From IMG/VR virus record IMGVR_UViG_3300012922_000008, positions 1-57,989 of that record: 57,989 nucleotides of DNA; one strand, given 5' to 3'. The stretch comes from a virus. The notes beneath the pieces were generated by a model. It was not told the origin of the DNA. It searched no databases and saw nothing but the letters and a program-made list of their open reading frames with translations. This document shows, piece by piece, positions 1 to 57,989 of the stretch (positions are counted from its first letter, which is position 1; every line of letters starts with the position of its first letter). The translations under genes were made by a program, and so were the position numbers.

Positions 1-385
1 GAAGGAAACTGTGGTACAGCCCATACAAAATTTTAGAAATCATAAAACTTAAACTATAGATAACAAAGAACTTAGCAGGGTCCTATACTCAATATAGATG
101 AAAAGGTAAGTTATTGATAATAATAGAGTTATTTAGTCTGTAAGTTAAACAATTGAAAGGACTTTAAGTTGTTTGTTATCAGTGTGTAAGTTGTTGAGTA
201 GATTGAGGGACTAGTTGGTCTGGAAGTATCTTTAGGTAAAATTCCGGTTTTTGCCTAATTCAAACGAATACTCTCTTGTAGAGAGAGATTGGACCTGGGG
301 GAGGGGAGTATTTTAAACTTAGTCTTAGCTATTATAGGTGTAACTATCTATGGGGGAATCCTGATTTCTGGGTTTATTAAGACTT
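1..385. other. Left-end noncoding region
   Basis: This 385-nt stretch precedes the terminase genes and holds no convincing gene. A hairpin (6-bp arms, TGT loop) lies at 271-285 and is not followed by a T-run, so it is not an obvious terminator. Several AT-rich stretches could be promoters, but none has well-spaced -35 and -10 boxes. A weak membrane-peptide frame begins at 289 and is listed separately. Because the right edge of the window begins a leftward operon, this stretch probably belongs to a divergent control region if the genome is circular or permuted. Confidence 0.6.
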
Positions 386-429
386 GTGTCAAATTTCAAA
401 CTAGACGATTGGCAGCTCGAAGCCGCTGA
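289..429 (+). CDS. Possible small membrane peptide (46 aa, weak)
   Basis: A TTG-started frame of 46 codons encodes an Ile/Leu/Val/Gly-rich segment long enough for one membrane span, then a basic tail rich in Arg. It overlaps the start of the small terminase gene by 44 nt in another frame. The GAGAG upstream lies only about three bases from the TTG, a poor ribosome-binding arrangement. The membrane-like composition is the only positive evidence, so this may be chance. Confidence 0.25.
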   Translation: MDLGEGSILNLVLAIIGVTIYGGILISGFIKTCVKFQTRRLAARSR

Positions 430-814
430 CTTGATGGCCCGGACGGGATGTAGCCTCTCAGGAGCTGTAACTGAACTAGGCCGGATTGAGTCTATTGAGA
501 ATTGTAATAAGATTTTGAAGAGGGCTACGTTTCAGAGAGTCCTATGGGAAGCTAGACATCGGTTTTTTAATGAATTAGGGTCGAATCCAAACTATAAGAA
601 AGAGTCCGCGATTGGGAAGTTATTGAGTTTAGCAGAAAAACTAGAGGTTGAGGGAAAGTTTGATTCGGCTGCTGAAGTGGTTTTTAAGATTGCGAAGATG
701 AATGGTTGGACTGGGCCGGAATCAACTGTAAACGTATTTGGAGATTTGAGTCAGAAAGATATAGATAACATAAGAAAGAAGCTTTCTAAGCCTTCGGAGC
801 TAATTACACATTGA
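386..814 (+). CDS. terS: Putative terminase small subunit
   Basis: This 142-residue acidic and helical protein probably recognises phage DNA and recruits the large terminase for packaging. The assignment rests on position (start of the rightward block, one short gene before the large terminase), on size and on a helical N-terminus compatible with a helix-turn-helix. I see no decisive motif. The start is GTG with no good Shine-Dalgarno, and a later ATG at 434 would lose part of the N-terminal helix. The stop overlaps the next start as TTGA, so the genes are translationally coupled. Confidence 0.6.
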   Translation: MSNFKLDDWQLEAADLMARTGCSLSGAVTELGRIESIENCNKILKRATFQRVLWEARHRFFNELGSNPNYKKESAIGKLLSLAEKLEVEGKFDSAAEVVFKIAKMNGWTGPESTVNVFGDLSQKDIDNIRKKLSKPSELITH

Positions 815-1197
815 GCGTTTCAGTCACACTATCCGGTTCTATTAAAGCTACGGACTCCGTTTCCGGCACAATTGCTTTATCAAAAGTACTTACTGCATTA
901 GTTACCCCTGGAACAGTCTTCTCTGAGGCTAGTGGGGCTACTGTAGGAACTTCTCCTACTGCTATTACTATTCCAGTTAGTCCAGTTACTTTCCTTTACA
1001 TTAAGAATACTCATGCTACTCAGACTCTTACAGTAACTTGGACACCTAATGGAGGAGCAAGTAACGCAGTTATTACTCTTCAACCAGGGTCTTTTATAGC
1101 TTTTGGAGAATCAGTATTAGGGTTGAGCGGAATCACCGCTCTAACAGTTGTCGGGAGTGGAGCTTCAACTTCTTATGAGTTTGTCTTCGGGGGATAA
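811..1197 (+). CDS. Small beta-rich structural protein
   Basis: This 128-residue protein is rich in Thr, Ser, Val and Gly and has almost no charge, the composition of a small beta-sandwich virion protein. It resembles the 125-residue protein at 11095-11472 in size and style. The start is TTG, overlapping the stop of the small terminase gene, and its 3' end overlaps the large terminase frame. A head-decoration or fibre-accessory role is inference from composition and location. Confidence 0.5.
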   Translation: MSVSVTLSGSIKATDSVSGTIALSKVLTALVTPGTVFSEASGATVGTSPTAITIPVSPVTFLYIKNTHATQTLTVTWTPNGGASNAVITLQPGSFIAFGESVLGLSGITALTVVGSGASTSYEFVFGG

Positions 1198-2716
1198 AAC
1201 AGAGGATGTACTGGCTAGGCTTAATAGACTACCAGAAGAGGAGCGTCTAGCTATATTAGACGCCATGACGGAGAAGCGGCGAAAGAATACTTTTGTTAAG
1301 TATTTTGAGCCCTGGGCGGAGCAGAAGGATGCAATCAGAAAATTTGATAGAACCAAGAAAATCTTCGGACTTCTTGGCGGGAATAGAAGCGGCAAGACCG
1401 TTCTCGGAGCTTTCATCGCCGTTGCCTGGTGCCTTGGAAAAGAGTACTTCAGAGACGAACCTGCTTGGGAATGGGTTAGAGACCTTCCCATCCCAGAACC
1501 ACCTAATAACGTTTGGGTCGTCGGAGTTACGAACAACGTTCTTAGAGACGTTATCTGGTACGAAAAACTACGACATGGCAAGTCTCATCCTGCTTTTTTA
1601 CCGAGCGACGGAGCTATTCGAGATTGTAAAGATGGAGATTTCCAAATCTTCTTCGAAAATGGAAGCCTCCTTACAGGTAAGTCTGCCGAAGCTGGACGTG
1701 ATAAGTTTCAAGGAGCCTCCATCGACCTCGTTTGGCTCGATGAAGAATGCGAACAGTCCATCTTTGACGAATGCTACCAACGAACAGTCGATTGCGCAGG
1801 ACGAATTCTCCTCACTCTTACCCCACTTACAGACATCAACAGTGGAGTCCGAACCCCTTGGGTCTTCGACCTCTACGAAGAGTTCCTTGCAGGAGACGAC
1901 GACTTAGTTTTCTGTCAGCTCTCAACACTAAATAGCCCGTTTGTTCCTGAGGACGAGAAGAAGAAGTTAATCGAAAAGTGGAGTGGAGACCCTGAAGAGG
2001 GCGCAAGATTATATGGGAAGTTCGTTAGGCGTTCTGGTTTGGTATATCCTTGGTGGGACAAATCCAAACACTGTATACGACCCTTTCCCATCCCTAGGTT
2101 TTGGCAACGAATTGTTTCTATTGACCCTGCTGCAACTGGTATTACTGCTGGTATTTGGCTTGCCGTGGATGAACAAGGAAACTACTTCGCTTACAGAGAA
2201 TACTACGAGCGAGACCGAATAGTAAGTGAACACGCAAAAGGCATTAAAATGCGTTGTCAAGGTGAGCCTGTTGACTATTGGCTTCTTGACCCTAAGTGGG
2301 GCAGCCAGCGAGCGGCTGAGAACCACAAGAATGGCGCACAGTTATATCGTGAAGCTGATATTCCAGTTAGACTACCTGAAGTTGGCGAAGATTACGGATT
2401 GGCGGTCAGCAAAGAGTACATTTCCGCAACAGTCACACCCGGAGCGAGACATCCTAAGTTCTTTGTGATGGGGGATTTACCGAACTTTATACATGAAATA
2501 ACCCATTATACGTATGATAGTTGGGCAAAGGGTGAGATGAAGGGGCTTTCAAAAGAGAAACCCCGCAAGCGGAATGACCATTTATTGAATGCTATGCAGT
2601 ATGCAATGTGTTTAAGACTCAAAGGTAGCAAGAAGCGCAGTACTGATATCTTCGGAAACATTGAACAGGACTTAATAACTGCTCAACAGAGACGACAAAA
2701 TAGTAGTTATACCTAG
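1175..2716 (+). CDS. terL: Terminase large subunit
   Basis: This is the packaging motor ATPase and nuclease that pumps DNA into the prohead through the portal. Counting from the ATG at 1175, a Walker A motif GGNRSGKT lies at residues 67-74, a Walker B LVWLDEE at 184-190, and the RNase-H-fold nuclease begins at SIDPAA near residue 316. The C-terminal region has a DHLLNA signature. The length of 513 residues is normal for the family. The frame is open back to a TTG at 1148 inside the previous gene, but the ATG gives a more usual N-terminus. The two genes overlap by about 20 nt. Confidence 0.93.
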   Translation: MSLSSGDKTEDVLARLNRLPEEERLAILDAMTEKRRKNTFVKYFEPWAEQKDAIRKFDRTKKIFGLLGGNRSGKTVLGAFIAVAWCLGKEYFRDEPAWEWVRDLPIPEPPNNVWVVGVTNNVLRDVIWYEKLRHGKSHPAFLPSDGAIRDCKDGDFQIFFENGSLLTGKSAEAGRDKFQGASIDLVWLDEECEQSIFDECYQRTVDCAGRILLTLTPLTDINSGVRTPWVFDLYEEFLAGDDDLVFCQLSTLNSPFVPEDEKKKLIEKWSGDPEEGARLYGKFVRRSGLVYPWWDKSKHCIRPFPIPRFWQRIVSIDPAATGITAGIWLAVDEQGNYFAYREYYERDRIVSEHAKGIKMRCQGEPVDYWLLDPKWGSQRAAENHKNGAQLYREADIPVRLPEVGEDYGLAVSKEYISATVTPGARHPKFFVMGDLPNFIHEITHYTYDSWAKGEMKGLSKEKPRKRNDHLLNAMQYAMCLRLKGSKKRSTDIFGNIEQDLITAQQRRQNSSYT

Positions 2717-2723
2717 GGCTAAA

Positions 2724-3503
2724 ATGAAAACACTCCTTGCTTTACTTCTTTCTATACTCTTCATAGCAACCCCAATTTCTAGTATTGCTCAGGAAGTAGA
2801 TAGAACTAAGATGAGCAAGTCCCATCAAAGAGCTTTCGATGCTTCATTGGCTGTTTTCATTGATGAAGGTGATGGACCAAGGTTTACGTGTTCAAGCACA
2901 GTTGTTGCACATGTGGCTAGTCAAACTTCAACTTTTCGCAACTCTTATTTGCTTCTAACTGCTGGACACTGTGTGTTAGGTGATGGACGAAGTGCTGACT
3001 CTAAGTATTTTATTGCAGAGGACCTAAATAAGAAAGTCAAGTTTCAGCCAGTTAAGGTTGTAAAAGCTGAAAACGACGACTCTTATGACTTTGCACTGTT
3101 AGAACTTCAAAGCGATAAAGAATATCCGTCTATTAAGATTAGCGATAAGAATGGCTCCCCAGACCTAGAAGACAAGGTTTATGGAGTTAATTTCTCCCTT
3201 GGACTCGCAAAGCAAGTAGCTTTGGGAGTTGTAGCTTCAAAAGAAATGACCGGCGACGCTGAATGTTCACCCTGTAAGGGGCGTTATCTAGTCCATCTAT
3301 TTGAAGCTGCTGGTGCAAGCGGTTCTTCGATTATCGATGAGAAGTCTGGTGAGATTGTTGGAGTGACGGAACTTGGTTTCCCTGGCGCGAATGTTGGATT
3401 AGCTGCCGAGATTATGGATGCCTTTCGAGAATTCCTTAGTAAGCCGGTTGAGACTATAAGCCCAAAAGCCCAAAGCCTTCGAGCAAGTCGGATAGTACAG
3501 TGA
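2724..3503 (+). CDS. Secreted trypsin-like serine protease
   Basis: This 259-residue S1-type serine protease has a classic signal peptide: a Lys near the N-terminus, a hydrophobic run at residues 4-20 and a likely cleavage after Ser-Ile-Ala. The catalytic triad is visible as His82 in TAGHC, Asp122 in YDFALLEL and Ser199 in GASGS. The domain is therefore likely active and exported to the periplasm or outside the cell. It lies right after the large terminase and overlaps a small membrane-protein gene by GTGA. Such proteases are not a usual part of podovirus virion operons. Its target is unknown; host envelope proteins or virion maturation are possibilities. Confidence 0.85.
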   Translation: MKTLLALLLSILFIATPISSIAQEVDRTKMSKSHQRAFDASLAVFIDEGDGPRFTCSSTVVAHVASQTSTFRNSYLLLTAGHCVLGDGRSADSKYFIAEDLNKKVKFQPVKVVKAENDDSYDFALLELQSDKEYPSIKISDKNGSPDLEDKVYGVNFSLGLAKQVALGVVASKEMTGDAECSPCKGRYLVHLFEAAGASGSSIIDEKSGEIVGVTELGFPGANVGLAAEIMDAFREFLSKPVETISPKAQSLRASRIVQ

Positions 3504-3664
3504 TATTGTTCTTCTTAATACCACTTTTCTTCTTTCTCTTGAAGGCCGGTTCAGAACTAGCTTTAATTGTTATTGCGTATGCTGCGCTAAAGTATATTAG
3601 GTTTAAAGTTCCAAGCGGACCGTCAGTGTTTGAGAGACTAAAAAGGGCCTTCAAAGCCTTCTAA
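3500..3664 (+). CDS. Small single-span membrane protein (54 aa)
   Basis: A GTG start overlaps the protease stop codon (GTGA) and opens 54 codons. The N-terminal half is almost entirely hydrophobic (Leu, Phe, Ile, then Ala and Val) and is followed by a basic amphipathic tail with Arg and Lys. That predicts one transmembrane helix with a cytoplasmic tail. It has no strong Shine-Dalgarno of its own and is probably translated by coupling to the protease gene. A link with the protease (anchor, regulator or spanin-like partner) is only suggested by the overlap. Confidence 0.6.
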   Translation: MILFFLIPLFFFLLKAGSELALIVIAYAALKYIRFKVPSGPSVFERLKRAFKAF

Positions 3665-3685
3665 CCCACCAGGAGAGGGTCATCA

Positions 3686-4315
3686 ATGAAGACTGATAAT
3701 CCTGGTAAGCTTGTTGCTTATTTTGTGAGACACGGTGAGACAGACGGAAACGCAAAGGGACTTTTTCGAGGGGCTTTAGACTTTCCTCTTAGTGCCAAGG
3801 GCCAACATGATGCGTCTCGTCTCGCGGATTACTTCAGCAATACTAATCTTGGTACTGCTTATAGTTCTGATACCGCGAGAGCTAGGACAACGGCTGAAAC
3901 AGTCCTTGAACCAAAGGGCATTACGGCGTCCGAGACACCGGATTTAAGGTCTTGGAATGTTGGTTACTTAGCGGGGCTGTCTAAGTCTGAAAACCAAAAA
4001 GATATTGATTTCTTTCAACATAATAGTGATACAGTAGTTCCAAATGGGGAGTCTCTACATCAGTTTAGAAATAGGGTTCAACCAAGGATTAAGCACTCTA
4101 TTTTAACAGGTATTAAGGACGGGGTTCCTTCAATAACCTTTACTCATTCCAGTGTGGTACAAGAGGTATCACACATGTTACATAATGATTATAAGTTTGC
4201 AAAAGTGAAACCGGGGGGCGTCATTGGCGTCTATAAAAATGGGAACAAACTATCAGTTAAAGCACTCTTCAAACCAAGTACAAAAGGAACCACAAAGCTT
4301 GAACAGGGTATGTGA
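3686..4315 (+). CDS. Histidine phosphatase family protein
   Basis: This 209-residue protein belongs to the phosphoglycerate-mutase-like histidine phosphatase superfamily. The catalytic RHGET motif is at residues 15-19, an SDTARARTTAET-like segment follows near residue 58, and a second conserved His lies in FTHSS. The active-site histidine is intact, so it is likely a working phosphatase. The substrate cannot be read from sequence; sugar phosphates, nucleotides and protein phosphate are all possible. A GAGAGG Shine-Dalgarno precedes the ATG. The stop overlaps the next gene as GTGA. Confidence 0.85.
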   Translation: MKTDNPGKLVAYFVRHGETDGNAKGLFRGALDFPLSAKGQHDASRLADYFSNTNLGTAYSSDTARARTTAETVLEPKGITASETPDLRSWNVGYLAGLSKSENQKDIDFFQHNSDTVVPNGESLHQFRNRVQPRIKHSILTGIKDGVPSITFTHSSVVQEVSHMLHNDYKFAKVKPGGVIGVYKNGNKLSVKALFKPSTKGTTKLEQGM

Positions 4316-4866
4316 TGGTAGGTAGGAAACGTACTAGTAATAGATATGAATACATGAAGTCTTTACGAGATACATGGAAATCTCAGGGACTTTGTACTCA
4401 ATGTGGCAAAAATAAAGCGTTAGAAAATAAAGTAAACTGTTCTTTTTGTAAAGTTCGTACCGCCCAAAATGCTATTAAGCGTCGATTAAAAGAGCGAGAA
4501 TTAGTTTTTAGTCATTATGGTACCATCTGTGTTTGTTGTTTTGACTCTACATTTGAGCTTTTAACTATCGACCATATTAATAACGATGGTAATATCCATC
4601 GAAAAGAATTAAATAACGAAGGTGGAGAACATTTTTATCGTTGGTTAATTAGAAATAACTTTCCCAAAGGGTTCCAAACTTTATGTTGGAGTTGTAATGT
4701 AGGAAAGAGGCTAGGAAAGGGAATATGTCCACATCTAAAGAATGTCGTGGGGAACATCGATTCTTTGCATTGGAACACATTGCAATCGAATCCACAGGTA
4801 AGGTACTTATCCCAATTGTCTGTACGTCCTGTGGAGAACTTAAAGTACATGAAATTCACGCATTAG
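4312..4866 (+). CDS. HNH endonuclease, probable homing type
   Basis: The N-terminal half has two CxxC knuckles (CTQC and CSFC). A further Cys pair and the HNH core follow: TIDHINNDG supplies the metal-binding Asp-His, and LCWSCNVGKR closes the motif. Such proteins are common free-standing homing endonucleases in phages. The start is GTG overlapping the phosphatase stop, followed by an ATG. The last roughly 45 codons run out of frame over a separate small gene (4725-4889) and do not look like a natural HNH tail, so the functional protein probably ends near residue 140. Confidence 0.8.
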   Translation: MMVGRKRTSNRYEYMKSLRDTWKSQGLCTQCGKNKALENKVNCSFCKVRTAQNAIKRRLKERELVFSHYGTICVCCFDSTFELLTIDHINNDGNIHRKELNNEGGEHFYRWLIRNNFPKGFQTLCWSCNVGKRLGKGICPHLKNVVGNIDSLHWNTLQSNPQVRYLSQLSVRPVENLKYMKFTH

Positions 4867-4889
4867 AAAATAAAACAACTAAGGCGTAA
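4725..4889 (+). CDS. Zinc-knuckle mini-protein (54 aa)
   Basis: An ATG with an excellent Shine-Dalgarno (AGGAAAGGGA, six to seven bases upstream) opens 54 codons ending at 4889. The product has an early Cys and His (CRGEH) and a later CTSC knuckle, so it probably binds one zinc. It lies in a different frame from the HNH gene and overlaps its 3' end by 142 nt. The strong ribosome-binding site and the zinc-like spacing make this the likelier functional frame in the overlap. Role unknown. Confidence 0.6.
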   Translation: MSTSKECRGEHRFFALEHIAIESTGKVLIPIVCTSCGELKVHEIHALENKTTKA

Positions 4890-4924
4890 TATAGAACGAA
4901 ACTTTAAAACAAGGAAAATAAAAA

Positions 4925-5563
4925 ATGGCTATCGCTGCTGCGGCTCTTTCATATCTTGGTCAGCCCTCTTCGGCTGCTCAGGGTCAAATTATAAATAATG
5001 GACTTGGTGGACAGCTCTCTGAAGAGCTGATGGGTATCGCTACTTTCGTGGGAGACGGGGCGACTACTACCGCCACTGTCAACTGGATTGATGGTGTTCA
5101 GAAAATCTTTCAGCGTCCGGTTGTTGTGATTCCAGTTCTTTCTGTTACGGCTCCGGCTACTCTTGGCGGCGTTGCTAACCAGGCCGTTTACTCTGGTGTT
5201 GGTTCATTTAGTCAGTTTAGCAAGGGTCAAACTATTACCTTTGCAGGCTTCTCCAACGCGGGAAATAACGGGGCTTTTGTTATTAACTTGGTGTCCACAT
5301 CTTCAGTTACTGTCACTAATGCCTCTTCGGTTGCTGAATCGAATCCTCAGGCTACTGGTGCGGTCAACTTTGGTGCAGTTCTTCCAGTTGCTCAAGGTTT
5401 TCGTTCTGGTGTAAGCGCAGCTAACGTTGCTGATACGGCTGCGAATACCATCACAGCTTCCATTAACACTATTACGGCTACAGGGGCTCTTGTTACTTTC
5501 TCGGCGGCTCCTGCTAACGCGGCTACTTGTTCCGTGGCGGTTAAACTTGATTCAGTTGTTTAA
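4925..5563 (+). CDS. Structural protein with beta-sandwich domain
   Basis: This 212-residue protein is rich in Ala, Thr, Val and Asn with very few charged residues, as in decoration and fibre proteins. It starts after an AAGGAAAATAAAA leader. Residues about 72-142 contain a domain with the signature GQTITFAGFSN, NNG and SVAES. The same pattern recurs inside the tail protein at 22816-24366, which indicates a shared folding module. It lies among other uncharged structural genes. Head decoration or fibre attachment is the likely role; no enzyme motif is visible. Confidence 0.6.
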   Translation: MAIAAAALSYLGQPSSAAQGQIINNGLGGQLSEELMGIATFVGDGATTTATVNWIDGVQKIFQRPVVVIPVLSVTAPATLGGVANQAVYSGVGSFSQFSKGQTITFAGFSNAGNNGAFVINLVSTSSVTVTNASSVAESNPQATGAVNFGAVLPVAQGFRSGVSAANVADTAANTITASINTITATGALVTFSAAPANAATCSVAVKLDSVV

Positions 5564-5589
5564 TCTAAAAGGCATAGGAGAAAACTAAT

Positions 5590-6087
5590 ATGCTTTTTAG
5601 AAATGAAAACCCGGTTCTGGGACCGCTCTCTCAGATTAACGAACTTGGAACTCTTGGTACTAATAGTACCCTTGTCTCCAACAACTTTAAACCAACTTCT
5701 AGGGAGTTTGTAACAGTTACCCAGTTAGCTGCTGCTTCTTTGGCTTCTGATTGGATTTACCAAGCTCCTTGGGCATGTCAGATTATCGCTGTACGCGCTA
5801 ACTTTACAGTTACTTCGACTTCAGGGACTTTAAATATCGTCAAAGTCACTGCTGATGCTGTCGCTCCTACAACTGCTGACAACGGAACGACCGTTCGTAA
5901 TATTGTTAGCGCCCCACTTTCTTTAAGTGGAACTGCCAATACTCGCGTTAACGGTGTTATGAACTCTGCCGCATCTGGACTCCCAACATTCCTTAATGCT
6001 GGTGACCAGCTTGCCTATCAACTTGCAGGAACTCTTACTGGATTGGTTGGTTTGACCTTTCAAGTTGAGTACGCACAAATCGGGTAG
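5590..6087 (+). CDS. Structural protein, probable decoration protein
   Basis: This 165-residue beta-rich protein has a clear Shine-Dalgarno (AGGAGAAAAC) before its ATG. Its composition (Thr, Ser, Ala, Val, Asn) and lack of Lys-rich segments fit a virion surface protein. A middle section reading SGTLNIVKVTAD resembles jelly-roll surface domains seen in phage head fibres, but I cannot assign a named family. It is followed by about 87 nt of noncoding sequence and the tRNA gene. Confidence 0.5.
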   Translation: MLFRNENPVLGPLSQINELGTLGTNSTLVSNNFKPTSREFVTVTQLAAASLASDWIYQAPWACQIIAVRANFTVTSTSGTLNIVKVTADAVAPTTADNGTTVRNIVSAPLSLSGTANTRVNGVMNSAASGLPTFLNAGDQLAYQLAGTLTGLVGLTFQVEYAQIG

Positions 6088-6174
6088 CCCATAAACCTAC
6101 CTCTACCTCTGGAGCCGTCTCGGAGATAGGTGAAATATGAGTTATCAGTGACGGCCACCCTTTAGAAGTTAAAT

Positions 6175-6248
6175 GTTATCGTAGTTTAACGTAAAATACG
6201 AAGCTTGTACCTTCGCAGATGTTGGTTCGAGTCCAACCGATAGCTCCA
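6175..6248 (+). tRNA. tRNA-Thr (anticodon UGU)
   Basis: A full cloverleaf can be drawn. The acceptor stem is GTTATCG with CGATAGC, including one G-U. The anticodon stem CGAAG/CTTCG holds loop CTTGTAC, giving anticodon TGT, which reads ACA threonine codons. The T arm GTTGG/CCAAC has loop TTCGAGT, and CCA is encoded at 6246-6248. The D loop is short (AACGTA) and keeps only one of the paired guanines normally at positions 18 and 19, so folding or charging may be altered. It is the only tRNA I found. Confidence 0.88.
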
Positions 6249-6254
6249 TCTTAT

Positions 6255-6590
6255 ATGTTACTATTCCTAGCCTTTACATACTTCGCCCTATGTACTTTCG
6301 ATAGCTGGATTACGCGAAAACGCCTAATCCACTATGGACCGCAGGTCGAAGGGAATGAAGTTATTAGGAATCTTTCCACCAAAATGGGTCCTGAAGTAGC
6401 GACGTATGTAGGTATCATCCTACCTTCAATACTAATAACCCTTGTTTTAGTAGCTATAAACTGGCCTATTGCTCTTTCAGGACTTATCGGATACCGAGTT
6501 AGAATGTTCGTTAATCAATTTCAAAGTCTTCAGTTTGAAAAAGAAGCACGTAGGATTAAGGAAAATATTAATCGAAATTCCCAAGAGTAG
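6255..6590 (+). CDS. Small membrane protein (DUF5658-like)
   Basis: The protein has two hydrophobic spans (about residues 1-20 and 58-85 from this start) separated by a segment reading FDSWITRKRL with a downstream EGNE motif. That layout recalls DUF5658-type membrane proteins, where Asp and Glu-x-Asn lie at membrane edges. The frame extends upstream to an ATG at 6219 inside the tRNA gene; the ATG at 6255, just past the tRNA CCA end, is a better start. No clear Shine-Dalgarno is seen. The C-terminus is a charged helix. Function unknown. Confidence 0.6.
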   Translation: MLLFLAFTYFALCTFDSWITRKRLIHYGPQVEGNEVIRNLSTKMGPEVATYVGIILPSILITLVLVAINWPIALSGLIGYRVRMFVNQFQSLQFEKEARRIKENINRNSQE

Positions 6591-6659
6591 GCTTCACCCT
6601 CCAAGCCTCAACGGGTAACCCCGTTCCCTCTCCTCTTGGGAACCTTTTATAGAAACAAT

Positions 6660-6992
6660 ATGAGTCTTTATTCAAAACGCGATGCAGAGAAGCTTGCTTC
6701 AGAAGCCTTAGACCCTAATAAGGTACTGCTTACTTGTGGGATTCATCAATGGACGTACAATTCTAAAAATAAATACGGTAAACCAATCCCGCCTGTATTC
6801 AGGTGCAAGCAATGTCAAATGGTATCATTCATGGGTCTAATAGCTAATACCCCTCCTGACAGACGCCAAGAGACAGTTGAAATGCTTGAATATTCTATTC
6901 ATAAATTAATTGAAGCTGAAAAACGGGGTGAGTTAGACAAAACTACTCTCTTTAAGAGACCCGAAGTTTCAATTGAGCGAGACGTAAATTAA
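6660..6992 (+). CDS. Conserved hypothetical protein with zinc-like Cys pair
   Basis: About 110 residues from the ATG at 6660. A TTG at 6636 is an alternative start without better ribosome-binding support. The middle has a Cys-x-x-His (CGIH) and a CKQC knuckle, a possible zinc site; the C-terminal half is a charged amphipathic helix. It lies between a membrane protein and the fibre genes. The next gene begins immediately after its stop (TAAATG). I do not recognise the family. Confidence 0.55.
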   Translation: MSLYSKRDAEKLASEALDPNKVLLTCGIHQWTYNSKNKYGKPIPPVFRCKQCQMVSFMGLIANTPPDRRQETVEMLEYSIHKLIEAEKRGELDKTTLFKRPEVSIERDVN

Positions 6993-7763
6993 ATGCCAAC
7001 CTTCTTTCAAGATGAAATTAATGTTGATATCGTTCAACATACACCGCGTATTGCTCCAGTTTTAGGTCGGGCCAATAGCCCTACTAACGGTGCAATATGG
7101 TATGATAGTGCTTCAAACGCCTTTCAAGGAGTTGTTAATGGTGTTGTAGCTGCTATTGGGGGAGCAGGGGCTCCTGTTTTTAGCGCTATTACTCCAGGAA
7201 CAAATACTGGAGCTTTAGTTATTGGTACGGGGGGTTCATTAACCCCGAGTGGAACAGGAACGATCACGCCTAGTTTTCCGATATTGGCTCCCAATGGGAC
7301 CGTTAGCGCACCTTCGTTTAGTTTTTCATCGTTTCCGAACTATGGAATGTATGCTCCTGGAGGAAATCTTGCCATCGCTGTAGCTGGTGCACAAGCAATC
7401 CTTATAAGCGGCGGGGGTATTGTTACTGACCGTACCTTTTCGGCTCCTCTTTATGGAACGACATCAAATTGTTCCTCTAGTGCTTCTCCTGCCGTTTGTG
7501 GTTCCGCTACAGCAGGAAGTTTTGTTCTACCCGCCGCTGCGACAACAGTTACGGTTAATACAACAGCCGTAACGGCAAATTCTCAAATTTTCGTTATTGA
7601 AGACGACTCGCTTGGGACAAAGTTAAGCGTGACGTGCAACACAGCGACAGCGGTACCGGAGCCTAATATCACGACACGTGTAGCGAGCACTAGTTTTTCT
7701 ATAGCTGTTACTGTTGCGCCAGCGACTAATCCAAAGTGTTACAGTTATTTTATAGTGAATTAA
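6993..7763 (+). CDS. Fibre-type virion protein, short paralogue
   Basis: The first roughly 55 residues match the N-terminus of the next gene closely (shared motifs: MPTFF, DE, QxTPR, PVxGR, NSP, WYD and VVNGVV). This is the usual sign of a common virion-attachment module. The rest is Gly, Ala, Thr and Ser-rich beta sequence with four scattered Cys and no catalytic motif. It is probably a short fibre or fibre adaptor; the unrelated C-terminus suggests a different receptor or partner from its neighbour. Confidence 0.6.
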   Translation: MPTFFQDEINVDIVQHTPRIAPVLGRANSPTNGAIWYDSASNAFQGVVNGVVAAIGGAGAPVFSAITPGTNTGALVIGTGGSLTPSGTGTITPSFPILAPNGTVSAPSFSFSSFPNYGMYAPGGNLAIAVAGAQAILISGGGIVTDRTFSAPLYGTTSNCSSSASPAVCGSATAGSFVLPAAATTVTVNTTAVTANSQIFVIEDDSLGTKLSVTCNTATAVPEPNITTRVASTSFSIAVTVAPATNPKCYSYFIVN

Positions 7764-7804
7764 ATAGCACCACAACATCAAATGGTTAATGAAACAGTAG
7801 GCTA

Positions 7805-10750
7805 ATGCCAACTTTCTTTAAAGACGAACTAAACGCAGACGTTATACAATTTACCCCAAGAGTTGACCCAGTTATTGGACGAAGCAATAGTCCTTCTAGT
7901 GGTGCTATGTGGTATGACAATACTTCAAATTCCTTTCATAGTATTGTTAATGGTGTAGTTACAAATCTTGGTGGGACTATATCTTTTGCTGGAGTTCCAA
8001 CTGGAAGTTGTACTACCTCTCAAATTGCAGTAAATACTGGAACTGGTGATTTTTATTCTTGTAGTAATGGAGCTTGGGTAAAAGTTGGTCCTACCGCCGG
8101 TTCTTTAGTTAGTCCTATTACCTCTCCCAATCCGCTTGCTTTTGATGTAGATTTGCACTTCAAGGGTCCTAATCCTTACGTTGATATAACACGATTTGGC
8201 GCTCGCGCTTGCGATAGGAATACTACTCCTTGTGCAGGCGGCCTTACAGCGAACATGACTTCGGGCTCTGCTGTCGCTACGATTTCTTCAGCAAGTACCT
8301 TTATTAATGGCGATGGAGTTGTTGTTTATGGCGCTGGAACAGCGTCAGGATTGACCACACCAACTGGACTAGCAATAACAAATGTTCTAGCAACGATGGG
8401 CACTGGAACAGGTCTTACTACCCCGAGTGCTATAGGGTCTGCTACTACTTGCTATAGAGTTATAGCTCGTACTACTGGCGGGGGCTACACTCCAGCTTCG
8501 TCTGAGGTTTGTACTACAACTGGACAAGCAGCGCGAGGTGCGGTAGTTATTAATCTCACTTCCTGTACTCGTTCTGGCGTTCAAGTAACGTGCACAACTG
8601 CTACAGCCACTCCGTTATTGGTTGGTGGTGTCGGAGCAGAAGCTTATATCGGCGGTGCCCCGGGTAGCCCAACTGATTCAAGTTTTCGCGGTTGGCGGAC
8701 AGTTTCACCGACCGATGCCACTCATTTTACGTTTACTGATACAGCCACAAATACCGGAAACGGAGCTGTGACTAGCTGTACAGGCGGAACCGTAACTTTT
8801 TTCGCGGCTAATCATCTCTCTTGGAATGCGGTTAGCAATGCTTGGCTTTATTATATCTATGGTGGAGCCACTGGTGCCGAAACCTTAATTGGGGTAAGCC
8901 GACCACAAGGACAAGCAGCAGCGTCGTTCGTAACAGATACGACTTTTGATGATTTTGGTTCTGGTTTGATGAGTAATATAAGCTTCCCTTCTTGGATTCC
9001 AACAACGCCTCCAATAGTAGGAGCGAACAACAATCTTTCAACCACGATTTTGTCGGGAGCAGGTACTACAACTCTTACGTTGAACGCAAGCGCAGGCGCT
9101 ACTGTCTCGGGAGCAGGGATTCGCTTAGACGCTGGACCAGGATTGATTGCTGCGGCTACAGCGGCGAATGGGTTGGGACCGCTCTTTATTCCTGTTGACG
9201 CATCATTAGCTAATTACTTCGTTATCAACAATTATACTGACCTAACTCCTTACTTACTCTCAGTTGTACAAAGTGGAACGCTGTATTTGCATGAAACCAT
9301 TGCGTTAAAGGGTAGCGGTCTCCGGTACATGGGTGACCGCTCAACAGCAACTGGAGGTTCTGGAGGCGGAGGCGCAAACACTTGGGGTAACTACCCGAAG
9401 ATATGGGTGGTTGAAGCCGTCCCTGGAATATACCTGGATAGTACGTTCGGCTCCGCAATGAACGGTATCCATTTTCAAGGTGTCCCCGCAAACGGTGCCC
9501 TTTTGATGCTTGCGGAAAATGGTTTCAACCTCGCTTTTAATGATGTCAAATGGACAACAAGCACTGGCAGTATTGATTATATGGGTTTCGGGCTAATTCT
9601 TCGTGGAGTAGGTGGTCAATCTGTGTCTGGTATCACGATGGACAGGGTCAGCTTTAACGTTGGCAGTTACTTAAACGGGGTTACCCACAACACGCCATTT
9701 TTTTGTAACAGTTGTGGCGACCTCACCATAAAAAAAGCATACAACACCCAATCCGGGTTTATCTTTTTGGGGAATCCGTCGGGAGGGAGTTTCAAACTTA
9801 TAGAAGACCACTATAATGGTGGTGCGACTCCTCTTATTAGCGTGGGCGGCTCCGGGAATATGGGAATCGAATTAGGCGAACCCGCACTTCCTATTATAAT
9901 GGATACTGTTGGGCACCCTTGTGTAGCAGTCTTTTTTGGCGGTACCTCTATTTTTAACAATGGGTGTACTCCTACTGGAGACATATTTCAGTCTCCATCT
10001 GTTACCGGTGTGGTACAATTTTCAACAAGTGGTTTTACTGCCGTTCCTGTTGTATTTAACAACTCGTTATCTACCCGACTACAGCCAACAGTTAGCTCGC
10101 AAACAAACACGTCTTCACTCGTCTTTAATGTTACCGGCCCCGGTGGAATTTCAGTTGGTTATAATAGCGATTCTATCTTTGTAAATGGCCCACCTCCAGC
10201 AGCACCAACTTGTTTAGTAAGTGCAGGAGGCTCAGTTCCGCTTGGCACATGGTCTTTTATAGTACAGCCTTATTGGTGGAATGGTCTAGAGGGTACTGTT
10301 TCAGCGCCCTCTACAGGTTGCACAACAACTACTGGCAACCAAACTATTACTGTAAACTGGACAACAACTGTCGGAGGAAACCCAAAGCAGTATGGCGTAT
10401 TCGCAAGCAACGGCGGTGGGTTTGGGGGTTTTGCCGGGGGTCCGCTATTTTCCCCTAATACTACCTCTGTCATTTGGAGTAGCGGTTCTGTTGCTTCTCC
10501 AATCTCAAATGGCGTGCAACTGGGTGGCCCTACTATGCTATTACCGGGGAATCAAGGCATAGTTGCCCCGCAGTTCCTTGTACCGTCACCTGCCGGAGCA
10601 GTTGCAACGATTCAAAGTGGAGCAGGGGTTCCATCCGCTGGACTGTGTACAACATCAAAAGGCGGGTCGCTATATTTTCGTACCGACGGCACAACTACTA
10701 CATCGCTTTATGTGTGTGATGGAGCAACAGGTACTTGGACCGCAAAGTGA
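7805..10750 (+). CDS. Tail fibre or tailspike with pectate-lyase-like region
   Basis: At 981 residues this is the best receptor-binding candidate. It starts with the attachment module shared with the upstream gene. Near residue 120 a segment with VDITRFGA matches the opening of pectate-lyase-type beta-helix domains common in phage tailspikes. A long Gly, Ser, Thr and Asn-rich region follows, typical of beta-helices. The C-terminus ends in a short beta module (TDGTTTTSLYVCDG) of the type that caps fibres. Many Cys residues are present for a fibre. No catalytic residues for a glycan lyase or hydrolase can be proved. Confidence 0.72.
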   Translation: MPTFFKDELNADVIQFTPRVDPVIGRSNSPSSGAMWYDNTSNSFHSIVNGVVTNLGGTISFAGVPTGSCTTSQIAVNTGTGDFYSCSNGAWVKVGPTAGSLVSPITSPNPLAFDVDLHFKGPNPYVDITRFGARACDRNTTPCAGGLTANMTSGSAVATISSASTFINGDGVVVYGAGTASGLTTPTGLAITNVLATMGTGTGLTTPSAIGSATTCYRVIARTTGGGYTPASSEVCTTTGQAARGAVVINLTSCTRSGVQVTCTTATATPLLVGGVGAEAYIGGAPGSPTDSSFRGWRTVSPTDATHFTFTDTATNTGNGAVTSCTGGTVTFFAANHLSWNAVSNAWLYYIYGGATGAETLIGVSRPQGQAAASFVTDTTFDDFGSGLMSNISFPSWIPTTPPIVGANNNLSTTILSGAGTTTLTLNASAGATVSGAGIRLDAGPGLIAAATAANGLGPLFIPVDASLANYFVINNYTDLTPYLLSVVQSGTLYLHETIALKGSGLRYMGDRSTATGGSGGGGANTWGNYPKIWVVEAVPGIYLDSTFGSAMNGIHFQGVPANGALLMLAENGFNLAFNDVKWTTSTGSIDYMGFGLILRGVGGQSVSGITMDRVSFNVGSYLNGVTHNTPFFCNSCGDLTIKKAYNTQSGFIFLGNPSGGSFKLIEDHYNGGATPLISVGGSGNMGIELGEPALPIIMDTVGHPCVAVFFGGTSIFNNGCTPTGDIFQSPSVTGVVQFSTSGFTAVPVVFNNSLSTRLQPTVSSQTNTSSLVFNVTGPGGISVGYNSDSIFVNGPPPAAPTCLVSAGGSVPLGTWSFIVQPYWWNGLEGTVSAPSTGCTTTTGNQTITVNWTTTVGGNPKQYGVFASNGGGFGGFAGGPLFSPNTTSVIWSSGSVASPISNGVQLGGPTMLLPGNQGIVAPQFLVPSPAGAVATIQSGAGVPSAGLCTTSKGGSLYFRTDGTTTTSLYVCDGATGTWTAK

Positions 10751-10983
10751 TACAAACACAACAACAATGCATGTGTGATGTTTGTCGTTTATTAGACTAT
10801 GACTGTTCTTTTAAACTTTGTTTCTATTGTTCAATGTGTGATGCGTGGATATGTAGTAATGATTTCAATAATTGGCCACGTCGTATAAAAGCAGCAATTA
10901 AAAGGAAGTTTGAGCCAGGATATAAAGGTTTACAAAATTACACGGAGGTAGTGCAAAGTGAACGAGCGGGAACAAATAATTAA
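10747..10983 (+). CDS. Cys-rich zinc-binding small protein
   Basis: A GTG start overlaps the fibre stop codon (GTGA) and encodes 78 residues. An ATG at 10768 is an alternative. The N-terminal half carries closely spaced Cys pairs (CMCDVC, CFYC, CSMC, then WIC), enough for two zinc ions, in a ring- or treble-clef-like pattern. The C-terminal half is a basic stretch (NWPRRIKAAIKRKF). Its place in the virion block suggests an assembly or DNA-associated role, but I cannot name a family. Confidence 0.65.
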   Translation: MIQTQQQCMCDVCRLLDYDCSFKLCFYCSMCDAWICSNDFNNWPRRIKAAIKRKFEPGYKGLQNYTEVVQSERAGTNN

Positions 10984-11095
10984 TTTTCTTCTTCAGTCGG
11001 CTGACCAGAAAAATAAGATTATTGAAGAACTTCAAAAACAAATCACAGAACTTCAAAAGAAACTTAATGACCTGGCACCAAAGGATATAGTCTAA
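10958..11095 (+). CDS. Coiled-coil mini-protein (45 aa)
   Basis: A GTG preceded by a strong Shine-Dalgarno (GGAGGT at 10943-10948) opens 45 codons. The product is almost wholly heptad-patterned, rich in Lys, Glu, Gln, Leu and Ile (for example IIEELQKQITELQKK), and should form a parallel coiled coil. It overlaps the upstream Cys-rich gene and is joined to the next gene by TAATG. Too short for an enzyme, it is probably an oligomerising adaptor or assembly factor. Confidence 0.65.
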   Translation: MNEREQIINFLLQSADQKNKIIEELQKQITELQKKLNDLAPKDIV

Positions 11096-11472
11096 TGGCA
11101 ACTATACAAGCTATTTACCCTCCCGATTATCCTGCTAGTCAAGCGACTGGATTGGTAGGTACTATAGCGGTTGGAGCAGTTACAGCAGCCATTACTATTG
11201 GTAAATATAGACTTTTTAAAATTACCTTTTTAACTGAAACAACCCCACCAAGTTCAAGTAATCTTGGACTCCGTTTTACAACGGGTATAAGCGATGGCTC
11301 TGGAGCTTCTGCACCAGTTCCTACAGCCGCATCTCCTCTTTTAGTTAATAATCAAGAAAATGTTTTTGAAATGAGTGGCTCAATCGACCAAATTCGTTTT
11401 GCAAATTTAGCAATTGATAACGGAGCTACTAACCTCATTTCTTACTGTATTCTTCCTCTTACTAGGGTATAA
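11095..11472 (+). CDS. Small beta-rich virion protein
   Basis: A 125-residue protein with the low-charge Thr, Ser, Ala and Ile composition of decoration proteins, joined by TAATG to both its neighbours. Position directly before the portal gene suggests a head component. It is similar in size and style to the product of 811-1197. No named family is evident. Confidence 0.55.
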   Translation: MATIQAIYPPDYPASQATGLVGTIAVGAVTAAITIGKYRLFKITFLTETTPPSSSNLGLRFTTGISDGSGASAPVPTAASPLLVNNQENVFEMSGSIDQIRFANLAIDNGATNLISYCILPLTRV

Positions 11473-13721
11473 TGGCAAACACGCTACTTGGCGACTCAAT
11501 GGGGCAAGGAGGAGCACAATCTCTCCCTCCTGGACAGAGTGCAACTACTACTGCTCAACAGACTCAAGCAGGTCTTACTACTGATAGAAACGTGTTGGTT
11601 ACTTGGACGTTGGATACTCTCCAACGTATGCGTAACTTCCGCAGGCCTTTCGACCAACGGCGAGCATACTTCTATCGCCAGTATATTGGTCAACGCGACC
11701 GTAGGATGTATCCAGATAATCTTACTCCCCGGTCAAACACTTTTGTTCCTTACCCTCATCAAATTGTTGACGCTATTGTAAGCCGCGTACATGATGCTTT
11801 CTTTGGAATTGAACCTCCTATTGAAGTTCGTCCAAAAGGTGGTTCACCTGAAGCAGCTTGGCAAATGCAAGCTGTGTTACTTACCTGCCTTAAAAAAGCC
11901 CAATGGATTAAGCAAATTGAACTTGGCACCCGTGATTGTGGTATCTATGGGCACTTTGGTATTAAAGTTGATTGGGACTGGAACACTGATACTGTTACTG
12001 GCCCTGAGCCTGTTTATCAAATGCAGCCTCGCATGGATGAACAAGGCCAGCCTATAATGAATCCTGACGGTTCCCCGTCAATGTTACCTGTTCTCAATCC
12101 AATGACAGGGCATCCAATTCAAATTGGACAGGAACTAGTATCTAAGCAAGTTCCTCGAAATTGTCCGAAACTATCTGTCATTGACATCTATGATTTGCTT
12201 ATCGACCCAGATGGCGAACAGGTTGCGCATGTATTTGAAACTTCTTGGGGTGAGATAAAGCGTCAGGTTACTAATAATCCTAAGTTATATTTCCCAGAGG
12301 GTATAGCGGAACTAACAAATAGAATGTCTCAGTACCGAGACCTTGACCGAGACGGTATTATCATACGTATGGCAGAGTTGTGGGACAACACAAAGAAGAC
12401 TGTTACACAAGTAACATTTGGAGAAGACGCAGATGCAATTGGATGGAAAGACCGTAGATACCAATATCGTAATGCCTCGTACTCAGCTTACAAGCGACGT
12501 GTGTATAATGGCCCACCAGTCTTACTCTACACTGGCCCCAACCCCTTTGCACATCAACGAATCCCCATCCTTCATTTGGGTTACATCCCCATTAAAGGCG
12601 ACGCCTATGGAATAGGGGCAATCGAATTCGTAAGTGACCTTTGTGAAGGTGTTAACGTCTTCACAAACATGATTACTGACAATTGGAACATGGGCATCAA
12701 TCGTAGGTTCGCCTATGACGTAACTGTTGATATAGACCATGACCAACTCGATATGGGCAACGTCCCAGGCGGGAAAGTCGGCGTCGTCGGCGACCCTAAT
12801 AAAGCAATCATGCCCTTTGGCTCGTTCACCCCTAACCAAGGCGATTACATGATAATCGACCTCTATAAAGACATGATTCAAATGGGGTCGGGCATCTCAG
12901 ACTTCTACTCTCAAGGTACAGGTAGCTCTGGTGGAAATAGAACTGCAAGCGGTATTTCTCAAGTTATTAACGAGTCCGGCTACATATTCAAACTATTCAT
13001 CCGACGATTTGAACTAGAAATCCTGCAACCCATGTCGGAAATGGTTGCGTCCATGATTCAACAGTTTGGCACGGACGAAATGGAATATTCCATTACCGCA
13101 GCCAACCCGGAGATTCCAAAGTATGGACGAGTTAAACTTGAAGATTTGCTCGGAAATTATGAATTCGATTTCGTTGCTGCGAACTACGCGACAGGAAAAG
13201 TTGTTAAGCAGCGAAACCTTATGGCTTTTTACAACCTTGCTATGCAGAGTCCCTATGCAAACCAAGGTGAATTTCTTAGAGAAATTGCACGAAGCATGGA
13301 AATTAACTTCGCCAGCCGTCTCTTAAAGACAGACCAACAGGTTCAACAGTCCGCTCAACAGAATGAGCAAGCTCAATTCCAAAACGAACTCATTCAACAC
13401 TTACTTAAGTTCGAGACAAAGGCCGCTGTTGAACAAATTAAGAAGCCTGAATTCATGCCTGCTGGTTCAGTCCCCGCACCAACAGAGCAAGTTAAACACG
13501 GCGCAGCTATTCAAGATATCGTTGAAAACTATCTCGCAGATACCGCTGACCAGCTATTCGGCTTCCAACCTGGAACCGAACCTATCCGACCTCCAGGACG
13601 AGAAGGTGGGCAGCGGAAGTCACAATTTGAAGGCACAATCCCCGGCGGAAATCAAACAGACTCAGAGCGTTCTTTCGCCCAAAACATGGGCGGCAACTCT
13701 CTAGGAACAAGTGGAACATAA
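11472..13721 (+). CDS. Portal protein
   Basis: At 749 residues it matches the large portals of N4-like and related podoviruses. It would form the dodecameric ring at one capsid vertex through which DNA passes. Evidence: an N-terminal region with RRAYFYRQYIGQ and an SNTFVPYPHQIVDAI segment typical of these portals, a long central alpha/beta body, and a Gln-rich helical C-terminus ending in a disordered tail. Its neighbours (probable scaffold and capsid genes downstream) support the call. The TAATG junction couples it to the preceding gene. Confidence 0.82.
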   Translation: MANTLLGDSMGQGGAQSLPPGQSATTTAQQTQAGLTTDRNVLVTWTLDTLQRMRNFRRPFDQRRAYFYRQYIGQRDRRMYPDNLTPRSNTFVPYPHQIVDAIVSRVHDAFFGIEPPIEVRPKGGSPEAAWQMQAVLLTCLKKAQWIKQIELGTRDCGIYGHFGIKVDWDWNTDTVTGPEPVYQMQPRMDEQGQPIMNPDGSPSMLPVLNPMTGHPIQIGQELVSKQVPRNCPKLSVIDIYDLLIDPDGEQVAHVFETSWGEIKRQVTNNPKLYFPEGIAELTNRMSQYRDLDRDGIIIRMAELWDNTKKTVTQVTFGEDADAIGWKDRRYQYRNASYSAYKRRVYNGPPVLLYTGPNPFAHQRIPILHLGYIPIKGDAYGIGAIEFVSDLCEGVNVFTNMITDNWNMGINRRFAYDVTVDIDHDQLDMGNVPGGKVGVVGDPNKAIMPFGSFTPNQGDYMIIDLYKDMIQMGSGISDFYSQGTGSSGGNRTASGISQVINESGYIFKLFIRRFELEILQPMSEMVASMIQQFGTDEMEYSITAANPEIPKYGRVKLEDLLGNYEFDFVAANYATGKVVKQRNLMAFYNLAMQSPYANQGEFLREIARSMEINFASRLLKTDQQVQQSAQQNEQAQFQNELIQHLLKFETKAAVEQIKKPEFMPAGSVPAPTEQVKHGAAIQDIVENYLADTADQLFGFQPGTEPIRPPGREGGQRKSQFEGTIPGGNQTDSERSFAQNMGGNSLGTSGT

Positions 13722-13722
13722 T

Positions 13723-14136
13723 ATGGCTGGAATCTTTGGCAACACAATGGATACAAACTCAAGCGCAGAGCAATATTCTCTGTCGTTTCAATCTTCTCAA
13801 GAAGTCACTAGCGAAGGTACTTCTGGCACGCAACCAGTTATTACTCAACAGAACCAAGTTTCTTCTGTTACTTATATGCCTGGTGATGTAGCGAAGCCGA
13901 ATCAAACGGCAGGTGAAATTTCAGTTGCTCTACCTTTCTTCACTCCTGAACATACAATGGGTTTTCAGGATTGGACAGTTAATGGTTGGGACACTGAAGG
14001 TCGTACCAAAACTAATCCCGGCATGGAAGACTATCATCACGAACCCGCTTATCCAAACCCCTTCACTTCCGCCGCAGTAACTCCTCCCTCATACAAACAA
14101 GAAGCTCACGTTTCTACACGTAAAGGAAAATCGTAA
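13723..14136 (+). CDS. Hypothetical virion-block protein
   Basis: A 137-residue polar protein rich in Ser, Thr, Gln, Pro and Asn with no hydrophobic core segment longer than a few residues, so much of it may be disordered. A GTG at 13711 inside the portal gene is an alternative start; the ATG at 13723 follows the portal stop by one base. Placed between portal and scaffold, it may be a head-assembly accessory. I do not recognise it. Confidence 0.5.
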   Translation: MAGIFGNTMDTNSSAEQYSLSFQSSQEVTSEGTSGTQPVITQQNQVSSVTYMPGDVAKPNQTAGEISVALPFFTPEHTMGFQDWTVNGWDTEGRTKTNPGMEDYHHEPAYPNPFTSAAVTPPSYKQEAHVSTRKGKS

Positions 14137-14534
14137 TGGCTACATGGTCTGAATTCGACGCAGCAGTTAGCGCAACTCGCGCAAGTGATTTGGTCGCTAA
14201 AAAGTGGCCCGATGCTCAAGCCGGAGCTTATGGCGGAGCTGATGCTGGCCCAAGAGAATCTTATGGTGGAACTGAAGAAGCAATGGCGTCCAATGCCAAG
14301 CCTCGTCAGTATAGTCCGGTTGTAACTCCTGACCCTCCGGGTAGTGGAGAGAACTATCTCAGCCCTGGACCTAGGTCTGATACTTCCGTCCACGCACACT
14401 TCGGACAGTACTCTTCGGGTAACTTTAATTCAGCAGCCTCCAATGTTTGCAGTGGAGACGCCCAGATTGCCAAGTCCTGGCCGGATGCGTTAGGTGGAGC
14501 ACTCGGTTCCGTGGCGGATGAGTATAAAGACTAA
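14136..14534 (+). CDS. Hypothetical virion-block protein with internal repeat
   Basis: This 132-residue protein contains the same short motif near both ends: VAKKWPDAQAGA near residue 20 and IAKSWPDALGGA near residue 112. They are linked by a Pro, Gly and Ser-rich spacer. The duplicated motif probably binds two identical sites, for example on capsid or portal subunits. It is coupled to its neighbour by TAATG. Family unknown. Confidence 0.5.
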   Translation: MATWSEFDAAVSATRASDLVAKKWPDAQAGAYGGADAGPRESYGGTEEAMASNAKPRQYSPVVTPDPPGSGENYLSPGPRSDTSVHAHFGQYSSGNFNSAASNVCSGDAQIAKSWPDALGGALGSVADEYKD

Positions 14535-14541
14535 GTGAGGG

Positions 14542-14937
14542 ATGATGTTTGAAAAGTTGAGGGAACTCTTTAAACCGAAAGTAGTCTATAAGATAGTTGA
14601 AGTAGCCAAGCCTAGACCCTTTTATCGGTGGGACCAAAACACCAAGGACGCAATTGGAACTCTATCCAGTCATCCTGGGTTTGTCGCTCTAACTGAACGA
14701 CTCGCTTTAACTAAGGCTCAGTTGGAATCCACCCTTAAACAGACCATGCATAAGGACCTACGACAAGTAGATTTCTTACAGAGTGGACTGTTTTGGAGTC
14801 AGTGGCTTAAGGAACAAGTTGAGAAGTCCACCACTAAAGGGTCCGTGAGAACTTTCTTAGACCCGTATGAAGAAGAATTGAAAGCGTTCAAGGAGCTAGA
14901 CAGTAGAATTGAACGGGTAGGAATGGACCAAGTTTAA
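14542..14937 (+). CDS. Conserved hypothetical protein, helical
   Basis: This 131-residue charged, mostly helical protein starts at a double ATG after GTGAGGG. A basic N-terminus (KLRELFKPK) and a Trp/Tyr motif (PFYRWDQNTK) precede long amphipathic helices. Its place just before the scaffold and capsid genes suggests a head-morphogenesis role. No catalytic motif is visible. Confidence 0.55.
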   Translation: MMFEKLRELFKPKVVYKIVEVAKPRPFYRWDQNTKDAIGTLSSHPGFVALTERLALTKAQLESTLKQTMHKDLRQVDFLQSGLFWSQWLKEQVEKSTTKGSVRTFLDPYEEELKAFKELDSRIERVGMDQV

Positions 14938-14989
14938 TCGCCACAAGCGATAATCAGTAAATTTAATACAGAAACCCACAAGGTGATGT

Positions 14990-15904
14990 ATGTCAGAACT
15001 AGACCAAGTAGCCCCAGGCGGCATAGTAGATTTAAGTAAGGCCCCTGGTGGCTTAGACGACGCTACGTTTGACTCTTTGTTCCCCGCAGAGCCAACGCAG
15101 AAAGTAATCGCACCTGTACAACAGGTGCAAAACAATCAGGGAACACAGCAGACTCAGCAAACTCAGACTACCCAGACCGCCACACAAGCGACGGCTACTG
15201 AACCCTTTATTAAAGGTGATAAATCTGTTTATAAAACGTCTGAAGCTGCTATCGAAGGCATCAATCAAAAAGATGCTCTAATTGAGCAATTGCGTCAGCG
15301 ATACGCTCTTACGACTGGAATTGATCCAATTACTGGTCAACCTGTTGGACAGGCTACACAGCAATTTAACGACGATTACACTCAGAATCCTAATAAGTAT
15401 TTAGATGACCTTTACAGTGCCGCAAAGCAGGGTGGCCCACAAGCCTACACTCAAGTGCAGCAGAAGCTCATTATGGATACTCTTAAGCCGTTTGCGCCTG
15501 CGTTAAACTCGCTGGCTAAGAACCAAGCTCTTGAATCCGTTTCAAGTGGGAATCCTGAGGCCGCTAAGTTCGTTGCCTCCCCTGCCTATCAAAAGACTAT
15601 GGAAGCAAATCCAGACCTTGCATCAGCAATCGCTACAGCCGAATCTGATTATAGATTCCACTCTCGCCTACCGGGGCTTTATAAGCTTGCCCATCTTGCA
15701 GGCCAAGGGATGCAACTGCCAGAATTACTGAAGGCGAATGCCTCTCAGACTCAGACTCAAACAACCCAAGTTAGAACAACTGCACAGCAAACCACGCTTA
15801 CTCCATCTACTGAAGCGGCAAAGAATCCATCTTTTAGAAACATTGATGGCATTCGCGCAACTATTAAAGATATGGAAGCGAGAGGGGCTAAACTAGATTT
15901 CTAA
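14990..15904 (+). CDS. Probable scaffolding protein
   Basis: This 304-residue protein lies directly upstream of the major capsid gene, the standard scaffold position. It has an acidic, Pro and Gly-rich start, a long Gln and Thr-rich low-complexity stretch (about residues 42-62), helical middle sections and a basic, helical C-terminus (IRATIKDMEARGAK) that could touch the capsid. These traits fit an internal scaffold guiding prohead assembly. The ATG follows AAGGTGATGT. No protease motif is visible. Confidence 0.68.
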   Translation: MSELDQVAPGGIVDLSKAPGGLDDATFDSLFPAEPTQKVIAPVQQVQNNQGTQQTQQTQTTQTATQATATEPFIKGDKSVYKTSEAAIEGINQKDALIEQLRQRYALTTGIDPITGQPVGQATQQFNDDYTQNPNKYLDDLYSAAKQGGPQAYTQVQQKLIMDTLKPFAPALNSLAKNQALESVSSGNPEAAKFVASPAYQKTMEANPDLASAIATAESDYRFHSRLPGLYKLAHLAGQGMQLPELLKANASQTQTQTTQVRTTAQQTTLTPSTEAAKNPSFRNIDGIRATIKDMEARGAKLDF

Positions 15905-15924
15905 CGGGTTAAAATAGGACTTCC

Positions 15925-16941
15925 ATGTTTAATAAATTTCTTTCCCTCGTCGGGATTGTACTTGGCTTCGGTGATGACATCGTTACGGTGATTACTGGCG
16001 CTTCTGGTACCCCCGGCCCTGCTGGTTCGCTTGCTAGCGACCAACAGACTTATTTCAGCGCGAAGCTGCTCGAAGTTGCGGTCTTGATGACCGTGCTCGA
16101 CCAGTTTGGCGACAAGGACCCCATTCCGTCCAATTCCAGCAAGAGTATTCAGTTTAACCGTCTAGAGAAGCTCGCTACCACAACTTCCCCGGCTCAGTTG
16201 ACTGAAGGCGTTATGCCGGATGCGGCTGGTTTGGCGATGTCCCAGTTTACCGCTGTGGCGGAACAGTACGGCCTTGTGCTGCGCTTGTCTGACCTTGCGG
16301 AACTGACTTCTAAGCATGACGTTGTTGGACGGGCTCTGTATGTGCTCGGCCTGCACGCGGCTGAGACGTACGATATTCTTATCTTCAACGTGCTCTCTCA
16401 GGCTACTTCCACCTATTTCCCCAACGGCAAGACTGCTACCACAATCACCGCTGCTGACAAACTCGGCTACGTTGATTCCACTGCCATCCACGCTAACTTG
16501 ATGGATGCTGGCGCTCGTCCTTATGACGATGGTAATTACGTCTTTGTTGTGTCCCCTCAGGTTCATGCTGTTCTTCAACAGGACCCTGATTGGAAGGCGT
16601 CTCACCAGTTGGCGAAGCCGGACAATATTTGGCGTGGTGAATTCGGGCAGCTTGCCGGATTCCGCTTCGTTAAGTCGAACGCTCCGGGCTTTGCTCCTGT
16701 CACTTCCGTGACGGCTGGCAGGGCTAACAAGGCCTATTTCTCCTTCGCTATTGGGCGCAATGCCTATCAGATTTCTGACCTTCAGAACCTCCGCGTGTAT
16801 GCGGCTGCTCCTGGTGGACAGACTGATACCTTGCAACAGAGCCGTAAGCTTGGTTATAAGTTTGCTTTCAAGGCAATTATCACCAACCAGAGCTGGATTT
16901 TTGGTGTCCAGTCTGCGGGACAGAACTCCGTTACGAACTAA
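15925..16941 (+). CDS. Major capsid protein, N4-gp56 family
   Basis: This 338-residue protein has the features of N4-gp56-type HK97-fold capsid proteins: LTEGVMP after an early KLLEVAVL helix, the long spine helix region with GRALYVLGLHAA, and a C-terminal segment with KLGYKFAFKA. It forms the icosahedral shell. The first 35 residues are unusual: a hydrophobic stretch (LSLVGIVLGF) and a short collagen-like GASGTPGPAGS. The Shine-Dalgarno AGGA supports the ATG. Codon third positions are richer in G and C than in neighbouring genes, consistent with very high expression. Confidence 0.85.
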   Translation: MFNKFLSLVGIVLGFGDDIVTVITGASGTPGPAGSLASDQQTYFSAKLLEVAVLMTVLDQFGDKDPIPSNSSKSIQFNRLEKLATTTSPAQLTEGVMPDAAGLAMSQFTAVAEQYGLVLRLSDLAELTSKHDVVGRALYVLGLHAAETYDILIFNVLSQATSTYFPNGKTATTITAADKLGYVDSTAIHANLMDAGARPYDDGNYVFVVSPQVHAVLQQDPDWKASHQLAKPDNIWRGEFGQLAGFRFVKSNAPGFAPVTSVTAGRANKAYFSFAIGRNAYQISDLQNLRVYAAAPGGQTDTLQQSRKLGYKFAFKAIITNQSWIFGVQSAGQNSVTN

Positions 16942-16959
16942 TAACAATTAACTGACATT

Positions 16960-17022
16960 AGGGAGCATCTCGTTATAAGTCCTGGCTTCGGCTATAGGCA
17001 ATCATTCGACGCTCTGCTCCCT
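16960..17022 (+). other. Structured hairpin after capsid gene
   Basis: Eight-base arms AGGGAGCA (16960-16967) and TGCTCCCT (17015-17022) close a 47-nt interior. Inside it, GGC-TTCG-GCT (16984-16993) forms a small hairpin with a cUUCGg tetraloop. No T-run follows, so it is not a standard terminator. It may stabilise the 3' end of capsid mRNA or be a processing site. Confidence 0.55.
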
Positions 17023-17102
17023 AGTTTCATAACTGGTCTCAGGCCAAACTTCCAAGGCACTGTACACCATACCTCTGACAACAGAGTGAAAAGGATAGTA
17101 AC

Positions 17103-17432
17103 ATGGCTGACAACAGCGCAAAAGTAGAAGCACCAAAGCTTAATGAAACTCAACAGCGTATCGTAGATGCGAAAGATAAAGCTAACTGGGAATGGGTGGT
17201 TGTTCCTGACCACGACCTATTTGGCAAGCCCCATAAAGGCATTAACCATAACTTCCAACAGTTCGGCCCTGGCCGTCACTTCCTCGACCCAATCACCGCA
17301 GAGCAAGTACGCACTAGCGTCGCTAACGGAATGACCAGCGAGATGCGTGTTATGCAGTCTCAGACGCCTCCGGGCTACCTTGAAATTATGAAGAAGATTG
17401 GCCGAGAACCCGCTACTAACCCAAACTTTTAA
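17103..17432 (+). CDS. Conserved hypothetical protein
   Basis: This 109-residue protein begins after AAAGGATAGTAAC. A helical N-terminus is followed by a segment with WEWVVVPDHDLFG and KGINHNFQQFG, and by a C-terminal helix. It lies between the capsid and endolysin genes and its stop is immediately followed by the endolysin ATG. It may be a small virion or head-tail protein; no family is recognised. Confidence 0.5.
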   Translation: MADNSAKVEAPKLNETQQRIVDAKDKANWEWVVVPDHDLFGKPHKGINHNFQQFGPGRHFLDPITAEQVRTSVANGMTSEMRVMQSQTPPGYLEIMKKIGREPATNPNF

Positions 17433-17915
17433 ATGCCAGCGGACTTCAATCTCGCTATTAAAGTTGTCCTGGTGAATGAGGGAGGATACGTTTCTAATCC
17501 CCATGACCCAGGTGGTGAGACCAACTTTGGGATAAGTAAACGGGCTTATCCAAACTTGGATATCAAGCACTTGACTAATGAGCAAGCCGCTGAGATTTAC
17601 CGCCACGACTACTGGCTCTATGGCGACCTAAACAATCAAGATATAGCCACTAAACTCCTCGATATGTCCGTTAATATGGGTATTAAACGAGCTATAACTC
17701 TCTGCCAAATCTCCATAAACGATATAGGCGGACATTGTGGAGTCGATGGAAAGTGGGGCAAGCAAACTGAGTCCACCATTAATGGGTCAGATGCTAGTCT
17801 ATTACTACCAGAAATTAGGGCTAGTCAGAGTCATTATTACACTAATTTAGTTGCACAACGACCAGAGCTATATCAATTTTTACGTGGATGGCTTAGGCGT
17901 GTTCAAAGTTGTTAG
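17433..17915 (+). CDS. Endolysin, GH108 family
   Basis: This 160-residue protein is a peptidoglycan-degrading muramidase-like enzyme for host lysis. The N-terminus shows the GH108 signature: the catalytic Glu16 in NEGGYV, then DPGGETNFGIS at about residues 25-35. A C-terminal half with DGKWGKQTE matches the peptidoglycan-binding part usual in this family. There is no signal peptide, so export should rely on the holin encoded next. The ATG immediately follows the upstream stop. Confidence 0.9.
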   Translation: MPADFNLAIKVVLVNEGGYVSNPHDPGGETNFGISKRAYPNLDIKHLTNEQAAEIYRHDYWLYGDLNNQDIATKLLDMSVNMGIKRAITLCQISINDIGGHCGVDGKWGKQTESTINGSDASLLLPEIRASQSHYYTNLVAQRPELYQFLRGWLRRVQSC

Positions 17916-17925
17916 GAGAGCTTAA

Positions 17926-18366
17926 GTGGGCTTTGATATATCTAGTTTAATTGGTGGTTCAATTGGAGATGCCTTCGCTAAGATAGTTGGTGTCTTTAAA
18001 GTCTCGCCGGAGAAAGTCCTTGAGTCTCAGACTGAATTAGAAAAGATTCGCCTGCAACTTGAAAGCCAACTAGTTCAGCAAGTAACTGCTCAAATTGAAG
18101 TTGATAAGCAGGAAGCGGTTAATTCAAGTATCTTTGTGGCTGGCTGGCGACCCTTTATTGGGTGGATTTGCGGTTCTGGTCTAGCCTGTCAGTTCATTAT
18201 AGGTCCAATTTTCACTTGGATTTCCACTCTCATTCATCGCCCTACTCCCTTCCCTACCCTTGACCTTGGGACCTTAATGACCTTACTTCTTGGAATGTTG
18301 GGACTTGGTGGTATGCGAACTTATGAAAAGGTTAATGGAGCTGTTGGTGCAGGTAAATTACAGTAA
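17926..18366 (+). CDS. Holin, three-TM family (GTA-type)
   Basis: This 146-residue protein has an amphipathic Gln and Glu-rich helix (residues 30-65) followed by hydrophobic spans at about 71-102 and 113-130. The sequence VAGWRPFIGW at 71-80 is characteristic of the 3TM holin family known from gene transfer agents and phages. It should form membrane lesions that release the adjacent endolysin. The start is GTG after AGGAGAGCTTAA. A terminator follows it. Confidence 0.83.
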   Translation: MGFDISSLIGGSIGDAFAKIVGVFKVSPEKVLESQTELEKIRLQLESQLVQQVTAQIEVDKQEAVNSSIFVAGWRPFIGWICGSGLACQFIIGPIFTWISTLIHRPTPFPTLDLGTLMTLLLGMLGLGGMRTYEKVNGAVGAGKLQ

Positions 18367-18378
18367 TCTAAATTACAC

Positions 18379-18431
18379 ATACCCCTTACAAAGTGCGGCT
18401 ATCATGCAGCAACTTGAAGGGGTATTTTTTT
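18379..18431 (+). terminator. Rho-independent terminator after lysis genes
   Basis: Perfect nine-base arms ATACCCCTT (18379-18387) and AAGGGGTAT (18417-18425) are followed by a run of seven T residues ending at 18431. The 29-nt loop is long for a terminator but may pair internally. It would end or reduce transcription after the capsid-lysis module. Confidence 0.82.
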
Positions 18432-18445
18432 CGGAGACCATCTAA

Positions 18446-19636
18446 GTGGCTTATACACAATTCCCACAGGTTCAGGATATCTTGAACGGAGTCTCTCAGG
18501 ACATCCACTCGCAGTTGTCTGCGACAACGAATCCTGGGGTTAATATTCTTATTGATTACACGAATCGTGTACATAAGCAGGTATTGAGGTTTAGTAGGTG
18601 GACATTCCTATCAAGTGACTTTCTGTATTTCCTAACCGACCGGGGTCAAAGTAAGTACTGGCTTGGACAGGCCCAAGACCAACCACCTGGAACAGTGGAT
18701 ACTGGGCTTCACCTAACAGATGTAGATAAGCTTAACAAACAAGAAATCTGGGATATTACTAACCTCCGGCAATTGAAGTGGTTATCATCCCCGCCTATTG
18801 GACCTAATCTTATTACCCAGACTGGGGTTCAAAGGCCGGGACTACCATCGAATTTTATTCAGAATCCAAATAATCCGTTCATTCTTGAAATCTATCCGGC
18901 TCCTGATAACCAGAATACAAACCAATTATACCCTCAAACTCCCGTAATGACGACTACACCTGGTGGAGCTTTAACTGGGCGTACGTACATAGTTAAGGTT
19001 ACTTTCACCGACCAACTCGGTGGAGAGAGTGTAGCTTCTAGCAACATTATTGCAAACACCTCAGCAGGGGGTCAGCTATTCATTCCTGCAAATAGACTTG
19101 CTGTTATTAAGAGTCCAGTGGTTCCTATTCCAGCTTCTACTTCTGGAGAGTTATATAACGGCTATAACGTGTACGCTTCAGTCGCCAACTTGGTTAATGG
19201 AGTAGTTACTAACGAAGGCTCAGAGACTCTTCAGAACGTTACTCCTATTGCTATTGGGACAGACTTCATTGAGCCTACTACAGGGCTAACAACTACGGGC
19301 CGCATCCCTCCAATTGTCAATACTCTTCAGCCTCTTGGGGCTTATATTATCCGGTTTAAGTATTTTAAGAATCGAATCAACTTACTTGACCCCAATGACT
19401 TCTTACAAGTCCCAGATGACTATAAAGACGTAGTAATTAATGGGGTCAATGGGTTTGCTTTTAAACTTCTCGGTAAGAACGAAGAAGCTCAACACTCATA
19501 TCAATTATACCGCGCAGGACTAACTGAAATGGTTTGGGATAAGAACTTATTTCCTGAAGGTGTTAATTTTATTAGACCAGATGCGGGGTCCTATATCAAT
19601 CAGCAGATACTAGGCTTCCTCCCACCCCTGATATAA
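18446..19636 (+). CDS. Tail or head-tail adaptor protein
   Basis: This 396-residue protein begins at a GTG after GGAGACCATCTAA. The N-terminal part is helical, with NILIDYTNRVHKQ and RWTFLS, as in adaptor and tail tubular proteins. The middle is beta-rich with a fibronectin-like segment (TYIVKVTFTDQLGGES). The C-terminal part again has a conserved DDYKDVVINGVNGFAFKLL region. It lies immediately before the large nozzle-like protein, and the pair resembles the tubular or adaptor plus nozzle arrangement of podovirus tails. The exact family is not proven. Confidence 0.6.
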   Translation: MAYTQFPQVQDILNGVSQDIHSQLSATTNPGVNILIDYTNRVHKQVLRFSRWTFLSSDFLYFLTDRGQSKYWLGQAQDQPPGTVDTGLHLTDVDKLNKQEIWDITNLRQLKWLSSPPIGPNLITQTGVQRPGLPSNFIQNPNNPFILEIYPAPDNQNTNQLYPQTPVMTTTPGGALTGRTYIVKVTFTDQLGGESVASSNIIANTSAGGQLFIPANRLAVIKSPVVPIPASTSGELYNGYNVYASVANLVNGVVTNEGSETLQNVTPIAIGTDFIEPTTGLTTTGRIPPIVNTLQPLGAYIIRFKYFKNRINLLDPNDFLQVPDDYKDVVINGVNGFAFKLLGKNEEAQHSYQLYRAGLTEMVWDKNLFPEGVNFIRPDAGSYINQQILGFLPPLI

Positions 19637-19637
19637 C

Positions 19638-22600
19638 ATGCCAGAGTTTAGAACAACTCCACAAAAGATTGAAGACAATCAGCTCTACCGCTACTATCGA
19701 AACCAATGGTTACTAGCAGGGACTGATAACTTCACGCAACCTCCTGCTCAAAATCAGGACATGTTTGAGCAGTTGCTTAACATTCTTCCTCCGGCTACAA
19801 ACACACTTAAGCGTCGTTATGGATATCGAAACTTCTTTCCTAAACTAGACCTAGGTGGAGTCACTGGAGACGAGAACGTTCAAGCTCCCCCTACTACTCC
19901 AGTAGCTACAATTAAAGCACGAAACCTTTATTCATATGAAAATCATACATTTAATGAACGTACTATCATTGGAACCTCCGGTGATGGTACTGGGGCTAAC
20001 TCATTAACAAACAATGTAAACTACTGGGATGTTTCGGGGAACTCTGTCTCAATATTCACTCCAACTGTAGGTGCAGGTAATCCCCGTGCGGTTAATGCGC
20101 GAGACTATGAGTACTTTGTAGATGGGATAGCCGGAGACCAAAAAGCTTGGAACATCATTGGAGGTCTATCAAAATGGGGAATAGTTGCCCCTACAGTTGC
20201 TCCCAGTATTGCAGCGACATCTAATGTGACCGCAACTTGGTCAGCTAATACAATCTTCAGTACAACGGGAATCCAAGTTGATTCCAATAATAACATAGAA
20301 CAATTAGTTAGTGTTAATGCCTTAGGAACTAATGCTAATGCAACCTTAGGTACAACTGGTACTGGACAGCCTACCTGGAATCAAACTCCGGGCGGTAATA
20401 CTACCGACGGCGGAGTTACTTGGAATAATAGAACCCCTATCGGCCTGTGGTTTCCGAATAAGCCCTATTCAAACATCAATCCTGGCGGAACTGCCGGTTC
20501 CCCGGCAATGATATATGACCCCACCTCTAATGCTTTATATCAAGTAGTTAGTGACGGTCCGTCTAGTAGTGCAAGTCGCCCTCCCTTTACTGCAACTAAT
20601 GGATGGCATTTTACTGAAAGTACTGGACTACAATGGTACTTTATCGGTGCATCCCATCCATCTGGACAACAGTGGACTCCAAGCACCTTTTATCCCCACG
20701 GTGGAGGTCAGATTCAAGATACCTCCAATGGGATGATTACTGAACCTGTCTCAGTTGCTAAAGCTTACAATAGTACCTTAAATATATTCAATCAACCCGT
20801 ATATGTTCAATGGGTAACAACTGCCGGAACTTCTGCTGCTAGCTACGCAACTCCCGCTTGGCAGTCGTACATATCTTCTACTCAACCAGTTTATGTTTAT
20901 GACAATCAATTAATCTGGTTAAACTTAGGTACTGCAAACTGGACTGCCGCAACTGCTGTTCGACCCTGGGCGTCAGGTTCTACTAACTTCACAGCAATCA
21001 AAGATAGCAATGGGAATATTCAGGTTTGTATCGTAGGTGGAACCACTTCAGGTAGTGCTCCTACTTGGTCCACTACTTATGGTGGTCAAACTCCTGACGG
21101 TAGTACAGTGGTCTGGACGTGTGTAAAAGTTAGCCTTAGTTGGGCTGCAAGTACGCAATGGTTCCTACCTACTTCCGGCTTTACGGCTCCTTTAACAACC
21201 TCAGCCTTTGGTGGCTCAACAATTATTGATTCAAACAATAATATTGAAACCGTTATTAATTCCGGTAAGTCGGGTGGAACAGCTCCAGCTTGGAATGCAG
21301 TAAATAATACAACCACAGATGGTACTATCACTTGGTTTGATATTCAAGCCGCAGGTGCTCTTGGGTCTGGACAAGTTACTTTAATTACTCCAGTTGGCCG
21401 ACGTTATTATATAGTATATCTTAATAGCGCCAAACAAAACTTCAGTGATATTAGCCCCGCAAGCGTTTCAACTGGCCCCCTAACCAATGGGGAAGTCTTC
21501 ATTTTCAACATCCCTATCTCCCCGGACCCTCAAGTAGACCAGAAAGTTATCCTTGCTACTGCGGACGGCGGAGACCCGACTATCTTATACTTCTTAGGTC
21601 AAATACCAAACACAACTACTTCATTTGTCGATAATGTCACAAATCAAACCCTAATCTTAAGCAACATATACGCCCAACTCGATGTAAACGGAAATCAGAT
21701 TGGGGTATTTGCAAATCAACCACCACCAAATGGGTCCTTCCCTATTTTACATAAGGGACGTGTCTATATGATTGTGGGTACGCAACTTATTTTCTCTAAG
21801 AGCCTTGCGGAGGTTTCCACTTCAACTGGTATAGTTGCTGGACGATTTGAGGAGGACTTTCCTCCTACTTATGCAATTGATTTCTCACCGGGGGCTGAGA
21901 ATGGTAAAGGATTGCTTAGTGATGGATATGCTTTATACATTGGTACTGAAAAACACATCCGCCGTCTATTAGGTGATAGCCCACTTAACTTTCAACAGCC
22001 AAACGTTATCTTTTCTGAAACCGGATTGATGACTCAAAATGTGTGGAAGATTGTGTTCTTAGAAGGAACTCCTATTGGTACAATGTGGGTTACTCCAGAC
22101 TTTCGAGTTATTGGGAGTGACTTCAATACCTACAATGATGTTGGAACAGCGATTCAATCAACTCTAAATACAATCAACCCTGCCGCAGTAGATAACTGTT
22201 GGGCAGAAAGTATAACATACGGACCATATAATTTTTACGTTTTAACGATTGCAACAGGTAACAATACCAATCCTGATACAGTTTGCGTGTACGACCTACA
22301 TCTTAGAAAGTGGTACATTTGGCAGTTCGTGGATTCATTTATCAGCGGTATATTCTATATTAATATTGCAGGTATTCCCCGTTGGCTAGTAGTTGACTCA
22401 AGTGGATTTGTAAGATTTATCGACCCCACTCTGCTCATGGACAGACAACTATCAACTGAAACTGCTGTTGGTATTACAAACACAATTAGAACTGTTTGGT
22501 TAGAACTGGGAGATGCTTCACTTCGTAAAACAATGAACGAAGTGGAACTAGCAACTAGCAATACATCTACTTTAATAACTATTGAAGGAGCATCAACTGA

Positions 22601-22814
22601 ACAAGACTTCTTCTCCCCCAATGTGGTTATTTCCAATCAACCATTAGTGCCTAATATTTTTGGACAGTTAAAGACTTTTACTTCTGGCTTTCCGGCTATC
22701 TATAGGTATTACAGATTCACTTTCACAAGTACATCATCTCTTGCATTAAGTTCAATTAGTGATGTTATTCTTGGATACTTTGCTGTGGAAGTACTTCCTC
22801 TTAATAGAATTTAA
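19638..22814 (+). CDS. Tail nozzle-like protein with inserted repeat domains
   Basis: A 1,058-residue structural protein. The N- and C-terminal thirds resemble nozzle or tail tubular B-type proteins: an early RRYGYRNFFPKLD region and later strands such as GKGLLSDGYALYIGTE and VVDSSGFVRFID. Between them are three related modules at about residues 197-270, 434-497 and 502-570. Each carries a pattern of W-A-x-T, then D-S-N-x-N-I-x, then S/G-x-A-P-x-W and T-x-D-G-x-x-W. Such repeated modules are often surface-exposed and may bind glycans. It follows the adaptor gene with one base between them. Confidence 0.65.
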   Translation: MPEFRTTPQKIEDNQLYRYYRNQWLLAGTDNFTQPPAQNQDMFEQLLNILPPATNTLKRRYGYRNFFPKLDLGGVTGDENVQAPPTTPVATIKARNLYSYENHTFNERTIIGTSGDGTGANSLTNNVNYWDVSGNSVSIFTPTVGAGNPRAVNARDYEYFVDGIAGDQKAWNIIGGLSKWGIVAPTVAPSIAATSNVTATWSANTIFSTTGIQVDSNNNIEQLVSVNALGTNANATLGTTGTGQPTWNQTPGGNTTDGGVTWNNRTPIGLWFPNKPYSNINPGGTAGSPAMIYDPTSNALYQVVSDGPSSSASRPPFTATNGWHFTESTGLQWYFIGASHPSGQQWTPSTFYPHGGGQIQDTSNGMITEPVSVAKAYNSTLNIFNQPVYVQWVTTAGTSAASYATPAWQSYISSTQPVYVYDNQLIWLNLGTANWTAATAVRPWASGSTNFTAIKDSNGNIQVCIVGGTTSGSAPTWSTTYGGQTPDGSTVVWTCVKVSLSWAASTQWFLPTSGFTAPLTTSAFGGSTIIDSNNNIETVINSGKSGGTAPAWNAVNNTTTDGTITWFDIQAAGALGSGQVTLITPVGRRYYIVYLNSAKQNFSDISPASVSTGPLTNGEVFIFNIPISPDPQVDQKVILATADGGDPTILYFLGQIPNTTTSFVDNVTNQTLILSNIYAQLDVNGNQIGVFANQPPPNGSFPILHKGRVYMIVGTQLIFSKSLAEVSTSTGIVAGRFEEDFPPTYAIDFSPGAENGKGLLSDGYALYIGTEKHIRRLLGDSPLNFQQPNVIFSETGLMTQNVWKIVFLEGTPIGTMWVTPDFRVIGSDFNTYNDVGTAIQSTLNTINPAAVDNCWAESITYGPYNFYVLTIATGNNTNPDTVCVYDLHLRKWYIWQFVDSFISGIFYINIAGIPRWLVVDSSGFVRFIDPTLLMDRQLSTETAVGITNTIRTVWLELGDASLRKTMNEVELATSNTSTLITIEGASTEQDFFSPNVVISNQPLVPNIFGQLKTFTSGFPAIYRYYRFTFTSTSSLALSSISDVILGYFAVEVLPLNRI

Positions 22815-22815
22815 T

Positions 22816-24366
22816 ATGCCTCTACGAATCACAAACTCAACTACTGACGTAGCGTCCATTAATAGATGGGCTGAAGATGTTGAAAGTAGACTTGGAGCTA
22901 CAAGTAAACAATCCAATCACGCGGTAACAGCGATTAAACAAATTCTTGCTACTCCTCCTGCTGTGGCAACTTCAATAACTGATGGCCTTACTCACGGCGA
23001 CGCAGTTTGGGAGCACGACTCTGCTTATGTAGAGTTACGCGATGATTTTACTCCTTACTATGGTACGTATGGCGTTGTTGCTGGTTCTCTTAGTTTTGGA
23101 CAATTGGGGTGGAGTCTTGTGGGGCAATTTCCCTCCGCAGTTCAGAGCGGTGGTGCTCCTCCGTATATTGGTCAAGCAGCCTGGGACCAGAATAGCGTGG
23201 TGAATACCTTCGGTGCCATTCTTTTGAACGATATGTATACCCAAGGAACTCAGCCTATAACGAACGTAAACCAAAATTCATTCGCATTGCTTGAAAATCC
23301 AGGATGGAAACTAACATGGATTTTTAAATGGGACGGGGCTACAGCCAGTGTCGGCGGTTTTGATGCTACTAAAAAATCCTGCTATGTGGGTTTGTCGGGG
23401 AGTACTGTAAATAATATAGTTGGCTCTGTATCTGCACGACCTGATGTATTTATCGGGCTGCGTTATGATACAAGTATAACACCCGGCGCATTAACTTTAA
23501 CGTCTGTTGATAACGGAACACCCGGCGGTGCTCAATACCACGGAACTATAACTGGCGGAGTAAATGGTTCGTACATAGGTTTAACCTTTGTGGTTACTGG
23601 TTTTACAAACGCACTCAACAACGGTACTTTTGTTTGTACACAAAGCACTGGTACAATTCTAACATTACAAAATACTATTGCAGTTTCAGAAACTCACGCC
23701 GCAACGGCAACGGCCTCCGGACCAAATGATTCCTTCTTCACCTTTGAGGCTGTTCTTAACCAGCAGTATGCGACAGGTGCAAGACACAACGCCCAAGGCC
23801 AAACGCTCGTCACATCGGTAGCTCCCGCGATGGGTGTATGGCACCGCTTGGATATTACATGTAAAGCCGTCGGTGTTGTGGTAATGACGCTAGATGGTTC
23901 TGGAACAAATACATTTACTGTCACTGTTCCCACAATGTTGGTAAATATGAATAGCGGGCAAGCCTCCCGCAATAAAAATGAGGGGAGAGTATCTGTAGGC
24001 CCTATTGGGACATCCGGTAGTCACAGCTATATGCCATTTACTAGTGGAAGTGTTGTTGGTATAGGTGGCCTTACTGCCCCAAATGCGTCATTGAACGGCA
24101 GTTGGACAATCTTTAATGGCGATGGTGTAACTGTACGATTTGACTCTCCAGGCATAGATATAGGAAATAATACCCCATTTCCTGACGGCATTCTTGTTGG
24201 CTATCCAAGTTTGATGCCTGTAGCTATATTCGGCAATGACGACTCAGCCGCGCCTGTGAATGAACAAACTCAATTTTCTGTTGATTACTTTTCGTTCGTT
24301 TGGAATCCAAATCTCAGCTCTAGCGCTCCAGGAACACCAGATAAGACCAAACCAAGATACTGGTAA
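22816..24366 (+). CDS. Tail-associated beta-sandwich protein
   Basis: This 516-residue protein starts one base after the nozzle stop; an upstream ATG in the same frame lies inside that gene. The body looks like a jelly-roll or concanavalin-type lectin fold: alternating aromatic strands, WHRLDITCKA and VFIGLRYD. A second module is inserted at about residues 228-298, carrying TGFTNALNNGTF and VSETHAATA. It is the same module type as in the protein at 4925-5563. It is probably a fibre or carbohydrate-binding tail protein. No catalytic residues are evident. Confidence 0.6.
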   Translation: MPLRITNSTTDVASINRWAEDVESRLGATSKQSNHAVTAIKQILATPPAVATSITDGLTHGDAVWEHDSAYVELRDDFTPYYGTYGVVAGSLSFGQLGWSLVGQFPSAVQSGGAPPYIGQAAWDQNSVVNTFGAILLNDMYTQGTQPITNVNQNSFALLENPGWKLTWIFKWDGATASVGGFDATKKSCYVGLSGSTVNNIVGSVSARPDVFIGLRYDTSITPGALTLTSVDNGTPGGAQYHGTITGGVNGSYIGLTFVVTGFTNALNNGTFVCTQSTGTILTLQNTIAVSETHAATATASGPNDSFFTFEAVLNQQYATGARHNAQGQTLVTSVAPAMGVWHRLDITCKAVGVVVMTLDGSGTNTFTVTVPTMLVNMNSGQASRNKNEGRVSVGPIGTSGSHSYMPFTSGSVVGIGGLTAPNASLNGSWTIFNGDGVTVRFDSPGIDIGNNTPFPDGILVGYPSLMPVAIFGNDDSAAPVNEQTQFSVDYFSFVWNPNLSSSAPGTPDKTKPRYW

Positions 24367-24369
24367 CTT

Positions 24370-24582
24370 ATGCCTATTGATAATGATAAAATATACGACA
24401 AGCTAATGATATTTCATTCCGAGTTTACAGAGTTTCGCGGCGACATGAAGGCCCGTGTTGCTCATGTAGAAAAGGAAATTGAGTCAGCAAGAACATGGGA
24501 GAATGTTAAGATATTCTGTATCTTACCTGTAACTGCTGGTTTACATAGCCTTGCTTCAAGACTAGGACTTCTAAAAGGATAA
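24370..24582 (+). CDS. XhlA-like coiled-coil membrane protein (70 aa)
   Basis: A charged helix (residues 1-40, with heptad spacing) is followed by a short hydrophobic segment near WENVKIFCILPV and a tail LASRLGLLKG. This layout matches XhlA/haemolysin-like small phage proteins often found with lysis or tail genes. It may aid membrane disruption or anchor at the inner membrane. The tail-gene neighbourhood leaves a virion role open. Confidence 0.55.
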   Translation: MPIDNDKIYDKLMIFHSEFTEFRGDMKARVAHVEKEIESARTWENVKIFCILPVTAGLHSLASRLGLLKG

Positions 24583-24585
24583 CCT

Positions 24586-24798
24586 ATGTTTATCGACCCC
24601 TCAATGGGTGGAAGGGTATATAATCCTTGGTTCTCGCAATCTAATATTCTTCAACGATTTGGGGAATCAAATCCGGCAAAATCGCCAAGTCCTCAATCTC
24701 AAGCTCTAACTAATGGTGGTACTAACTACCGTTTCTTTGGAGCTTCTCAGCAGCAACAATCTCCACAAGCACATCAAGTATTTAGAAGTTTCTTTTAA
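24586..24798 (+). CDS. Hypothetical Gln/Pro-rich small protein
   Basis: A 70-residue protein rich in Gln, Ser, Pro and Asn (QQQQSPQ near residue 55), probably disordered, starting 3 nt after the previous stop. Its composition resembles that of the next virion proteins downstream, so it may be a minor ejected or connector protein. No family is visible. Confidence 0.45.
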   Translation: MFIDPSMGGRVYNPWFSQSNILQRFGESNPAKSPSPQSQALTNGGTNYRFFGASQQQQSPQAHQVFRSFF

Positions 24799-24809
24799 AA
24801 GAGGGATAT

Positions 24810-25157
24810 ATGAATCGTGTTAGACTAGCTACAACAGAGGAAGTTGAATCTATTAAAGATAAAAGCGATTTGGACCAGGGGGATGTAGTGTTTGCCCTTG
24901 ATACTCAAAAGGGAGTAGGACTAGCAGTACGGCGTATCTGTACTGAAATTGACCCAATGTTTCCTGGAGTTGAGTGGGATACTCGACTTAGAGCGATGTT
25001 TACAAGGGACTTGGAAACAGTTTTATTTGCTCAAGGCGGCACACATTATTACTTTAATGTTTTAGCTTCTGACGAAGAATGGCAACACGTAGTAGAGACT
25101 TGGGGAGCTACAAAGGTTTCAACTGCTCCGGTCATACGGTACAAACGAGTTTTATAG
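24810..25157 (+). CDS. Conserved hypothetical protein, alpha/beta
   Basis: A 115-residue, well-folded-looking protein with a good Shine-Dalgarno (AGAGGGATAT). It alternates acidic helices with strands (GVGLAVRRICTEI, FAQGGTHYYFNVL, EWQHVVETWG). It lies between two small virion-type genes. The pattern vaguely resembles small acyltransferase-like folds, but no cofactor motif is present, so no function is assigned. Confidence 0.5.
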   Translation: MNRVRLATTEEVESIKDKSDLDQGDVVFALDTQKGVGLAVRRICTEIDPMFPGVEWDTRLRAMFTRDLETVLFAQGGTHYYFNVLASDEEWQHVVETWGATKVSTAPVIRYKRVL

Positions 25158-25775
25158 GTGATTACATTGTCCACGCAAAATAAACAAACTTCCACAAACC
25201 AATACGACCCTCAGAGTATGGGTGTGTTTGGCGGTTTGAATAAGACTTTTGGCTCCGCTATTCAAGATGAAATTCAGAATCCATACAGTAGCATGTTCTT
25301 TAATCAACAGCTTGGTATGGGTAATCAGGCAATGCAAACTCAAGCTGCCTCAGGCAATCAAGCGATGCTTCAGCGAGCCCAAGCCTTAGGGATTAGTCCA
25401 AGTTCTCCGTTATTTGCCTCAATGATGTCCCAACAGCAACGTGGGAATCAAAGTAATCAAAGCAATATGTTTAATAATCTTCTCTTACAAGCTGGTCAAC
25501 TTCGGCAAGGCGCTATTGGTCAAGCTGGTGCATATCGTCCACTTCAAACGGGTCAGTCTCAAGTTCAAACTCAAAGTGGTCTAGGGACGTGGCTGCCTCA
25601 ACTAGCTGGTGCTGCTTTAGGCGTGGGCATGGGGGCTGCCACAGGTGGAATGTCCAAAATGGGTGGTGGGGGACCATTTGGAGGTAGTGCTCCTGGATTA
25701 TACGGTTCAGGTGGAGGTTTCTCAGAACTACCTATGTCCCCAGACGCTATGAGCGGAAACCCCTTCCTTCGCTAA
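25158..25775 (+). CDS. Gln/Gly-rich probable internal virion protein
   Basis: A 205-residue protein starting with GTG directly after the upstream stop. The first two thirds are Gln, Asn, Ser and Met-rich helices (ALGISPSSPLFASMMSQQ), and the C-terminal third is a Gly-rich hydrophobic stretch resembling a glycine zipper (LAGAALGVGMGAATGG). This composition and its place before the giant ejection gene fit a small ejected or internal core protein that inserts into host membranes. The inference rests on composition only. Confidence 0.55.
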   Translation: MITLSTQNKQTSTNQYDPQSMGVFGGLNKTFGSAIQDEIQNPYSSMFFNQQLGMGNQAMQTQAASGNQAMLQRAQALGISPSSPLFASMMSQQQRGNQSNQSNMFNNLLLQAGQLRQGAIGQAGAYRPLQTGQSQVQTQSGLGTWLPQLAGAALGVGMGAATGGMSKMGGGGPFGGSAPGLYGSGGGFSELPMSPDAMSGNPFLR

Positions 25776-25784
25776 GGACTAAAG

Positions 25785-26888
25785 ATGCCATTCAACAATA
25801 ATCAAGACTTTAGTTCTCAATTAGATACAATGCTCGCGCCTTATCAAAGCGCGATGCAAAGACTTCAACAGCCTTATCCAATGCTTGGAAGGATGGGCGG
25901 TTCTTTAGGTCAGAACCATCCCCTCCTTGCAGGAGCATTGAATCAAGGACTTGAAGCTGCTGCTTTTACTCCCGGCCCTCAAGGTCCTGAAGGAGTAGGT
26001 GGGGGTATTAGCCGAGCCTTACAAGGCGTCCTTGGAGCATCACAGTTTGACCGTCAACGTATGTTGCAGTCAGCGATGCTTCCCTATCAAATGCTTCAGC
26101 CTCGTTTGCAGGCTGAAGATACTCTCGCTCAGATTAAAGAGCGTGGACAACAGGGTGACTATCTAGCTGCTCATGCAAAGTATCTCGGTGAAATGACTGA
26201 CCTTAAAGGTCAAGACTTAGATATTAAACAACAACGAGCAGACCAGGCTAAGTATGGACGACTGCTAAGCTCACCTGAAGAACGCTTTGCTTATGCTCGA
26301 CATCCCTTTAAAGACCCTCAAAATCCAACTGATGACGAATTAGGAGCAGTTCAAAGGGAATACGAAAGTATTAAGTCTAAAACTCAACATACTCCTATGG
26401 GTTCTTATGAAGAACAAATAGAGAATATGCGCTTAAACCCCGACCCTGCCATTAAAGCTGAAGGCGAACGTCGGTGGCAAGACCATCTTAATACTCTTAA
26501 TGTAGCGGCAGGAGGTCAAGCAGGCGCTAGAAAAGAAGCTGACCAGCCGTATGAAATTACTCAACGAGTTCGTGCTGAAGAACAAAAAACAATTCTTGAT
26601 GACCTACCACGTAAGATTAATACTACAATGGAAGCTTATGCTAACATAGCTCCTAACTCCCCTGCATATAAAAAGTATGTCGCAGAACGTGACGCTAGAG
26701 AAGAAGAACGTAAGCAGCGTATAAATGATTTTGCTAACTATTTAAGAACAGACGCCCCTAATTATCACGAATATGCAGCTAACAGAGTTGCCTATCCTCG
26801 CAGGGGCGATAGTCGCGGTATGCCTTCAGGTGACAACAGACCAACCACTCCAAGTGACAGTGGTTCCACCTGGACGCCGAAAAAATAA
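25785..26888 (+). CDS. Probable internal virion or ejection protein
   Basis: This 367-residue protein begins after AAGGACTAAAG. The N-terminal third is Gln, Pro and Gly-rich with a moderately hydrophobic segment; the rest is a long charged helical region (YEEQIENMRLNPD, EERKQRINDF) ending in a disordered tail. It lies between a glycine-zipper protein and the giant polyvalent protein, a place typically held by internal core proteins in podoviruses. Confidence 0.55.
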   Translation: MPFNNNQDFSSQLDTMLAPYQSAMQRLQQPYPMLGRMGGSLGQNHPLLAGALNQGLEAAAFTPGPQGPEGVGGGISRALQGVLGASQFDRQRMLQSAMLPYQMLQPRLQAEDTLAQIKERGQQGDYLAAHAKYLGEMTDLKGQDLDIKQQRADQAKYGRLLSSPEERFAYARHPFKDPQNPTDDELGAVQREYESIKSKTQHTPMGSYEEQIENMRLNPDPAIKAEGERRWQDHLNTLNVAAGGQAGARKEADQPYEITQRVRAEEQKTILDDLPRKINTTMEAYANIAPNSPAYKKYVAERDAREEERKQRINDFANYLRTDAPNYHEYAANRVAYPRRGDSRGMPSGDNRPTTPSDSGSTWTPKK

Positions 26889-26896
26889 GAGGCTTC

Positions 26897-29800
26897 ATGC
26901 CCCAACAGAATCAATCTAATCCCTCCCAAATTCCGGGAGAGGATGTTCTTCTTGATACTCTAAGACGCTCTAAAATAACGGACGAACAACGTCAGCAGCT
27001 CTGGGATGCTTACCGCACACCCGGAGGTGAACCGGAATTTACAGGTGCTTTAAACAAACTTGACATCCACGATGATGTCAAGCAAACCCTTTATGATATG
27101 CGGTTTAAAGGGTTTAAAAATCAACCTACTAATCAACAGGCTCCTACTCCTGACGCTCAAGCGCCAAAGAGTGCGGAGCCTTTTTCTGTTGGTGCTTACC
27201 AAGCACGCAAGGGCGGACCAGTACTAAATATCAATCAGTATCCATCAAATGCCTTTGCCCAAGGCGCAGAACGGATGCTCGGAGTAAATAGACCCCCTCC
27301 TGAAGACTTACCACATCCATATCTTGATGCTATTAGTCAAGCTATGCAGAGTACTGGTAAGCTCATGGAAGCGACTGCAAAGGACCCCTTTGCTCCCTTT
27401 CATGCTATCGTTAGCGGAGTATCAAGTGCCGTTGCAGATGTAGAATCAGGTATTAAGTACAGAGACCCTCGCCAAGTAGCCGCTGGAACTGGTGAGACCC
27501 TTGGAGTCCTTAGTGCAACTGAAGAAGCTCGAAGGGCTAAGGATGTAGCTGGCACCTTAATGACTGGACGACCCATTGAGGGTGGGGTGTCTGCCGACAA
27601 TTTACCCGGGCTTACACGCGAGAACGCAATCAAACTTCAAGGAATGGGGTTCTCTAACCAAGAAATCTCCACCATGAATGCCCAAGAGCTTAACAGTGCT
27701 CTTGCCGGAAGTCGTAAGCCCACTCCAGCACCAAGACCGACCGAAGCCGTTCCAGGGGCGAAGGCCAGTGCTACTAATCAAGCCTCAGCCGCACCCGCTA
27801 CATCCCAAGTCTCCTCAGTCCCAACTAAAGCTCCCGAACCTCAACCACAAGGCCCCGGTGGAGACTTCCGTGGAACTACAGGTCCCCTTCGCCCATACGA
27901 CCCAAGTGGAAACCGCTTTGCTCAAGGCGGGACAGTTGGAATGGAGCCGCTTGACCTAATAGCTCCTAAGCCTAATACAAACCAAGGGAGTCCTAGACCA
28001 CAAGTAGACCCGATTACTGGGACTAGTCAGTTGGGATTTCAAAGGCCTACTACCACCTTAAAGGGTCCATCAAACATACCTGGCTCAGACCCATTACAAA
28101 TGGCGTTAGAGAATAGGGCACTCTTTCAAACTAAGCCTACGTCTTCTTATATTGCTTCTGAGAAGGCAGCTACCATGTCCGCTCCTCGTCCGAGTTTAGG
28201 ACCGGAGTTTGAAGCTGCACAACAGTCTTATGATAATGAGCGTAATAAAGCCATCCTACGGGACCCTAAAGCTTCTCCTGAAGATAAGAGGATTGCTCAG
28301 AGTAGACTTAATGAAGGGATAACTACGGAATCACAGCCTATTAATAGAGGCACTTATACTGGTGTTCCTGTTGAACCTGTTTATACAAAGGCGATGCCTG
28401 GAACACAGGTTCCTGTTGCTTCAGTTGACGCTCCATTGCCTGCTCCTATTGAGAAGCCTGTTACTAAGTCCCAACCTCCAGCTTCCCATGAGCTTCCCCG
28501 GTCTGTTCAAGATGGCTTAGACTTGATGATGAAGACTAAGAAGCTTATTGACGAAGCTCCAACTGATGTGGCTCGTCAGGCCGCTCAACAGCGATGGAAT
28601 GACCTTGCAGCTACAACTAAGGGCTTACTTAAGTACCACCTTCAATCATTAAGCCCTGAACAACGTCAAATGTTATTAGATGACCAGCAAGCTAAAGGTT
28701 CTCGACATGACGCTCAGGCTAATGCGATAAATGATATTATAGCTGGCGACAAAATGTCACAAGCTCTGCGTGCAGAGATGCGCGGAGAGAAGGCTATGTC
28801 TGCAAGAGGACAAGCTTTTCTTGTCCCTGGAACTGCTACTCACGGGGATATACGCATTGCTATCCATGAAATACTTGGTGATAGGACGGCTACGTCCTTT
28901 GATGAAATCGCTATTAATCAACGTGCGAAGGCGCGTGAGCAAGGGTTAGACCCTGATGCTGTTCTACCCGAAGGGTATCGTCGTGTGTTGCCTGAAGAGT
29001 TTCAGACGATGCGACTTGCGGCTAAGACTGAGCTTGGGGAGATACAAGAGAATTTTAAGAATAGACTAAAGGATATTGTTAGTGACCGGATAGAAAAAAA
29101 CCCTGCACTTATGCAAGAGCAGGGTGAAGAGGCAGCTAAAAGTATACATGTACAAGCTTTGAAGGAGCTGCTTGCTGAGAAGAATGAGAAGGGTTTAACT
29201 CTAGCGGAACAGATTAAAGAACTTCGAGACTTAATTGGCCGTGATGTTCAACGTCCTTTGTATGCTAAAAAGGGTGCGCCTGTTGTAAGTGCTGAAGGTG
29301 TAGTTAGCGCCCCTGGGGATATACCAGCTAAGTCTCTTGAAGTCGCACGTCGAATTTGGGATAAGAAGCTTAATAAAATTCCTGATGATGTAGAATGGGT
29401 TAAGAAGGCTGATGAACATAAAGAGCGTGGAAGATTAGCGAAAGCTATTGCTCAAGGGTTGAAGTCTATACTTGAAGCGAAGCCGCCTAAGGGTAAAGAA
29501 GGCGAAGCTGGTTTCATTGGAGACCAAGGCTCAGGACGTGCTTCAGATATTCAAGTTCCAGATATACAAAAGGCTGTACAGAATGTAATAAAAGAAGGGA
29601 TTACCGCGTGGACTATTGGGGATGATAAGCCTGCTAGCTTCCGTGGTTGGATATCACCTGACGGGAAAAGATTTATCTCGTCAGCATCAAAATCAGGACT
29701 GATGTCGGAATTATCAGACCACGATACTTTAGCGTGGGTAGCTCTTGGTAAGCCTCAAGTACGAGGGGGGCAATCTCAAAAAGCATTCCTAGAAAATGGA

Positions 29801-32800
29801 TGGATTCGTAAAGAGAACAACGGTAACTATTCAGTTGGAAATCTTAAAGAGAACACTATAGACGCAATTGAGATGGATTTAATTCGTAATCGTAGTATAA
29901 GTACGGGTGTATTTATTGATGTATGGGAACCTAAAGGTATTCGTTCAATCGATATTCAGCAAGGGTGGGAAGATTTAAAGAGTTCTATTAAACAAGAGCT
30001 ACGTCGTCAGCGAATGTCTGAAGTATCACAAGCAGGTAAAATTGGTGGAGCTGAACTTCTAACTGGTGCTACTCTTGGAGCTGTCGCAGGCGGTGTAGCT
30101 GGACATGTTCTTGGTGGGACAACTGGAGCTGTAGCTGGAGTAGTGATGGGCTATAGTCTTGGCTTCTTAGCTCCTGCCATTCTACAATCTCGTCCAGTAA
30201 TTCAAGCCATGAAGACTATGGCTAACGTAGTTCGTGGGGCAGGGCTTACCCTTAAGCAGTGGTTCCAAGGCGTTCCTCAAAAGGGTATGCAAGGCGTAGA
30301 CCCTAATATGGACGACATTCTTAAGGAACAAATAGCTCATGCGGACCGTTCAGTTAAGTGGATTGAACGAGCCAAGCAACTCCCTGCTACTATCTATAAG
30401 GGCTTTGACCCGTTCGCTTATATAACTGATAAGAAGAACATGGGAATGATTGGCCGGGTGATGATGAGCTTTGACCCGAAGGGGAGAGTGTTCAGAGACC
30501 TCACTATCCCTGACAATCAAAGCTTATATATGGCCCTAGCAAATGCTGGCGGAGATGCTCTGGGCCAAAGACGCTATCAGAATATGTCTTATAATGATAT
30601 AAAGGTCGATGCTAATAAAGCAGGTCTTCGAGAGATGTTGGACCGCTATCTAAACTTGAAAGCGTATCAACGTACAAACGAGGTTCTTCAAGAACATATA
30701 CAAACACTTGATTCTCAGATTCAGAACCTTCAAACAAAGCTTCAATCCCCTTCCAATACAGTCCGTCAAACAGTGGCTCTAAACGACGACCTTAAAGAAT
30801 CTCAAAAGATGCGTAAGGAGATTCAAGACAGAGTAGACCAAGGTAGAGCGACGCCTAAAGGCTACACTCCTCAGAAGATTCAAGACTCTCTTCAGAAGAT
30901 GCAGCAGGTTCTTGGGCCACAGGACTATTCAAATGTGGAGCAACTAGCTCAAAGAGCTTTTCAATCTCGCGCACACATTCTTGATATACTATTTGATAGT
31001 GGCATTATTAGCCAAGACGCTTATACTCAATACAAAAGTCGCGGTAATGAATACATTCCTATGGAACGTATTATGGACGACTTAGAAAATCAAAAGTTTA
31101 CCTCTGCCGCTTCACTTCTGCACCTCCGTCATCAAACGGTCATTCAAACAATGGAAGGTAGCGAGCGTACTAACGTAAGTCCTTGGGAAGCCTTCGACCA
31201 TGCTGACCGCAAAGCCTTTAACCAACTATACCGCAACGATGCAATGAAAAGTGCGCTTGATTTAGCACAAGCCTATCCTAACACAATTGGCCAAGAGTTC
31301 TCCCCTGTTAAAGCTGACTATCAGCCCAAAGCAGGTGAAATGGTTCTTGGTCATTACGAAAATGGTCAGCCTAAACTCTTTGCTGTACCTAAATACCTTG
31401 GCGAGACAATGCAGCGCGTACCTCTTGCTATGAAGACAGGCCTCGGTATCTTTGCAAATTGGTATGGACACGCCTTTAAAAAGGCTGCCACGATTGGTAA
31501 TATTGGCTTCCAAGCAAGTAGCCTCTTGGCTCACGCTATTAGTGGAGCTATTCTTTCCCCACATGGAGTTGAAGCGAAAGCAGACCTTCCAGTTCAAGTT
31601 GTAAAGTTTCTTAATGATTGGCGTAAGGCCGCAAAGGATGTCTTGAACCAAGGTCAATTTGTACGCGAGCTTACCCGCTACGGCGGAGCCTCAGGTTCGT
31701 TTCAAGCTAAAGTTGACCCTGAATACTTTGCTAACCCTAGTGAACTAGGCTTCAGAGGCAAGCTTGCTAAGGGACAAATCCTTGATGCCGCTCAGGACTT
31801 AGCCATCGCATTAGAGAACATTAACCGCACTAACATCTTCATGCGTGCTCGTCAGGCGGGGCTTACAGCAAAAGCCGCAGCTTGGGAAGCCAAACAGTTT
31901 GCTGGTATGCCAGACTTCTCTAGGCTTGGTGATATCTCACAGCCTCTAAATCACATCTTCATGTTCTTTAACGCAGCAAATCAATACCTTACTCAAGCTA
32001 TGTCTGCTATTCGTAAAGACCCTAATCGTATCTTCGGTCTTATGGCAACTATGACCGCTATGAGTATTGCGCTTAGTGCATGGAACATGCAACAGGTCGA
32101 TTCTAAAGGAAATAACTTACTCCGTAAAGAAACAACCTTCGACCGTCAACGTAATTGGATAGTTGAACTACCTTGGACTTACTACACCCACGCTGGAGCT
32201 GAAAAGGGCTATACAGTAAAAATCCCCAAGCCGTTCATTGTACGTCTACTCAATCCAGTTGAAGACGTAATCAATTACGGAATGGGGAAGGAAGCTCGTA
32301 CTGGGCAACAGCAAGCGCTAGACTCTATAGCTAATGTTTCACCTATTCACTTGAACCTAAAAGCTGATGACCTTGCAAAGTCGGCAATTCAGTCTGGGGT
32401 TTCTGCACTTCACCCTCTTGCAAAGTTTGGGATTCAGCAGTTCTCAAACACGGATGATTATGGTCGTCCAATTGTTCCAGGCAGCCAGCAAGGTATCGCA
32501 AGTCAGTACCAAGAAGGTCCATATACTTCCTCAGTTGCTCAGCGTATGGGCAAGGGAGGTGTTCAAGGAGCTGTGGCTGGTGGAGCACTTGGAGCAATGT
32601 TAGGCGGCATGACAGGACTTCCTGGAGCAGTTGTAGGGGGAGGAGTGGGAGCTGTTGCTGGTGCATCTGGTATATCTCCTCGTCGTATTGACGTAGGTGT
32701 TCGTTCGCTAACGGCAGGGGCTGGTGCTCAAGCTGAGAGTATACTTGACCCTTTCTTTGGTGGTACTGAATCAAAGCATCAGCTTTCTGGGATGGAACGT

Positions 32801-33244
32801 TTTCGTCAGGCTCCATTACTTGGTCCTATCATTAGTAGATTTACTACGTCGCCAAGTGATGCGGAGTTTGAAACGCTCTCATCGAGATACTATACCATTC
32901 TTCAACGGGCGCAGACTATTAAGCAGACAGCGGATATGCTATTAAAACAAGGTAAGGCTGAAGAGTCTGCTAGATATGCTCAAGCACATCAGTCTGAATT
33001 GTTTAAAGCAATGGCTTTATTTCAATTAGATAAGGTAATCAAGAACGCAAATGAAATGGTAAGACAGCTTCAAGCAAGTCCTGAAGCCGATACGCCCTCA
33101 GGTAAAGAAGCAATACAGGCCGCCTACGAAGCTAGAACTCAACTACTTCGCCAAGCCAAGACTTTAATGGATAGTGCGGAAACAAAAGCTTCAGACACCG
33201 GCCCAATGGCCAACCCAGTCTCCAATTCAGGTTCCAATAAATAA
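26897..33244 (+). CDS. Giant polyvalent ejection protein (2,115 aa)
   Basis: The largest gene in the window. Its size and order fit the large internal virion protein ejected with DNA, which spans the host envelope. Visible parts: a helical N-terminus, a Pro and Gln-rich disordered section (about residues 265-560), long helical stretches, a glycine-zipper membrane segment near 1048-1094 (LGAVAGGVAGHVLGG), a coiled coil near 1265-1330, a region near 1732-1805 resembling large polyvalent protein associated domains (LPWTYYTH, PFIVRLLNPVED), and a second glycine zipper near 1885-1931. No lysozyme or protease motif is recognised. It is joined by TAATG to the next gene. Confidence 0.75.
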   Translation: MPQQNQSNPSQIPGEDVLLDTLRRSKITDEQRQQLWDAYRTPGGEPEFTGALNKLDIHDDVKQTLYDMRFKGFKNQPTNQQAPTPDAQAPKSAEPFSVGAYQARKGGPVLNINQYPSNAFAQGAERMLGVNRPPPEDLPHPYLDAISQAMQSTGKLMEATAKDPFAPFHAIVSGVSSAVADVESGIKYRDPRQVAAGTGETLGVLSATEEARRAKDVAGTLMTGRPIEGGVSADNLPGLTRENAIKLQGMGFSNQEISTMNAQELNSALAGSRKPTPAPRPTEAVPGAKASATNQASAAPATSQVSSVPTKAPEPQPQGPGGDFRGTTGPLRPYDPSGNRFAQGGTVGMEPLDLIAPKPNTNQGSPRPQVDPITGTSQLGFQRPTTTLKGPSNIPGSDPLQMALENRALFQTKPTSSYIASEKAATMSAPRPSLGPEFEAAQQSYDNERNKAILRDPKASPEDKRIAQSRLNEGITTESQPINRGTYTGVPVEPVYTKAMPGTQVPVASVDAPLPAPIEKPVTKSQPPASHELPRSVQDGLDLMMKTKKLIDEAPTDVARQAAQQRWNDLAATTKGLLKYHLQSLSPEQRQMLLDDQQAKGSRHDAQANAINDIIAGDKMSQALRAEMRGEKAMSARGQAFLVPGTATHGDIRIAIHEILGDRTATSFDEIAINQRAKAREQGLDPDAVLPEGYRRVLPEEFQTMRLAAKTELGEIQENFKNRLKDIVSDRIEKNPALMQEQGEEAAKSIHVQALKELLAEKNEKGLTLAEQIKELRDLIGRDVQRPLYAKKGAPVVSAEGVVSAPGDIPAKSLEVARRIWDKKLNKIPDDVEWVKKADEHKERGRLAKAIAQGLKSILEAKPPKGKEGEAGFIGDQGSGRASDIQVPDIQKAVQNVIKEGITAWTIGDDKPASFRGWISPDGKRFISSASKSGLMSELSDHDTLAWVALGKPQVRGGQSQKAFLENGWIRKENNGNYSVGNLKENTIDAIEMDLIRNRSISTGVFIDVWEPKGIRSIDIQQGWEDLKSSIKQELRRQRMSEVSQAGKIGGAELLTGATLGAVAGGVAGHVLGGTTGAVAGVVMGYSLGFLAPAILQSRPVIQAMKTMANVVRGAGLTLKQWFQGVPQKGMQGVDPNMDDILKEQIAHADRSVKWIERAKQLPATIYKGFDPFAYITDKKNMGMIGRVMMSFDPKGRVFRDLTIPDNQSLYMALANAGGDALGQRRYQNMSYNDIKVDANKAGLREMLDRYLNLKAYQRTNEVLQEHIQTLDSQIQNLQTKLQSPSNTVRQTVALNDDLKESQKMRKEIQDRVDQGRATPKGYTPQKIQDSLQKMQQVLGPQDYSNVEQLAQRAFQSRAHILDILFDSGIISQDAYTQYKSRGNEYIPMERIMDDLENQKFTSAASLLHLRHQTVIQTMEGSERTNVSPWEAFDHADRKAFNQLYRNDAMKSALDLAQAYPNTIGQEFSPVKADYQPKAGEMVLGHYENGQPKLFAVPKYLGETMQRVPLAMKTGLGIFANWYGHAFKKAATIGNIGFQASSLLAHAISGAILSPHGVEAKADLPVQVVKFLNDWRKAAKDVLNQGQFVRELTRYGGASGSFQAKVDPEYFANPSELGFRGKLAKGQILDAAQDLAIALENINRTNIFMRARQAGLTAKAAAWEAKQFAGMPDFSRLGDISQPLNHIFMFFNAANQYLTQAMSAIRKDPNRIFGLMATMTAMSIALSAWNMQQVDSKGNNLLRKETTFDRQRNWIVELPWTYYTHAGAEKGYTVKIPKPFIVRLLNPVEDVINYGMGKEARTGQQQALDSIANVSPIHLNLKADDLAKSAIQSGVSALHPLAKFGIQQFSNTDDYGRPIVPGSQQGIASQYQEGPYTSSVAQRMGKGGVQGAVAGGALGAMLGGMTGLPGAVVGGGVGAVAGASGISPRRIDVGVRSLTAGAGAQAESILDPFFGGTESKHQLSGMERFRQAPLLGPIISRFTTSPSDAEFETLSSRYYTILQRAQTIKQTADMLLKQGKAEESARYAQAHQSELFKAMALFQLDKVIKNANEMVRQLQASPEADTPSGKEAIQAAYEARTQLLRQAKTLMDSAETKASDTGPMANPVSNSGSNK

Positions 33245-34092
33245 TGGCTATTAAGTATCCAGTTAGAAAATACCTTGGTCAGTATGAGTCGTGGCTCCTA
33301 CATCTCTATGGTAGGAAGTCCATGCTTTATAACGATAAGTACTTAGAGCGATTCTTTAGCCACTTCCCTCAAGCTAGCGGCCTAGAACAGTTTGGAACCC
33401 CAGACGTTCATCAATATAAAACGTGGCGTGAAAACGTAGGTAATAGCTCCGCGTTCAAAGTCATGCAGGAGATTAAGTGCCTGGAGCGTTTCTTTCGCTT
33501 CCTTATTGAGGACCAACAGCTTCCGCTTTCCAATCCGGCTAAACCATTTGTTAAGCATGTTAATCGTAATCATATTGTCCGCCGTAAGAAGGATAACCTC
33601 CGCCTAGAAGAGTACAAGAGGTTGCTTGAAGCTTGCGTTAAGTTTGAGCCCCGCCTAGTCCAATGGATGTCGGGGATGATACAAGGTGTAAAAGTTATCG
33701 GGTCTCCTAACATGACCAGTCAAATGGCTGGCAGGCTGTTTAAGAAAGTGGCTGTGATTGCTGGAATGCCTTACGTGACTATGCGCTTGGTGAAGCAAAG
33801 TCTGAAGTCCGGCCTCTGGCGTGAAATTATACATGAGTGGGCGAATATCCAACTCACCAATCTGGGCTATAAGGACAGCGCCGACTCCGCGCTCAATCAA
33901 GCCCAATTTGAAAGCCACCCCATGCGAAAGGTCAATGTCTCTACCCTCCACGAATGGGCCACGGTCCGTGACGCGAGCAATCACATAATTTCCATTGACG
34001 GGGTTAAGTATAAGCAGATGAGTCCCGAATCGGATAGTCCTAGAAGCGACGGTCATCTCATCTTGGTGAAAGTGGACGCCGCTAGCAGTTAG
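33244..34092 (+). CDS. Tyrosine-recombinase-like protein lacking catalytic residues
   Basis: Residues 1-100 look like the SAM-like core-binding domain of tyrosine recombinases (YLGQYESWLLHLYG, QEIKCLERFFRFLIED, LPLSNPAK). The next part (EEYKRLLEACVKFEPRLVQWM and VTMRLVKQSLKSGLWREI) resembles a shortened catalytic domain, but the Arg-His-Arg set and nucleophilic Tyr are not recognisable. It may be a DNA-binding relic or a repurposed protein. The last roughly 145 codons lie antisense to the RlpA-like gene, and the final 80 are antisense to its core domain, so the true C-terminus is doubtful. It begins by TAATG from the giant gene. Confidence 0.5.
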   Translation: MAIKYPVRKYLGQYESWLLHLYGRKSMLYNDKYLERFFSHFPQASGLEQFGTPDVHQYKTWRENVGNSSAFKVMQEIKCLERFFRFLIEDQQLPLSNPAKPFVKHVNRNHIVRRKKDNLRLEEYKRLLEACVKFEPRLVQWMSGMIQGVKVIGSPNMTSQMAGRLFKKVAVIAGMPYVTMRLVKQSLKSGLWREIIHEWANIQLTNLGYKDSADSALNQAQFESHPMRKVNVSTLHEWATVRDASNHIISIDGVKYKQMSPESDSPRSDGHLILVKVDAASS

Positions 34093-34281
34093 CTTACCAT
34101 CGAAACCTGGCCCGTACCAGCTTGCTACAACTCTATCGTACTTCAAATGCCTCACAGCCTTCACGGGTTGTGGGGCTTTAATTTTGTTAAGTTGACCCAC
34201 CATAAAAGGGTCCATTGGTTGAGTGTAATTAACCGCCGAAACCAGTGGCGTCATCAATAGGACCAAGCTGATTAAGGACAC
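33655..34281 (-). CDS. RlpA-like double-psi beta-barrel protein
   Basis: The core domain (about 34130-33845) reads SWYGPGFDGKLTASG, FGTHLLI and VTDRGPFVEGRDIDLS, the hallmarks of RlpA-like proteins that bind or cut denuded peptidoglycan glycans. The catalytic Asp equivalent is in TDRGPF. A hydrophobic segment LISLVLLMTPLVSA forms a signal peptide, so it acts in the periplasm, perhaps in lysis or entry. GTG 34281 is the likeliest start; the frame is open to 34428 but that overlaps the dNMP kinase. The last 60 codons after the domain have poor composition and are antisense to the recombinase-like gene. Confidence 0.72.
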   Translation of the reverse strand: MSLISLVLLMTPLVSAVNYTQPMDPFMVGQLNKIKAPQPVKAVRHLKYDRVVASWYGPGFDGKLTASGVHFHQDEMTVASRTIRFGTHLLILNPVNGNYVIARVTDRGPFVEGRDIDLSHGVAFKLGLIERGVGAVLIAQIGELDIRPLMYNFTPEAGLQTLLHQAHSHVRHSSNHSHFLKQPASHLTGHVRRPDNFYTLYHPRHPLD

Positions 34282-34855
34282 GGTCTTCCATAATGGTTTT
34301 AAGAATGAATTGAGATTTGATTCGGAGAGAGTCAAGATTTCCTGACTTACAAAGAAGGTGGAAGTCATATCCGAGGTATCCGTCAAGGGCTGTCTCGGAA
34401 GCGTGGTTCTTATCTCTGTTTGGGTCATAGTATTGAGTCCCGTCCTCTTGCAATCGAATTACCTCAACGAGAAAACCGTCGTGGTTTTTGACCCAAGCTG
34501 CTTCATTCTCAAAACGGACATCAGTTACCACAGCAATTTCAGGATTCTCAAACTTAATTTTATCGGCAAGTACGTGAACCCAATGGTCGGGACTATTCTT
34601 CCTTACTACTTCAGTTCCATACCATTGAAGGATGGCTGTATATCCATAAATAGGGTCTTCCTTAGCAACAGGCAAAGCTTTAGTTTGGTTTGCAAGTTGC
34701 CATCGAGGAACTAATTCCTCATGGCGTTCTTTACAATATCGCTTCAGTTCATCGGCAAAACTATATAGAACTATCTCAGGATGAACTTCCTTCATATAGT
34801 TTGCGACGTAATTTTTTCCTTGGCGGGCGCGCGAACCCAAACCTATAAGTAGCAT
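34229..34855 (-). CDS. Deoxynucleoside monophosphate kinase
   Basis: About 208 residues. A P-loop of the phage dNMP kinase type is seen near the N-terminus (GLGSRARQGKNYVA), with Asn where most P-loops have Ser or Thr. An SFADELK motif follows, and VVTDVRFENEA provides the Walker B-like strand with the Arg and Glu typical of this family. It would phosphorylate dNMPs for phage DNA synthesis. Two ATG codons are adjacent; the second (34855) has the better spacing from GGAGG. It overlaps the RlpA-like gene downstream. Confidence 0.82.
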   Translation of the reverse strand: MLLIGLGSRARQGKNYVANYMKEVHPEIVLYSFADELKRYCKERHEELVPRWQLANQTKALPVAKEDPIYGYTAILQWYGTEVVRKNSPDHWVHVLADKIKFENPEIAVVTDVRFENEAAWVKNHDGFLVEVIRLQEDGTQYYDPNRDKNHASETALDGYLGYDFHLLCKSGNLDSLRIKSQFILKTIMEDRVLNQLGPIDDATGFGG

Positions 34856-35427
34856 CATGCCTCCAATATAATTTTAGCGAACTCGTTAAAGTTATTTACT
34901 GTATTTGGAAATCCATTTTGAAACCCGGCATCCCAAGGCCACTTGCACATATAGGTTTTACAGTTAGGAGCTGCCTGTAAGACTTCAAGTACATTTTTAT
35001 CCCGGTCGTCAATATAATAATCTAACTTCAATCCTTTAACAACAGGCCCTTTATCATCTGATAAAATTACATTAGCATGATAAATATTACACGTATCTTC
35101 TAACCACTTTGCGCTTTGTAAGTCTACAGGCAAACCTTTACCATCCTTGCGGTTAGTAATAAACACTACTCTGCAACTATCAGTTAATGTTTCAAGTAGC
35201 GAAGTGTTAGAGAGTCTATCTAAGTGCATCCACCAATTTTTACTCTTATCAATAGTCTTCCACATTAAACTCTCTTCTTGACTGGACATTCCTAGTGAGT
35301 CAAATCCCCATCCAGTTTGAATAAGAGAGTCATTTGGTCTACCATTAAACAGTTTCTTACACACATTCCTGGCGGAGCCTACAAAGTCGGCCAAGACTCC
35401 ATCAATATCAACACCAACTTTAAGCAT
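34855..35427 (-). CDS. HAD-family 5'-nucleotidase-like phosphatase
   Basis: From the ATG at 35427 (Shine-Dalgarno GGAGGG) this is about 190 residues. The HAD nucleophile motif VDIDGVLADF is at the very start, FITNR gives motif II, and YYIDDRDKNV gives the C-terminal acidic motif. The size and cap insertion match 5'(3')-deoxyribonucleotidases. It may trim nucleotide pools together with the dNMP kinase next door. It overlaps its neighbours as TAATG and ATGATG. Confidence 0.8.
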   Translation of the reverse strand: MLKVGVDIDGVLADFVGSARNVCKKLFNGRPNDSLIQTGWGFDSLGMSSQEESLMWKTIDKSKNWWMHLDRLSNTSLLETLTDSCRVVFITNRKDGKGLPVDLQSAKWLEDTCNIYHANVILSDDKGPVVKGLKLDYYIDDRDKNVLEVLQAAPNCKTYMCKWPWDAGFQNGFPNTVNNFNEFAKIILEA

Positions 35428-36200
35428 TACTTCCCTCCATATAACTGCCCACCATACGAACACAATCCATTAACTGTAATGACAGAATAATAATTAAACT
35501 GCCCTGACTCAAGTACATCTATAATGTTGAAACCCGTAAGCCATGCGGTAGGACGGTTTCTAAGATATTCTGGATTAACATGTCCACTGATAGGAGAGAT
35601 GATGCCTTGCCACTTATTAGTATGCTGGACGGGGGAAACTTTAGTGTAGGTCTGTGGAGCATGAGTGTGGCCTGCCAGAACATTTCCAGCGTACAGTTCG
35701 ACTGCTTTACGAGAAGGGAACATTCCAGCTTGGTTCCCAACGCCTGTAAGCGTTTCACCATGGATAACATTGAGCTTTCCGAGTCGATATGCGTGACCGA
35801 GAGGAATAACTGTCCAGCCTCGTTCGACCAAGCGTAGCAACTTAACATGTCCAATTGCATCTTCGAGTTCCGGTTGCTCATTGATTAAGTCCTGTTCCCA
35901 GTCTTCATGGTTGCCAATAATCCAAACCTTCTCGCAACCTTTAGGAAGGAGCTTCTCAAGGGGAGTGAGAATGTTCCTATCAAAGCCTTCGATATCATTT
36001 AAATAAGAACGACGTGTACGAAAGATGGGAGTTTGTTTTGTATGATGTGAAATACAATCGAAGTGAAACTGGTCTCCGCCAAATATGAACACATCAACCT
36101 TATTTCGTCCAACGTAGTCCATCCAACAATTCACTGTTGGTTTATCAATCTTTGGATAGTGTAAATCATATACTGCGACAGCTTGGCGAACTTTAGGCAT
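35427..36200 (-). CDS. Calcineurin-like metallophosphoesterase
   Basis: This 257-residue protein carries the five metallophosphoesterase motifs: DLHY near residue 12, FGGDQFHFD, GNHEDW, NVIHGET and AGHTHAPQ. All metal ligands appear present, so it should be an active dinuclear metal phosphodiesterase or phosphatase. It lies between a RepA-like ATPase and a HAD nucleotidase. Similar phage enzymes act on nucleic-acid ends or nucleotides, but the substrate cannot be told here. Confidence 0.85.
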   Translation of the reverse strand: MPKVRQAVAVYDLHYPKIDKPTVNCWMDYVGRNKVDVFIFGGDQFHFDCISHHTKQTPIFRTRRSYLNDIEGFDRNILTPLEKLLPKGCEKVWIIGNHEDWEQDLINEQPELEDAIGHVKLLRLVERGWTVIPLGHAYRLGKLNVIHGETLTGVGNQAGMFPSRKAVELYAGNVLAGHTHAPQTYTKVSPVQHTNKWQGIISPISGHVNPEYLRNRPTAWLTGFNIIDVLESGQFNYYSVITVNGLCSYGGQLYGGK

Positions 36201-37044
36201 GGATATATCGGCCTTCTTCTAAAAGATTTAAGTGCATTTCGGTTCCGTGGTTGTATCTACCAAAGAAATAAAAATCTCGGGTGCGTCCTCCATCCAAAGG
36301 TGCGTCCATAACAACAATATGCCCCGCTCCTCCGACAAACGCGCTCGAACCTCTTGCCCATTGAAGTGTAGGCTTATCATCACGTCGTCTAGGGTCATCT
36401 GATTTCTTCTTATTATGATGTGTAAACACTACCGATAGATACCGATTCTTAAACAGAGCATTAAGCTTATTTATGTTATTCTGAATAGTTGCACTGTCAT
36501 TTTCACCTTCTGGTGGTAACTTAGCCAGTCCGATGAAAGTGTCCAGTACAACAATCTTAGCTTTCGTAATCGCAAGCATCCTCTCGATGAAGGCTAGCAT
36601 TTGGTCCCAGGTTTTTATTTCTGGTGGAGTGTCTTCGGCCAACAAGACGAAGAAGTTGGGATTCCCAAGTAGAGCAGGCACTTCCTTAACCTGTCGCTTG
36701 AATTCGTGCTCAGTTTGTTCAGTAAGGTATAGTACCTTGGCGGGAGTACAGACCTCTCCGAGGAAGCTACCTCCAGTAACCACTGCCTGCAAGATGTGAA
36801 ATAGGAGTATTGTTTTACCGCATTTTGGCTCTGCGCTAATAATTGTTTTAGCCCCAACGGGTATCCAGTTTGGGGCGTACCATTCGATTTCAAGGTCTGG
36901 TCTGTCTTTGAGCTGTTCGAGTGTGATGAGCGGAGACCAGGGTTCTGGTCTCTCATCCCACGTTTGGAACTCATATTCTTTATATTCGATTTCATGTTGA
37001 TTCAATACGGACTGACTAAGATAGTCCTGCGGTTCAATTGACAT
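36193..37044 (-). CDS. RepA/AAA_25-like helicase-type ATPase
   Basis: From the ATG at 37044 this is 283 residues of RecA fold. Walker A is AEPKCGKT at residues 71-78, Walker B is KIVVLDTF near 163-170, and a THHNKK sensor-like motif follows. The RGSSAFVGGA segment is typical of RepA/AAA_25 proteins that act as replicative or loader helicases in phages. With the polymerase and no separate DnaB-like gene in the window, it is the best helicase candidate. A primase was not found. Confidence 0.78.
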   Translation of the reverse strand: MSIEPQDYLSQSVLNQHEIEYKEYEFQTWDERPEPWSPLITLEQLKDRPDLEIEWYAPNWIPVGAKTIISAEPKCGKTILLFHILQAVVTGGSFLGEVCTPAKVLYLTEQTEHEFKRQVKEVPALLGNPNFFVLLAEDTPPEIKTWDQMLAFIERMLAITKAKIVVLDTFIGLAKLPPEGENDSATIQNNINKLNALFKNRYLSVVFTHHNKKKSDDPRRRDDKPTLQWARGSSAFVGGAGHIVVMDAPLDGGRTRDFYFFGRYNHGTEMHLNLLEEGRYIHA

Positions 37045-37345
37045 TAAAGTCAATCTTCTCTCCCGGTTCGACTGGTTGATTCTCAAGAGCTTGCATCTTT
37101 GCGTTCATAACTTTCTTTTGAGCATCCAGCTTCAAGAAAGCTTCCTTAACCTCTCGGTCAATATGTTCTTCAACAGTCTCAAGCTCCCCCGCCTCAAATG
37201 CATCATACTGATGCTCAATACCGTCACGGGACAACTTTGCGCGATGAACTTCAAACTTCCCATCATCAAACTGTTTTCCAGTAAGGTAAACATACTCACC
37301 TGTAACCTTCACGCTAACAATTTCACCAGCTTTTAAAGTGCTCAC
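37034..37345 (-). CDS. Conserved hypothetical protein in replication block
   Basis: A 103-residue protein starting at GTG that overlaps the polymerase stop (GTGA). The N-terminal half is a small beta structure (EIVSVKVTGEYVYLTG) and the C-terminal half a charged helix (ELETVEEHIDREVKEAF). Sitting between polymerase and helicase-like genes, it may be a replication accessory. Not recognised. Confidence 0.55.
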   Translation of the reverse strand: MSTLKAGEIVSVKVTGEYVYLTGKQFDDGKFEVHRAKLSRDGIEHQYDAFEAGELETVEEHIDREVKEAFLKLDAQKKVMNAKMQALENQPVEPGEKIDFNVN

Positions 37346-39810
37346 TTTTGCTCTCTGATTTCCGCCCAGGAAGCTCCTGGTGCTCCAATTTTAAATGCAA
37401 TCTTAAACTGAAATCCGCCTAACTGCGGCCACTGCTGCGTCATAGCCTTGGTAAGTTGTTCTTTACATTCTTCTACGAGATGATAAGGTGACGCCACAAG
37501 TAAGCTATCATGCACTTGAACGTTAAGAGTGGCGGGTCTTGGTAATGGCGCGAGAACACACGATACTTTAAGAACATTTTCTTCACTCCATCCAATCCTT
37601 TCGTACATCAAAGCAATCATAGAGCGAATACAGATGTCTGCTCCTGTGCCTTGAAGGATAAACCGCAAACCTTCAGTGTAAGCTTTCTGACTCCACAACC
37701 AACGCTTACGGCTGAATGGATTTCTTAATACTCCATCCTTAATACCTTGATTACCAGTTCTCTCTTGCCACTGAACTGATTTCCAGTTCAGCTTCTTCCA
37801 CATTAGAAGCAAGTCCCTACAATCCTTCTCAGGAACATTGTACTTCATCGCCATCATCTTAGGACCCATACCAGCATCAGCACCGTGGTTCGTATGCTTG
37901 GCCCTATCATACTGCCAACCAGCTTTATCAATCTCGGCTATTGGGATTCCGTAGATTTGATTGGCTAGCCACTTGTGTTCATTGAACCCCGGCTCATTCA
38001 TTCTCCTCAAACGGTCTTCATCATTTGCAAAATAAGCAGCGAGTGTATTTTCCAACGAACTAAAATCAGCTTCAATCCAACACCAGTCAGGATGGTTTGG
38101 GACATAAATATGCTTGGCCTTAGGTGTAATATTCTGCATATTCGGTTCACTAGACGATAACCGCCCAGTAGAAGTGCCGTGCGGAAGAAAGTTCGCATGA
38201 GTCATTCCTTGAGAAATAGAATGAGAATCATCGTCTTGAAGGAAGCCGCTTATAATAGTAGAGAGTGAATTAACTTTACGAAGGATGTCTAAATCAGGAT
38301 TCTTAGTCTTACGAAAGAGACGCTCTAGCGCGTCTTTGTCCGTCGTGAGCTTCTTCGTTTTGGGGTGGAACTGTTCGGGGAGCTGTAATGTGCCGTACAA
38401 ATAGTCAGCAACAACTTTCGGAGAACTCCAGGGGGTAACTCGTTCCACTCCTGGCACGTGTATGTACTTAACAGGCTTTCCACTTTTGCCAAGAGTTCCC
38501 TTTGGCGCAAGTTCACGTACACGGATGGGTTTGTCATATGGCTTCAACTCCTGAGGTAACTTCTCTTCTAGTTCCTTCAACTCTGCTAAGTATTGAATGC
38601 GAAGCTGCTTCAATCTCGCGGGGTCTGTCTTTACACCTACATCGTGCATAAGTTTGCACACTTTTGCCAAAGGGACCTGTGAGTATTTGTATAAATCTTC
38701 CATACCTAATTGCTTGACAAGTGGCCGTAGCTGGAGGTATGACTGGAGTGTAACATCCACATCCCTTGCACAATACAACGCCATATTTTCGTTGTTCAGA
38801 TGTTTCCATGCTGGTTTTTGAGTGAAGATACTAGAGATAAATTCAAGGTCATGCGGACAATCTGGTTGTACCAGATGATGAAGCAACATGATATCCCAGA
38901 GTTGCTTTAAATTATCAAACCTAACTTCATTTCTTTCTAGGAAAGGTATGTCAAATGAGATGTGGTTCTGTCCAACCAGCTCCTCTGCGGTCTTAAATAC
39001 CGCCATAAGAGCGCCAATATAGTTCCCACTCCAAGGGACAACAGTAACATAATAAGGCTTAACAGCAAGCCCGACCATAGTAATTTTATTAGTACGTCGG
39101 TCAGTTTCAATGTCGAAACACAAGACTTTTGCGTTGCAGAAACTAAGCACGTCGTCCACTGTGGGTTGGAGCTGATAATGTTCAGGTGGTACATCTAAGC
39201 CCTTTTTCAAATCAGAGATAGTGGCGGGAATCATTGACTGGTCCCGCATAAGATAACTAGGATGAAGAATCCCAATAACCTTAGGCTTATCTTCTCCGTG
39301 TACTGGAAGTGGAGAACCTCTCCACTTCATTATTCCATCTGTCTTACCAGTAAGTTTTCGTAAAGCTTTATCTCCAATAGCGTCGATACGAGTCCAGGGG
39401 CGGCTATCAAGGAGCGGCTTAACGTGGTTTCTATAGCATTGCTCCACCGCAACCTTCGCATCCGGCTCCGAGATATACTTTCTAGCAGCAGGGTCCGTCG
39501 GGTACAAATTGGCAGGCGGCCTACAATTAATTGTATTGATGATAGTGAGTGACTCACGCTTAATTCCTGCTTTACCCCACAACATGTTCATTACACGACC
39601 AGAGCCTCCAACAAGAGGCTGGCCTTGAGCTGCTTCTTCACGGCCCGGCGCTTCAGCCAAAGCTAATCTAAGTGATGGACCCACTTGTGGTGGGACTAAA
39701 TTCTGCTCCCATCCCTTATGATGTACTTCAACTCCATCTTCATCATACTTAAAATCAACTTTAAGCATGGGACAGCCAGCACATCTATTATCATCAACAC
39801 ACTTAGTCAC
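37342..39810 (-). CDS. UDG-exonuclease-DNA polymerase A fusion
   Basis: An 822-residue replicative polymerase. Residues 1-205 resemble a family-4/5 uracil-DNA glycosylase: AEAPGREE at 52-59, GQPLVGGSG at 63-71, HPSYL at 183-187, and Cys10, Cys13, Cys96 and Cys125 as possible Fe-S ligands. Residues 228-375 are a 3'-5' exonuclease with DIE at 233-235, ND-type motif II ending at Asp287, and Tyr346/Asp350. The polymerase part has motif A EADFSSLE (Asp582) and motif C QVHDSLL (Asp768). The O-helix motif reads KHTNHGADAG, with His642 and Ala646 where E. coli Pol I has Phe762 and Tyr766. The start is GTG. Confidence 0.88.
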   Translation of the reverse strand: MTKCVDDNRCAGCPMLKVDFKYDEDGVEVHHKGWEQNLVPPQVGPSLRLALAEAPGREEAAQGQPLVGGSGRVMNMLWGKAGIKRESLTIINTINCRPPANLYPTDPAARKYISEPDAKVAVEQCYRNHVKPLLDSRPWTRIDAIGDKALRKLTGKTDGIMKWRGSPLPVHGEDKPKVIGILHPSYLMRDQSMIPATISDLKKGLDVPPEHYQLQPTVDDVLSFCNAKVLCFDIETDRRTNKITMVGLAVKPYYVTVVPWSGNYIGALMAVFKTAEELVGQNHISFDIPFLERNEVRFDNLKQLWDIMLLHHLVQPDCPHDLEFISSIFTQKPAWKHLNNENMALYCARDVDVTLQSYLQLRPLVKQLGMEDLYKYSQVPLAKVCKLMHDVGVKTDPARLKQLRIQYLAELKELEEKLPQELKPYDKPIRVRELAPKGTLGKSGKPVKYIHVPGVERVTPWSSPKVVADYLYGTLQLPEQFHPKTKKLTTDKDALERLFRKTKNPDLDILRKVNSLSTIISGFLQDDDSHSISQGMTHANFLPHGTSTGRLSSSEPNMQNITPKAKHIYVPNHPDWCWIEADFSSLENTLAAYFANDEDRLRRMNEPGFNEHKWLANQIYGIPIAEIDKAGWQYDRAKHTNHGADAGMGPKMMAMKYNVPEKDCRDLLLMWKKLNWKSVQWQERTGNQGIKDGVLRNPFSRKRWLWSQKAYTEGLRFILQGTGADICIRSMIALMYERIGWSEENVLKVSCVLAPLPRPATLNVQVHDSLLVASPYHLVEECKEQLTKAMTQQWPQLGGFQFKIAFKIGAPGASWAEIREQK

Positions 39811-39893
39811 TTATACCCACCCTCACTAATTTCGTCTAATAAAAGTAATGTTGCGGTGATTACGGCGGCTAGTATCAGAATGGCTTGTATCAT
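39807..39893 (-). CDS. Possible 28-residue membrane peptide
   Basis: An ATG frame of 28 codons encodes a hydrophobic run (ILILAAVITATLLLL) and a short acidic tail. It ends as GTGA with the polymerase start. It lies inside the 3' half of another small membrane frame (39826-39987). The Shine-Dalgarno is weak. Membrane composition and the coupled stop are the only support. Confidence 0.4.
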   Translation of the reverse strand: MIQAILILAAVITATLLLLDEISEGGYK

Positions 39894-39987
39894 TTTTCCA
39901 GAGTGTTAACCAAAGGGCAATGGGCGGAGTTATGAGTGCAGCTAAAAACATCGCAGCTATAATATCACTTAATACTAAGTCGAGCAT
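39826..39987 (-). CDS. Small membrane protein (53 aa)
   Basis: An ATG frame of 53 codons has a hydrophobic N-terminal half (DIIAAMFLAALITPP) and a polar, Arg and His-rich tail. It overlaps the upstream small membrane gene by 23 nt and the downstream 28-codon frame by 68 nt in a different frame. Overlapping small membrane genes recall spanin or antitoxin-type layouts, but neither can be claimed. Confidence 0.45.
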   Translation of the reverse strand: MLDLVLSDIIAAMFLAALITPPIALWLTLWKNDTSHSDTSRRNHRNITFIRRN

Positions 39988-40090
39988 ACATTGAGAGACC
40001 GAGAATAGTTGAGAGAATTAGAAAGGTGATGAAGGACTTGACTACTGTCCAAGGTGCGTAGTTAGATTTAGGATATTTACCACCAGTCAA
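39965..40090 (-). CDS. Small membrane protein (41 aa)
   Basis: A TTG start with a perfect AGGAGG five bases upstream opens 41 codons. The middle is a transmembrane helix (SFITFLILSTILGLSMYA) with a polar N-terminus (GGKYPKSNYAPW). It lies just downstream of a terminator on the same strand. The frame is open further upstream, but that part covers hairpins and the terminator, so the late TTG is preferred. Confidence 0.55.
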   Translation of the reverse strand: MTGGKYPKSNYAPWTVVKSFITFLILSTILGLSMYARLSIK

Positions 40091-40104
40091 AGGGTCCTCC
40101 TGAC

Positions 40105-40147
40105 AAAAAGTAAAGGCCAGCTCACGCCGTGAGGGAGCAAGCTGGCC
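40105..40147 (-). terminator. Rho-independent terminator (leftward)
   Basis: Read leftward, GGCCAGCT (40147-40140) pairs with AGCTGGCC (40122-40115), with an inner CTCAC/GTGAG stem as an alternative, followed by TTTACTTTTT ending at 40105. It should end or attenuate transcription from the recombination genes before the small membrane and polymerase genes. Confidence 0.78.
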
Positions 40148-40299
40148 GTTGGTTGTTGTGTGGTTGTTAATGGAAGATGGAAAGGACGGGTATTCGCCCC
40201 CTATATTCCCCGCCGATGGACGCCCAAGGTACGCCTTGGCGACACCTCTAAAGGTTTGAGGGAGCCCTCCAAGCAGCCCCTCCACGGGACTAACGCTTG
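40148..40299 (-). ncRNA. Candidate small RNA or structured 3' UTR
   Basis: About 150 nt without a plausible gene between the 49-codon membrane gene and the terminator. Read leftward it contains CCAAGG-CGTA-CCTTGG, GAGGG-CT-CCCTC and ACCT-TTAG-AGGT hairpins, then a CA-rich unpaired stretch and the terminator at 40147-40105. A free sRNA or a processed 3' end are both possible. A longer reading frame crosses it but has no proper start signal. Confidence 0.4.
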
Positions 40300-40449
40300 T
40301 TAGGAAGATTGTTTCTTGTGGAACAAGGATAGAAGCTTATCCTTGATTGTATCGTAGAGATTATAAGAGGCATAATACTCAGCAATACTTGTAAGGAGTC
40401 CACCCGTAAAGAGTATTCCAACTAATTTAGCTATTTGAAGGAAACGCAT
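40300..40449 (-). CDS. Small membrane protein (49 aa)
   Basis: The ATG overlaps the stop of the DUF669-like gene (TAATG). The 49 codons start with a hydrophobic segment (IAKLVGILFTGGLL), then a Tyr-rich stretch (EYYASYNLY) and a basic end. One membrane span is predicted. Translation is probably coupled. Function unknown. Confidence 0.55.
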   Translation of the reverse strand: MRFLQIAKLVGILFTGGLLTSIAEYYASYNLYDTIKDKLLSLFHKKQSS

Positions 40450-40907
40450 TAAGCCGCAGCTTCCACAGAGAAGATATTGAAACGCGGGTCTCCTTCAACT
40501 TGATTCCCACTCTTATCCAAGTACTTATTCGCGTCAATAGATGCCCCAAACCTTGCAGCACCATTTACACTAACTCGACGGAAGTACTCGGGGAAAGTCT
40601 CCCCAGGCAAGGAGTCAACTCCCAAAGCAATCTCAAGCTTCTTCATTGCTTGAGCACTAAACGACATCGGCTTACCAGCATTCTTACCTTGCTTCTGGAT
40701 AGCCTCCGGGTCAGGATACGCCCAGAACACTCGCTTACCAGCGTGCTCGCCTTCTGCAACTGCGGCAGACAAGTTCAACTCCATCACGCCTGTATTGCGA
40801 TTCGGACGTTCATCAACATATGGAACTAACTGAAATACGTACTTTCCGACTGGCGGAATATTCTTCTCAATCTTAACTTCACTTGCTAATACAGTTTCAA
40901 AGCCCAT
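40449..40907 (-). CDS. DUF669-like ssDNA-binding candidate
   Basis: About 152 residues from the ATG at 40907, which has GAGGT seven bases upstream; a GTG at 40913 is too close to it. The pattern GKYVFQLVPYVDER, GVMELNLSAAVAEGEHAGKRVF and a C-terminal acidic-aromatic end resembles DUF669 proteins, small beta-barrels commonly encoded beside Sak4-type recombinases. It probably coats single-stranded DNA in replication and recombination. A structured leader precedes it. Confidence 0.68.
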   Translation of the reverse strand: MGFETVLASEVKIEKNIPPVGKYVFQLVPYVDERPNRNTGVMELNLSAAVAEGEHAGKRVFWAYPDPEAIQKQGKNAGKPMSFSAQAMKKLEIALGVDSLPGETFPEYFRRVSVNGAARFGASIDANKYLDKSGNQVEGDPRFNIFSVEAAA

Positions 40908-40913
40908 CCACAC

Positions 40914-41114
40914 ACCTCTTTGTGTTTTATTTTTAGTTTGATTTTACTACTAGGAATTTCGAGGGATATTTCTATCCCTCTGGTTACTCTTCATTCCACT
41001 AAAAGTGGCGAAGCTTAGTTAGCCAAAATTAATTAGGGAAGTTGTCACTAAGGACCTACAGTCCTTCCACCACTGGGACTTCAGGGTCAGGAAGTTGCCC
41101 AGATATTTGTGACT
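40914..41114 (-). ncRNA. Structured leader with three-way junction
   Basis: This 201-nt gap on the leftward transcript folds well. P1 pairs 41109-41113 with 41044-41048. P2 pairs 41098-41102 plus 41091-41095 with 41073-41082 (two 5-bp helices and a 2-nt bulge). P3 pairs 41061-41066 with 41050-41055. Together they form a three-way junction directly after the upstream stop codon. Nearer the next gene, 40973-40980 pairs with 40961-40968 around a GAAA loop. This may be a regulatory leader, a protein-binding site or a small RNA. Confidence 0.5.
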
Positions 41115-41315
41115 TTACTTCCCTAAACTTGTCTTTCTTAAAATCTGACCATTAGGGCAAATACAAAAATGTGTCCGCTTCGGAAAAAAGGTTCCCTCTT
41201 TATTTGAGAACCCATTCTTTACAAAGCTACCTGAGTTGCCGCAGAGGGAACAAAGACCTTCGTGTAAGTAGTGTTTAAGCCAAAAATCAGCTACCTTATT
41301 ATTGTACTTTAGCAC
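41115..41315 (-). CDS. Zinc-binding small protein (66 aa)
   Basis: A GTG with GAGG upstream opens 66 codons. The pattern LCSLCGNSG followed by FCICPNGQILRK is a compact four-Cys zinc site I have seen in small phage proteins of unknown role. It overlaps the end of the Sak4-like gene by 17 nt, and the structured leader follows its stop. Confidence 0.65.
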   Translation of the reverse strand: MLKYNNKVADFWLKHYLHEGLCSLCGNSGSFVKNGFSNKEGTFFPKRTHFCICPNGQILRKTSLGK

Positions 41316-42126
41316 GTTGTTCCTCTAAGAACTTATTATAAGCTTCCTTTGCTCTCGTAAGAATATCATCAAAAGTCCCAGTATTAGCTTCTAAGTCATA
41401 ATCAAGTTGTTGAGGTAAGAAGCTACCCAGTTTAGCAACGCTTAATCTATTCTTAGCTAAAAATCCCCCTCGTTCACTTGTCAGCCAATATCTTGCTGAG
41501 TACCTAGTTCTCGCGTCCTTAGGGTCGCGCAATCTTGTTTCAGTTCTACCTAAAAGAACTAGGTCAAACATTGCAGTCGAACCTAAGAACATTTGTCCAG
41601 GAAAATCTGCGCCCACTAATATTTCTGTTTGTAAAGCTTCGGGGTCAGGCTTATCAATCTTTAAGGTAGCAGTACAAACAATATGCTTTGGTTGGTCAAT
41701 AAATTTCTTAGTCAGTTTTCTTGTATACTCAGCCATTGTACCATAGTCGTCAATTTCTGGAACTCCAGCATTACGTTTAAAAGACTCACCCTTTAATCGA
41801 GGAATAGAAAGTGCTTTATCTTTAATAAAGGTTTTTGCAATATGAGATAAAGAGTCAAGAGCTAATGTTTCTTTATCTTTAAAGATTGCTCCTGAACAAA
41901 ATGAATCAAAATCTTCATATGAATTTATTTCAGCGTAGTCTAATCCATAGTGTGCAACTGAAAGCAGGCCACGTCCATGTCCCGTCTCTGATACTCCGAT
42001 TCCAACTTTAGGACAAGTACTAAGGAAACTTGTTTTACCAAAACCTGGCATCGCAACTAAAAGTATTTTAAGAAGTAAGTTTTTAGGGTCAATTAATTCT
42101 TTTGAGTTCTTAACAAGAAGTGCCAT
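41299..42126 (-). CDS. Sak4-like RecA-fold recombinase (AAA_24)
   Basis: A 275-residue phage ATPase. Walker A is AMPGFGKT at residues 25-32, and Walker B is TLALDSLS near residue 90. The AAA_24 family includes Sak4-type proteins that promote single-strand annealing or strand exchange, usually with a nearby ssDNA-binding protein. Here the DUF669-like gene is two genes away and a Cas4/RecB-like nuclease about 2.3 kb upstream, so the three could form a recombination module. A tail rich in Glu, Lys and Gln ends the protein. Confidence 0.78.
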   Translation of the reverse strand: MALLVKNSKELIDPKNLLLKILLVAMPGFGKTSFLSTCPKVGIGVSETGHGRGLLSVAHYGLDYAEINSYEDFDSFCSGAIFKDKETLALDSLSHIAKTFIKDKALSIPRLKGESFKRNAGVPEIDDYGTMAEYTRKLTKKFIDQPKHIVCTATLKIDKPDPEALQTEILVGADFPGQMFLGSTAMFDLVLLGRTETRLRDPKDARTRYSARYWLTSERGGFLAKNRLSVAKLGSFLPQQLDYDLEANTGTFDDILTRAKEAYNKFLEEQRAKVQ

Positions 42127-42236
42127 TCTTTAAGGTATCCCTCTGCGCGTTGCAAAATCGTAATATCTTCGTCTACTTTTCCAAGCAAATGATTACATCT
42201 TTTATCGGTACTAACGGGTATTGTTTCTTGACCCAC
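42093..42236 (-). CDS. Possible overlapping mini-gene (47 aa)
   Basis: A GTG with TGAGGA about ten bases upstream opens 47 codons forming one charged amphipathic helix (LLGKVDEDITILQRAEGYLKE). It overlaps the previous mini-gene by 64 nt and the start of the Sak4-like gene by 34 nt. It may be a short regulatory peptide or simply couple translation to the recombinase. Confidence 0.4.
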   Translation of the reverse strand: MGQETIPVSTDKRCNHLLGKVDEDITILQRAEGYLKEWHFLLRTQKN

Positions 42237-42343
42237 TTAGCTTTATCCTCATCCATTGTTATACTACGGAAGAAGTCAATTTGGGTATCACGCAGCGCAT
42301 TCAAATAAGCAGGACTCACCGAGCCGGGTATAATTGTCCGCAT
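42173..42343 (-). CDS. Small hypothetical protein (56 aa)
   Basis: An ATG with a good Shine-Dalgarno (GAGGG, four bases away) opens 56 codons with mixed alpha/beta composition (SPAYLNALRDTQIDFFRS, KDVIICLEK). It overlaps the mini-genes on both sides. The ribosome-binding site makes it the most credible of the three tiny frames between the sigma factor and Sak4-like genes. Confidence 0.55.
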   Translation of the reverse strand: MRTIIPGSVSPAYLNALRDTQIDFFRSITMDEDKAKWVKKQYPLVPIKDVIICLEK

Positions 42344-42438
42344 GGACCCTCAAAATTGTGGGAAGCCGTATTCCTAGACTGACAGTTCAACAGAGCGACT
42401 TCCCCAGTGTAAGGAGCATATAAACCTTTAGGTTTCAT
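42316..42438 (-). CDS. Possible mini-gene (40 aa)
   Basis: An ATG frame of 40 codons just downstream of the sigma gene, with only a weak Shine-Dalgarno. Its start codon lies in a 12-nt inverted repeat (AAACCT-TT-AGGTTT). It contains Cys residues at positions 20 and 33. The 28-nt overlap with the next gene fits a coupled chain, but composition alone does not prove coding. Confidence 0.3.
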   Translation of the reverse strand: MKPKGLYAPYTGEVALLNCQSRNTASHNFEGPCGQLYPAR

Positions 42439-42473
42439 ATCGTTTCTTACAATAGACTATTCGTGGGTAGAAG

Positions 42474-42992
42474 CTAAAAACCGTAATTTAAAGCATGTAA
42501 TTTTACCTTTAGATAACGCCATTTGTCGTTCGCCCACCCCTCACGACGGTTAAAAAAGGTATCCAGTTCTAACTCACTTAACCCTTTTAACTTCATCAAA
42601 ACAAAAGACTTATCATCATCATTCAAGTATCCTACAAGCCTGTCAAGAGTCAATTTATCTGATGGACCCTTTTCTTGGTGGGGTATCGTATAATCTGGTA
42701 CTATACTTATCTCCTGTCTTTTGTTATACTTACGGTACACATCAACAATATTCCTTCGCACCACCATATTTACCCAGGTGGTAAACTGCGACCGCTCTGG
42801 TTTAAACGTTCCTAGAGCCTCCCAGACCTCAAGAATGGACTCTCCAATTGCGTCCTCTAAGTGCCTGTATGAAGACGAATTCCGGCATTCAGATTTGACT
42901 ATACTGGTTATGAAGTTAACAAGACCTGTGGAGAATTCATCCACCAGTAGAGGGTCCTTTAGGTAAGCTTCATGGAGTTCATTTAGTTTCAT
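42474..42992 (-). CDS. ECF-like RNA polymerase sigma factor
   Basis: A 172-residue protein. Region 2 is clear: EDAIGESILEVWEALGTFKPERSQFTTWVNMVVRRNIVDVYR has the WxxLxxF and FxxWVxxVxRN pattern of sigma-70 region 2. A shorter C-terminal helical section with LDDD and ELELDTFF stands in for region 4. It should redirect host RNA polymerase to phage promoters, perhaps those of the late rightward block, because no phage RNA polymerase was found. The ATG lies 14 nt inside the previous mini-gene. Confidence 0.78.
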   Translation of the reverse strand: MKLNELHEAYLKDPLLVDEFSTGLVNFITSIVKSECRNSSSYRHLEDAIGESILEVWEALGTFKPERSQFTTWVNMVVRRNIVDVYRKYNKRQEISIVPDYTIPHQEKGPSDKLTLDRLVGYLNDDDKSFVLMKLKGLSELELDTFFNRREGWANDKWRYLKVKLHALNYGF

Positions 42993-43122
42993 AACATTTT
43001 AATTGTTTTAATAGCTCTTGAACCCTACAAAAAGGACAATGCTTTAGCGTACATACATAATCCGATTCTAAATGTTGTGACCAAACTATAGAAAGAATGT
43101 CGTCAATCTTCGGTTTTTTCAT
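42979..43122 (-). CDS. Zinc-knuckle mini-protein (47 aa)
   Basis: An ATG frame of 47 codons upstream of the sigma gene. A Cys at 24 is followed by HCPFC at 28-32 and a last Cys at 43, giving a plausible zinc site between two helices. It overlaps the sigma start by 14 nt and the previous small gene by 20 nt. Such a small protein could act as an anti-sigma or cofactor; that is speculation from position. Confidence 0.5.
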   Translation of the reverse strand: MKKPKIDDILSIVWSQHLESDYVCTLKHCPFCRVQELLKQLKCYETK

Positions 43123-43279
43123 TTGGCACGTCTCCATGAACGAAGCCTAATTCATTATCTAAATGGTTAAGCTCAGATGTAATATTCTCATCCGCATCCT
43201 TTAGATATTCAAGGAAAGCTTGACGTTCTTGTTTGGATAAGTTACGGAGAAATGCTAGTGTTTCTGGTTTGAGTTTCAT
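43103..43279 (-). CDS. Small acidic helical protein (58 aa)
   Basis: An ATG with GGAGTC upstream opens 58 codons of charged helices (ETLAFLRNLSKQERQAFLEYL and DADENITSELNHLDNEL). It ends by overlapping the zinc-knuckle gene. No family is recognised, but composition and ribosome-binding site support coding. Confidence 0.6.
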   Translation of the reverse strand: MKLKPETLAFLRNLSKQERQAFLEYLKDADENITSELNHLDNELGFVHGDVPNEKTED

Positions 43280-43312
43280 GGTTGACTCCTGTGGAAATTT
43301 AAAAAGGTAGGT

Positions 43313-43492
43313 TTATTCTGCTTCAGTTTCCCAAAATCTAACGTGTTTGTGAGCGCCCCAATCGATTTCCTTTTGGGGATACCCATCACGTAAGAGAGTT
43401 TGTTCAATAGACTCGTTCTCTAGGGGGAGATATTGTTTTGGAAATCCATATCGCCAACCGGAGGGAGGGTCATATATCCTTATTCTTGACAT
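43313..43492 (-). CDS. Small hypothetical protein (59 aa)
   Basis: The ATG at 43492 overlaps the stop of the metallophosphoesterase gene (TGATG); a TTG one codon earlier is less likely. The product is rich in aromatic and charged residues (DPPSGWRYGFPKQYLPL) and looks folded. Role unknown, possibly linked to its coupled neighbour. Confidence 0.6.
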   Translation of the reverse strand: MSRIRIYDPPSGWRYGFPKQYLPLENESIEQTLLRDGYPQKEIDWGAHKHVRFWETEAE

Positions 43493-44031
43493 CAATCCCC
43501 CAATCCTGTAGCTAGGTACTTTTTTGGATGTGAAACAAACTTATCGAACTCAACTGGCATGTAATCTGTGTACTCAACTGCAAATAACCTCTGCCAAGGT
43601 TGGTGTAGTTTCTTTTCTGGAAGTCCATCTTCGGGCTTAAACCCATGCCAGATGTTATGAAGGTGTCCATGTATGTTAAGGTCACAACCTCCGGCTCGAC
43701 TAGTATCTGGCCTATGAGTAAGCCAACAATTACGGAACTTCAATCCATCACAAGCAAAGTTAAACCCATGCTCCATCCACCAAGTACAGCTCCGCTGGTC
43801 ATCATGGTTCCCACGAATAAGAATTTTATTCCCTGGTAGAGAAGGAACAATCCACTCCCAATCCTTCATTGAACCAATAGCTACGTCTCCTAAATGAATG
43901 ATTGTATCTTCAGGTCGAACAACGTGATTCCAATTGCGGATAAGTAACTCTGTAAAGTTACTTGGCCTATCGCAATAGGTTTTCATGTTTTCGTGCTTGA
44001 AGTGGGTGTCAGCTACTAGATAGACGTTCAT
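43492..44031 (-). CDS. Metallophosphoesterase (second copy)
   Basis: A 179-residue compact calcineurin-like enzyme. Motifs: ADTHFKHE near residue 8, IHLGDVAI, IRGNHDD, WLTHRP and NIHGHLHN. The set is complete, so activity is likely. It is smaller than, and only distantly like, the enzyme at 35427-36200. The substrate is unknown; small phage enzymes of this type often act on cyclic nucleotides or RNA ends. Confidence 0.85.
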   Translation of the reverse strand: MNVYLVADTHFKHENMKTYCDRPSNFTELLIRNWNHVVRPEDTIIHLGDVAIGSMKDWEWIVPSLPGNKILIRGNHDDQRSCTWWMEHGFNFACDGLKFRNCWLTHRPDTSRAGGCDLNIHGHLHNIWHGFKPEDGLPEKKLHQPWQRLFAVEYTDYMPVEFDKFVSHPKKYLATGLGD

Positions 44032-44438
44032 TTAAGGCCCCGCTCTCGTCCTCTACGAGTAACACAAGCTTTACATCTCCATGAACCGTTCGAGAAGTAA
44101 TACAAATTGCCAGCCATTAATTTATGTCCCCGTTTACAATGAGACCATCTTGCTTGTTTTCTATTATTGTTTGCTTGCTGTTTTCGTGTAGACCATTTAC
44201 AATTGCTTGGTTTGTAATCTCCATTGTTATTAACTCTATCTAAGGTTTTATGGGGTGGACGAATACCCATGTCCTTTAAGAAATTAATAAAGTCGTCCCA
44301 ACGTTTACAAACCTTAATACCCCGTCCTCCATAATAATGATAGTTGTCGTCTGTTTTAGTTCGACAACGGCGTTTCATTGTATGCCAGGAATTATAAGTT
44401 CTGGAATGTTTATTATGTCTAGCATGTCCATGAGTCAT
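44028..44438 (-). CDS. HNH-type homing endonuclease-like protein
   Basis: A 136-residue basic protein. The N-terminal part has YNSWHTMKRRCR and YYGGRGIKVCKRW, then TLDRVNNNGDYKPSNCKW, a degenerate HNH-like core frequent in phages. The C-terminal knuckle CKRGHKLMAGN...CKAC is a zinc-binding tail common in phage HNH proteins. It is wedged by short overlaps between the nuclease and phosphoesterase genes, as expected for a mobile gene. Confidence 0.7.
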   Translation of the reverse strand: MTHGHARHNKHSRTYNSWHTMKRRCRTKTDDNYHYYGGRGIKVCKRWDDFINFLKDMGIRPPHKTLDRVNNNGDYKPSNCKWSTRKQQANNNRKQARWSHCKRGHKLMAGNLYYFSNGSWRCKACVTRRGRERGLK

Positions 44439-45349
44439 TGAATTATTGGTAGTCCTTCTAAATGTAGATATTCCTTTTTTGGCCTGTATTTATATTTCAG
44501 AATTTCATCTACATTTTCTCCATAACGGTGAATTAAGTAGAACGGACAATATCCGTAGGTATAGCATTGGTCCCTATTCGCGGGCCATTCTGTATCTCCA
44601 AATATCCTCTTGTACCTCTCAATCTCGTCTGCAACGACAACAATATCTCTAATTGCAATGTCAATAGCTCTCTGATTCCGTTCAAGTTTTTGTCGTTCGG
44701 CAGGGAAGCTAGGACCGACTTGACCCTTCTCACTTTGTCTTGTAAGGACATTAACATAGAAGTTTCCTATTGGCTCCTTATAAATGCGTTCCGCAGCCCA
44801 CAAATATAATGATGCTTGGTCGCGGGCACCCCATTTTTGAGGTAAGTTCGACTTAGCACCGCGTTTCTCTGTCTTATGGTCCCAAATATCCAGTTTACCT
44901 TCTTCGTTACGGATTACTAGGTCTATTTTACCGATAAGGACGTGATAGTCAGGACACCAGTTATCACAGTCCTTACAATAGTAGTCCCCGTCGGCATTTG
45001 GACCTTGCGGGAGTTGATAACAACGGTCACACAGTCGAGGTAAAGCAACCTTAAACGTCCTCTCTACATCCACAATATCCAATACCGCCTCAGGATACCT
45101 GGCCTGGTAAGCCTGCATCATTATTTCAGCTTCAGTTTCAAGTATTTCATTAGGGTGGTTCGGGTACTTGAGGATACCTTTATAATACTCCTCAAGCCTC
45201 TCATGTACTCGTCCACCGTAGTCGAGGGAAGAGTATCCCTCCCCTTCCAATACAAGCGGCTCAATACCTGTTCCATTTCGCTCATTTTGCTCATAGTACT
45301 TCCAAGGACATTCCCGAAATTGAGAAGCTTTACTATTGTCGATTTCCAT
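44435..45349 (-). CDS. Cas4/RecB-like PD-(D/E)XK nuclease
   Basis: A 304-residue exonuclease candidate. The catalytic core is GKIDLVI with Asp143 and DIWDHKT with Asp157 and Lys159, followed by QASLYLWA as motif QxxxY. Cys14 and the C-terminal pair Cys262/Cys268 resemble the Fe-S cluster ligands of Cas4 and AddB-type nucleases. An extra Cys-rich insertion (CDRC, CKDC, WC) at 107-132 may bind zinc. It may resect DNA ends for the Sak4-like recombinase. Confidence 0.8.
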   Translation of the reverse strand: MEIDNSKASQFRECPWKYYEQNERNGTGIEPLVLEGEGYSSLDYGGRVHERLEEYYKGILKYPNHPNEILETEAEIMMQAYQARYPEAVLDIVDVERTFKVALPRLCDRCYQLPQGPNADGDYYCKDCDNWCPDYHVLIGKIDLVIRNEEGKLDIWDHKTEKRGAKSNLPQKWGARDQASLYLWAAERIYKEPIGNFYVNVLTRQSEKGQVGPSFPAERQKLERNQRAIDIAIRDIVVVADEIERYKRIFGDTEWPANRDQCYTYGYCPFYLIHRYGENVDEILKYKYRPKKEYLHLEGLPIIQ

Positions 45350-45351
45350 TT

Positions 45352-45609
45352 TTAACCTTTAACATTAATTATATTACACCGTGTAATTGAGGACCATGGA
45401 ATTGATAAAGGATTAAGCCGTGCTCCTTCATCGCCAATTGAATTCGACACTTCTAAAATCCTTCTATTAGAAAAAGTAACATACCCAACTGTTACTACAG
45501 AGGGTATACTAGCAGTTACCCTGTTTTTATTATTCCACCCTGGAGAATAGTTGGAATCGGACCAGGTTATATCAACTAAATCATGTTCAGCTAACGGCAA
45601 GGCTTTCAT
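45352..45609 (-). CDS. Small conserved phage protein (85 aa)
   Basis: An ATG after AGGAGTCCTGA opens 85 codons. The order DLVDITWSDSNYSPGW followed by strands VVTVGYVTFSN resembles a small beta protein found in many phages whose function is not known. It lies just before the nuclease. Confidence 0.6.
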   Translation of the reverse strand: MKALPLAEHDLVDITWSDSNYSPGWNNKNRVTASIPSVVTVGYVTFSNRRILEVSNSIGDEGARLNPLSIPWSSITRCNIINVKG

Positions 45610-45629
45610 TCAGGACTCCTCAGCAGATT

Positions 45630-46253
45630 TTACGGCTTATATACAAATCCATTCTTCTTTGGAGCTTCAGGCGTTTCCCAAAAAGCCCTATCTCCTTTAT
45701 ATCCAGGCCACTTATCAGGCTCCCAACCATTACAAAAGTACCTAGCAACATCACTCTTAAAGACTAGATAGTACCTATAATACCTCATCTTCGCAATTTC
45801 TTCTTTAGTCCTCTTACGGTCAATACGAAGTAGAGTGAGATAGCGTTCTGGATAGCTACGCTTATCTATATTCACAATCCAATCTTTATCTAACTTATCC
45901 CACAAGCCCATTGAGCATGAGCCGCTTAAAGAGTGGTGACAAGTATAAGTTGATTGCTTTCTAGTTTGTTTATCATTAGGGTTTGACACATTATTTGGGA
46001 ATATCTTATAGAATAGATTAACTCCACTATCCCCACTATGAGAATCGTGCCAATCCAGTGTCTTCTTTGCAATCTTCCAGCCTGCGGCTAAAAGTAACCC
46101 AGGTGTTTCATAAGAGTCCTTCGCGTCAGTAAAAGCTATCCTTGTTTTAATCAAAGCTTCTTGCGCTTTAATTGCCTCTTTAAAAGTTTGGCCTGCATAT
46201 GACCGAAGATGATTAATCTCCGTTAAATCATTATAATGCTGAACCAACTGCAT
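45630..46253 (-). CDS. Hypothetical protein next to amidoligase 1
   Basis: A 207-residue charged protein with a strong Shine-Dalgarno (GGAAGG). The N-terminus is helical; the C-terminal half holds a Tyr and Arg-rich region (MRYYRYYLVFKSD) and a Trp-rich end (GWEPDKWPGYKGDRAFW). No motif is known to me. It overlaps the amidoligase gene by 23 nt, so the two are co-translated and may work together. Confidence 0.55.
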   Translation of the reverse strand: MQLVQHYNDLTEINHLRSYAGQTFKEAIKAQEALIKTRIAFTDAKDSYETPGLLLAAGWKIAKKTLDWHDSHSGDSGVNLFYKIFPNNVSNPNDKQTRKQSTYTCHHSLSGSCSMGLWDKLDKDWIVNIDKRSYPERYLTLLRIDRKRTKEEIAKMRYYRYYLVFKSDVARYFCNGWEPDKWPGYKGDRAFWETPEAPKKNGFVYKP

Positions 46254-47058
46254 TTTCGTTCCTTCCCAGTATTTTAAGTGACTTCCATGTATCTTGGATA
46301 TCTAAATCAACCCGTGCCTCTAGCTTTAACTTCGGCTCAAATATCTTCTCAACTACCCTAGCAGCGTCATTATCCTTACTTTTGTATTGCTCAAAGAGCA
46401 TTTTTAGTCCTACCAATCCATTCAACTCAACCTTTGGATTAGTGGCAATCAACTTCGCCGCAGTTATACAAAGTAAAGTAGTTACAGGTGAATAGAGCCA
46501 AGAACACATAGACCTATATTCAAAATGATTGTCCTTATCAGCGCCCCTAACGGAGCTTAACTTCCCATAATCTAGTTGTCCATATCTCCTACGGTGATGA
46601 CAGTCCTCTTTGGGTAGGATATCCAAGTCCTCAAATAATATAGTAAGGGCATCTAAAGCCTTAACTCGTACTTGATTCTCTTTTGTTAGATACTCAAGGG
46701 GGATACTCTGATTCCTAAACTCATAAGTCCCGCAAGGAATATCAAAGTGTATATGCCCACCCAAGGTTATCAAGCGCCTAGGAGACTTATAATGTGCCCC
46801 ACCCCTAAACGTATATCCTGCATTAATAAGGTTCTTTGATACACTATGCATCAACAATAGCTTACGCATCCTTCTTAGTAACCTAAATGTCGATTTAGAT
46901 GGCTTTGGCTTAATCTCAAGTACATCCCCTCCGTGGTCAAGGGCAACCTCAAGAGCATCCTTTGTTGTATAAGCAGCAACATTAATTAAAGTACCAGCCT
47001 TATCCAAAGCTATATACTCAGGGTCAGCTCCAATTAAGAATGTGTTTACTAGTTGCAA
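46231..47058 (-). CDS. COOH-NH2 ligase (amidoligase 1)
   Basis: A 275-residue ATP-dependent ligase of the glutamine-synthetase fold. Family marks: GADPEY near residue 10, LEIKPKPS near 47, GGHIHFD near 99, and FEYRSMCSWLYSP near 179. Such enzymes are predicted to join carboxyl and amino groups to make peptides or modified proteins. TTG 47058 is the start, with GAGGAGG four bases upstream. It is the first of three paralogues in this cluster. Confidence 0.78.
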   Translation of the reverse strand: MQLVNTFLIGADPEYIALDKAGTLINVAAYTTKDALEVALDHGGDVLEIKPKPSKSTFRLLRRMRKLLLMHSVSKNLINAGYTFRGGAHYKSPRRLITLGGHIHFDIPCGTYEFRNQSIPLEYLTKENQVRVKALDALTILFEDLDILPKEDCHHRRRYGQLDYGKLSSVRGADKDNHFEYRSMCSWLYSPVTTLLCITAAKLIATNPKVELNGLVGLKMLFEQYKSKDNDAARVVEKIFEPKLKLEARVDLDIQDTWKSLKILGRNENAVGSAL

Positions 47059-47658
47059 TTAACCTACCTCCTCATACAGAGGTGGAAGTTTGGGATTAAA
47101 CCAAATAGCGTCAGGTATTTGAACAGCTTGTGCTTGACCAGCTGCCCCTATTAACTGCCCTACATTTTGTATATTATGCTGTTGAACTACTTGATTAGCC
47201 CAACCAGCAGGCATATCATAAATTCTTCCTGCCTGTGGAACTTCTATTGGGTCAATAGGCAAGACATCTCCATCTCTATTGTTATATCTTACTTTATACT
47301 TAATATTACCGGGATTTTTAATATTTGGCTTCTTAATCTCAATCGGCTTCTTAAACTTTTTCCTCAATTTAGGAATCCCAAGCTTTAACTCAATCCTCTT
47401 CTTCCCGTAAAGAGACTTCTTTATCTTAGCCCCCTTAGGCTCCCTAAACACCTTAATATCCCACTTCCCTTCATTCTTAGCCATCCAAAATAACTTCTTC
47501 CAGTGCGGCCAAGTAGCAAATATTACTGGGGCAACTTGTTCAATTACAACATTTCTATATTTCTTCCTCCAACTTTCCTCAATATACCTATGAGCCATCC
47601 CGCCAATACAAGGTCCATACTGAGGATGCATGGCAACTATTCTAACTCTACTGCTCAT
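47059..47658 (-). CDS. Lys-rich hypothetical protein in ligase cluster
   Basis: From the ATG at 47658 this is 199 residues, overlapping the ATP-grasp stop as ATGA. The middle is very Lys, Ile and Pro-rich (KKFKKPIEIKKPNIKNPG). The N-terminus contains MHPQYGPCIGGMAHRYIEE. Many Lys side chains could make it an acceptor for ligation, but that is speculation. No family is known. Confidence 0.55.
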   Translation of the reverse strand: MSSRVRIVAMHPQYGPCIGGMAHRYIEESWRKKYRNVVIEQVAPVIFATWPHWKKLFWMAKNEGKWDIKVFREPKGAKIKKSLYGKKRIELKLGIPKLRKKFKKPIEIKKPNIKNPGNIKYKVRYNNRDGDVLPIDPIEVPQAGRIYDMPAGWANQVVQQHNIQNVGQLIGAAGQAQAVQIPDAIWFNPKLPPLYEEVG

Positions 47659-48413
47659 TGTTTCTCCGCCCAAATCGAAACATGCTTCGCTAACCTCACC
47701 CCCGAACTCCTCTGAATCGAATCAATATGAGGCATTGAATTAATCTCAAGCACATAATACTTCCCATCCTTCCCCTTCAATATATCCACCGCCCCCCAAT
47801 CCATACCTAATGCCGCCACAGCCTTAATACAAGGACCCTCTATTTGGTGGGTTCCGATTAACTCATCTCTCTTAATAAACTTAAATCCAAATCTCCGGTT
47901 CCGCATAAATCCTTCATACTCGCCTTTTCCCTTATAGACCTTTTCATAAGTGGCGAAGGCTTTGTTGCCTAGGACCCATACCCGATACTCCGTATCGGTT
48001 GGGATGAATACGCTGAAGAAGTCATGTTGGCCCACCCGCTGTACTTGACGAATATCGTTAGCGGTTTTACAAACTACAATATCTTTACCCTTAGTATGAT
48101 GTTTTTTTCTAGCTAAAACCGGTTGTAATTGAATCCAATAGCTAACATCTAGGTCATCATCTATATGAAACGTCTTAGGACATAGTACATTTTTATCTCT
48201 GAACTGCTTAAAACAATTGAACTTATCATACTGATTCACCTTACTATTCAGAAACGGCTTTGGCCCGTTATAACTTCTTCCCCAAGATAACCCCACCATA
48301 AATGGGTCATCCTCTGAACGGACTACCTCATGCCCAAGTTCCTCAAGATGATGAGTCATTATTTTGATTGCTGTGTTACTTGCTTTACCGCCTTTTAAGT
48401 AGATTGTTTGCAT
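47655..48413 (-). CDS. ATP-grasp ligase
   Basis: A 252-residue RimK-like ATP-grasp enzyme. ARKKHHTKGKDIVV gives the phosphate-binding Lys region, EYRVWVLG the next strand, and DWGAVDILKGKDGKYYVLEIN the metal-binding Asp, Glu and Asn at the C-terminus. It would form amide bonds through an acyl-phosphate. Its place between a glutamine amidotransferase and an amidoligase supports a shared biosynthetic or tagging path. Confidence 0.82.
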   Translation of the reverse strand: MQTIYLKGGKASNTAIKIMTHHLEELGHEVVRSEDDPFMVGLSWGRSYNGPKPFLNSKVNQYDKFNCFKQFRDKNVLCPKTFHIDDDLDVSYWIQLQPVLARKKHHTKGKDIVVCKTANDIRQVQRVGQHDFFSVFIPTDTEYRVWVLGNKAFATYEKVYKGKGEYEGFMRNRRFGFKFIKRDELIGTHQIEGPCIKAVAALGMDWGAVDILKGKDGKYYVLEINSMPHIDSIQRSSGVRLAKHVSIWAEKQ

Positions 48414-48606
48414 TATTAATAGGCCATCGTACTCGATAGACTATAGTCCCCTTTCCGTTTACTATTATACTGGTGGTATCCTTGTATACATGAGCATTTT
48501 TCTTTTTATAAGTTCCAAACTTTCCTTGGTCAGTTGTTAATTCAACATAACGAGCGTCACGTTCTTCTTTAGAATAAAATACTTGTTCTTGATAGTTAGT
48601 TGACAC
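48385..48606 (-). CDS. Small hypothetical protein in ligase cluster (73 aa)
   Basis: A GTG with AGGAGAGG upstream opens 73 codons. The protein is polar and basic (TYKKKNAHVYKDTT, VRWPINNANNLLKRR) with short beta strands. It overlaps both neighbours and may be a carrier or substrate peptide for the ligases, an idea based on size and location only. Confidence 0.5.
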   Translation of the reverse strand: MSTNYQEQVFYSKEERDARYVELTTDQGKFGTYKKKNAHVYKDTTSIIVNGKGTIVYRVRWPINNANNLLKRR

Positions 48607-49609
48607 GTGCCTCTCCTAGAGGACTTCCACACCCACCCTTATCTTTCGGACAAACTAACTCATTCAAATCCATACTCAACTGATGCTTCCCAAGAATCAA
48701 CGGCTTCTGACACTTCGGACACGTTAATAATATCTTATCCCCGGCATCCTTAGCAGGGAGTATAGTCTTAACATCTTTATTAGTGTCTGCTTCTTTTGTC
48801 CACTTATCCTGGCGCTCTTTGTAATTAGTGTAAACTCTCCGTACAGGTTCTCTGTAAGTCCCCCAAAAGCTCTTAAACTCTCCGTGCATCTCTTTACCAT
48901 CCGGCCCAATAATCCATAATGTACTGTCAGGGAATGGGCTGAATCCCATATCAGACCTTGGGAACTGCCAGCAAATCTTAAACCTTTCTTTAACAGGCTT
49001 CATAGCTCGATGGATAACATTCTTCTCGCTAGCAAATACTAAGAAGTCATCTGTACTACCAAGCGTAAGCGGAGACCCCGACCTCCCAAATAACATTTTC
49101 CCAGGATACTTAGGACTCATAGCTGCTATCGCAGCAGAGCCTCTTACTTCATTCAACATCACTATAGCCTTAGGAGTAATACCATGCTCATCAATGATAG
49201 CTCTAATGATGTCTGAATCTGTCTCCGCAGCCCGGTCAAGCTTCAATCTCTTAAACACCTCATCATCATTCTCAATCTTCCCGTTATGAACAACAGCCGT
49301 ACATCCATTAAACATAGGATGATTGTTCTTTGCAAACCGCGGATTCCCCTTCGTAGCTGCCCGAGCATGAACTATAACCTGTTCTGCATCTTTTAGGTGC
49401 TCATTCATCCACTCTTCATATATCTGAGACTTTACAAACGTCCAAGCGGGAACATCGTTCTTTAAAGTATACACGTCCCCCTTCTTATTCTGAAGGGCAA
49501 TCCCAGACGCATCATTCCCACGATGTTCTAGTCCTGTAAGCAACAATCGAATCATGTACTCTTCGATTGGCTTGTCACTATACTTTCTGATTCCGGCTAG
49601 ACCGCACGT
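48596..49609 (-). CDS. Class II glutamine amidotransferase, apparent ACG start
   Basis: An Ntn-hydrolase domain of the GATase II type. LEHRGNDASG, VHARAATKG, HNG (in AVVHNGKIEN) and the ETDSDIIRAI stretch are family marks. The frame has no ATG, GTG or TTG before the catalytic region, yet it reads TGC-GGT-CTA-GCC-GGA (C-G-L-A-G) just downstream of an AGGAGGG. An ACG at 49609, seven bases after this site, would give Met-Cys2. A later ATG at 49555 would drop the nucleophile. The C-terminus has two CPKC/CPKD-type zinc pairs. It probably supplies ammonia for amide formation by the neighbouring ligases. Confidence 0.8.
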   Translation of the reverse strand, partial: TCGLAGIRKYSDKPIEEYMIRLLLTGLEHRGNDASGIALQNKKGDVYTLKNDVPAWTFVKSQIYEEWMNEHLKDAEQVIVHARAATKGNPRFAKNNHPMFNGCTAVVHNGKIENDDEVFKRLKLDRAAETDSDIIRAIIDEHGITPKAIVMLNEVRGSAAIAAMSPKYPGKMLFGRSGSPLTLGSTDDFLVFASEKNVIHRAMKPVKERFKICWQFPRSDMGFSPFPDSTLWIIGPDGKEMHGEFKSFWGTYREPVRRVYTNYKERQDKWTKEADTNKDVKTILPAKDAGDKILLTCPKCQKPLILGKHQLSMDLNELVCPKDKGGCGSPLGEARVN

Positions 49610-49610
49610 A

Positions 49611-49811
49611 TCAATACCCTCCTTTCACTTTTTCCAATCGAATTTGAGCTAATCTGGCTCTTAAGCGCGTTTCCATATTAACAGCATGAATAACCTCATC
49701 GTGTTGACAATAATATTTATAGGAAGCACACCAAGCACTGGTATCATGGATATATTTACCAGTAGACTCTTTTTCTAAGTCCATCAATAATTTATCATCT
49801 ATATCAAGCAT
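49611..49811 (-). CDS. Small hypothetical protein (66 aa)
   Basis: The ATG overlaps the amidoligase 2 stop (TAATG). The product is a helical, acidic-then-basic peptide with two Cys (WCASYKYYC) and ends one base before the ACG of the next gene. Its final codons carry the Shine-Dalgarno of that gene, so ribosomes ending here could reinitiate at the ACG. Function unknown. Confidence 0.55.
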   Translation of the reverse strand: MLDIDDKLLMDLEKESTGKYIHDTSAWCASYKYYCQHDEVIHAVNMETRLRARLAQIRLEKVKGGY

Positions 49812-51310
49812 TATAAAGTTAGCTCCTTACCAATATATTTAACATTCTGCTTAACCTCATTCTTTCTGACCCAATCTTCAAAACACCCTTCCTTAACATC
49901 CTTAACATTCCATATTGGAAATAGCCCAGATGTAAGAACTTTTCTAACTTGTTGAATAGTATTATACTGTCTAAGAGATTGTGGAAGACAAATTCTAAGA
50001 TGCTTAACATCATTACCAACATTAGTACGCGCTAACTTCATATTCGGAAATATCTTAGTTATCTCTTGTAATCCTTTACTAAAATCATATTTCCCTTCCT
50101 CATATTGGATAATTTTAGCTTGGTCACTACTAGTAATCTCAATCCTCATACTTCTATGACAAGCTAAATCATGTACAATCTCTCCTACGCCCATCTTATG
50201 ATACGTCTGCGTGAAGCTCATATTCCATATATAGCCCTTTGGCAGCTCTTTAGGCTCCCAATTACAAACTGGTAGGTCGGGACGAATAGCTTCTTTATTT
50301 ACAAGATAATTAAACACAGCTTGTCTCTCATTCTCAGTCCCTTCAATTATTGAAGGATAATAAGAAACCGGCATCTTGTTTGGTTGAGGAAATACTATTC
50401 CCCATTCTACCTTAAAATCTCCTGCCCCTTGTTGTTTAGGTAATCCCCACTTCTTCAAAGCATTAAAAGCAATCCAAGCGTCATCGTCAACATTCTTATA
50501 ATAAGCTAACAAATTACTTATGGCCTTTTCAAGGAACTTAGCTTTCCTCTCAGAGTTCTTGTATATATTCAGTATCAACTTAGGCTCATATACTGTAAGC
50601 TTAGACAACACTAACACTAAATACGCCATCCAAGGGGAATCCATCCATGTAGGAAAGGACCTATACTCATATCCATATCGCTGAGGCCTAAAATCCCCAT
50701 AATGCCCATACTTAGTCTTAGCCCGACGATAGTCATTAAGTTTATCATTGAAAACTCCCAACAACATCAAAGACATATTAAGAGTATCAAAAGTGCTTAT
50801 ATCTCTGTCTCTTTCTATTGCTCCCCGCCTTCTTGCTAAATGAACATGTCCCCCAATTCCGTCCTGACCATCCCAAGGAGTACTTAACCAACTGTACTCC
50901 AAGCTACTCGGAAAAGTAACTGCCATCCACCTCAACTCTGCCAACATAGATGCAATAATATCCAATATAAACCTACTTGGCCGTGGCCTAAGCTCAACTA
51001 ACCTACCATTCATATCCATACCAAAAGCTAATCCAGTATTTAAACCAAGCTTCATAGCAGGTACTAATGAGCTAGTTAGCGGGTCTAACAATGAATACTC
51101 TGGGTCCGCCCCTACCGTAAACCTATTCACTAACCTTGGATTCTGGGGGATACAAGTAAGTGAATTAACAGTATTCATCTGGCCAATCCACTTCTCCACT
51201 AACCTATTTGGTATCCCTATCTTTACATTCTCAGGAATCTCTTCAATTGTTGTATATGCATGTTCAACAACAGATTTCAAGAATGTAGATTTCAATTCAG
51301 CAAATTCCAT
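49811..51310 (-). CDS. COOH-NH2 ligase (amidoligase 2, 499 aa)
   Basis: The longest of the three amidoligases. The catalytic half holds VGADPEY near residue 67, VELRPRPS near 105, GGHVHLAR near 153 and YEYRSFPTWMDSP near 213. The C-terminal 200 residues have no clear relative and may be a second, substrate-binding domain. The ATG follows AGAGGGATAA. It lies just upstream of the amidotransferase gene, with one small gene between. Confidence 0.75.
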   Translation of the reverse strand: MEFAELKSTFLKSVVEHAYTTIEEIPENVKIGIPNRLVEKWIGQMNTVNSLTCIPQNPRLVNRFTVGADPEYSLLDPLTSSLVPAMKLGLNTGLAFGMDMNGRLVELRPRPSRFILDIIASMLAELRWMAVTFPSSLEYSWLSTPWDGQDGIGGHVHLARRRGAIERDRDISTFDTLNMSLMLLGVFNDKLNDYRRAKTKYGHYGDFRPQRYGYEYRSFPTWMDSPWMAYLVLVLSKLTVYEPKLILNIYKNSERKAKFLEKAISNLLAYYKNVDDDAWIAFNALKKWGLPKQQGAGDFKVEWGIVFPQPNKMPVSYYPSIIEGTENERQAVFNYLVNKEAIRPDLPVCNWEPKELPKGYIWNMSFTQTYHKMGVGEIVHDLACHRSMRIEITSSDQAKIIQYEEGKYDFSKGLQEITKIFPNMKLARTNVGNDVKHLRICLPQSLRQYNTIQQVRKVLTSGLFPIWNVKDVKEGCFEDWVRKNEVKQNVKYIGKELTL

Positions 51311-51318
51311 TTATCCCT

Positions 51319-51738
51319 CTAAGCGATACGATATATACCTTTAGATACAACATACGGCCATTTTAACCAATTAGGAAAGTTCTCTGCCATAACTTCAGGA
51401 TGATAAAACTGCCACAATTTTACATTCGTCTTACGAACACCCGGACTCCATCCTCCAGCATAATTCATGTCTAAATGAAGTAACCCTCCTCGGTCAAACT
51501 CTCCATATATCGTTATAGCTTCCACGTTCTTAACTGGAACCTTACAGAACTTCAACCATTCATTATACATAGTTCTAGATGGCTTACCAAGATACATAAA
51601 ACTACGCTTTCCCGCAATCGCACTTAAGAATATACGAGTAGGAGCTTTCCCAGGAAAGGGTTTAATTCCTCTTGCATGAGTTATACTCTCAGGCTTTTTA
51701 ATCCACTTTGATACTATTTGTGTAGTAAATCGTTTCAT
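51319..51738 (-). CDS. Hypothetical protein in ligase cluster (139 aa)
   Basis: A 139-residue basic, Trp and Pro-rich protein (KPFPGKAPTRIFLSAIAGKRS, GGLLHLDMNYAGGWSPG). It looks folded with several beta strands. It is the gene before amidoligase 2. I cannot link it to a family. Confidence 0.5.
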   Translation of the reverse strand: MKRFTTQIVSKWIKKPESITHARGIKPFPGKAPTRIFLSAIAGKRSFMYLGKPSRTMYNEWLKFCKVPVKNVEAITIYGEFDRGGLLHLDMNYAGGWSPGVRKTNVKLWQFYHPEVMAENFPNWLKWPYVVSKGIYRIA

Positions 51739-51750
51739 AATCGTTTCAAA

Positions 51751-52230
51751 TTAAGCTGGAATCTCTAACCCTGGTCTTTTAGCTTTCTGTCCCAAATCCT
51801 TCGTAAGATAGACAACCTTATTCCCTGACTTAGCGTTTATAAAGGGCTTACTAATCTCATAGTTAATTAGATTACCCCAAAGATGTTTATTAAGCCTCTC
51901 ATAAGACATAACTTGAGTTAAAATCAATGACCCAAACCCTGCCTCATATGCCGCTTCTCGAATAGCTTCAACTACCTGATTAAAATAAAGAGGCTCCCTA
52001 GGCATCGGGTCAATATAGCTCGCTGTCAAAACCGCACAGCACCCCGGCATCTGCTGAAGCATAAACACTGCATTAAAGTCCTTTGCCGTAATCTGGCAGT
52101 GAACCGCATCCCACTCGTTATGTCCCCACAACTTCTTAGGATTGCTCTTAAACCCCCACCCATTCTTCTCACAAATCTCTGGAAGTGTCTCCAGAATCAA
52201 GTTTGGATGTCCAACCATTTCTCTTAACAT
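51751..52230 (-). CDS. Possible acetyltransferase-like protein (159 aa)
   Basis: A 159-residue alpha/beta protein. The segment FNQVVEAIREAAYEAGFGSLILTQVM, with a following NKHLWGN and a C-terminal strand KVVYLTKDL, loosely resembles the acceptor half of GNAT proteins, but the acetyl-CoA-binding RxxGxG/A loop is missing. The ATG is preceded by GGAGAACGAAGTA. The call is tentative. Confidence 0.4.
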   Translation of the reverse strand: MLREMVGHPNLILETLPEICEKNGWGFKSNPKKLWGHNEWDAVHCQITAKDFNAVFMLQQMPGCCAVLTASYIDPMPREPLYFNQVVEAIREAAYEAGFGSLILTQVMSYERLNKHLWGNLINYEISKPFINAKSGNKVVYLTKDLGQKAKRPGLEIPA

Positions 52231-52267
52231 TACTTCGTTCTCCTTTTCTTATCAAATTGCTTCATGC

Positions 52268-52348
52268 TCACGGACCCACTTTTGGGTGGATAGATTGGGT
52301 GTCAAGTTCTCGGTCCCCTTCATAGCTACCTGTAACATAACAAGACAT
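52268..52348 (-). CDS. Possible 26-residue peptide with strong RBS
   Basis: An ATG with GGGAGGATAAG just before it opens 26 codons, directly after the Cys-rich gene stop. A GTGA junction leads to a further 13-codon frame that ends TAATG with the next gene. The ribosome-binding site is good, but the peptide is too short to judge by composition; it may be a translational link. Confidence 0.3.
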   Translation of the reverse strand: MSCYVTGSYEGDRELDTQSIHPKVGP

Positions 52349-52349
52349 C

Positions 52350-52832
52350 TTATCCTCCCTTCTTCTTAACATCCTTAATCTGATTCATAGCCTGTCTCAA
52401 CGCATGTGGTGTAGCTGTAGTATACTCCCACTCAGCCTCACAGTCCTTACAACACAGCGGCAATCCATATACCTTACGATGTGTCGCTAAAGTACAGATA
52501 ATACACTCGTTAGAGCGTTTGAACATCTTATAAGCTTCTTCAAGTAGCGCTCCACATCCATTCTGTTTATGAGCCTTGCGCTCTTTCTTAGTGAAGTAGA
52601 AGCAATTACATGCTCTACAGTTCGCCCACCCCTTCCGCCAGTGTGAGCCTTGAGCGCCGCACCAATATCGATAATCACCACCGTTTAAAGGGTCACCTTC
52701 ACCAGTGAGATTAGTTACTGTGTAGCCAGTGTTAACTCGCTCCGCTACATAGTACTTCTCCATCTTGGGCATTCTGATGCCCCCAGGGAAGCCAGAGACT
52801 TTACGGACTAGGTAATCGGGGAGACTAATCAT
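52350..52832 (-). CDS. Cys-rich zinc protein (160 aa)
   Basis: From the ATG at 52832, overlapping the GNAT gene as ATGATTAG, this is 160 residues. Cys pairs are WC, NCRACNC, GCG, CIIC and LCCKDC, enough for two or three zinc sites. The C-terminus is basic (IKDVKKKGG). A longer TTG-started frame exists, but its extra N-terminus is only a shifted copy of the GNAT gene. A nucleic-acid-binding role is plausible. Confidence 0.6.
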   Translation of the reverse strand: MISLPDYLVRKVSGFPGGIRMPKMEKYYVAERVNTGYTVTNLTGEGDPLNGGDYRYWCGAQGSHWRKGWANCRACNCFYFTKKERKAHKQNGCGALLEEAYKMFKRSNECIICTLATHRKVYGLPLCCKDCEAEWEYTTATPHALRQAMNQIKDVKKKGG

Positions 52833-53217
52833 GCAATCGTTTTCCCCACAAAGCGGTTTTTGTGTCTCGACGACTAGTAAATCGTATCCATCCGCTAGTT
52901 TGAAGAAGATGAATCTCAACTATATTGTCATTTTTTACCGTTGCTAACAATAAATTCACGCCAGCTTCTTTTGCCAAATTCTCGCGTAACTGTAAAAGTT
53001 TTCTTCCTTCTCCTCTATTACGAAATTGAGGTTCAACCAATACACCGTGAGTGATAATAGTACGTCTATTACCCGGCATAAAACTCATGCTAAACTTTGC
53101 AACAGTTGTTACATACTCTATTGTTCGTTTATCTCGAAGAATAGGATACATACCACGTGTATGAAAAGCACGCTGTAGCAGGTATATTGATTCATTAAGA
53201 GAGTTTGTGCGTATCAA
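52825..53217 (-). CDS. GNAT-family acetyltransferase
   Basis: A 130-residue GNAT protein. The acetyl-CoA pyrophosphate loop is FRNRGEGR at residues 65-72, preceded by the strand HGVLVEP and followed by the helix KLLQLRENLAKEAG and a strand LLLATVKNDN. The start is TTG overlapping the upstream stop. It may acetylate an intermediate or an antibiotic-like molecule; in this cluster it could modify a peptide product. Confidence 0.75.
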   Translation of the reverse strand: MIRTNSLNESIYLLQRAFHTRGMYPILRDKRTIEYVTTVAKFSMSFMPGNRRTIITHGVLVEPQFRNRGEGRKLLQLRENLAKEAGVNLLLATVKNDNIVEIHLLQTSGWIRFTSRRDTKTALWGKRLHD

Positions 53218-53375
53218 TTTTGAAAACCTTTCTCTGGGTTCCGTTTTGCCGGAACTGAAAACTCTACCTTCTCACTCTCTTCTTGACACTTTGGACACGG
53301 TTGAGTGTCGTACTTTGCATCTACAATACTCTCAAACCTCCCATGCTTAGGGCATTCAAACTCGAATATTGGCAC
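53214..53375 (-). CDS. FmdB-like zinc ribbon (53 aa)
   Basis: A GTG frame of 53 codons. The pattern MPIFEFECPKHGRFE, then CPKCQEESEKVEF and a Pro-Ala-Lys-Arg tail, closely follows FmdB-type putative regulatory zinc ribbons: a Cys-x-x-His pair and a CxxC pair around a small beta sheet. It overlaps the cyclotransferase-like and GNAT genes on either side. Confidence 0.65.
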   Translation of the reverse strand: MPIFEFECPKHGRFESIVDAKYDTQPCPKCQEESEKVEFSVPAKRNPEKGFQN

Positions 53376-53805
53376 GATACACTCCATCTTCAATAGGATT
53401 ATTATACTTCATACCGGGAAACGTATGTTCATATACCCAAGAACTCATCCACCCAAAATCTGGTCCTTCAGGATTACCAACCCCAACTTCAACAATTTTA
53501 CGAGTGTAAGCAAACCCATTAGATTCAATGCTATCCAGCCATTTCCAAAGCTTCTGAGGAATCTTAAATACCTCCCCATACACTTCCCTATGAATATCCT
53601 CAGTAAACCGTAACCCAACCCCGCTACCAATGCTATAAAGAATAGCCCCCGGCAACACAGCCTCTCCAATAAACTCTGCTCTGTATGTAAGGTCAAGTAT
53701 AAACCCACGTTTTAATATGCCATAGACAAATAGATAATCACACACCTTCTCAGGCTCTTGAAGAGATACCTCATTCAAACTCCACGCTGGAATTACTCCC
53801 GTCAT
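53356..53805 (-). CDS. Gamma-glutamylcyclotransferase-like protein
   Basis: A 149-residue protein with the GGCT/AIG2 mark FVYGILKRG at residues 26-34, a later VYGEVFKIP strand, a catalytic-Glu-like LDSIES and a final Tyr-Arg-Arg-Lys run (AYTRKIVEV). These enzymes release amines from gamma-glutamyl amides as 5-oxoproline. Next to amidoligases it may reverse or edit gamma-glutamyl tags. The ATG overlaps the previous gene as ATGA. Confidence 0.76.
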   Translation of the reverse strand: MTGVIPAWSLNEVSLQEPEKVCDYLFVYGILKRGFILDLTYRAEFIGEAVLPGAILYSIGSGVGLRFTEDIHREVYGEVFKIPQKLWKWLDSIESNGFAYTRKIVEVGVGNPEGPDFGWMSSWVYEHTFPGMKYNNPIEDGVYRANIRV

Positions 53806-53972
53806 TTATTCACCCACCCATTCAAAACTTGATTCCCGCACTTACAACGCCAGATTGGGAGGTCTAGGTTGTAGTCCACACTATGAGAGATAGAAAAGCG
53901 CAAGTACGCACGCCCCTCACAATGTCCACACTTTCGTCCAATTATAGCGTTCCAAATTACTCTTAACATCAT
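53802..53972 (-). CDS. Zinc ribbon mini-protein (56 aa)
   Basis: AAGGAG sits two bases before an ATGATG pair and opens 56 codons. CGHC and CKCG pairs, 28 residues apart, form a zinc ribbon between beta strands (YLRFSISHSVDYN). It follows the structured region and its terminator-like hairpin at once, so that hairpin could control its translation. It ends as ATGA with the cyclotransferase-like gene. Confidence 0.6.
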   Translation of the reverse strand: MMLRVIWNAIIGRKCGHCEGRAYLRFSISHSVDYNLDLPIWRCKCGNQVLNGWVNK

Positions 53973-53989
53973 TACTCCTTAAAAAGTAT

Positions 53990-54540
53990 CGGGGTGGGTG
54001 AAAAGCCCTCTCGCTCTAATCCACCCCTCGACATTTCCATTTGTTTTAGCGCAACCAGCGGCCAAACTGGTTTGGTTTTAGTCTACTATAGGGTCCACGA
54101 AGGTCCGCTAAGTATTTGTGCGCATATTCACCTACTTGAGAGAACTCAAGCAAATGAAGTCAATCACAGCTATTCACCGCTGTGAATATCAACCCAACAC
54201 AAAGCCTCTAAGAAGTGTGTCCTAGCTCTGCCCTAGTAGACAATTATCTTAAGTCATAGCCATATCCTTGTTTAGAACGGGGTGCCTGAGTATTCCATTA
54301 ATATAAAGCCCTTAACAGAACATCGGAAGTCAGCTCTCAATGGACCGTAGGTCCTCAAGCTTCCCACCTAGCCTCTACACCGCCCACAGAGGGACACGAA
54401 CATACAACCATCAACAACTATACACTAGGAACAACAACCACATAGCGGACTTGGCTCTCACCAAGCTGGCCCGAAAGGGCCACCCACCAATAGTCATCAC
54501 CAGCAGAGTGCGTTAGCATTCTTCGGCAATGTGTTGGGAA
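53990..54540. ncRNA. Candidate large structured noncoding RNA
   Basis: About 550 nt without a plausible gene in a genome with few gaps. Local hairpins include 54134-54150 (CTTGAG-AGAA-CTCAAG), 54062-54075 (CCAAAC-TG-GTTTGG), 54165-54187 (two mutually exclusive 6-bp hairpins), 54342-54354 and 54467-54482 (TGGCCC-GAAA-GGGCCA). Long-range pairs are 53993-54000 with 54481-54488, 54103-54110 with 54443-54450, and 54081-54093 with 54231-54241 (bulged, a possible pseudoknot). GAAA and cUUCGg loops (54519-54532) favour the plus strand. A hairpin with five T at the left end favours minus. Size and style recall the phage RNAs GOLLD and ROOL, not tested. Confidence 0.5.
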
Positions 54541-54545
54541 CTCGT

Positions 54546-54827
54546 TTATTCAAACATACTCCAAGCTTTATTGTATTCATCATCATTCATTAGACTTGAG
54601 TGGTCAGTTAATTTCTTATTAACCTCAGACTGACATATCCCACCACCACAAATCAAAACTCCCTTGTAGTTCCTTTGTACAGACCTTCCACAATAAAAGC
54701 ACATTAATCCAGGCATTACTTTCCCACTCCCGCCACAAGTTTCACAAACTTGTGAGTTTATTAAGGAGTTAAAGATAGCTTGTCCACTACAAGTAGGACA
54801 GCTTACTGGTTTGACAGTTTTGCCCAA
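54546..54827 (-). CDS. DnaJ-like zinc-finger protein (93 aa)
   Basis: CPTCSGQ, CETCGGSGKV and CFYCG repeats resemble the CxxCxGxG zinc fingers of DnaJ. The start is not certain: TTG 54827, about nine bases after GGGAG, is preferred over an upstream TTG at 54878 that lies inside amidoligase 3. It could bind zinc and assist folding or RNA binding. It ends just before the candidate RNA. Confidence 0.6.
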   Translation of the reverse strand: MGKTVKPVSCPTCSGQAIFNSLINSQVCETCGGSGKVMPGLMCFYCGRSVQRNYKGVLICGGGICQSEVNKKLTDHSSLMNDDEYNKAWSMFE

Positions 54828-55852
54828 CTCTCCATACTCCCATCTCCATGACCAGTCCAGGGTTGATTGAACTTCCAATTAGACACAAAATCCCCTGGGT
54901 CTTTAACAAGGGACTCAATGCCGTTCATTGCAAGATTGTGCACTTGTGGTTTCCAGCCTTTATTAAATAAACCATAACGCCCAAAAGTTGTCAAATAATT
55001 CAAAAGGTACTTATTTTTGGTAATCAACGCCCTAGCTGCTTTTTGGTTATTCTCATTAATAATACCAATAACTTCCATCTCATCAGCTTGCCATAAGTCT
55101 TGAGCTTTACTATCAACTAAGGCCAATACACCCCTTACAATCTCAAATGCCAAATTCGTAATCCCCGGATGTGATAGCACAGGCGAACTTAGAACTCTAT
55201 ACTCTAATCCATGAGGTGGTAGTCTATACTCTCCAGCTAATCCGTAGTACTCTCGTCGTTTATTACTCTCTAAATGTGCTCCTGCTGCAACAAAGAACAC
55301 TCCAAGAACCGCATCTAACGCTTTCACATAAGGCACAAATTTATTCATTTGAGCTTCAGGAGTCTTGTAATGAGGCCCCCACCCAGACATATGAACATGA
55401 ACTCCATTAAACCTATATCTCAACTTACGCGGGTCCCCACAATCTCTACCTCCCATGTGATAAGCATTATGTGATGGGTCACAGCCTAGAATAACATATT
55501 GTTCAGGAGTCTTCTTCAACACATCAATAGGAATCATCGGAGCGTTATCAAGTACTAATGAAGCTCCATTAGACTTCTCCCAAATACCTTTCAATCCATT
55601 CCTAATTGAATCAACAAGATAAGCTATACATCCATGTGGACGCGCGCCTAGCTCAGCTTGGAATCCATCATTGTAAATTGTAGCGCCATAGTCATTCCCT
55701 TGTTTTAAAACTTCTACTTTAACCGGCTTATCCTTGGGCGGAAGAAACTCAAACGCAGGCAATATCTTCCCATCCTTACTCCTAGAGAATATCTCCGGGT
55801 CTGAACCAAACTCATAATGCCTAAATCGTTGGATACGTGAGAAGTCCTGCAA
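54803..55852 (-). CDS. COOH-NH2 ligase (amidoligase 3, 349 aa)
   Basis: The third amidoligase. FGSDPEIF near residue 15, NDGFQAELGARPHG near 61, GVHVHMS near 150 and HGLEYRVLSSPVLSHP near 210 give all family marks; a C-terminal helical segment completes the fold. TTG 55852 has GGAG seven bases upstream. It lies in the far-upstream part of the leftward block, about 3.5 kb from amidoligase 2, with zinc proteins and the GGCT gene between. Confidence 0.78.
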   Translation of the reverse strand: MQDFSRIQRFRHYEFGSDPEIFSRSKDGKILPAFEFLPPKDKPVKVEVLKQGNDYGATIYNDGFQAELGARPHGCIAYLVDSIRNGLKGIWEKSNGASLVLDNAPMIPIDVLKKTPEQYVILGCDPSHNAYHMGGRDCGDPRKLRYRFNGVHVHMSGWGPHYKTPEAQMNKFVPYVKALDAVLGVFFVAAGAHLESNKRREYYGLAGEYRLPPHGLEYRVLSSPVLSHPGITNLAFEIVRGVLALVDSKAQDLWQADEMEVIGIINENNQKAARALITKNKYLLNYLTTFGRYGLFNKGWKPQVHNLAMNGIESLVKDPGDFVSNWKFNQPWTGHGDGSMESWAKLSNQ

Positions 55853-56042
55853 GTTTAATCTCCTTCCTTACAACATCAGGTTCAACAGGCTCCTGATGTT
55901 TAACTGCATGGTCTTTATCAATATGATGCAACCTACACTGTTCACACCAAAGTAAATCCACAACCTCAATCATATCGCCCCTAATAACAGTTACAGTCCC
56001 CGGTCGTGGTCTAAATAGAGCCATTATCGTGTTATAATCCAC
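55821..56042 (-). CDS. Small hypothetical protein with CxxC (73 aa)
   Basis: A GTG (56042) with GGAG seven bases before it opens 73 codons; an ATG at 56024 is a second choice. A beta-rich N-terminus is followed by WCEQCRLHHIDKDH, a CxxC plus His cluster that could bind zinc. It overlaps the amidoligase start by 32 nt and may be its partner. Confidence 0.55.
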   Translation of the reverse strand: MDYNTIMALFRPRPGTVTVIRGDMIEVVDLLWCEQCRLHHIDKDHAVKHQEPVEPDVVRKEIKLAGLLTYPTI

Positions 56043-56250
56043 CCTTCATCTCCGGTATTGCAATTCGTTCCCACATTCTCCTATGACAACTAACACATTC
56101 CATCCTGGTATTCATTATTCCAGGGTCGATAGAACTTGCCCATGCTGCTGTCAATCTCATCCCCAGTAACCTACTACAAAACTTACAATCAACAGCACTT
56201 TCAAACTCAAACTCTTTATACTGAGGTTGAACCGTTCCCATCTCGGACAT
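56032..56250 (-). CDS. Zinc-binding small protein (72 aa)
   Basis: CKFC and CVSCHRRMW, about 30 residues apart, make a four-Cys zinc site. Two ATG codons (56250 and 56241) are possible starts; a TTG at 56268 would only add residues that overlap the upstream gene. It ends inside the next gene (overlap 11 nt). Probably a small zinc-ribbon protein. Confidence 0.5.
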   Translation of the reverse strand: MSEMGTVQPQYKEFEFESAVDCKFCSRLLGMRLTAAWASSIDPGIMNTRMECVSCHRRMWERIAIPEMKGGL

Positions 56251-56497
56251 TTGGCATTTCTCTCTCAACCGCAGTAATTTTAACTACATTAGCTGAAGTA
56301 AACACATCTACTTGCCCTGCCTTCAACTTATTCTCCCTAATTACAGTCATCGGCTGCCCAATAGTAATCTTATGTGGCCAAGCAGCAAGCTTACCAGACG
56401 CCATTACTTCCTTATTCTCAAGAATCCTAACCCAAGTCTTAGCCGTCCTATCCAAGCGCCACGTTGTACCACTGGATGTGAGTATATCTAAAATCAT
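56216..56497 (-). CDS. Small beta protein, tandem paralogue B
   Basis: A 93-residue protein overlapping its paralogue upstream as TAATG. It shares the pattern TSSGTTWRLDRTAKTWVRI and GKLAAWPHKITIGQP with the 76-residue gene before it, so the pair comes from duplication. It is a compact beta fold with a longer polar tail. Function unknown. Confidence 0.55.
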   Translation of the reverse strand: MILDILTSSGTTWRLDRTAKTWVRILENKEVMASGKLAAWPHKITIGQPMTVIRENKLKAGQVDVFTSANVVKITAVEREMPNVRDGNGSTSV

Positions 56498-56727
56498 TAC
56501 AATATCTCCGTTACTAACGAAGTCCTCACTATGTGAACATTAAATCCTTCTTTAATCGTATCATCTTGAAGGAACGCCGGGAAGCCGATTGCAAGGTAGG
56601 GCCACGTAATTAAATGTCCGTGCTCATTTCTAATTGGACCAGACTTACTAGTAGTTCCTAATCTTTTCCAAGTCATCTTCTTCTTGTTTAGGCTATAGGT
56701 TGAGCCTGATTCAGTTTTGAATCTCAT
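56497..56727 (-). CDS. Small beta protein, tandem paralogue A
   Basis: A 76-residue protein starting right after the upstream stop. FKTESGSTYSLNKKKMTWKRL and GHLITWPYLAIGFP mirror the next gene. Both have an RTS or TSANVV-like end that may be a shared strand. The tandem copy suggests a dimer or a family of small binding proteins; no function is known. Confidence 0.55.
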   Translation of the reverse strand: MRFKTESGSTYSLNKKKMTWKRLGTTSKSGPIRNEHGHLITWPYLAIGFPAFLQDDTIKEGFNVHIVRTSLVTEIL

Positions 56728-56910
56728 TTAACCTTCGCCTCCAATCTCATAGCCTTGATATAGCCAATCAAAATAGTTATACTCCGACTCATGTGCTGTG
56801 CTAATCCTCTGTACAGGCTCAACAGGTTCAACTGAAGCCTCAGTTAGTGGACGCTTTTCGACCAACAAAGTCGGGTCCCATGACTTATTATCCAACCAAT
56901 TATAGCTCAT
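56728..56910 (-). CDS. Small acidic protein (60 aa)
   Basis: From the ATG at 56910, with AAGGAG seven bases upstream, this is 60 residues rich in Glu, Trp and Tyr (SYNWLDNKSWDP and YNYFDWLYQGYEI). The frame is open farther upstream from a TTG, but the Shine-Dalgarno favours this start. Not recognised. Confidence 0.55.
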   Translation of the reverse strand: MSYNWLDNKSWDPTLLVEKRPLTEASVEPVEPVQRISTAHESEYNYFDWLYQGYEIGGEG

Positions 56911-56962
56911 GGTAAATCTCCTTCCTTCCCAACAAACCAAATTGTAATAAACGGCACTAAAT

Positions 56963-57049
56963 TTACACAAAGTCTGTTATATATAGCCGCATAATGTATG
57001 CCAATCCAACAACTACCCCATCTAAACAGTAAACCAATCCGTAAATCAA
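56963..57049 (-). CDS. Possible 28-residue membrane peptide
   Basis: A TTG overlapping the stop of the next upstream gene (TTGA) opens 28 codons with a hydrophobic run (LVYCLDGVVVGLAYI). It would be one membrane segment. No Shine-Dalgarno is seen apart from coupling, so support is limited. Confidence 0.3.
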   Translation of the reverse strand: MIYGLVYCLDGVVVGLAYIMRLYITDFV

Positions 57050-57576
57050 GCTTCCCTATTTGAAGGTGAAGGAATCTCATTCCCAAACTCCTTATCTAAT
57101 ATCAACGCCCCGCTCACCTTAGCCTGTAACTCTTCTTTTATATCATTTGGCGCTTGACTATTAGCTATACTTACAGCAGCCTCAACTGCCGCTAATCTAG
57201 CGCACATACAGCCTTTTCCATGCTGCTTAGGCGCAAAGCACTTAATCTTCGCCCTATGTCTAAACACCCTCATACTCTTAATCTTCTTCTCTACCTGCTG
57301 AAGAATACTATCATAGATATTACAGTCGAAACCATTAATACTCCTAGCAGTACTAACAACCATAAAGCATCTAGCAACGCGCCTAACCGCGTCTCCATAA
57401 CTCGTAATACCAGAAATTTCATCTTTGCGACCAAAGTAAGTTGATATCCTAGCATATTCTCCATGATATAAGCTCGGTAAACCATCTCCTTCACCTGCAA
57501 CTAGTTTAGATAACTGTTGTTTAGCACAATCTAAAGCAATCTTATCTTCCTTATAAGTCTCAAGTGAATAGGACAT
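57046..57576 (-). CDS. Hypothetical helical protein (176 aa)
   Basis: A 176-residue protein after AGAAAGGACAAG. It is largely helical with several Cys (RCFMVV, DCNIYD, CFAPKQHGKGCMCARL); the CMC/His group might bind a metal. It is an early-region gene by position. No family is recognised. Confidence 0.5.
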   Translation of the reverse strand: MSYSLETYKEDKIALDCAKQQLSKLVAGEGDGLPSLYHGEYARISTYFGRKDEISGITSYGDAVRRVARCFMVVSTARSINGFDCNIYDSILQQVEKKIKSMRVFRHRAKIKCFAPKQHGKGCMCARLAAVEAAVSIANSQAPNDIKEELQAKVSGALILDKEFGNEIPSPSNREA

Positions 57577-57587
57577 CTTGTCCTTTC

Positions 57588-57758
57588 TTATAGCGCCAAA
57601 TGATAGATAACTATGATAATTGTCTCACTACCACCTTCAAGCAAAGGTCTAGCAGCAATAGATACTTCAACAGACTCAAACTTGTTAGCTTGAAACCACT
57701 CTATATAGTTTCTGGTTGATACTTGGGTTGGTCCAAAGAACACACGTGTTTCAAGCAC
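57588..57758 (-). CDS. Cse60-like small protein (56 aa)
   Basis: A GTG with a strong GGAGG six bases upstream opens 56 codons. An N-terminal strand (TRVFFGPTQ), a helix (STRNYIEWFQANKF), then strands VEVSIAAR and TIIIVIYH resemble the small Cse60-like family found in phages and spore formers. It overlaps the upstream gene by 58 nt. Function unknown. Confidence 0.55.
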   Translation of the reverse strand: MLETRVFFGPTQVSTRNYIEWFQANKFESVEVSIAARPLLEGGSETIIIVIYHLAL

Positions 57759-57895
57759 TGAAAACCTCCGTTTGCTTTATTGGTTAAGTTCCGTAAGCGC
57801 CTATCCTCACGCTTATTAACCGCACGCTGGATAGATACAGCATGACGCTCTTTATACTTATTTATCCACGCTTGATACGTAATGATATCTTCCAA
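57701..57895 (-). CDS. Small basic protein (64 aa), first gene of leftward block
   Basis: A TTG six bases after GGGAGG opens 64 codons. The N-terminal half is a basic helix (KYKERHAVSIQRAVNKREDRRL) and the tail carries two Cys. The Shine-Dalgarno sits at the edge of the 18-bp repeat. It appears to be the first gene transcribed leftward in the window, so its promoter must lie beyond or in the repeat. Confidence 0.55.
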   Translation of the reverse strand: MEDIITYQAWINKYKERHAVSIQRAVNKREDRRLRNLTNKANGGFQCLKHVCSLDQPKYQPETI

Positions 57896-57902
57896 GAATT
57901 AC

Positions 57903-57989
57903 CTCCCACTCCTACTCCAACTCCCACTCCTACTCCAACTCCCACTCCTACTCCAACTCCCACTCCTACTCCAACTCCCACTCCTACTC
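57903..57989. repeat. 18-bp tandem repeat at window edge
   Basis: Four exact 18-bp units (CTCCCACTCCTACTCCAA) plus 15 nt of a fifth run to the last base. Each strand is purine/pyrimidine-biased: all C/T except for A at fixed places. Read as + strand codons it would encode Pro-Thr repeats, and on the minus strand Val-Gly. The array lies upstream of the first leftward gene and is truncated by the window end. It could be a genome end, a replication or packaging site, or an assembly break. Confidence 0.9.

Follow-up and report, generated by a model that had tools for sequence, protein, structure and literature searches.

Phages LUZ24 and phiEco32, the zobellviruses and crAss-like phages encode a PF14395 ligase (lig1) together with an Amidoligase_2 protein (PF12224), a class II glutamine amidotransferase (GATase) and an ATP-grasp enzyme, often accompanied by a gamma-glutamyl cyclotransferase (GGCT). 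Thus, LUZ24 and phiEco32, which have both lig1 and Amidoligase_2, already possess two ligases each. UFV-P2 (PMC3890496), Bjorn and others have the cassette too, and in these phages, as in LUZ24, phiEco32 and the zobellviruses PA11, CW02 and Klyazma, it also includes a ~190-aa gene. In the LUZ24-like phage PaP3, microarrays placed ORF32-48, which include the cassette, among the middle genes, with a peak at 10-30 min (PMC4707531). No product, substrate or phenotype was reported for any phage member in the literature searched, in agreement with an earlier note on the DNA analyzed here, which knew of no experimental product.

The window, the whole stretch of 57,989 bases that was analyzed, is one IMG/VR virus record. 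Its gene order was read as podovirus-like, and at the DNA level it matched none of the cultured phages. Seven family-matched enzymes were found on its minus strand within 9.6 kb, at 46.2-55.9 kb (Pfam; PF14395 cutoff, 25 bits). They are the three PF14395 ligases, RimK-like ATP-grasp ligase, class II GATase, gamma-glutamylamine cyclotransferase-like (GGACT) protein and GNAT that the earlier note had named from sequence (Table 1). The genes had been described as all overlapping or nearly so, which is correct for 46231-53972 but not for the pair holding the 54803 ligase, which lies beyond a gap of ~570 bp (53973-54545). We saw no convincing minus-strand gene within this gap. We conclude that the block is genuine and conserved, an enzyme module whose kind is known and for which we infer the chemistry and the acceptor.

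Table 1. Features of the amidoligase block (window coordinates)
Feature	Position	Strand	Evidence or remark
LIG3 (lig275), third PF14395 ligase, accessory, duplicate of LIG2	46231..47058	-	Pfam 57.5 bits
204-aa Lys-rich ORF	47059..47673	-	No Pfam match; no phmmer match in sister loci
RimK-like ATP-grasp ligase	47655..48413	-	PF08443 39.6 bits; phrog_2599 76.7 bits
73-aa ORF	48385..48606	-	No relatives found in sister loci
Class II glutamine amidotransferase	48596..49609	-	PF13522 56 bits; inferred start ACG 49609
66-aa ORF, stop just before GATase start	49611..49811	-	No relatives found in sister loci
Shine-Dalgarno-like AAGGAGGG in front of ACG start	49617..49624	-	DNA sequence
LIG2 (lig499), PF14395 ligase in Amidoligase_2 slot	49811..51310	-	Pfam 62.8 bits
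P189, Cys/His (zinc-finger-like) protein	52350..52832	-	Conserved beside LIG2 in clade loci
GNAT acetyltransferase-like protein	52825..53217	-	PF00583 30.5 bits
GGACT / gamma-glutamyl cyclotransferase-like protein	53356..53805	-	PF06094 47 bits
LIG1, PF14395 COOH-NH2 ligase, TTG start	54803..55852	-	Pfam 38.3 bits; phrog_3815 'COOH.NH2 ligase' 107 bits

A survey of other phages found the same gene set in LUZ24, phiEco32 and further cultured phages. The link made earlier to the phage neighborhoods predicted by Iyer and colleagues (2009) therefore held, as far as that prediction is quoted in later papers. Four hallmarks of the LUZ24/phiEco32 kind of cassette are found in the window: PF14395, a GATase II with an N-terminal Cys (if translated from ACG 49609), ATP-grasp and GGCT. 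LUZ24 and PaP3 (gp16-gp22) resemble the window in having LIG1, a ~190-aa gene before a second glutamine-synthetase-fold ligase, GATase II, ATP-grasp and GGCT, as well as a small gene in the GATase/ATP-grasp cassette. However, their second ligase is an Amidoligase_2, whereas the window has no PF12224, and no relationship to P189 could be detected for their ~190-aa protein. phiEco32 (gp77-gp86) has the same enzyme set as the window but with PF12224 and a single PF14395 gene. Members of Zobellviridae (PA11, CW02, Klyazma) share LIG1, GATase II and ATP-grasp with the window; theirs lie beside replication genes and are joined by an additional class I GATase, which was not found in the window. Two large genes lie just upstream of lig1 in LUZ24 (gp14-15, L005:5443-7380) and phiEco32 (gp87-88, L006:29130-31311), and genes of similar size occur in Salmonella 7-11, GAP52 and Privateer-like phages, with no Pfam match over the cutoff.

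The closest relatives of the block were obtained by alignment-based scans of viral contigs. Searching such contigs with the GATase or lig499 as single queries returned nothing, so alignments were needed to find them. Twenty-two distinct contigs, including the window, contain LIG1, P189, LIG2, GATase and ATP-grasp as far as each contig extends; LIG1 of one contig is found elsewhere in its record, and one contig ends inside the GATase. The core is retained even though identity between its proteins has fallen to about 30-45%, which points to selection. PF12224 had no match in the window or the 21 other contigs of the clade. In all 22, a second PF14395 ligase, LIG2, fills the Amidoligase_2 slot, and we therefore classed the block as a variant rather than an ordinary member of the cassette. 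Fourteen of the contigs have three PF14395 genes and eight have two (several of these eight being fragments). At least five other phages also carry three, so three paralogues in one phage are not unusual, contrary to the earlier note.

We also compared the distribution of the two ligase families among 82 phage records, a collection biased toward relatives of the query ligases. PF12224 was found in none of the 30 records with at least two PF14395 genes, as opposed to 38 of the 49 with one (Fisher p 6e-13, a significance inflated by relatedness; genes were counted by hand from match tables). Three records had PF12224 without PF14395. PF12224 and LIG2-like ligases do not strictly exclude each other, since the large phages L127 and L130 contain one of each. 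These phages and L133 combine a gene resembling Amidoligase_2 with a single LIG2-like ligase and a pair of GATase-like genes, and some of their GATase-like N termini read MCLAIYKPA and MCRxAAFPP.

LIG1 is the counterpart of LUZ24 gp16 and phiEco32 gp86, matching known phage lig1 at E 3e-39 in profile comparison. By the same method, LIG2 and LIG3 are nearest to each other (E about 1e-29) and have no significant similarity to the Amidoligase_2 group. LIG2 had no PF12224 match either, and the idea that it is a recognizably diverged PF12224 protein was dropped for lack of a profile signal. A further possibility, that the ~190-aa LUZ24 protein has been fused to lig499 as its C-terminal part, was likewise discarded after testing. 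In a FastTree phylogeny of 89 ligases, LIG2 was monophyletic (support 0.999), LIG3 grouped with one further sequence (0.968), and the LIG2 and LIG3 clades were sisters (0.993), which indicates a duplication inside this phage lineage. In place of the usual Amidoligase_2, the clade has a PF14395 ligase that is sister to LIG3, and this replacement is its new feature. LIG3 itself is 41% identical to L022:13026-14084. It is missing in 8 of the 22 clade contigs, some of these being fragments, and in all of the window's closest LIG2 relatives, as might be expected of a redundant or decaying duplicate without a role of its own. We regard this explanation as unlikely, given that LIG3 retains every motif and forms its own well-supported clade, and that a third ligase is present in the 14 other contigs.

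All four ligase motifs reported previously were found in LIG1, LIG2 and LIG3, and the acidic, His and Arg positions of the motifs were invariant in six aligned ligases. Profiles of LIG1 and LIG2 retrieved nothing meaningful from PDB sequences. An AlphaFold2 model of LIG2, the only ligase modeled, had an ordered, confident core at residues ~60-300, with a low-confidence, unreliable C-terminal part (355-499). Its best Foldseek matches in PDB were PafA, a bifunctional glutathione synthetase, Dop and glutamine synthetase, followed by glutamate-cysteine ligase; these matches were weak (best E 1.6e-4, TM about 0.34). They support a glutamine-synthetase-type fold, as had been proposed along with intact motifs. 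Because the TM-scores are only about 0.3, they do not name the substrate of LIG2. The Pup ligase PafA and Dop have this type of fold, but they are ~11% identical to LIG2 and no Pup-like protein was recognized, so that they serve as a works-like comparison only.

The product of P189 is encoded beside LIG2 in every clade locus, directly upstream of it in the sister loci and separated from it by two short genes in the window. The open reading frame was called as 52350-52919; alignment and DNA indicate that its true start is likely the ATG at 52832, which overlaps the GNAT stop (ATGATTAG). The invariant positions (n = 8) are C101, C104, H117, C122, C139, C142, C156 and C160. A structure model of moderate quality (pLDDT 70) had no PDB match at E <= 0.001. 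Profile comparison detected no similarity between P189 and the ~190-aa protein upstream of Amidoligase_2, the two having only their position in common, and the profile of that conserved protein of the known cassettes (hyp190) had no match in the window. The earlier note had listed the small genes at 47059, 48385 and 49611 as possible substrates and left out 52350-52832, the conserved one. The 204-, 73- and 66-aa genes were rejected as conserved substrates, since phmmer found no homologue of them in any sister locus.

The GATase has a four-Cys, zinc-ribbon-like C terminus. Its alignment invariants are C2, R30, H81, R83, N109, G110 and D131 plus the four C-terminal Cys residues. We rejected a start at 49555, because it would remove the N-terminal catalytic Cys; the frame extends to 49609, where an ACG codon is followed by TGC, the codon of this Cys, and is preceded at ~8 nt by AGGAGG. 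Reading upstream from the catalytic Cys, the frame reaches a stop before any ATG, GTG or TTG. Among 97 distinct phage GATase genes, the codon before the Cys was ACG, ATC or ATT in 14 (window, L006, L011, L012, L015, L016, L079, L109, L115, L117, L121, L148, L161 and L162); the others had ATG (76), TTG (6) or GTG (1). The codon is ATT in phiEco32, KBNP1711, Asterion, T4S1, L079 and L148, and ATC in Klyazma. ATC or ATT lies behind a similar Shine-Dalgarno site in the related contigs L015, L016, L109, L115, L117 and L121, and a Shine-Dalgarno match of at least four bases was present in 14/14 near-cognate genes. In six of them (window, phiEco32, KBNP1711, L079, L121 and L148), the open stretch upstream lacks any canonical start. 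The lig1 genes served as a loose control: of 104, 100 had ATG, GTG or TTG no more than 16 codons from their first motif (Fisher p 0.012). The 14 are not independent events, since six of them (window, L015, L016, L115, L117 and L121) fall in one subclade. The phiEco32 GATase is annotated from its ATT codon, whereas the GenBank entries for Klyazma and T4S1 begin at a Met inside the protein and omit the nucleophile; the recurrent, probable non-AUG start explains such clipping of the catalytic residue. In L039:11485-13092, L040:11139-12725, L054:10841-12430 and L061:10794-12542, the GATase frame runs upstream of the Cys, with a hydrophobic, membrane-helix-like extension instead of a Met-Cys start.

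Judging from these sequences, ACG, ATC and ATT probably serve as GATase starts, and their recurrence suggests that the dose of the enzyme is controlled. A more radical possibility is that the block is a distinct pathway in which P189 is a dedicated acceptor or carrier and the GATase is deliberately throttled by its near-cognate start (ACG, AUC or AUU), a kind of start that recurs in unrelated phages. We consider this reading rather improbable. If true, the near-cognate start would make GATase synthesis sensitive to initiation factor IF3.

Of the remaining enzymes, the ATP-grasp protein has E223 and N225 (LEIN), both invariant in 16 aligned sequences. GGACT homologues were found in several sister loci (100-133 bits), and the window protein keeps the Glu of the GEV/GEI motif. 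The GNAT is sporadic in the clade, with homologues only in L020 and L016/L017.

On balance, the block probably encodes a variant of the amide-ligation (amidoligase) pathway of phages such as LUZ24 and phiEco32, with LIG2 in place of Amidoligase_2. The catalytic residues retained in the ligases, GATase and ATP-grasp argue for this assignment, as do the matches of the LIG2 model to protein- and glutamate-ligating enzymes. Of the interpretation offered previously, the glutamine-synthetase-fold ligases and the Iyer-type neighborhood stand, whereas the exceptional status of three ligases and the small-gene substrates do not. The predicted pathway most likely acts in mid-infection and forms amide or gamma-glutamyl linkages driven by ATP. 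The GATase may split glutamine or remove a gamma-glutamyl group, and LIG1 and LIG2 would activate a carboxylate, probably gamma-glutamyl, with ATP and then join it with an amine or ammonia. The RimK-like enzyme could add further amino-acid units, the GGCT-like protein could take off gamma-glutamyl groups as 5-oxoproline, and the GNAT may cap an amine. The order of these steps and the acceptor are guesses; as acceptor, we would favor a protein of the host or a peptide of the cell envelope that is modified in mid-infection.

Ligases, GGCT and class I GATase handle gamma-glutamyl groups in known pathways, and GGCT-type deprotection is known for BtrG in butirosin synthesis. The presence of GGCT, and of class I GATase in zobellviruses, alongside the ligases would fit a pathway that makes a free small molecule, for instance a peptide-like metabolite or a gamma-glutamyl one, and uses GGCT for deprotection. 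We treat this as a tentative alternative, since no carrier protein or tailoring enzyme was recognized and many clade loci gave no GGCT match. Bacterial glutamine amidotransferases amidate peptidoglycan (MurT-GatD), which is in line with a modification of the cell wall or envelope that blocks superinfection or premature lysis. Iyer et al. (2009) proposed such a role for phiEco32, according to PMC10580990 and PMC11318856, the former giving it as cell-wall modification against superinfection. It overlaps with the amide-ligation pathway favored here but appears unlikely in its own right, as no Mur-ligase-like gene was recognized among the proteins scanned. The cassette often adjoins primase-helicase and DNA polymerase genes, which would suit DNA base hypermodification; however, this neighborhood may reflect shared timing only, and no base-modifying gene was recognized among the proteins scanned, making hypermodification highly improbable.

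Bacterial relatives were also found. A genome scan detected LIG2-like genes, about 30% identical to LIG2, in Paenibacillaceae and others. In Paenibacillus, Cohnella and Chengkuizengella, translations read by eye placed the PF14395-like gene with a gene resembling cotE (spore coat) on one side and one resembling mutS on the other; L165, L168, L169 and L170 are Paenibacillaceae loci of this arrangement. Unlike in the phage cassette, no GATase or ATP-grasp was recognized beside the PF14395-like gene in the Paenibacillaceae loci. The cotE-side position of these relatives hints at protein or coat modification.

The enzyme set was predicted in 2009 and is widespread, including in well-studied Pseudomonas and E. 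coli phages. The variant described here separates the interchangeable part of the cassette, the second ligase, from the fixed parts, LIG1, GATase and ATP-grasp, and points to P189 as their conserved partner.
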